This document shows positions 1-22,351 of a stretch of DNA of 22,351 nt, piece after piece. Every line of letters begins with the position of its first letter. Positions within the stretch are counted from its first letter, which is position 1. Location of the stretch: positions 1 through 22,351 of IMG/VR virus record IMGVR_UViG_3300027791_000147; one strand, given 5' to 3'. Source of the DNA: a virus. A program made the position numbers and the translations under genes. The notes beneath the pieces are model-generated. The model was not told where the DNA came from, searched no databases, and saw only the letters and a program-made list of their open reading frames with translations.

Positions 1-1
1 T

Positions 2-1555
2 GTACCCATCTCCGTTAATTATCCCTTCTTTTTCAAACCGATTCAGGACGGAATGGACCGTCCAAAGACCGAACTTGCCTACAGAGTCCCTGCCTCCAAA
101 TTCACACGTAGAAAACTTGATTCCAATAAAGCCCAAAAAGAGATTACCGGTTTGGACACCACCATCGACTGGAAGAACACGGGGGACAATGCCTACGATG
201 GAGAGAAGCTCAGGCTCCTCGTCCATGATGAAAGCGGGAAATGGGAAAGGCCCAACAATATCCAAAACAACTGGAGGGTTACGAAAACCACCCTCAGATT
301 AGGTAGTAGAGTTATTGGAAAGTGTATGATGGGATCAACATCAAACGCTTTAGATAAAGGAGGTGCAAACTTTAAAAAACTATACAATGCTTCAGACGTT
401 ACAAAGAGAAATGCCAATGGACAGACTGGTTCAGGACTCTATTCTTTGTTCATTCCTATGGAGTGGAACTACGAAGGATACATTGATTCTTATGGCCTAC
501 CTGTCTTCGACACACCAAAGAAAGAAGTAGAAGATCCTCATGGTAATAAAATTAAAACAGGTGTAATTGAGTATTGGCAAAATGAAGTAAATGGTTTAAA
601 GGAAGATCAAGATGGTTTAAATGAATTTTATCGCCAGTTTCCAAGAACCGAAGAACACGCGTTTAGAGATGAAGCGAAGTCTTCTTTATTTAATCTAACT
701 AAGATATACCAGCAAATAGATTGGAATTCTGATTTGAAAAATAGCGGTATAATCACACAAGGTGGTTTTCATTGGGTTAATGGAGTTAAAGATACTAAGG
801 TTGTTTTTAAACCAAGCAAGCAAGGTAGATTTTTCGTATCATGGATACCTTCTTTAGATATGCAAAATAGTGTAATATTTAAAAATGGATTAAAATGGCC
901 AGGTAATGAGCATGCTGGAGCATTTGGATGTGATAGTTACGATATATCAGGTACAGTCGATAACAGAGGTTCTAATGGAGCTCTTACTGGGTTAACTAAA
1001 TTTAGCATGGACCACGTTCCACCTAATCACTTTTTTTTAGAGTACATAGCTAGACCACAAACCGCTGAGATATTTTTTGAAGATGTTTTGATGGCTTGTG
1101 TTTTTTATGGAATGCCTATATTGGCTGAAAATAATAAACCTAGGTTATTGTATTACTTTAAAAGAAGAGGTTATAGAGGTTACTCAATAAATAGACCTGA
1201 TAAAAAATATAACAAACTATCAACAACAGAGAGAGAAATAGGTGGAATACCTAATTCTAGTGAAGATATAAAGCAAGCACACGCAGCCGCTATAGAGTCA
1301 TATATAGAGGATCACGTTGGTTTGAAAGAAGATGGAGAATATGGAGATGTATATTTTCAAAGAACATTAGAAGATTGGGCTAGGTTTAATATTAATAATA
1401 GAACTTCTCATGATGCTTCAATTAGTTCTGGATTAGCTATAATGGCTTGTAACAAGAATAAATATAAACCAAATCCTGAATTTAAAAGACCGTCGTTTAG
1501 CTTAGGTTTTAAAAAATATAATAATGAAGGTACATTATCACAAATAATTGAATAA
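2..1555 (+). CDS. terL: Terminase large subunit, 5'-truncated by window edge
   Basis: ATPase-nuclease motor that packages DNA into the procapsid through the portal. The reading frame is open to the left edge and the codons before the ATG at base 53 look like terminase, so that ATG is internal and the true start lies outside the window. Numbering from that Met, LRLLVHDE (residues 53-60) fits a Walker B strand with catalytic Glu60, and GSTSN (94-98) fits the coupling motif. Walker A must lie upstream. A C-terminal RNase H-like nuclease is suggested by GCDSYD (292-297, metal-binding Asp), an acidic residue at Glu359 and an Asp near 432. The portal gene begins directly after the stop. Base composition changes sharply near base 300 (about 48% GC before, much lower after) although the protein reads through without a break. 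The family call is strong; the exact nuclease residues are inferred. Confidence 0.93.
   Translation, partial: VPISVNYPFFFKPIQDGMDRPKTELAYRVPASKFTRRKLDSNKAQKEITGLDTTIDWKNTGDNAYDGEKLRLLVHDESGKWERPNNIQNNWRVTKTTLRLGSRVIGKCMMGSTSNALDKGGANFKKLYNASDVTKRNANGQTGSGLYSLFIPMEWNYEGYIDSYGLPVFDTPKKEVEDPHGNKIKTGVIEYWQNEVNGLKEDQDGLNEFYRQFPRTEEHAFRDEAKSSLFNLTKIYQQIDWNSDLKNSGIITQGGFHWVNGVKDTKVVFKPSKQGRFFVSWIPSLDMQNSVIFKNGLKWPGNEHAGAFGCDSYDISGTVDNRGSNGALTGLTKFSMDHVPPNHFFLEYIARPQTAEIFFEDVLMACVFYGMPILAENNKPRLLYYFKRRGYRGYSINRPDKKYNKLSTTEREIGGIPNSSEDIKQAHAAAIESYIEDHVGLKEDGEYGDVYFQRTLEDWARFNINNRTSHDASISSGLAIMACNKNKYKPNPEFKRPSFSLGFKKYNNEGTLSQIIE
285..310. other. Composition breakpoint inside terL
   Basis: By hand count the first 300 bases are about 48% G+C, with codons such as CTC, GCC and ACC. 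Bases 301-360 are about 37%, and bases 541-600 are 25%, with TTA, AGA and GGT codons like the rest of the window. The protein remains a continuous terminase across the change, between the Walker B motif and the coupling motif. Either homologous recombination with a higher-GC relative or an assembly chimera could explain it. Confidence 0.6.
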
Positions 1556-3970
1556 ATGAAAATATATACTAATTCAAATAGTGCTTTTCCAAGTCAGGTA
1601 GTACCAGACGCGGAAAAAGCTTCATGGGAGTATGGATCTCAAGTAGCATCCGCTATTGAAACAGAGTGGTTTAATCAAGGCAGAACTAATGGTAATAGAT
1701 ATCTTACTAGTTGGAATAATTTTCATAATCTAAGATTATACGCAAGAGGAGAACAGTCTGTTCAAAAATACAAAGATGAATTATCTATTAATGGAGATTT
1801 GTCTTATTTAAATTTAGACTGGAAACCAGTACCGGTGATATCTAAATTTGTTGATATAGTAGTAAATGGTATTTCTAATAAAGAATTTGACATAAAAGCT
1901 TTTTCTCAAGACCCTGAGTCAGTAAAGAAAAGAACTAATTATGCTGCTGCAATAGCTGAAGACATGTATGCTCAAGAGTTAATGCAAATGGCTAAAGATA
2001 ATCTCGGCATAGATACAGGTCAATCTAACATGCCGGCAGATCAACTACCTAAAACTAAAGAAGAGCTAGAACTGCATATGCAGCTTTCTTATAAGCAATC
2101 TATAGAAATAGCAGAAGAAGAAGCAATAACAACTACCTTAGCAAAAAACAGATGGCCACTAACAAAACGTAGATTAAATGAAGATCTAGTTGTATGTGGT
2201 ATAGCTTGTTCAAAAACTAGCTTTAATAAATCAAACGGCATAGTAGTTGACTATGTTGATCCAGCTCATATAATATACTCATATACTGATGATCCAAACT
2301 TTGAAGACATATACTATGTTGGAGAAGTAAAATCAATTACAATACCTGAACTTAAAAAACAATTTCCAGACATATCTGATAAAGAATTACAAAGAATTCA
2401 AGAGATGCCAGGTAATAGACAATATATAACTGGTTGGGGAAATTATGACGCTAATACAGTGCAGATAATGTATTTTGAGTATAAAACATACATGAATCAA
2501 GTATTTAAATTAAAATACAATGATAATGGCTTAGAGAAAATTATTCAAAAAACAGATGAATTTAATCCACCAGAAGCTGATACGTATGATAAAGTTTCAA
2601 GAAGTATAGAGGTATTGTACTCAGGTGTAAAAGTTTTAGGTACTAACACTATGCTTAAATGGGAATTAGCGGAGAACATGACAAGACCTTCTTCTGATTC
2701 TACTAAAGTTGAAATGAATTATGCTATATGTGCGCCTAGGATGTATAAAGGACGTATAGAATCTTTAGTAAGTAAAATAACTGGTTTTGCTGACATGATT
2801 CAAATAACACATTTAAAAATGCAACAAGTACTGTCTAGAATGGTACCAGACGGTGTATTTTTAGATATGGATGGTTTAGCTGAAGTTGACCTAGGTAATG
2901 GAACTAATTACAACCCAGCAGAAGCACTAAACATGTACTTCCAAACTGGTTCTATAGTTGGTAGATCACTTACCCAAGATGGTGAATTAAACAGAGGTAA
3001 AGTTCCTATTCAAGAACTAACTTCCTCAGCTGGTAGCGCTAAGCTTCAAAGTTTAATAATGACTTATAATTATTATTTACAAATGATAAGAGACGTCACT
3101 GGGCTTAATGAAGCTAGAGATGGAAGCATGCAAGATAAAGATGCGTTAGTAGGTATAGCTAAGATGGCCGCTAATCAATCAAACATAGCAACTAAACATA
3201 TTAATCAAGGTAGTTTGTTTTTAGCTCTTAGAATATGTGAAAACATATCTTTAAAAATGGTTGATGTATTGAATTTTCCATTAACAAAAAATGCTTTAAT
3301 AGAAAGTATATCGTTATTTAACGCAAATACTTTAACTGAAGTTTCTAATTTAAATTTACACGATTTTGGTATATTCCTAGAACTCGAACCTGATGACGAA
3401 GAAAAAGCTCAGCTAGAAAACAACATACAGATATCATTACAAAATCAAGGTATAGATCTAGAAGACGCTATAGATATAAGACAAATAAAGAATTTAAAAT
3501 TAGCAAACCAACTGTTAAAACAGAAAAGAACTAAAAAATTACAAAGAGATCAAGCTAATCAAGAAAAAATGATTCAAGCTCAAGGTCAAGCTAACGCACA
3601 GGCTTCAGAAGCCGCGGCTATGGCTGAAGTTCAAAAAAATCAAGCGTTAACACAATCTCAAGTGCAGGTTGAACAAGCTAAGTCTCAATTCGAAATAGAA
3701 AGAATGCAGACAGAGCTTTCGGTTAAAAAACAATTAATGGCTCAAGAATTTGAATACCAAAAACAATTAGCTCAAATAAAGCTAGGTGTTGAAGGTGATA
3801 AAGAAAAACAAATTGAAGACCGAAAAGATAAAAGAGTTAAATTACAAGGAACTCAACAAAGTCAATTAATAAATCAACGACAAAATGATTCAGCTCCAGT
3901 CGATTTTGAGGGTGGAGACTCATCGCAACTAGGTACGTTTGGTTTACAAAATATAATGCCGCCTAGTTAA
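1556..3970 (+). CDS. Portal protein
   Basis: Likely the dodecameric portal ring at the unique capsid vertex, through which DNA is packaged and ejected. The 804-residue length and the place between terminase and scaffold fit portals of podovirus type. The segment RDVTGLNEARDGS resembles the helix region conserved in portals. From about residue 612 to 770 the protein is rich in Gln, Lys, Glu and Ala with few hydrophobic breaks, which predicts a long helical or coiled-coil C-terminal extension. Such extensions can form a portal barrel inside the head; that is inference here. The ATG follows the terminase TAA with no gap and no Shine-Dalgarno sequence, so its translation is probably coupled to terL. 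No disrupted motif was seen. Confidence 0.87.
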   Translation: MKIYTNSNSAFPSQVVPDAEKASWEYGSQVASAIETEWFNQGRTNGNRYLTSWNNFHNLRLYARGEQSVQKYKDELSINGDLSYLNLDWKPVPVISKFVDIVVNGISNKEFDIKAFSQDPESVKKRTNYAAAIAEDMYAQELMQMAKDNLGIDTGQSNMPADQLPKTKEELELHMQLSYKQSIEIAEEEAITTTLAKNRWPLTKRRLNEDLVVCGIACSKTSFNKSNGIVVDYVDPAHIIYSYTDDPNFEDIYYVGEVKSITIPELKKQFPDISDKELQRIQEMPGNRQYITGWGNYDANTVQIMYFEYKTYMNQVFKLKYNDNGLEKIIQKTDEFNPPEADTYDKVSRSIEVLYSGVKVLGTNTMLKWELAENMTRPSSDSTKVEMNYAICAPRMYKGRIESLVSKITGFADMIQITHLKMQQVLSRMVPDGVFLDMDGLAEVDLGNGTNYNPAEALNMYFQTGSIVGRSLTQDGELNRGKVPIQELTSSAGSAKLQSLIMTYNYYLQMIRDVTGLNEARDGSMQDKDALVGIAKMAANQSNIATKHINQGSLFLALRICENISLKMVDVLNFPLTKNALIESISLFNANTLTEVSNLNLHDFGIFLELEPDDEEKAQLENNIQISLQNQGIDLEDAIDIRQIKNLKLANQLLKQKRTKKLQRDQANQEKMIQAQGQANAQASEAAAMAEVQKNQALTQSQVQVEQAKSQFEIERMQTELSVKKQLMAQEFEYQKQLAQIKLGVEGDKEKQIEDRKDKRVKLQGTQQSQLINQRQNDSAPVDFEGGDSSQLGTFGLQNIMPPS

Positions 3971-3998
3971 CTATTTAATAATTATATAATATTTTATC

Positions 3999-5237
3999 AT
4001 GTCAGAAGAAACAAAAACAAATGAACCCGTGAAACAAGAGGGTGACTTTAAGATTAAAAAAAGAAAACCTAAAAACTTAGGTTTAGAAACTAAAAACAAC
4101 AACATAACGAAAGTAGATCTTTCAAAAGCAGAAGCAACTGGTGAAATTATGCCTGATGTGGTAAAAATTAACATACCTGCAGACGCGTTAAAAACAGAAG
4201 AAGATGCCATTCAAGTCGGAGAAACAACGAAAGTGGATGTGGAAGAACAAACCGGAGATAGCGCTAGAGTGGACGAACAAATACCAGAGCCCAAACAAGT
4301 TGTTGAAGAAGTTTCACCAATCCAAGAAATAACAGAAGAAGACAAACAAGAAGTAAGTCAGATATCTAAAGACATAGCCGAGGCTAAAAGAGATGAAAAG
4401 GTTCTTGGTAAACCATTACCAGAAAACATCAACAAGTTAGTTTCTTTTATGGAAGAAACAGGTGGATCTGTCCAAGATTACGTAGCTTTAAATAAAGACT
4501 ATAGTAAGTACAGTTCTAAAGATGTTTTAAAAGAATATTACACAAAGGCAAAACCTCACTTAGATCAAGAAGAAATTGGTTTCTTAATGGAAGACAATTT
4601 TGAATTTGACGAAGATGTAGACGAGCCAAGAGATATACGTAAGAAGAAACTTGCGTTTAAGGAAGAGGTTGCGAACGCTAAAAGCTATTTAGAAAGTTCA
4701 AAGAGTAAATATTACGATGAGATCAAGTTGAGACCAGGCGTAACTCAAGAACAGCAAGAAGCTATAAGCTTTTACAACCAATATAAAGAGCAGCAAAAAA
4801 CTGCAACACAATTACATGGTGATTTTAGAGATCGTACTAAAAAATTATTTAGCAATGAATTCAAAGGTTTTGATTTTAACGTTGGAGAAAAGAAATTTAG
4901 ATACGGAATTAAAGATCCTGGTAAAGTTGGAGAAACACAGGTGGATGTAAGCAACTTTGTTAGTAAGTATACTGACGATAAAGGTGGTTTAGTAGATCCA
5001 GCTGGTTACCACAAAGCAATGTATGCTGCTATGAATGCGGATAAATTAGCTAGTCATTTTTATGAACAAGGAAAAGCTGATGGCATTAAAAATGTTATTA
5101 GTGGATCTAAGAATCCATCTCAAGACGGACCTAGGCAAGTTGCCGATGGTAATGTTTTTGTAAACGGATTAAAAGTAAAATCAATTAGTGGATTAGACTC
5201 ATCAAAATTAAAAATTAAAACAAGAAAGTTTAACTAA
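3999..5237 (+). CDS. Probable capsid scaffolding protein
   Basis: A 412-residue, highly charged protein between portal and major capsid genes, the usual place of a scaffold. Scaffolds guide coat-protein assembly and then leave or are degraded. The first 130 residues are rich in Glu, Lys, Thr and Val and look disordered. The middle is helical and acidic (a patch EDNFEFDEDVDEP), and the C-terminus is basic and ends in KLKIKTRKFN, resembling the basic coat-binding tails of scaffolds. A conserved-looking stretch near the C-terminus, AGYHKAMYAAMNADKLASHF, recalls scaffolds of marine podoviruses. The gene is 28 bases after the portal gene. No protease gene or protease motif is visible nearby, so scaffold exit may not need cleavage. 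Function rests on position and composition. Confidence 0.68.
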   Translation: MSEETKTNEPVKQEGDFKIKKRKPKNLGLETKNNNITKVDLSKAEATGEIMPDVVKINIPADALKTEEDAIQVGETTKVDVEEQTGDSARVDEQIPEPKQVVEEVSPIQEITEEDKQEVSQISKDIAEAKRDEKVLGKPLPENINKLVSFMEETGGSVQDYVALNKDYSKYSSKDVLKEYYTKAKPHLDQEEIGFLMEDNFEFDEDVDEPRDIRKKKLAFKEEVANAKSYLESSKSKYYDEIKLRPGVTQEQQEAISFYNQYKEQQKTATQLHGDFRDRTKKLFSNEFKGFDFNVGEKKFRYGIKDPGKVGETQVDVSNFVSKYTDDKGGLVDPAGYHKAMYAAMNADKLASHFYEQGKADGIKNVISGSKNPSQDGPRQVADGNVFVNGLKVKSISGLDSSKLKIKTRKFN

Positions 5238-5253
5238 TTAAAATTAAAAAATT
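5238..5253 (+). promoter_or_regulatory. A/T-only leader before the capsid gene
   Basis: The 16 bases before the capsid ATG contain only A and T (ttaaaattaaaaaatt), and similar A/T repeats occur just upstream in the end of the scaffold gene. There is no Shine-Dalgarno motif. In Bacteroidota, A-rich unstructured leaders support efficient initiation, so this probably acts as the translation start region of a very highly expressed gene. No clear Bacteroidota -33/-7 promoter was recognised. Confidence 0.35.
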
Positions 5254-6732
5254 ATGGCATTAGCTCCACAATTTGGGTCGATAGTACCCTCGCAGTCGCA
5301 ACAAGCGCTGCAAAACAACTATTTAAATTTTACAAACGGGACAAATGATTTTGCACAACAATATTTACCAGAGCTTTATGAGCAAGAAGTAGAGCGTTAT
5401 GGAAACAGAACTTTGTCAGGTTTCTTAAGAATGGTTGGCGCTGAAATGCCAATGACTTCTGATCAAGTAATTTGGTCTGAACAAAATAGATTACACATTG
5501 CGTATAACGCTTGTACATCTGTATCTGCTGCTGGAACAATTACTATTCCTGTAACAGCTGCAAATGTTGCAAACCCAATACTAAACGTTATATCTCCTGG
5601 TGCAACAATTGTTGCTATGGATCAGTTTGGTGGAGAAGCAAAATGCTTCGTTAGAACATCTGACACTCGTCCGGGTGGTGGTGCTGGTAATCCAGGACAG
5701 TTAATTGTAGAACCTTATGGTTTTGCTACATTAGCTTTAGCTGGTATAGCAGATTCTGCTAATATCAAAATATTTGTATACGGTTCTGATTTCCAAAAAG
5801 GAACTTCTACAGGTAACGCTGGATCAGCTGCAAATACTTACGCTGCTGCAAACAACCCTATGGTTACTGTAGATCCTACCTTTACTCAATTCAACAACTC
5901 TCCTATTATAATTAGAAGTACTTACACTATCAATGGTTCTGACACTGCTCAGATCGGTTGGGTAGAAGTTTCTACTGAAGATGGAACTGGAGGATACTTA
6001 TGGTATTTAAAAGCTGAATCTGAAACTAGACTACGTTTCGAAGATTACTTGGAAATGGCAATGGTTGAAGGTGAATTAAGTGCTGGTGGACCTGCTGCTT
6101 TAGTGGCTCAGTCTGGAGGTACTCAAGGTTTATTTGCTGCAATTCAAGCAAGAGGTAATGTGCAAACAGGATTTACAGCTGCTGCTGGATTAGATTCTTT
6201 TGATGCTATCTTAAAGAATTTAGATACTCAAGGAGCAATTGAAGAAAACATGTTATTCTTGAACAGATCTACTGCTCTTGATTTTGACGATATGTTAGCT
6301 TCTATCTCTGGAGGATTCTCTGGAGGTACTGCTTTCGGATTATTTGAAAATTCTGAAGAAATGGCATTGAACTTAGGTTTCTCTGGTTTCAGACGTGGAT
6401 CTTACGATTTCTACAAAACTGACTGGAAATACTTAAATGATGCTTCTACTCGTGGAGCAATAGTAGGACCTGCATCTATTGAAGGTGTATTAATTCCTGC
6501 TGGAACTTCTACGGTATATGATCAAATCTTAGGAACAAACATTAGAAGACCATTCTTACACGTTCGTTACAGAGCTTCACAAGCTGATGACAGACGTATG
6601 AAGTCTTGGTTAACTGGTTCTGTAGGTGGTGCTTTCACTTCATCTTTAGATGCAATGGAAGTAAACTTCTTATCTGAAAGATGTTTAGTAACTCAAGCTG
6701 CAAATAACTTCGTGTTATTTAAAGGAATCTAA
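5254..6732 (+). CDS. Major capsid protein
   Basis: Probable HK97-fold coat protein forming the icosahedral shell. The 492-residue product follows the scaffold gene. Its N-terminal region contains the string LPELYEQEVERYGNRTLSGF followed by GAEMPMTSDQVIWSEQNRLH, which I associate with coat proteins of marine and crAss-like podoviruses. The beta-rich middle and the segment ESETRLRFEDYLEMAMVEGE fit a coat-protein core. The codon use differs from neighbours: the second half prefers TTC, TAC, AAC and CGT, the sign of selection for high expression. A strong hairpin follows the stop at 6753-6779, as is common after coat genes. I did not see a cleavable delta domain or a protease gene. The fold assignment is inferred, but the position and the codon bias support it well. 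Confidence 0.87.
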   Translation: MALAPQFGSIVPSQSQQALQNNYLNFTNGTNDFAQQYLPELYEQEVERYGNRTLSGFLRMVGAEMPMTSDQVIWSEQNRLHIAYNACTSVSAAGTITIPVTAANVANPILNVISPGATIVAMDQFGGEAKCFVRTSDTRPGGGAGNPGQLIVEPYGFATLALAGIADSANIKIFVYGSDFQKGTSTGNAGSAANTYAAANNPMVTVDPTFTQFNNSPIIIRSTYTINGSDTAQIGWVEVSTEDGTGGYLWYLKAESETRLRFEDYLEMAMVEGELSAGGPAALVAQSGGTQGLFAAIQARGNVQTGFTAAAGLDSFDAILKNLDTQGAIEENMLFLNRSTALDFDDMLASISGGFSGGTAFGLFENSEEMALNLGFSGFRRGSYDFYKTDWKYLNDASTRGAIVGPASIEGVLIPAGTSTVYDQILGTNIRRPFLHVRYRASQADDRRMKSWLTGSVGGAFTSSLDAMEVNFLSERCLVTQAANNFVLFKGI

Positions 6733-6752
6733 GGATTCAAATTATGTAATTT

Positions 6753-6779
6753 TTACCCTCGTTATAACTACGGGGGTAA
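6753..6779 (+). terminator. Hairpin after the capsid gene
   Basis: The arms TTACCCTCG and CGGGGGTAA form a nine-base-pair stem with one G-T wobble around a nine-base loop. It lies 20 bases after the capsid stop. The tract that follows (ctattactttt) is only moderately T-rich, so it could be a weak or partial terminator, an RNA-processing site or a 3'-end stabiliser. Confidence 0.65.
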
Positions 6780-6813
6780 CTATTACTTTTAAACTATTAA
6801 ATTATATTATATT

Positions 6814-7578
6814 ATGTCAAAAGAAAAATCAACTCAACCAGAAGGTTGGGAAATTAAAGATAGAAATTACTATCTTACAGGTAATGAATCACCATTAACC
6901 TTTACAATACCTAGTAAACATACTAGAAAACATCCTTTACTTTATTTCGATGAAGCTACAGGAACACAAAGAGAATTAAAATACGCAACAAATCAATCAT
7001 CAGTATTTGTAGATGAGCAAAAAGGTGAAGCAACAATGGGCCATATAACTTTTAGAGATGGTACCTTAGGTGTTCCTAAAGCTCAACAAAATTTACAAAA
7101 AATGCTTTCTTTATATCACCCACTTTCTGGGCATAGATTCAAAGAACTTAAGCCACAAGAAAACGCTATATCTGAATTAGCAATTATTGAGTGGGAAATT
7201 GAAGCATTATTAGCTGCTCAAGATATGGAAATTGACCAAGCTGAGGCAGTACTTAGAGTTGAGATGGGTACAAGCGTTAATAAATTAAGCTCTAAAGAAA
7301 TTAAAAGAGATTTACTTTTGTTTGCTAAATCAAATCCACAGTTGTTTATGGAGTTAGCAAGAGATGAAAATGTTCAATTAAGAAATTTTGGTATTAAAGC
7401 AGCGGAAGCTAGGATAATAACCTTATCACAAGACCAACGTACGTTTACTTGGACTAGTAATAAAAAGAAATTAATGACAGTTCCATTTGAAGAAAATCCT
7501 TACGCAGCTTTTGCTGCTTTCTTGAAAACAGACGAAGGTGTAGAAATATATAAGTCTATCGAGAAAAAACTTAAATAA
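6814..7578 (+). CDS. Head-associated protein of unknown function
   Basis: A 254-residue protein encoded directly after the capsid gene and bracketed by two hairpins, so its dosage may be set separately from its neighbours. I do not recognise a catalytic family. The N-terminal 90 residues look beta-rich (YYLTGNESPLTFTIPSKHTR), followed by a mostly helical, acidic stretch from about 115 to 200 (ELAIIEWEIEALLAAQDMEI) and a mixed C-terminal segment. Position suggests a minor head protein, capsid auxiliary protein or assembly factor. No signal peptide or membrane segment is visible. The ATG has an A/T-rich leader and no Shine-Dalgarno sequence. The gene is probably real on length and codon use; the function is open. 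Confidence 0.75.
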   Translation: MSKEKSTQPEGWEIKDRNYYLTGNESPLTFTIPSKHTRKHPLLYFDEATGTQRELKYATNQSSVFVDEQKGEATMGHITFRDGTLGVPKAQQNLQKMLSLYHPLSGHRFKELKPQENAISELAIIEWEIEALLAAQDMEIDQAEAVLRVEMGTSVNKLSSKEIKRDLLLFAKSNPQLFMELARDENVQLRNFGIKAAEARIITLSQDQRTFTWTSNKKKLMTVPFEENPYAAFAAFLKTDEGVEIYKSIEKKLK

Positions 7579-7588
7579 CATGTAATAC

Positions 7589-7623
7589 TAATATAGGGCT
7601 CGTTTACTCGGGCCTTTATATTA
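7589..7623 (+). terminator. Strong hairpin terminator
   Basis: A stem of about 14 base pairs with one bulged T and a six-base loop (tttact): TAATATAGGGCTCG pairs with CGGGCCTTTATATTA. The 3' arm carries TTT and is followed by A/T-rich sequence, fitting an intrinsic terminator. It shares the core CTCGTT...ACT.CGGG with the hairpin after the capsid gene. Confidence 0.72.
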
Positions 7624-7639
7624 TAATAAACAAATAAAA

Positions 7640-8572
7640 ATGGCAATAAACGTAGATCAAGTTTATAAAACAGTCTTGTTAATAATAAATAAGGAACAAA
7701 GAGGTTATCTTACACCTAATGAGTTCAACAAGTTAGCTGCTCAAGTTCAACTTGACATACTAGATACTTATTTTGAAACTATAAATCAACAACTACGAGT
7801 GCCACAAAACGAGAGCGAATATGGTGATCGTTATAAAACAGTACAAGAAAAACTAGATGTTTTTAAAAAAATAGGCAATTGTACATTTAATGCCGCAGCT
7901 GGTACGAACCCAGCTTTTTTTACGCTGCCCACCTCTTCTGGCGCAGCTAGTGGAACACAATTATTTTCCACTGTAACAAATCAAATAACATATCCTTTAA
8001 CAACTGTAACACAAAGTCAGGTAGAAAACAGCACTGTAGTAGTAACATACTTAGGGGTTGCATATACTAATTTTACTATATCTGGTGGAGTATTTAGTTT
8101 AACAGCTGGATCTTTACCCACGGGTGCTGCTAATAATATAGTTATAACTTTGTTTCCACAAGATTTTTATAAATTAGGAACAATACTATATAGAGATGAT
8201 AGAATAGCAGAACCAGTACAAAGAAATGAACTAGCGCTTCTCAATATGTCTTCATTGACTAAACCAGCAGAGCAGTTTCCTGTTTATTTATTTCAAGAAA
8301 ATAAAGTAATTATATATCCTCAATCAATAAATAGTCAGGTTCAAGCTACTTATATTAAAAAACCAGCAGATCCAAGTTGGAACTTTAGTTCTGCAACTGG
8401 TTATTATGTTTGGGATCCAGCTACTTCTGTTAATTTTGAATTAGATATTACAGAGCAAGTTAACGTGATAATACAAATATTATTGTATGCAGGTATTGTG
8501 ATAAAAGATCCAACCATAGTTCAAGCAGCGGCTAGTGAAATAGCTCAAGAGCAACAAAACGAAAGAAATTAA
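7640..8572 (+). CDS. Probable head-tail connector (adaptor/ring) protein
   Basis: Likely one of the ring proteins that join the portal to the tail. The 310-residue product starts with a helical segment containing INKEQRGYLTPNEFNK (16-31), which I associate with connector proteins of Bacteroidota podoviruses, and resumes with a beta-rich core near residue 173 (PQDFYKLGTILYRDDRIAEP), ending in a helical tail. Between them, residues about 85-172 form a Thr/Ala/Gly-rich beta module (VVVTYLGVAYTNFTISGGVF) that looks inserted. The gene follows a strong hairpin and has an A-rich leader (caaataaaa) without a Shine-Dalgarno sequence. The connector role is inferred from gene order and motif memory; an alternative is another small tail protein. 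Confidence 0.68.
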   Translation: MAINVDQVYKTVLLIINKEQRGYLTPNEFNKLAAQVQLDILDTYFETINQQLRVPQNESEYGDRYKTVQEKLDVFKKIGNCTFNAAAGTNPAFFTLPTSSGAASGTQLFSTVTNQITYPLTTVTQSQVENSTVVVTYLGVAYTNFTISGGVFSLTAGSLPTGAANNIVITLFPQDFYKLGTILYRDDRIAEPVQRNELALLNMSSLTKPAEQFPVYLFQENKVIIYPQSINSQVQATYIKKPADPSWNFSSATGYYVWDPATSVNFELDITEQVNVIIQILLYAGIVIKDPTIVQAAASEIAQEQQNERN

Positions 8573-8578
8573 TAGAAA

Positions 8579-9847
8579 ATGGCAATACAACCAACAAATA
8601 ACGGGATAGTAACAGAAAACTCTCAGCAATATTATCAAGGTTCACAAGAATTTAGAGGCGCTGCTGTGCCTGCAAATGGTCAGATTTTTATAACTGACTT
8701 TGATAGTGGCTTGATATTGGGAAGCGCTACTAGTTGGAGTCCTAATGATGTAGATTATGGTTTAAATAATTTTAAAGTATACACTAGCTCAACAGGTTTA
8801 GCTGGATCTTGGAGCCAATGGGTTACAGAAATAGTAGTCACTAATGACAACACTATAACTTTAACTACAGCTTCACCGGTAGCCAATGCCTATATAGTTG
8901 TTCAATTGACTATATTAACTGGTGGTAAATACGCTTCAACAGAAGCTGAAAAAGCTTATGGACAAACCGTTGAAGATAATTATGGAGGTTATCAATATAT
9001 TAAATTAAACGAAGTAGTAAATAATTTTATGATTGCTTATGTTGGCCAAAGTAAATTGATACCAAACGTAAAAAGAACAGATGTAATTTTTCACACAAAA
9101 AGAGCAATGCAAGAATTTAGCTACGATACTTTAAAAAGTATAAAGCAAGCAGAGCTAACAGTACCTAACGAGTTAACTATAGTCTTACCTCAAGATTATG
9201 TAAACTATGTAGATATATCTTCTATAGACGCTTTAGGTGTTAAACGTCCTTTGTACCCAGTAAATAACCTAACAACAAGCCCTTACTATACTCAAGCTCA
9301 AGATTCAACTGGTATACCTACACAAGATCAATGGGGTAATGATTTAGAAGGTACTTCAATCACACAAGAAAGATGGCATAATGCTAACCAACAATTTATT
9401 AACGGTAACTTTACTAATGACTTTACAAATGATATGTGGGCTTATAATTGGGGAGGCTTAGGTAGCACTATAGGATCTGGCTATGGCCAAATGTATGGTA
9501 TGGATCCGCAATATTCTCAAATGAATGGATGGTTTAACATGAATGAAAGAGAAGGTAAAATATCATTCTCAAGCAATTTAGTTGATCAATTAATAATATT
9601 AGAATATATATCAGATGGATTAGCTTTTGATTTAGACAGCAGAGTTCCTAAAATGGCTGAAGAAGCAATGTATGCTTACATACTACACGCGATAATTTCA
9701 ACTAGAATAAACCAACCTGAGTACATAGTTCAAAGACTAAGACGTGATAAAAGTTCTAAATTAAGAAATGCTAAAATAAGACTATCTAACATAAAGCTTG
9801 ATGAAATAATTCAAACAATGAGAGGTAAATCTAAATGGATAAAATAA
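8579..9847 (+). CDS. Tail tubular/adaptor protein (P22 gp4 or T7 gp11-like role)
   Basis: A 422-residue connector or tail tube component. Residues 1-125 form a beta-rich accessory domain (FKVYTSSTGLAGSW, NTITLTTASPVANAYIVVQL). From about residue 138 a conserved core begins: LNEVVNNFMIAYVG (143-156), VKRTDVIFHTKRAMQEFSYD (164-183) and LPQDYVNYVDISSID, a signature I know from tail adaptor proteins of marine and crAss-like podoviruses. The stretch after this is rich in Asn, Trp and Gly (residues about 250-320), followed by a helical basic C-terminus (RLRRDKSSKLRNAKIRLSN) that could contact the portal or DNA. It starts six bases after the previous stop and ends six bases before the giant tail gene, so the three are probably co-transcribed. 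Confidence 0.75.
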   Translation: MAIQPTNNGIVTENSQQYYQGSQEFRGAAVPANGQIFITDFDSGLILGSATSWSPNDVDYGLNNFKVYTSSTGLAGSWSQWVTEIVVTNDNTITLTTASPVANAYIVVQLTILTGGKYASTEAEKAYGQTVEDNYGGYQYIKLNEVVNNFMIAYVGQSKLIPNVKRTDVIFHTKRAMQEFSYDTLKSIKQAELTVPNELTIVLPQDYVNYVDISSIDALGVKRPLYPVNNLTTSPYYTQAQDSTGIPTQDQWGNDLEGTSITQERWHNANQQFINGNFTNDFTNDMWAYNWGGLGSTIGSGYGQMYGMDPQYSQMNGWFNMNEREGKISFSSNLVDQLIILEYISDGLAFDLDSRVPKMAEEAMYAYILHAIISTRINQPEYIVQRLRRDKSSKLRNAKIRLSNIKLDEIIQTMRGKSKWIK

Positions 9848-9853
9848 CTATAC

Positions 9854-12800
9854 ATGGCAGAAGCTAAAAACAGTTTCATCAAATCTAAAATGAATAAAGA
9901 TTTAGATGATAGACTTGTACCAAATAACGAATACAGAGATGCTTTAAACGTAGCTGTATCTAGATCAGAAGGAAGTGATGTTGGAGCTTTAGAATCTATA
10001 CTTGGTAACGAGATGATAATTGATGCATCTAATATTAAGGCACAAGTAATAGGAGTTAAAGTTGATCAAACAAGAGCGTTAGCTTACTACTTTTTAAGTG
10101 ATTATAATGGAACCGGCAAAGCGCCTTTAAGCTCTTACTGTGCTATAGCTGTATTTAATACATCTAGTAATTCTAGTCAAGTATTAGTTTCTGGAAGTTG
10201 GCTAAATTTTTCTAAGAAATCCATAATGACTGGTATTAGTTTAATAGAAGATCTTTTGTTTTTTACTGACAATAGAAATCAACCTAGAAAAATAAATGTA
10301 ACAAAAGACTTTGGATACTATACTAGCGAAGATCAAATATCTGTAGCTAAATTCGCACCTTACAAAGCGCCTGAGTTTATAGATCTAAGATCTACAGCAG
10401 CACTTAAGCCATCTACAATGTCAGATGCTAGCGATCCTCTTCAAACTACAATAAATTCAGTTGTTTTTTCAGCTGTAAATTTAAATACTTCTAAATACAG
10501 AAATGGTGAAACTATACCTGAAGCTCAAGATGCATCCGCTTGGAGTGATGCCGCTACAAACAAACAAGGAGCTTGGTGTTATTATGAAAACTCTTTAGCT
10601 AATGGCTCTGTTTATGGTAAACTATATAATAGATACGCTGTAGAAGACACTAGAGGCTTAGCACCTGTTGGCTTTTCTGTAATAAGCACTGGAGTTTATA
10701 CAAGTGACATTGTAACTGGTACCGGTGGTGCAACTCGGTTAAAATCACAAACAACTTGGGATGCTTTACCAGGGACAAATACCACAGGTTTTAATGTTAA
10801 AGCTGGAGGTTATAGAGATGTTAGTGGTTTTGCTGGATTAGGAACTAGTGCTCGACTGTGGGCTAAAGATGACTCACCTGTTTCTCCTATAGCAGCCACT
10901 GGTAATTATGTAGAAATGACTTCAACAAATCAAGATGATGCGATACTAAGTGCAGCTCCTGATGCTGACAGTTTTAACGGGTATTCTGTTAGACTTCAAA
11001 AAGATTCTGCATATAATGGCTGGAACGGTGATCCAGATTATTTAACAGATAAATTTGTAAAATTCAGTTATAGATTTAAATACGATGATAATGAATATTC
11101 TGTTGTAGCTCCTTTTAGTCAAGATGTTTTTATTCCAGAACAAGAAGGTCAATTTTTAAACGACGACGAGACAAAAGCTTTTGTTTCAACTGTTGTAGAG
11201 TTTATGCAGAATGTTGTAAACAATGCTGTTTTAAACATAGAATTACCTAGTCTAGATGTTTTAATTGACTACAAAATAAAGGGTATAGATATATTATTTA
11301 AGCAATCAGATAGACAAGCTTATCAAATTTTAGACTCTGTTGTTATTGACCAAACATTTATAGATAACTTAAACAATACTAATATATATCAATACGATTA
11401 TCAATCAACATTACCTATTAAAACTTTACCACCTGGTGAAGCATCTAGAGTGTTTGATAAAGTTCCAGTCACAACTTTAGCTCAAGAAACTTCTGGTAAT
11501 AGAGTAATGTACGGCAACTTTGTTCAAGGAAAAAGTGGTCAAAAAGGTTTAGATTATTATGTGGATATTGTAGATAAAAGTAATCAAGTTTTTGAAGAAT
11601 ATCCTCAGCATTCTTTAAAGCAAAATAGAAACTACCAAGTAGGTATAATACTTGCTGATAAATTTGGTAGACAAACAGATATAATATTGTCTAATTATGA
11701 TAATTTATTAGATTCTGTTGGAGATCCACAACCAGGATCAAATGTTTTTAGTGATTACAGTAACGTTTCATTCAACGGCTCTGTAGCTGGGTGGCAAGGA
11801 GATAGTTTAAATCTTAATTTTAACAGTTTAATACCTGAATCCGCAAACGCAAACAATGTTGGTGGTTATCCTGGCGCTTATGCTGTAGGTAACTATTACA
11901 CTATATCCGTTTCTTCTTTAAATTTCCCTATATTTTTTAGAGACTTATCAACCCAGTCTATAACAGCTACCGCCGCTCAAACGGTTTTTACGTTTAATGG
12001 AATAACAAATTGGGCTGTAGCGGCTAATACTTATAGTGTTTATAAAAATCAAAATGATGGATTTATTAAACTAACTGAAGGCGCAACAAATGATTATACT
12101 ATAGCTGACGATGGTAGTGGTAGTCCAGTTGTAACACTTGTTACAGGTGCAAACGTTGGTAATGTTATTAAGTTTGAATTATTATTTACTGAAAACAATT
12201 ACTATAAGTACCAAACAGGCACAACAGACTCAACAAAACCTTTGTTTGCAGAATTTGCTGAATTTTATAGTAAGTACTTTCTTATAGGTAAAGAATTTGC
12301 AGGATTATTTACCGACTATGTTAATATAGAAAATGTTAACCCTTTACCTGGAACTAACTTACCAACGTCTGTTGAATTATACACTAACGGTGAGGTTGCT
12401 GAAAAATATTTATTTGATCAGACAGCAACTGGAAGACCAGAACCTCGTTTGTTAGCTAGTGAATTACCTAGAACGTACGCCACTTATGATATAAATGTAG
12501 ATGGGTTTTATAGTTTTAGAATAGGTATCAAACAACAGCAACAAGATTATTACAACGTATATCTTCCTGGTATTGTAAATGGATATCCAATAAACGGCTC
12601 TATTTTAGAGCAAGGTGAAACTGCGTTTACTACGTTAGTATCTGATAATATAAACAAAATTCCTAGAAACTTACAAGAAGTTGGTCCTTTACAAAATCAA
12701 TTTACTAGCGACGAGAGAATGTTTGGTAGAGTTACAAACACCGTTGATGTAACCACTGGTGGTGTTACATATAGAAACACTCAGTTCGACCCATCTTCTT

Positions 12801-14785
12801 CTGCAGATGATGTAGATTTAATTGGTACTATTAGCGACGTTTTTCCTAGCTTAGAGTTTAACGCTGCTACTGTTGACAAAGGAAACCCTTTTTGCATATA
12901 TGATTTTGATACAAAGCCTTACGTGGCTAAGATATCTACTCAATTAGCTATAGGTGTTACTGAAGATTTATTTGGAACTCCAGTAGCAGGGTACGAGTAT
13001 CCTAGCGTTATGGGATTAGCTATATTTGAAACTACTCCTTTTATTTCTCAATTAGAATTGTTTTATGAGGCTACAACCACTGGTTTAATATCTGATTTAA
13101 ATTATGGAATTCAAAATACTACAGGTGGAATAAATGGTATAAGTATAGGTGACGCTACTTTCTCAGAATCAGCATTTAGTGGAACTCGTGTAACCTCTGA
13201 CTTTTTTCCAACAAGTGGCGGTCAAATAGATCCTACGTACAACGCTGTATTGTTATCTGCTTTTAATTACTCGTATGGTACTACAAATTTAAATGCTACT
13301 AACTACGCTACTCCAGGTGTTAATCAAAGGTTTTCTTTACAACCTGGCTCCGCAAATGGTAGTTACAAAATACAAACAGAGTCTACTTTTTACGCTGGTT
13401 CGATAAATGAACAAGGAACTGATGTAGAATATGCTGGAAAATATCTTGCTACAATAAGATTTACTAACGCGGCTGGTGTTGTTGTTGATCAAACTATAAC
13501 GCTTCAACTTGTTAATTCAGCACCTACTATTACACCAACAGCAAATCCTAATCCAACAGGATTTCCTAATAATGAAGCATTGTTTTTGACAAGCAATTCT
13601 CCAAAAGGTTATAATGGTAGTGCTGCTGATCCTTCAACGACTGGTGTACCAGGAAATGCTAACTGGGCAACATTTGATCCACCTGGTTTTGGTTGGAGTA
13701 TTCAATCTATACAAACAACAAGCCCTGCGAATCCACCTGTAATAACACAATACACTACACCAGCAACTATAATACAAGTAGCTAAACTTGCAGCAAATCA
13801 AACTGTTGCCGGTGATGCTTTAAGGTTTCAATTAAACTCTGTTAATGGCAATGCAAACACTCCAGGCTTTGCCTATGTGATAGTTATGAAACTAACAGAT
13901 ACTAGAGGAGCTTCAACTACTACAACCATAGGTTATAGCGTTGCGGCTGCAACTTATGCAAACACTGAAGTAGCTATGACATATTATACTTCTGGAACAG
14001 GTTTTACCAATGTCGATACAGGTATGACTCAAAACCTTCCGTTGGCTGCTATTGCAACAGGTGTTAATAATCCTGTTCCTCCCAGATTTATAGGTCAAAT
14101 TCAGAACTGGACAACTGGTGATGTATATATATCAGCTAGAATGTCAGTAAGTCCAGGCGTAGGTGTGGCTAGTAATGGTTTTTCAGCTAGAATTGGAAAC
14201 GTAGCAAGAGCTGACTTCCCTAGTGGTGGTACTATAGGTGAAAGACTAGATGGTGTTAATAACACGGGTGCTGGGTATTCACTTTACAATGCTACGGTAT
14301 TCAACTGTAATCCACAAGGGGTAACAGGACCTTTTGAATTCTGGACTGGTACTTTTATGAAATTAAAAAAGTTTGACGCTAATGATGGAAGCCCTGCAGG
14401 TAACACCCTTATAAACGCTGGCGTTAGACCAGGTCAAAGAAACGTTGGTGGAGGTTTAGGTAATTATGATTTTGTAGATTGCGCTGTTGTTAATTTTGCT
14501 GCTAGTATATCTGGTGGTAGTCCTGACAGTAGTGGTCAATTACCTCCAAACAGCAGAACTTCTCTTGTAAATACTTTCTTTCCTAGAGTAGAGTTTTTCT
14601 GGTCGCCAAATTTTACAGCTACAGGGCAAGCACCTACAGCAAGCACACGCGTAAACTTAGCTAGTTTGATTGATGCTCCGCAATTACCTTTTTATCCAGA
14701 TGCAATAGGAGGTTCAAATTTTGCAAATTCTCCCTCGGCAAATACTCTTGTTCCTGACGCGGCACAAGGACCAACAGGTAACTAG
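9854..14785 (+). CDS. Giant tail stabilization/muzzle-type protein with inserted FISUMP and Ig-like modules
   Basis: The 1643-residue product is the largest complete one here and probably forms the distal tail barrel that gates DNA. Conserved pieces are KMNKDLDDRLVPNNEYRDAL plus SEGSDVGALESILGN near the N-terminus, FTDNRNQPRKIN at 137-148, FVKFSYRFKYDDNEYS near 400, PRNLQEVGPLQNQFTSDERM from 937, and SQLELFYEATTTGLI near 1065-1080. I associate these with tail stabilization proteins of crAss-like and marine podoviruses. Inserted between conserved parts are a FISUMP domain (about 204-383) and a small fibre-type beta module (about 708-778). Residues 1090-1643 are Thr/Ser/Asn/Gly-rich and beta-predicted, with Ig-like strands near 1193-1222, and probably face the host. 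The end is the only TAG stop in the window. The variable regions may be adhesins; that is inference. Confidence 0.8.
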   Translation: MAEAKNSFIKSKMNKDLDDRLVPNNEYRDALNVAVSRSEGSDVGALESILGNEMIIDASNIKAQVIGVKVDQTRALAYYFLSDYNGTGKAPLSSYCAIAVFNTSSNSSQVLVSGSWLNFSKKSIMTGISLIEDLLFFTDNRNQPRKINVTKDFGYYTSEDQISVAKFAPYKAPEFIDLRSTAALKPSTMSDASDPLQTTINSVVFSAVNLNTSKYRNGETIPEAQDASAWSDAATNKQGAWCYYENSLANGSVYGKLYNRYAVEDTRGLAPVGFSVISTGVYTSDIVTGTGGATRLKSQTTWDALPGTNTTGFNVKAGGYRDVSGFAGLGTSARLWAKDDSPVSPIAATGNYVEMTSTNQDDAILSAAPDADSFNGYSVRLQKDSAYNGWNGDPDYLTDKFVKFSYRFKYDDNEYSVVAPFSQDVFIPEQEGQFLNDDETKAFVSTVVEFMQNVVNNAVLNIELPSLDVLIDYKIKGIDILFKQSDRQAYQILDSVVIDQTFIDNLNNTNIYQYDYQSTLPIKTLPPGEASRVFDKVPVTTLAQETSGNRVMYGNFVQGKSGQKGLDYYVDIVDKSNQVFEEYPQHSLKQNRNYQVGIILADKFGRQTDIILSNYDNLLDSVGDPQPGSNVFSDYSNVSFNGSVAGWQGDSLNLNFNSLIPESANANNVGGYPGAYAVGNYYTISVSSLNFPIFFRDLSTQSITATAAQTVFTFNGITNWAVAANTYSVYKNQNDGFIKLTEGATNDYTIADDGSGSPVVTLVTGANVGNVIKFELLFTENNYYKYQTGTTDSTKPLFAEFAEFYSKYFLIGKEFAGLFTDYVNIENVNPLPGTNLPTSVELYTNGEVAEKYLFDQTATGRPEPRLLASELPRTYATYDINVDGFYSFRIGIKQQQQDYYNVYLPGIVNGYPINGSILEQGETAFTTLVSDNINKIPRNLQEVGPLQNQFTSDERMFGRVTNTVDVTTGGVTYRNTQFDPSSSADDVDLIGTISDVFPSLEFNAATVDKGNPFCIYDFDTKPYVAKISTQLAIGVTEDLFGTPVAGYEYPSVMGLAIFETTPFISQLELFYEATTTGLISDLNYGIQNTTGGINGISIGDATFSESAFSGTRVTSDFFPTSGGQIDPTYNAVLLSAFNYSYGTTNLNATNYATPGVNQRFSLQPGSANGSYKIQTESTFYAGSINEQGTDVEYAGKYLATIRFTNAAGVVVDQTITLQLVNSAPTITPTANPNPTGFPNNEALFLTSNSPKGYNGSAADPSTTGVPGNANWATFDPPGFGWSIQSIQTTSPANPPVITQYTTPATIIQVAKLAANQTVAGDALRFQLNSVNGNANTPGFAYVIVMKLTDTRGASTTTTIGYSVAAATYANTEVAMTYYTSGTGFTNVDTGMTQNLPLAAIATGVNNPVPPRFIGQIQNWTTGDVYISARMSVSPGVGVASNGFSARIGNVARADFPSGGTIGERLDGVNNTGAGYSLYNATVFNCNPQGVTGPFEFWTGTFMKLKKFDANDGSPAGNTLINAGVRPGQRNVGGGLGNYDFVDCAVVNFAASISGGSPDSSGQLPPNSRTSLVNTFFPRVEFFWSPNFTATGQAPTASTRVNLASLIDAPQLPFYPDAIGGSNFANSPSANTLVPDAAQGPTGN
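10463..11002 (+). other. FISUMP (TIGR02145-type) domain within the tail protein
   Basis: Residues about 204-383 of the giant tail protein match the course of the Fibrobacter succinogenes major paralogous domain. It opens with VNLNTSKYRNGETIPEAQ, continues with YGKLYNRYAV (254-263), RGLAPVGFSV, a Lys-Ser...Trp element (RLKSQTTW), TGFNVKAGGYRDVSGF, and closes with NGYSVRLQKD (near 375-384). The family is found mainly in surface proteins of Bacteroidota and Fibrobacterota and is thought to adopt a C-type-lectin/FGE-like fold. In canonical members the closing motif ends SVRC; here the Cys is Leu. Flanking tail motifs on both sides show that it is an in-frame insertion. Confidence 0.75.
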
Positions 14786-14820
14786 GTTAATAATAAAAAA
14801 AACAAGTAATAATAATATAT

Positions 14821-16128
14821 ATGGGCTTCCAGATTCAAGTAAAATACTATAATACTTATGTATTAAAAAGATTGGCAGTGTCTTCGATTCAGGATAGAAA
14901 CTGGTATATTGAAGAAGCTAGAATAAGAGGTGGATATAATAATGTTCAAACTGGTCTGTCTCCAAGAGCTTTTTTGGTTTCTGAAAATAACGCTCAAGAA
15001 ACTTTAAGTAATTCTATTATATACTCTGGAATATTTAATTCTAGAACTGGTATAAATCAATCTAACCAATTTCCTTCTGGACAAGATATAACTAGAACCG
15101 TAGATCCTTCTAAAGGTAGTATACAAAAGTTGTATGCAGAAGATACTAACTTAACTATATTTCAAGAAAGAAAAGTGAACAGAGCTTTGATAGACAAAGA
15201 CGCGATTTATACTCAAGAAGGAGTACCTGTTCAAACAACCTCAAATGTTGTAATTGGTGCAATAACTCCATATGCTGGAGAATTTGGTATTTCAACTAAT
15301 CCTGAAAGTTTTGCTGTGTATGGATATAGAAAGTATTTTACAGATGCAACACAAGGATCTGTTTTAAGACTGTCTCAAGACGGTTTAACTGAAATTTCAA
15401 ACTATGGTATGTATGACTTTTTTAGAGATCAACTAGGATCTTTATCAAGCGGTAAAGCTATAGGTGGTTATGACATACATAACAAATGTTATACACTATC
15501 TTTACAACCAGCATCAGCTGCTATAGCCTCAGAAATACTTAGCTTTGACGAAAACATTAAAGGTTGGACAAGTAGATATAGCTACCTACCAAGCAACATG
15601 TTTAGTATTCAGAATAATTTTTATTCTACAACTACTTCTGATGAAAAAGCAAACAATCCTAGCGTTACAATTGGAGATATATACGAGCACTATAGCACAA
15701 ACGTTAATAGAGCTAATTTTTATAAAACTCAATACGTTAGTCAAGTAAAAAGTGTATTTAATGCAAACCCTTCTTTAGTTAAAACTTTCCAAACAATAAA
15801 CTACGAAGGTGCGCCTAACTGGTCTATGACTAGCTTTGTAACAAATGAAGACCAAGCTAATAGTGTAGATGTTTTTAGCATGCCATTAACACTAGCTGAC
15901 ATGGAAAACAGTTTACTTAAAAATGAATTTAAACAAAAAGAAGATAAGTACTTTGCAAACTTAGTTAACACATCTGCTTTCACTCAAGGTGAAGTTGTAT
16001 TTGGAAAATCAATATCAGGTGTTAAAGGATTTTTTGCAACTGTACTCTTAGAAGCTACAAACACAGCGGTATCTGGAACTAATGAATTATTTGCAGTATC
16101 AACAAATTATAAAGAATCATCTTATTAA
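14821..16128 (+). CDS. Tail protein, partner of the giant stabilization protein
   Basis: A 435-residue structural protein. The N-terminus (VLKRLAVSSIQDRNWYIEEA) leads into EARIRGGYNN (32-41), then IIYSGIFNSRTGINQSNQF (66-84), GSIQKLYAEDTNL (99-111), FQERKVNRALIDKDAIY (114-130) and YAGEFGISTNPESFAVYGYR (151-170). I associate these with tail proteins of crAss-like and marine podoviruses, where they occur with or next to the stabilization protein. It therefore probably assembles with the product of the preceding gene at the tail tip. It lies 35 A/T-rich bases downstream, with no Shine-Dalgarno sequence and no hairpin between them. No enzymatic motif was seen. The exact position in the tail (hub, nozzle or stabiliser) cannot be told from sequence alone. 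Confidence 0.72.
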   Translation: MGFQIQVKYYNTYVLKRLAVSSIQDRNWYIEEARIRGGYNNVQTGLSPRAFLVSENNAQETLSNSIIYSGIFNSRTGINQSNQFPSGQDITRTVDPSKGSIQKLYAEDTNLTIFQERKVNRALIDKDAIYTQEGVPVQTTSNVVIGAITPYAGEFGISTNPESFAVYGYRKYFTDATQGSVLRLSQDGLTEISNYGMYDFFRDQLGSLSSGKAIGGYDIHNKCYTLSLQPASAAIASEILSFDENIKGWTSRYSYLPSNMFSIQNNFYSTTTSDEKANNPSVTIGDIYEHYSTNVNRANFYKTQYVSQVKSVFNANPSLVKTFQTINYEGAPNWSMTSFVTNEDQANSVDVFSMPLTLADMENSLLKNEFKQKEDKYFANLVNTSAFTQGEVVFGKSISGVKGFFATVLLEATNTAVSGTNELFAVSTNYKESSY

Positions 16129-16134
16129 AATCAA

Positions 16135-16542
16135 ATGAAATTAGAAGCTAGAAGATTAACACACGACGATTACGACACGCTTGTAGAATGGTGGAGCGCT
16201 TGGCCAGAATGGGTACCATTAGGTAGAGATTTATTACCTGAAAATGGAACAGGTGGTATCATGGTAGAGCAAGACGGTAAACCTTTAGTTGCTGGGTTCT
16301 TATATGGAACAAACTCAAAAATAGCATGGATGGAGTGGATTGTTTCTAATCCAATAGCAAAAGTAGATAAATCAGAAGCTATATTATTATTAATATCTTC
16401 ACTAGAACAATGGGCTCTTGAAGGTGGATTTAATGTAGTTTTAAGTATAGGCAGAAGTAAAAGCCTTATAGATAAACATAAAAAATTAGGATACACGGTT
16501 GACAAAAACCCTTCCTATGAAATAACTAAAAAAATTCAATAA
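16135..16542 (+). CDS. GNAT-like (N-acetyltransferase fold) protein
   Basis: A 135-residue protein with the outline of a GNAT fold: an opening strand (KLEARRLTHDDYDTLVEWW), central strands (GGIMVEQDGKPLVAGFLYG, IAWMEWIVSNP), a long helix (EAILLLISSLEQWALEGG), and a closing HKKLGYTVDKNPSYEI that resembles the final motif of GNAT enzymes. The usual acetyl-CoA pyrophosphate loop (Q/R-x-x-G-x-G/A) is not clear, so activity is uncertain. Similar small proteins occur among structural genes of marine podoviruses, as I recall. It starts six bases after the tail gene, and its TAA overlaps the ATG of the next gene by one base, which implies translational coupling. It could modify a virion or host protein, or be a non-enzymatic structural relative. 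Confidence 0.7.
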   Translation: MKLEARRLTHDDYDTLVEWWSAWPEWVPLGRDLLPENGTGGIMVEQDGKPLVAGFLYGTNSKIAWMEWIVSNPIAKVDKSEAILLLISSLEQWALEGGFNVVLSIGRSKSLIDKHKKLGYTVDKNPSYEITKKIQ

Positions 16543-17510
16543 TGGCAGTAGTAGCAGCAGTAAGCGCAGGTGTTTCCATAATAGGAGGCGCAGTAGCAGC
16601 AAATCAAGCAGACAAAGCCGGCAAAAGAGCTGGTAGAGCAGCTAGAAACGCTAGAGAAGAAATGGACAGAATAAAAGCCAGTAGAGTTCCTATAACTAAT
16701 CCTTACGCTGGTAATACTAACTTGTCTAGTTTAGCTACTAATTTAAGTGATATGATTTCTAATCCTTTTGCTAATCTTTCTGTAGCTACACAAGCTTCTG
16801 AAATACAAATGGAACAATCTGATATGGCTTTAGCTAACTCATTAGAAACATTAGCTACAACCGGTGCTAGTGCGGGTGGCGCAACAGCATTGGCTCAAGC
16901 TGCTTTAGCTAGTAAAAAAGGTGTTGCTGCAAGTATAGAGCAACAAGAAGTTAATAATGAAAAACTAAGAGCACAAGGTGAGTCTCAAATGGAGCGTATG
17001 CAAATGCAAGAAGCTCAAAGAATACAAGGAGTTCAAATAGCAGAAGGTCAAAGAATGCAAACACAAATGGCCGCGGGCAATCAGTTCCAAACACAAATGA
17101 AAGAATCTAGAACTAATTCTGATTTAGGTAGAGCCGCTGGTCAAGAGCAGCAAGCAATGGCAAATCAAGCTTCTGCAAATCAAGCTCAAGCTCAAGCTTG
17201 GGGTAGTGCAATAACCGGTGTTACTAACGCGGCGACAGCAGGTTTAGGTTATAAAGGAGCGGTTGATTCTGCTGCTGCAGGAGCCACTACAGGAAGTGAC
17301 AGAAGATTAAAGAAAAACATAAAATCAATAGGCAAGTCAAGTAGTGGATTAAAGATATATTCTTTTGAATATATAGATAAAAAATACGGTGAAGGAATTT
17401 GGCAGGGTGTTATGTCTGATGAAGTACCTGTTGACGCAGTAATAAAACATCTTGACGGGTACGATAGAGTAGATTACTCTAAGATTGATGTTCAATTTAA
17501 ACAAATTTAA
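16542..17510 (+). CDS. Virion protein with short C-terminal peptidase S74 (intramolecular chaperone) domain
   Basis: A 322-residue protein. The N-terminus (VVAAVSAGVSIIGGAVAANQ) is a hydrophobic Gly/Ala segment that could insert in a membrane. Residues 25-250 are Ala/Gln/Met-rich and helical, with Gln-rich repeats (MQMQEAQRIQ, GQRMQTQM). Residues 252-322 form an S74-type domain: SDRRLKKNI (252-260), LKIYSFEYIDKKYG, WQGVMSDEVP and GYDRVDYSKI. In the family the chaperone drives trimer folding and cuts itself off at the start of this motif; cleavage at Ser252 would leave about 251 residues. The domain is short (71 residues) and lacks the long C-terminal helix of endosialidase-type chaperones, so cleavage is uncertain. 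Composition suggests an internal or ejected virion protein rather than a tail fibre. It is coupled to the upstream gene through a TAATG overlap. Confidence 0.75.
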   Translation: MAVVAAVSAGVSIIGGAVAANQADKAGKRAGRAARNAREEMDRIKASRVPITNPYAGNTNLSSLATNLSDMISNPFANLSVATQASEIQMEQSDMALANSLETLATTGASAGGATALAQAALASKKGVAASIEQQEVNNEKLRAQGESQMERMQMQEAQRIQGVQIAEGQRMQTQMAAGNQFQTQMKESRTNSDLGRAAGQEQQAMANQASANQAQAQAWGSAITGVTNAATAGLGYKGAVDSAAAGATTGSDRRLKKNIKSIGKSSSGLKIYSFEYIDKKYGEGIWQGVMSDEVPVDAVIKHLDGYDRVDYSKIDVQFKQI

Positions 17511-17513
17511 AAC

Positions 17514-19187
17514 ATGAGCGCATACGATAACCCAACAATAATACAAGACCTTTACGGCTCAAAAGCATGGGCTGCCGCGGCAGGACAGGTAAATGAAGCG
17601 TTAGCTTCTGGTTTAGACACCATGGTAAAAAATAGAGAAAAACAAGCTGATATAGTTGCTGCTAAACAAAAGATGTACAATAAGTCTTATGTTCAAGCTG
17701 AAATAAAGCAAACAGAATTAGCTAATACTAATTTTTCTTTAATGGAAAGTGAAGGAAAACCTCCAGGGCTTATAGAACAAGCTCAGCAATTATCAGAATA
17801 TGAAATGTATGGAGGTGTTCACACTTACAACGGCGTTGAAAAAGACTATGGTATTGGATCAATAAAAGCTATGGCTGAGGTTAATGCAAATCTAACTCTT
17901 GATCCTGATCTTAGGAAAAAATATCTTAAGTTAGCAAATGAACAAAAAGCAAATTTAACAAACGCTTCAAAAGAAGGAGCTTTGGTTTTAACAGATGAAA
18001 AAACAGCTCAAGCTGTGCTTTCTGGTGATCCAAAATCTTATTGGTTTGGAGACAGTGAAGAAGAGAAGTATACTAATTACTTAGTTGCTAGTGGTTTATA
18101 TAATAAAGAAATTGGAGGCGGGGTTGAAATTACTAAGAAATACAATAGAGAACAGGTTAAAGGAAAAAGCAATAGCATATTAGATGTGCAAATAAAAATA
18201 CCAGTAGGCTCTGTACAAGCAGAAGCGTACAAAGATGACCAAGGATTTAAAAAAGGCGTTAATGTTAAAGACGGTAATATAATTATTGATTGGAAAAGAA
18301 ATTTAACAGATGGATCTTGGGATGGTAATCTTGCTCAAACATCAACTGTAGAAGCTATTGATTACAATGCTATAAACAAAGATAATGGCTCTATAGTAAA
18401 TGGAGAACTTAGCAAAGCATATAAGCATCAGTTAACAGGTACGGTCACAAAAGGAGATACACAAGATCAAAAAGAAATATTAACTTTTGTAAACGTGGAT
18501 GGCTTTATTAATGGTGCGGATAAAACTATTCAAGCCAGAGCAGATACTTTAGCTCAAATGGCTTTAACTGGAAGCAAAGACGATAAAGGAGACGTTTATC
18601 ATTATTTAGAAAGTATTGGTTATGCAGGAATAAATTATGCTCAAGGAGTAAAAGATGGAACTGTTTCAAAGGAAACGGTATCTACAGCATTTAAGCAATA
18701 CATTCAACAAGACATGCTAAGTCATTATAATCTAGGTCAAGAAAGAAATGGTGAAGGTAAGTTTGTAAACCAAAAAGTAAATGGCTTAGCGTTATCAACA
18801 AGAACTATAAACCAAGATCAGATAGATGAATTAGAAAAAAACGGTGTTGACGTTAGTAATATTAAAGCTGGAACAGAACAATATTTTTATGTAGATGCAA
18901 AATCAACTGATAAAGAATCATCTGGTAGTAATAGAGGCAATTCTAGAAATAAAACAGTAGAAGAGATACTTTTTAGAAACATATCTAAAAAAATAAAATC
19001 TGGTAACTTAGATGCCTTTAATAGTATACAAAGTACACCTGGAGGAAAAAGTTTCTATAAAAAATTTCCAGTTCAAGGTGTCAACCCAGCTGGAGTATAT
19101 GAAGTAAATTCAGACGGTGATAAAGCCGAAAGATCTCAGCCAGTTCCATCATCAATATTGCAATCAATATACAGTGTGTATAACTAA
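17514..19187 (+). CDS. Probable internal virion protein, unknown family
   Basis: A 557-residue protein I do not recognise by motif. The first 100 residues are helical and Ala/Lys/Gln-rich (WAAAAGQVNEALASG, REKQADIVAAKQKMYNKSYV). The middle (about 200-320) is mixed and beta-rich with many Asp, Lys and Asn residues, and the C-terminal third is charged, with a Ser/Asn-rich linker near SGSNRGNSRNKT. No signal peptide or membrane helix is visible. It sits three bases after the S74-domain gene and 14 bases before a very large gene. In podoviruses, large helical proteins in this position are usually internal virion or ejection proteins. That role is inferred from order alone. The ATG is preceded by an A-rich sequence and lacks a Shine-Dalgarno motif. 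Confidence 0.62.
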   Translation: MSAYDNPTIIQDLYGSKAWAAAAGQVNEALASGLDTMVKNREKQADIVAAKQKMYNKSYVQAEIKQTELANTNFSLMESEGKPPGLIEQAQQLSEYEMYGGVHTYNGVEKDYGIGSIKAMAEVNANLTLDPDLRKKYLKLANEQKANLTNASKEGALVLTDEKTAQAVLSGDPKSYWFGDSEEEKYTNYLVASGLYNKEIGGGVEITKKYNREQVKGKSNSILDVQIKIPVGSVQAEAYKDDQGFKKGVNVKDGNIIIDWKRNLTDGSWDGNLAQTSTVEAIDYNAINKDNGSIVNGELSKAYKHQLTGTVTKGDTQDQKEILTFVNVDGFINGADKTIQARADTLAQMALTGSKDDKGDVYHYLESIGYAGINYAQGVKDGTVSKETVSTAFKQYIQQDMLSHYNLGQERNGEGKFVNQKVNGLALSTRTINQDQIDELEKNGVDVSNIKAGTEQYFYVDAKSTDKESSGSNRGNSRNKTVEEILFRNISKKIKSGNLDAFNSIQSTPGGKSFYKKFPVQGVNPAGVYEVNSDGDKAERSQPVPSSILQSIYSVYN

Positions 19188-19201
19188 AACAAGATAAAAA
19201 C

Positions 19202-22200
19202 ATGGATACTTATATATTAAATGGCGTTGAAGTCTCTGCTGAGCAACTAGCTAGTTATGCTAGAGCAGCAGGTATCTCCTTAGAACAGTTTAAGGAAGAC
19301 AACGGTGTTACGGTTAAATCTAGCGATAAAGTTAAAGAAGAAGAAACTTTTTATGATTGGGAGGGAAAGCAAATTGTTGCTGCAGCAGGGGATGTGGCTG
19401 TGGCAACAGAAGTAGACGAGACATCCGCTTTGGAATCGAAGTTGGAAGATATTTTATTGGAATACAAAGAAGTTGAATCAGGAGGTATTTTAGGTGATTT
19501 TTATGATGGCAGTAGAGCTGGTAAAATGCTTCTTGACAAAAAACGTAATGATGTAAAAAGAAAACTAGAAAAAGCTTACGAAGGTTCGAAAATGGACATT
19601 AATAAACCTATGTCTATTATAGATAAGTCAGAAGAAGAAGTTGAAGATTTACTTGTTGATACTTATCCTGGATTATATGTGGAACAAACCGGCATGAGAA
19701 ACGCGCTTAACATAACTCTTCCTGGTAGAAGCGAACCTTTAGAGTTGGATTTACAAGCGTTTACTTTAGATGGTAGAGACGAAGCTGTAAATGTGTTAAA
19801 TGAAATAGATGAATTTTATAAAAACCAAACAGATGAAGAAATAGTTACAAACAACTTAGGTGGTTTAGCTGACGTTTCAGAAAGAGAAGGTACTACTAAA
19901 ACTATAAATAAAGCTTTAGAAGGAACTGGATATGAGGTAGAAAAAAATGATAACTCTGGTACTATATATGCTGATGATGGAAACTTTTTTACAGGTTTTG
20001 ATAACATGTATGACATATTTAAAGACGGAGAACTATTAAAAGAAGTTAATCCAGACGAGCTTAGAAAGTTTATGTCTAATGAATTAGGTGATGAAGCTTA
20101 TGGAATTATTAAAAAAAATGCTTATCAAGCTACTAGTGATTATTTAGAAAAATATGCTAGAAAAGAAAAAGAAGAATCTAAAGTAATACAAAACGACAAA
20201 TCAATAGATTTAAATTATCTTGAAAATAGATTTGAAGAAGATTTAGTAAATTCACTTAATTTAGCTTTTCCTAATGAAAAACTAACAAAAGATGAACTTA
20301 AAGAAATAAGCAAGCTTTTCAAAGACGAAGCCGCTGGTACTTACGAGTTTAGTGGAGAGGTTGACTCTAAGCCTACAAAAGTAAATAGAAGTTTAGAAGA
20401 TAGAGTTAACGCTTTTACTGGAACTGAAGGTATATTAAGTAAATTGTCACCAGAGCTTAAAGCTAAAGTAGAAAGTTTAGGTATAAGTTCTCTTCAAGGT
20501 TTATACGAATCTGGTGTAAAGAATTTAAAAGCAGAGGAACTATTTAATAGATCAAAAACTATTCACGAAAAATTAATGGCTAATTCTGGAAACGCAGATT
20601 TTTTAAAATTTGGTCAGGACATAGCTAAGATTGAAAAAAATGTATTTGAAAAAAATATTAAGGCTGAGATTTTAGAACTACCTAAGGTACATGAGAATCA
20701 ACTAGCGTCTGTGTTAAATACTAGATTGAAAGAATTAGGAAAAGATGCTCCTAAAGACACTAAAATAAGTATAGAGTACACACCTAATGGAGAAGCTATT
20801 TTTAGCGTAACAAATGATAGAAACTTAAGTACAGAAGAAGGGAAAAAACTTAAAGAAGTTCAATCAAACATGTATCGTCTTCAACAAGACTACGTAAATC
20901 TTAATCAAGATTATTCTGCTACACTTAACAACATGCGGACTAAGGTTAATGATTTTTATGCTGACAACCCTGTTAATGCTGACGTCTTTAAAGCGTCTAT
21001 GAAAGAGTACGGTTTACCTGAATTATTTGCTAAAGACGTTAATGATGCTTTTGCAGGTATTGCATTATCTATACCTACCTTGTTTAACGCTGATTGGGCT
21101 GTTGAACAACAAAGAAGATTAAACGCTAAGAATGAGTTTTTTGAAACAATGGGTACTTATGATGATGGTAATTTTGGTACTTATTTTTTTAGAACAATAG
21201 GTCAACAATCAGCAAATATAACTTTAGCTATAGCAACAGGTGGTGCGAGTTCAGCTGCTGGTTTAAGTACTGCTATGACAGCTAATGCTATTGGTGGATT
21301 ATTTGGTATATCATCAGGTACTCAAACTTATAGAGATTTAAAAACCCAACAACAAATAGTTGGAACAGCTGATGAACAAGCTAAAATAGCATTACAAGCT
21401 TATCAAGATGGTAAAATTGATTTATATACTTATACTAATTCTATGAGAGATATAAATAAAACCAAAGCCATGACTGAAATAAGCGATGACCAAATACTAA
21501 ACGCTGGAGTTGCTAATGGTATAATAGAGGGAACATTCACTAGGTTTTTAGGTACTGCACCTAACACGATAAAACTTTTAAAAGATTTTAAATCACCTAC
21601 TTCTATAACAGCTATTTCTGATGCTTTTGGAAAAAGTAATTTTTCTAAAATAAATAGTTTATTAGTCAATCCTTTATTAAAGCGAGGCACAGGTGAAATA
21701 CTAGAAGAAGAATTAATATACGGTGGACAGCAATATTTTACAGAGTACGGTATATTAGATAGAGATTTAGATCTAAGTGCTTGGGACGACACGGCTATGT
21801 CAACAATAGTAACATTAGGTGTTTCTCAAAGCCCTGGCGTTGCTTATTCTGGCATGGTAAATTATGGCGCTACAAAGAAATTTGAAAAAGCAGTAGGAAG
21901 TCTTAGAATAAACACTAACGAGTTAAGCTCTTTAATACAAAGCTCAGATATAAGTGACAAGCAGAAAAAGCTTTTACTTAATGATATATCTGAAAATCTA
22001 AAAGAGCAAGGTCTAGAGGTTGATAGACTAGCTATAGATATGTTAGGCCTAGGAGCTAAAGACGTTAAAAGATTAATTGGAACTGAATTAATTAGATCTC
22101 AATTTCTTAGATCTATTGGCGTAATGCCTGGTATGTCTGAAGTTGACAAAGCTGAAGTAATAGCTGCTCATAAAAAAACATTAAACAAAGATGATCTTAA

Positions 22201-22351
22201 GCTTTTTGAAACACAAATAAGCTCTTTAGATGCAACTACAAAAAAAATAAAAGATAAAAAAACAAACTTAAATCTTGCTGAAGAAAGTTTAGGTGATGTA
22301 TTTAAAATTAATGATGCTATTCTTAGTAAGTCAAATAAAGACGGATATAAT
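19202..22351 (+). CDS. Large internal virion (ejection-type) protein, 3'-truncated by window edge
   Basis: An open frame of 1050 codons without a stop to the right edge, beginning MDTYILNGVEVSAEQLASYA. It follows the previous stop by 14 A-rich bases with no Shine-Dalgarno sequence. The first 600 residues are charged and mainly helical, with many Glu and Lys. Residues about 671-706 form a hydrophobic Ala/Gly/Thr-rich segment (LAIATGGASSAAGLSTAMTA) flanked by polar sequence, which could insert in a membrane. The rest is again charged and helical. Size, composition, membrane-active-looking stretch and last place in the structural block fit an ejected inner-core protein analogous in role to T7 gp16, but no lysozyme (transglycosylase) motif or other enzyme motif is visible in the portion shown. 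The C-terminus is unseen. Codon use agrees with the neighbours. Confidence 0.72.
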   Translation, partial: MDTYILNGVEVSAEQLASYARAAGISLEQFKEDNGVTVKSSDKVKEEETFYDWEGKQIVAAAGDVAVATEVDETSALESKLEDILLEYKEVESGGILGDFYDGSRAGKMLLDKKRNDVKRKLEKAYEGSKMDINKPMSIIDKSEEEVEDLLVDTYPGLYVEQTGMRNALNITLPGRSEPLELDLQAFTLDGRDEAVNVLNEIDEFYKNQTDEEIVTNNLGGLADVSEREGTTKTINKALEGTGYEVEKNDNSGTIYADDGNFFTGFDNMYDIFKDGELLKEVNPDELRKFMSNELGDEAYGIIKKNAYQATSDYLEKYARKEKEESKVIQNDKSIDLNYLENRFEEDLVNSLNLAFPNEKLTKDELKEISKLFKDEAAGTYEFSGEVDSKPTKVNRSLEDRVNAFTGTEGILSKLSPELKAKVESLGISSLQGLYESGVKNLKAEELFNRSKTIHEKLMANSGNADFLKFGQDIAKIEKNVFEKNIKAEILELPKVHENQLASVLNTRLKELGKDAPKDTKISIEYTPNGEAIFSVTNDRNLSTEEGKKLKEVQSNMYRLQQDYVNLNQDYSATLNNMRTKVNDFYADNPVNADVFKASMKEYGLPELFAKDVNDAFAGIALSIPTLFNADWAVEQQRRLNAKNEFFETMGTYDDGNFGTYFFRTIGQQSANITLAIATGGASSAAGLSTAMTANAIGGLFGISSGTQTYRDLKTQQQIVGTADEQAKIALQAYQDGKIDLYTYTNSMRDINKTKAMTEISDDQILNAGVANGIIEGTFTRFLGTAPNTIKLLKDFKSPTSITAISDAFGKSNFSKINSLLVNPLLKRGTGEILEEELIYGGQQYFTEYGILDRDLDLSAWDDTAMSTIVTLGVSQSPGVAYSGMVNYGATKKFEKAVGSLRINTNELSSLIQSSDISDKQKKLLLNDISENLKEQGLEVDRLAIDMLGLGAKDVKRLIGTELIRSQFLRSIGVMPGMSEVDKAEVIAAHKKTLNKDDLKLFETQISSLDATTKKIKDKKTNLNLAEESLGDVFKINDAILSKSNKDGYN

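Follow-up and report, generated by a model that had tools for sequence, protein, structure and literature searches.

We found that a 322-residue protein encoded in the window (i.e., the whole stretch of viral DNA analysed here, 22,351 bases long) ends in a short S74 domain from which the C-terminal helix is missing. The domain carries the catalytic residues of its family, its gene occupies the slot of an ejection gene, and the same module is present in some relatives of the protein and absent from others. The explanation that we consider the best, and put forward tentatively, is that the domain acts as an optional, assembly-gated and self-removing tag on a gp14-like ejection protein, and that same tentative explanation makes the phage itself a podovirus that has a muzzle of the crAss type and is related to Flavobacteriia phages.

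Identity and extent of the S74 domain

S74 is a folding sensor of trimeric fibres and is known mainly from tail fibres. An earlier reading of the window, made from its letters and open reading frames (the sequence-only reading), had proposed a 71-residue S74 domain at 17295-17510, and the comparisons described here bear this out. The domain spans 71 residues (residues 252-322; 17295..17507, + strand), from codon 252 (Ser), which begins at position 17295, up to the stop codon, whose last base is 17510. Used alone, these residues matched the Pfam family PF13884 with 25.2 bits (E 2e-5; cut-off 22); the whole 322-residue protein scored just below the cut-off (21.8 bits), and a six-frame search of the window gave 24.5 bits. 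Further loci were obtained by a search with four close S74 domains, in which 113 stretches passed and the best 80 were kept (henceforth the window-type loci). Among 70 window-type domains, 58 matched PF13884 at E<=0.01. A profile of these 70 domains aligned with a profile of fibre-type S74 domains (24 of 50 fibre-type domains, fetched separately) at 96.2% in hhalign, and a profile of 10 diverse short S74 domains from different phages, which align with the S74 domain of the window, did so at 98.8%, whereas none of 20 column-shuffled controls exceeded 2.4%. The diverse profile also found solved S74 chains, namely 6f45 (long tail fibre distal subunit; E 7e-5), 3gud (neck appendage protein; E 1e-3) and 7dc3 (MyRF; E 0.01); the narrower profile of 70 window-type domains found no S74 chain in the PDB. 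Based on these sequence comparisons, we regard it as confirmed that residues 252-322 form a real S74 domain.

The long C-terminal helix, which the sequence-only reading had described as absent, is indeed missing. In the profile alignments, the short domain covers residues 1-82/83 of a 117-residue fibre reference and then stops, and the missing remainder of the reference is its helix-forming end. The distance from Ser to the end of the protein is 70-78 residues in the 80 window-type loci (the best 80 of 113), compared with a median of 96 residues in 80 fibre-type loci, only one of which has 80 residues or fewer. Given that most domains of either kind have a spacing of 37 between Ser and a conserved Gly (31/50 long and 62/68 short domains), the shortening lies at the C-terminus, with 33-41 residues following the conserved Gly in the window type versus 50-77 in the fibre type. 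AlphaFold2 modelled the 71-residue domain as strands without a C-terminal helix (pLDDT 92.5), and Foldseek and VIA searches with this model gave no S74 structure among the matches listed, none of which was significant (best Z 3.3). The domain is homologous in sequence to S74/ICA domains over their core and lacks the C-terminal helix that forms a triple coiled-coil, which is why we file it as a helix-less variant and not as a canonical ICA domain.

Gene order and identity of the protein

The window carries a head and tail module (identified from the ORF list and from Pfam and PHROG scans) with a terminase (phrog_6681), a portal (phrog_6547), a virion structural protein in the capsid position (phrog_13704) and further structural families (phrog_14543 and phrog_13977). 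Matches to its portal, none of them reaching 60% identity, occur in 87 phage records (68 of Flavobacterium, 15 of Cellulophaga, 2 of Tenacibaculum, 1 of Maribacter and one genome from spring water). From position 9854 onwards, the genes described here all lie on the + strand and follow the order muzzle-type genes, GNAT-like gene, S74 gene, 557-residue gene and giant ORF. The order starts with a 1643-residue protein (9854..14785) that is muzzle-type by position only, and homologues of which occur upstream of S74 genes in other loci. It is followed by a 435-residue protein (14821..16128) corresponding to the C-terminal part of a muzzle-type protein (Pfam crAss_MUZ_C, E 9e-12; phrog_14478, E 1e-48). 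Across 9854-16128 the muzzle therefore appears to be split, the 1643-residue gene preceding the gene with the muzzle C-terminal domain, and the latter matches an inner part (935-1257) of the 1474-position PHROG profile. The GNAT-like gene (135 residues; 16135..16542; phrog_17252), which directly precedes the S74 gene, had no Pfam match, and its family profile matched acetyltransferases weakly (1mk4, E 9e-4; 3f8k, E 4e-3). In MW202675 and in Rhizobium phage RHph_I3_18, too, an S74-bearing ejection-type gene is immediately preceded by an annotated acetyltransferase or N-acyltransferase gene. The S74 gene itself (16542..17510; phrog_6121, virion structural protein, E 2e-10) is followed by a 557-residue protein (17514..19187), gp15-like by position only, which had no significant family match in Pfam or PHROG and no homologue among neighbouring ORFs at E 1e-4. 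The last gene is a giant ORF of more than 1050 residues (19202..22351) that runs off the end of the window and is gp16-like, again by position only.

By its place in this order, after the nozzle and gene 13 and before the gp15-/gp16-like genes, the S74 gene occupies the slot of T7 ejection gene 14, and T7 genes 12-16 show an order comparable to that of the window. No homology to T7 gp13 or gp14 was detected (hhalign gave 0.2% against the single sequence of T7 gp14), meaning that the comparison with T7 rests on gene order. In Cellulophaga phage phi40:1, genes gp097-gp101 have the same order as in the window and are all five annotated as structural from MS/MS; the body profile matched gp099, which carries no S74, at 94.3% (E 1e-7; one sequence on the gp099 side). 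The window type and gp099 are bridged by locus L083, where a body matching the gp099 family (phrog_13764) ends in a short S74 domain.

The body of the window protein (residues 1-251; 16542..17294, + strand) combines, going by its composition, a hydrophobic N-terminus with an Ala/Gln-rich, probably helical stretch. In agreement with the sequence-only reading, the Gly/Ala N-terminus is hydrophobic (Kyte-Doolittle 19-residue maximum of 2.1 at residue 1) and Gln makes up 10.8% of the 251 residues. A hydrophobic N-terminal segment is a feature of gp14-like proteins and was likewise found in 46/51 relatives (Kyte-Doolittle values of at least 1.6 within the first 40 residues). In the full-length AlphaFold2 model the body is mostly helix at low confidence (mean pLDDT 55), which makes this model unusable for arguments about oligomers. 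The body is conserved in a 22-row alignment (the window, L001 and 20 of the 25 loci L022-L046, near-copies being left out), and the S74 part is missing from 18 of those rows. Gene order, the match to gp099 and the existence of annotated S74-tailed ejection proteins (see below) support fairly well that the 322-residue protein is a gp14-like ejection protein. The earlier suggestion of an ejection-type protein stands on these three grounds, and we infer from it a location inside the virion and a function in ejection.

Predicted active site

Autocleavage of S74/ICA domains is described as depending on trimers and on a dyad of Ser and, five residues further on, Lys (S587/K592 in MyRF, S911/K916 in endoNF), with the residue following Ser also being of importance (PMC8326128, PMC3742443). 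In MyRF, G626 is needed (PMC3742443), and trimerisation is driven mainly by the C-terminal coiled-coil, mutation of which blocks cleavage (PMC8326128, PMC3742443). The corresponding residues in the window are Ser252, Asp253, Lys257 and Gly289. Ser252 (17295..17297, + strand) is the predicted nucleophile, equivalent to endoNF S911 and MyRF S587, with the predicted cut immediately before it. Lys257 (17310..17312, + strand), five residues further on as are endoNF K916 and MyRF K592, is the predicted catalytic lysine. Gly289 (17406..17408, + strand) is invariant in the window-type alignment and probably corresponds to MyRF Gly626, judging from the alignment of the diverse profile to solved S74 chains.

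Ser, Asp and Lys are kept in 80/80 loci (the best 80 of 113; 68 distinct domains), which had been located by patterns from other parts of the domain, and ten columns are invariant among the 70 window-type sequences. The fibre-type set is uninformative on this conservation, as the pattern by which the fibre-type Ser was found itself requires Ser and Lys. A motif before the predicted cut was sought in the 70 sequences and none was found (G in 12, A in 12, F in 8, L in 7, and others). The sequence-only reading had also raised the idea of a self-cleaving tag. The retained Ser/Lys pair speaks for this idea but the domain lacks the coiled-coil on which cleavage of MyRF depends, and the cleavage itself is one that we predict from comparison. 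In our analysis, the loss of the coiled-coil appears as the chief puzzle and the main argument against cleavage.

Occurrence among related loci

Analyses of the body used 67 distinct proteins, as three of the 80 window-type loci are incomplete at the 5' end and a further 10 are copies. Within these loci (the best 80 of 113), a homologue of the 1643- or 435-residue muzzle-type protein lies at most four ORFs upstream in 67/80, and the gene directly upstream matches the GNAT-like gene of the window in 36/80; 12/80, some of them fragments lacking upstream sequence, have neither neighbour. The next gene encodes 380-760 residues in 64 of the 70 loci with a readable second downstream gene.

The short S74 form also occurs on proteins of other kinds. 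In L068-L070 it ends a fibre-like protein of 834-836 residues with a collagen-like N-terminus, of which L065 is the cut end, and in L084 (4736-7213) and L096 (4721-7213) it ends a protein of 826-831 residues with a BACON domain. By eye, the stretch just before S74 in the latter two resembles a self-splicing domain of the Hint/intein type; BACON and S74 were the only matches that Pfam gave at E 0.05. The helix-less form occurs outside phages as well: four bacterial genome contigs (L135, L137, L143 and L148) encode small proteins that end in a short S74 of 64-73 residues and whose N-termini, by eye, resemble signal peptides. A 768-residue protein in L134, a contig binned as Candidatus Pelagibacter MED605, also carries a short S74 at its end, 79% identical to the query family; this 10.7-kb contig may be viral. 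Finally, in MW202675 (L009:5176-8733) a short S74 lies within a protein of 1185 residues (at about residues 277-340) and is followed by an SLT transglycosylase domain; a cut at this S74 would divide the protein in two.

Presence and absence of the domain, and selection on it

A search with L001 yielded 26 contigs, in 5 of which the protein has an S74 end (three distinct proteins) and in 21 of which it does not. Most tail-less proteins end soon after the conserved body, while in L030, L033 and L036 a different end is found. The clearest pair consists of L026, which continues into S74 after GNFVTAKAGMP, and L045, which ends two residues later. We also considered whether S74 could be supplied in trans in the tail-less relatives; it was found elsewhere in none of the 21 records, possibly fragments, at E 0.001.

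To describe the distribution of the domain we used a 51-row tree of bodies (33 of 68 bodies, with profile E <1e-50 and the window included, plus 18 tail-less rows), which does not separate gains from losses. On this tree the S74 label needs 7 changes, at least 6 of which are forced by well-supported branches; on the smaller 22-row tree, there are 4 changes for 4 tailed rows. None of 500 shuffles on the 51-row tree needed as few changes, meaning that the label is clustered and the domain partly inherited. Identity of the body and identity of the domain were weakly correlated (Mantel rho 0.11, with 120/999 permutations as high), which fits exchange but is weak evidence, given that 71 residues carry little signal; with the label clustered, pure free exchange is not supported either. 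Tail-less proteins had a median length of 253.5 residues (n=18) versus 251 residues up to Ser in tailed ones (n=33; P 0.55), a match that would be expected from removal of the tail and equally from a tail that had only been added. In all 12 close pairs for which it was defined, the dN/dS ratio of the domain was below 1, and in 8/12 the body had the higher ratio; these pairs share rows. In these alignments and trees, S74 behaves as an optional module that comes and goes within the body family.

Short S74 tails in other phages

Searching the phage collection by tblastn with the window protein and with its S74 part gave no match at E 0.01, and with the whole protein none at E 10, whereas the homologue L001, searched up to E 10, matched 15 records, of which five had E <=0.01; judged by the window query alone, the protein would thus have passed for an orphan. 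In some unrelated phages, namely Salmonella phage 7-11 and relatives, Cronobacter phage A24, Pseudoalteromonas phage H6/1 and Vibrio phage PVA1, short S74 domains were found on proteins whose annotation reads DNA ejection, injection or ejection protein, several of these matches (Salmonella, Cronobacter) having E >=1 and resting on alignment, on Pfam for 7-11 and on PHROG. At least four PHROG body families carry a short S74 (phrog_6121, 4287, 598 and 13764). The 7-11 protein scored 20.5 bits against Pfam S74, below the cut-off of 22. In its family, the match covers at least 80% of the query in 26/34 records and extends only to residue 278 in eight Aeromonas records; in Aeromonas phage LAh_9, the one of these eight that was scanned, the 'DNA ejection protein' (L133:2938-4146) had no Pfam S74 match. 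The tail may be optional in a second family too, that of the 7-11-related ejection proteins.

The different use of the S74 domain that the sequence-only reading had suggested is plausible in the light of these cases, but it is not unique to the window, as databases already annotate such proteins (e.g., 'putative ejection protein' with the note pfam13884). A review of jumbo phages has S74 serving fibres, spikes and 'other proteins' (PMC7824862), and an acetyltransferase and a chaperone of endosialidase are among the genes common to two phage clusters (PMC10783043). In the text available to our literature searches, we found no paper linking S74 with ejection proteins: the link is absent from the accessible text of PMC3909814, PMC7824862, PMC10386132, PMC10783043 and PMC8954989, and in the last of these, a review of ejection proteins, so is the term 'S74'.

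Proposed mechanism and alternatives

Under the explanation we favour, a helix-less S74 domain would have been fused as an optional module to the C-terminus of an ejection protein, where it would restrain the aggregation-prone body during assembly or aid its oligomerisation. With the trimerising helix of the module lost, the bodies would assemble through their own long helices, and their assembly would complete the Ser252/Lys257 sites. The chain would then cut itself between Gly251 and Ser252, leaving a mature protein of 251 residues, the size of natural relatives without the module. Activation by oligomerisation, gating by assembly, cleavage and removal of the tag are thus the steps that we infer. 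In a broader form, about which we are more tentative still, mobile helix-less S74 domains would be assembly-gated, self-removing tags that have been repeatedly gained and lost across at least four PHROG body families, with the cut serving as an ejectosome checkpoint; the helix would have been lost so that the active site is completed only when the helices of the ejection protein assemble.

The main rival to a self-removing tag is an uncut, stable cap that would dock the C-terminus on the portal, the gp15-like or the muzzle protein, or act as a plug, and would be unfolded and ejected together with the body. We regard such a cap as less likely than the tag. It is favoured by the absence of the trimerising helix needed for cleavage of MyRF, by the confidence with which AlphaFold2 folds the single domain (pLDDT 92.5) and by the compact C-terminal domain that binds the portal in crAss001 C1 (PMC10172136). 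Yet a cap would have no need of the Ser and Lys kept in 80/80 loci (the best 80 of 113), and as the domain is absent from 21/26 related contigs, docking would have to be dispensable.

An external location, as a tail fibre or adhesin in which S74 has its usual fibre role, seems improbable to us for this protein. Its body is Ala/Gln-rich, 251 residues long and devoid of fibre domains in Pfam and PHROG, its gene slot and its match to gp099 point away from fibres, and the fibre-type loci that we fetched have a longer end (median of 96 residues from Ser). These observations have to be set against the collagen-like 834-836-residue (L068-L070) and the 826-831-residue (L084, L096) proteins that end in the same short domain, and against a match of the window protein to phrog_1980 'tail fiber protein' (E 2e-4). 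More improbable again is a passenger or remnant without function, even though the domain is absent from many relatives and its identity hardly tracks that of the body (Mantel rho 0.11): its length is held at 70-78 residues in 80 loci (the best 80 of 113), ten columns are invariant in 70 sequences, and dN/dS is below 1 in 12/12 pairs and below that of the body in 8/12.

A uniform helix-less S74 set in the slot of channel-forming ejection proteins would uncouple cutting from fibre folding, and would point to a processing step in the assembly of the ejectosome. Pairs such as L026 and L045, natural relatives of which one has the domain and the other lacks it, permit direct testing.

Comparison with known systems

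The window domain resembles the S74/ICA domain (PF13884) of endosialidase NF, phage fibres and MyRF in its sequence homology, its Ser-Asp start, the Lys five residues on and the conserved Gly. It corresponds to the N-terminal two thirds of that domain. Unlike the S74/ICA domains of fibres, it has no C-terminal helix and sits on a small Ala/Gln-rich protein instead of a beta-structured fibre.

T7 gp14 is described as a water-insoluble protein that is the first core protein to be ejected and forms an outer-membrane pore (PMC8954989). As with gp14, the window protein has a hydrophobic N-terminus and its gene sits between a GNAT-like gene and a gp15-like gene; its body of 251 residues is near the 181-240 residues reported for gp14-like proteins (PMC8954989). 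By contrast with gp14, to which no homology was detected, it has an additional S74 tail. It shares its gene slot and a body profile match with gp099 of Cellulophaga phage phi40:1 (phrog_13764), although gp099 has 200 residues and no S74 tail; phi40:1 carries S74 on gp085, a 976-residue tail-region protein.

In crAss001, C1 (gp45; 90.8 kDa) is encoded right after the muzzle gene, has been proposed to be ejected first, and has a predicted N-terminal transmembrane helix and a compact C-terminal domain bound to the portal; the main text of that paper, in the part accessible, does not contain the term 'S74' (PMC10172136). The window protein is like C1, compared by position and described anatomy only, in its slot after the muzzle gene and in its compact C-terminal domain. 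Finally, S74-tailed proteins of about 320-410 residues are found in phrog_4287 ('DNA ejection protein'; Grimontviridae, Salmonella phage 7-11) and phrog_6121 ('virion structural protein'; Rhizobium and Microcystis phages). Unlike in the window, the bodies of these examples fall into other PHROG families and their function is that of their annotation, but they have in common with the window protein a short C-terminal S74 and a place in a tail/ejection gene block.
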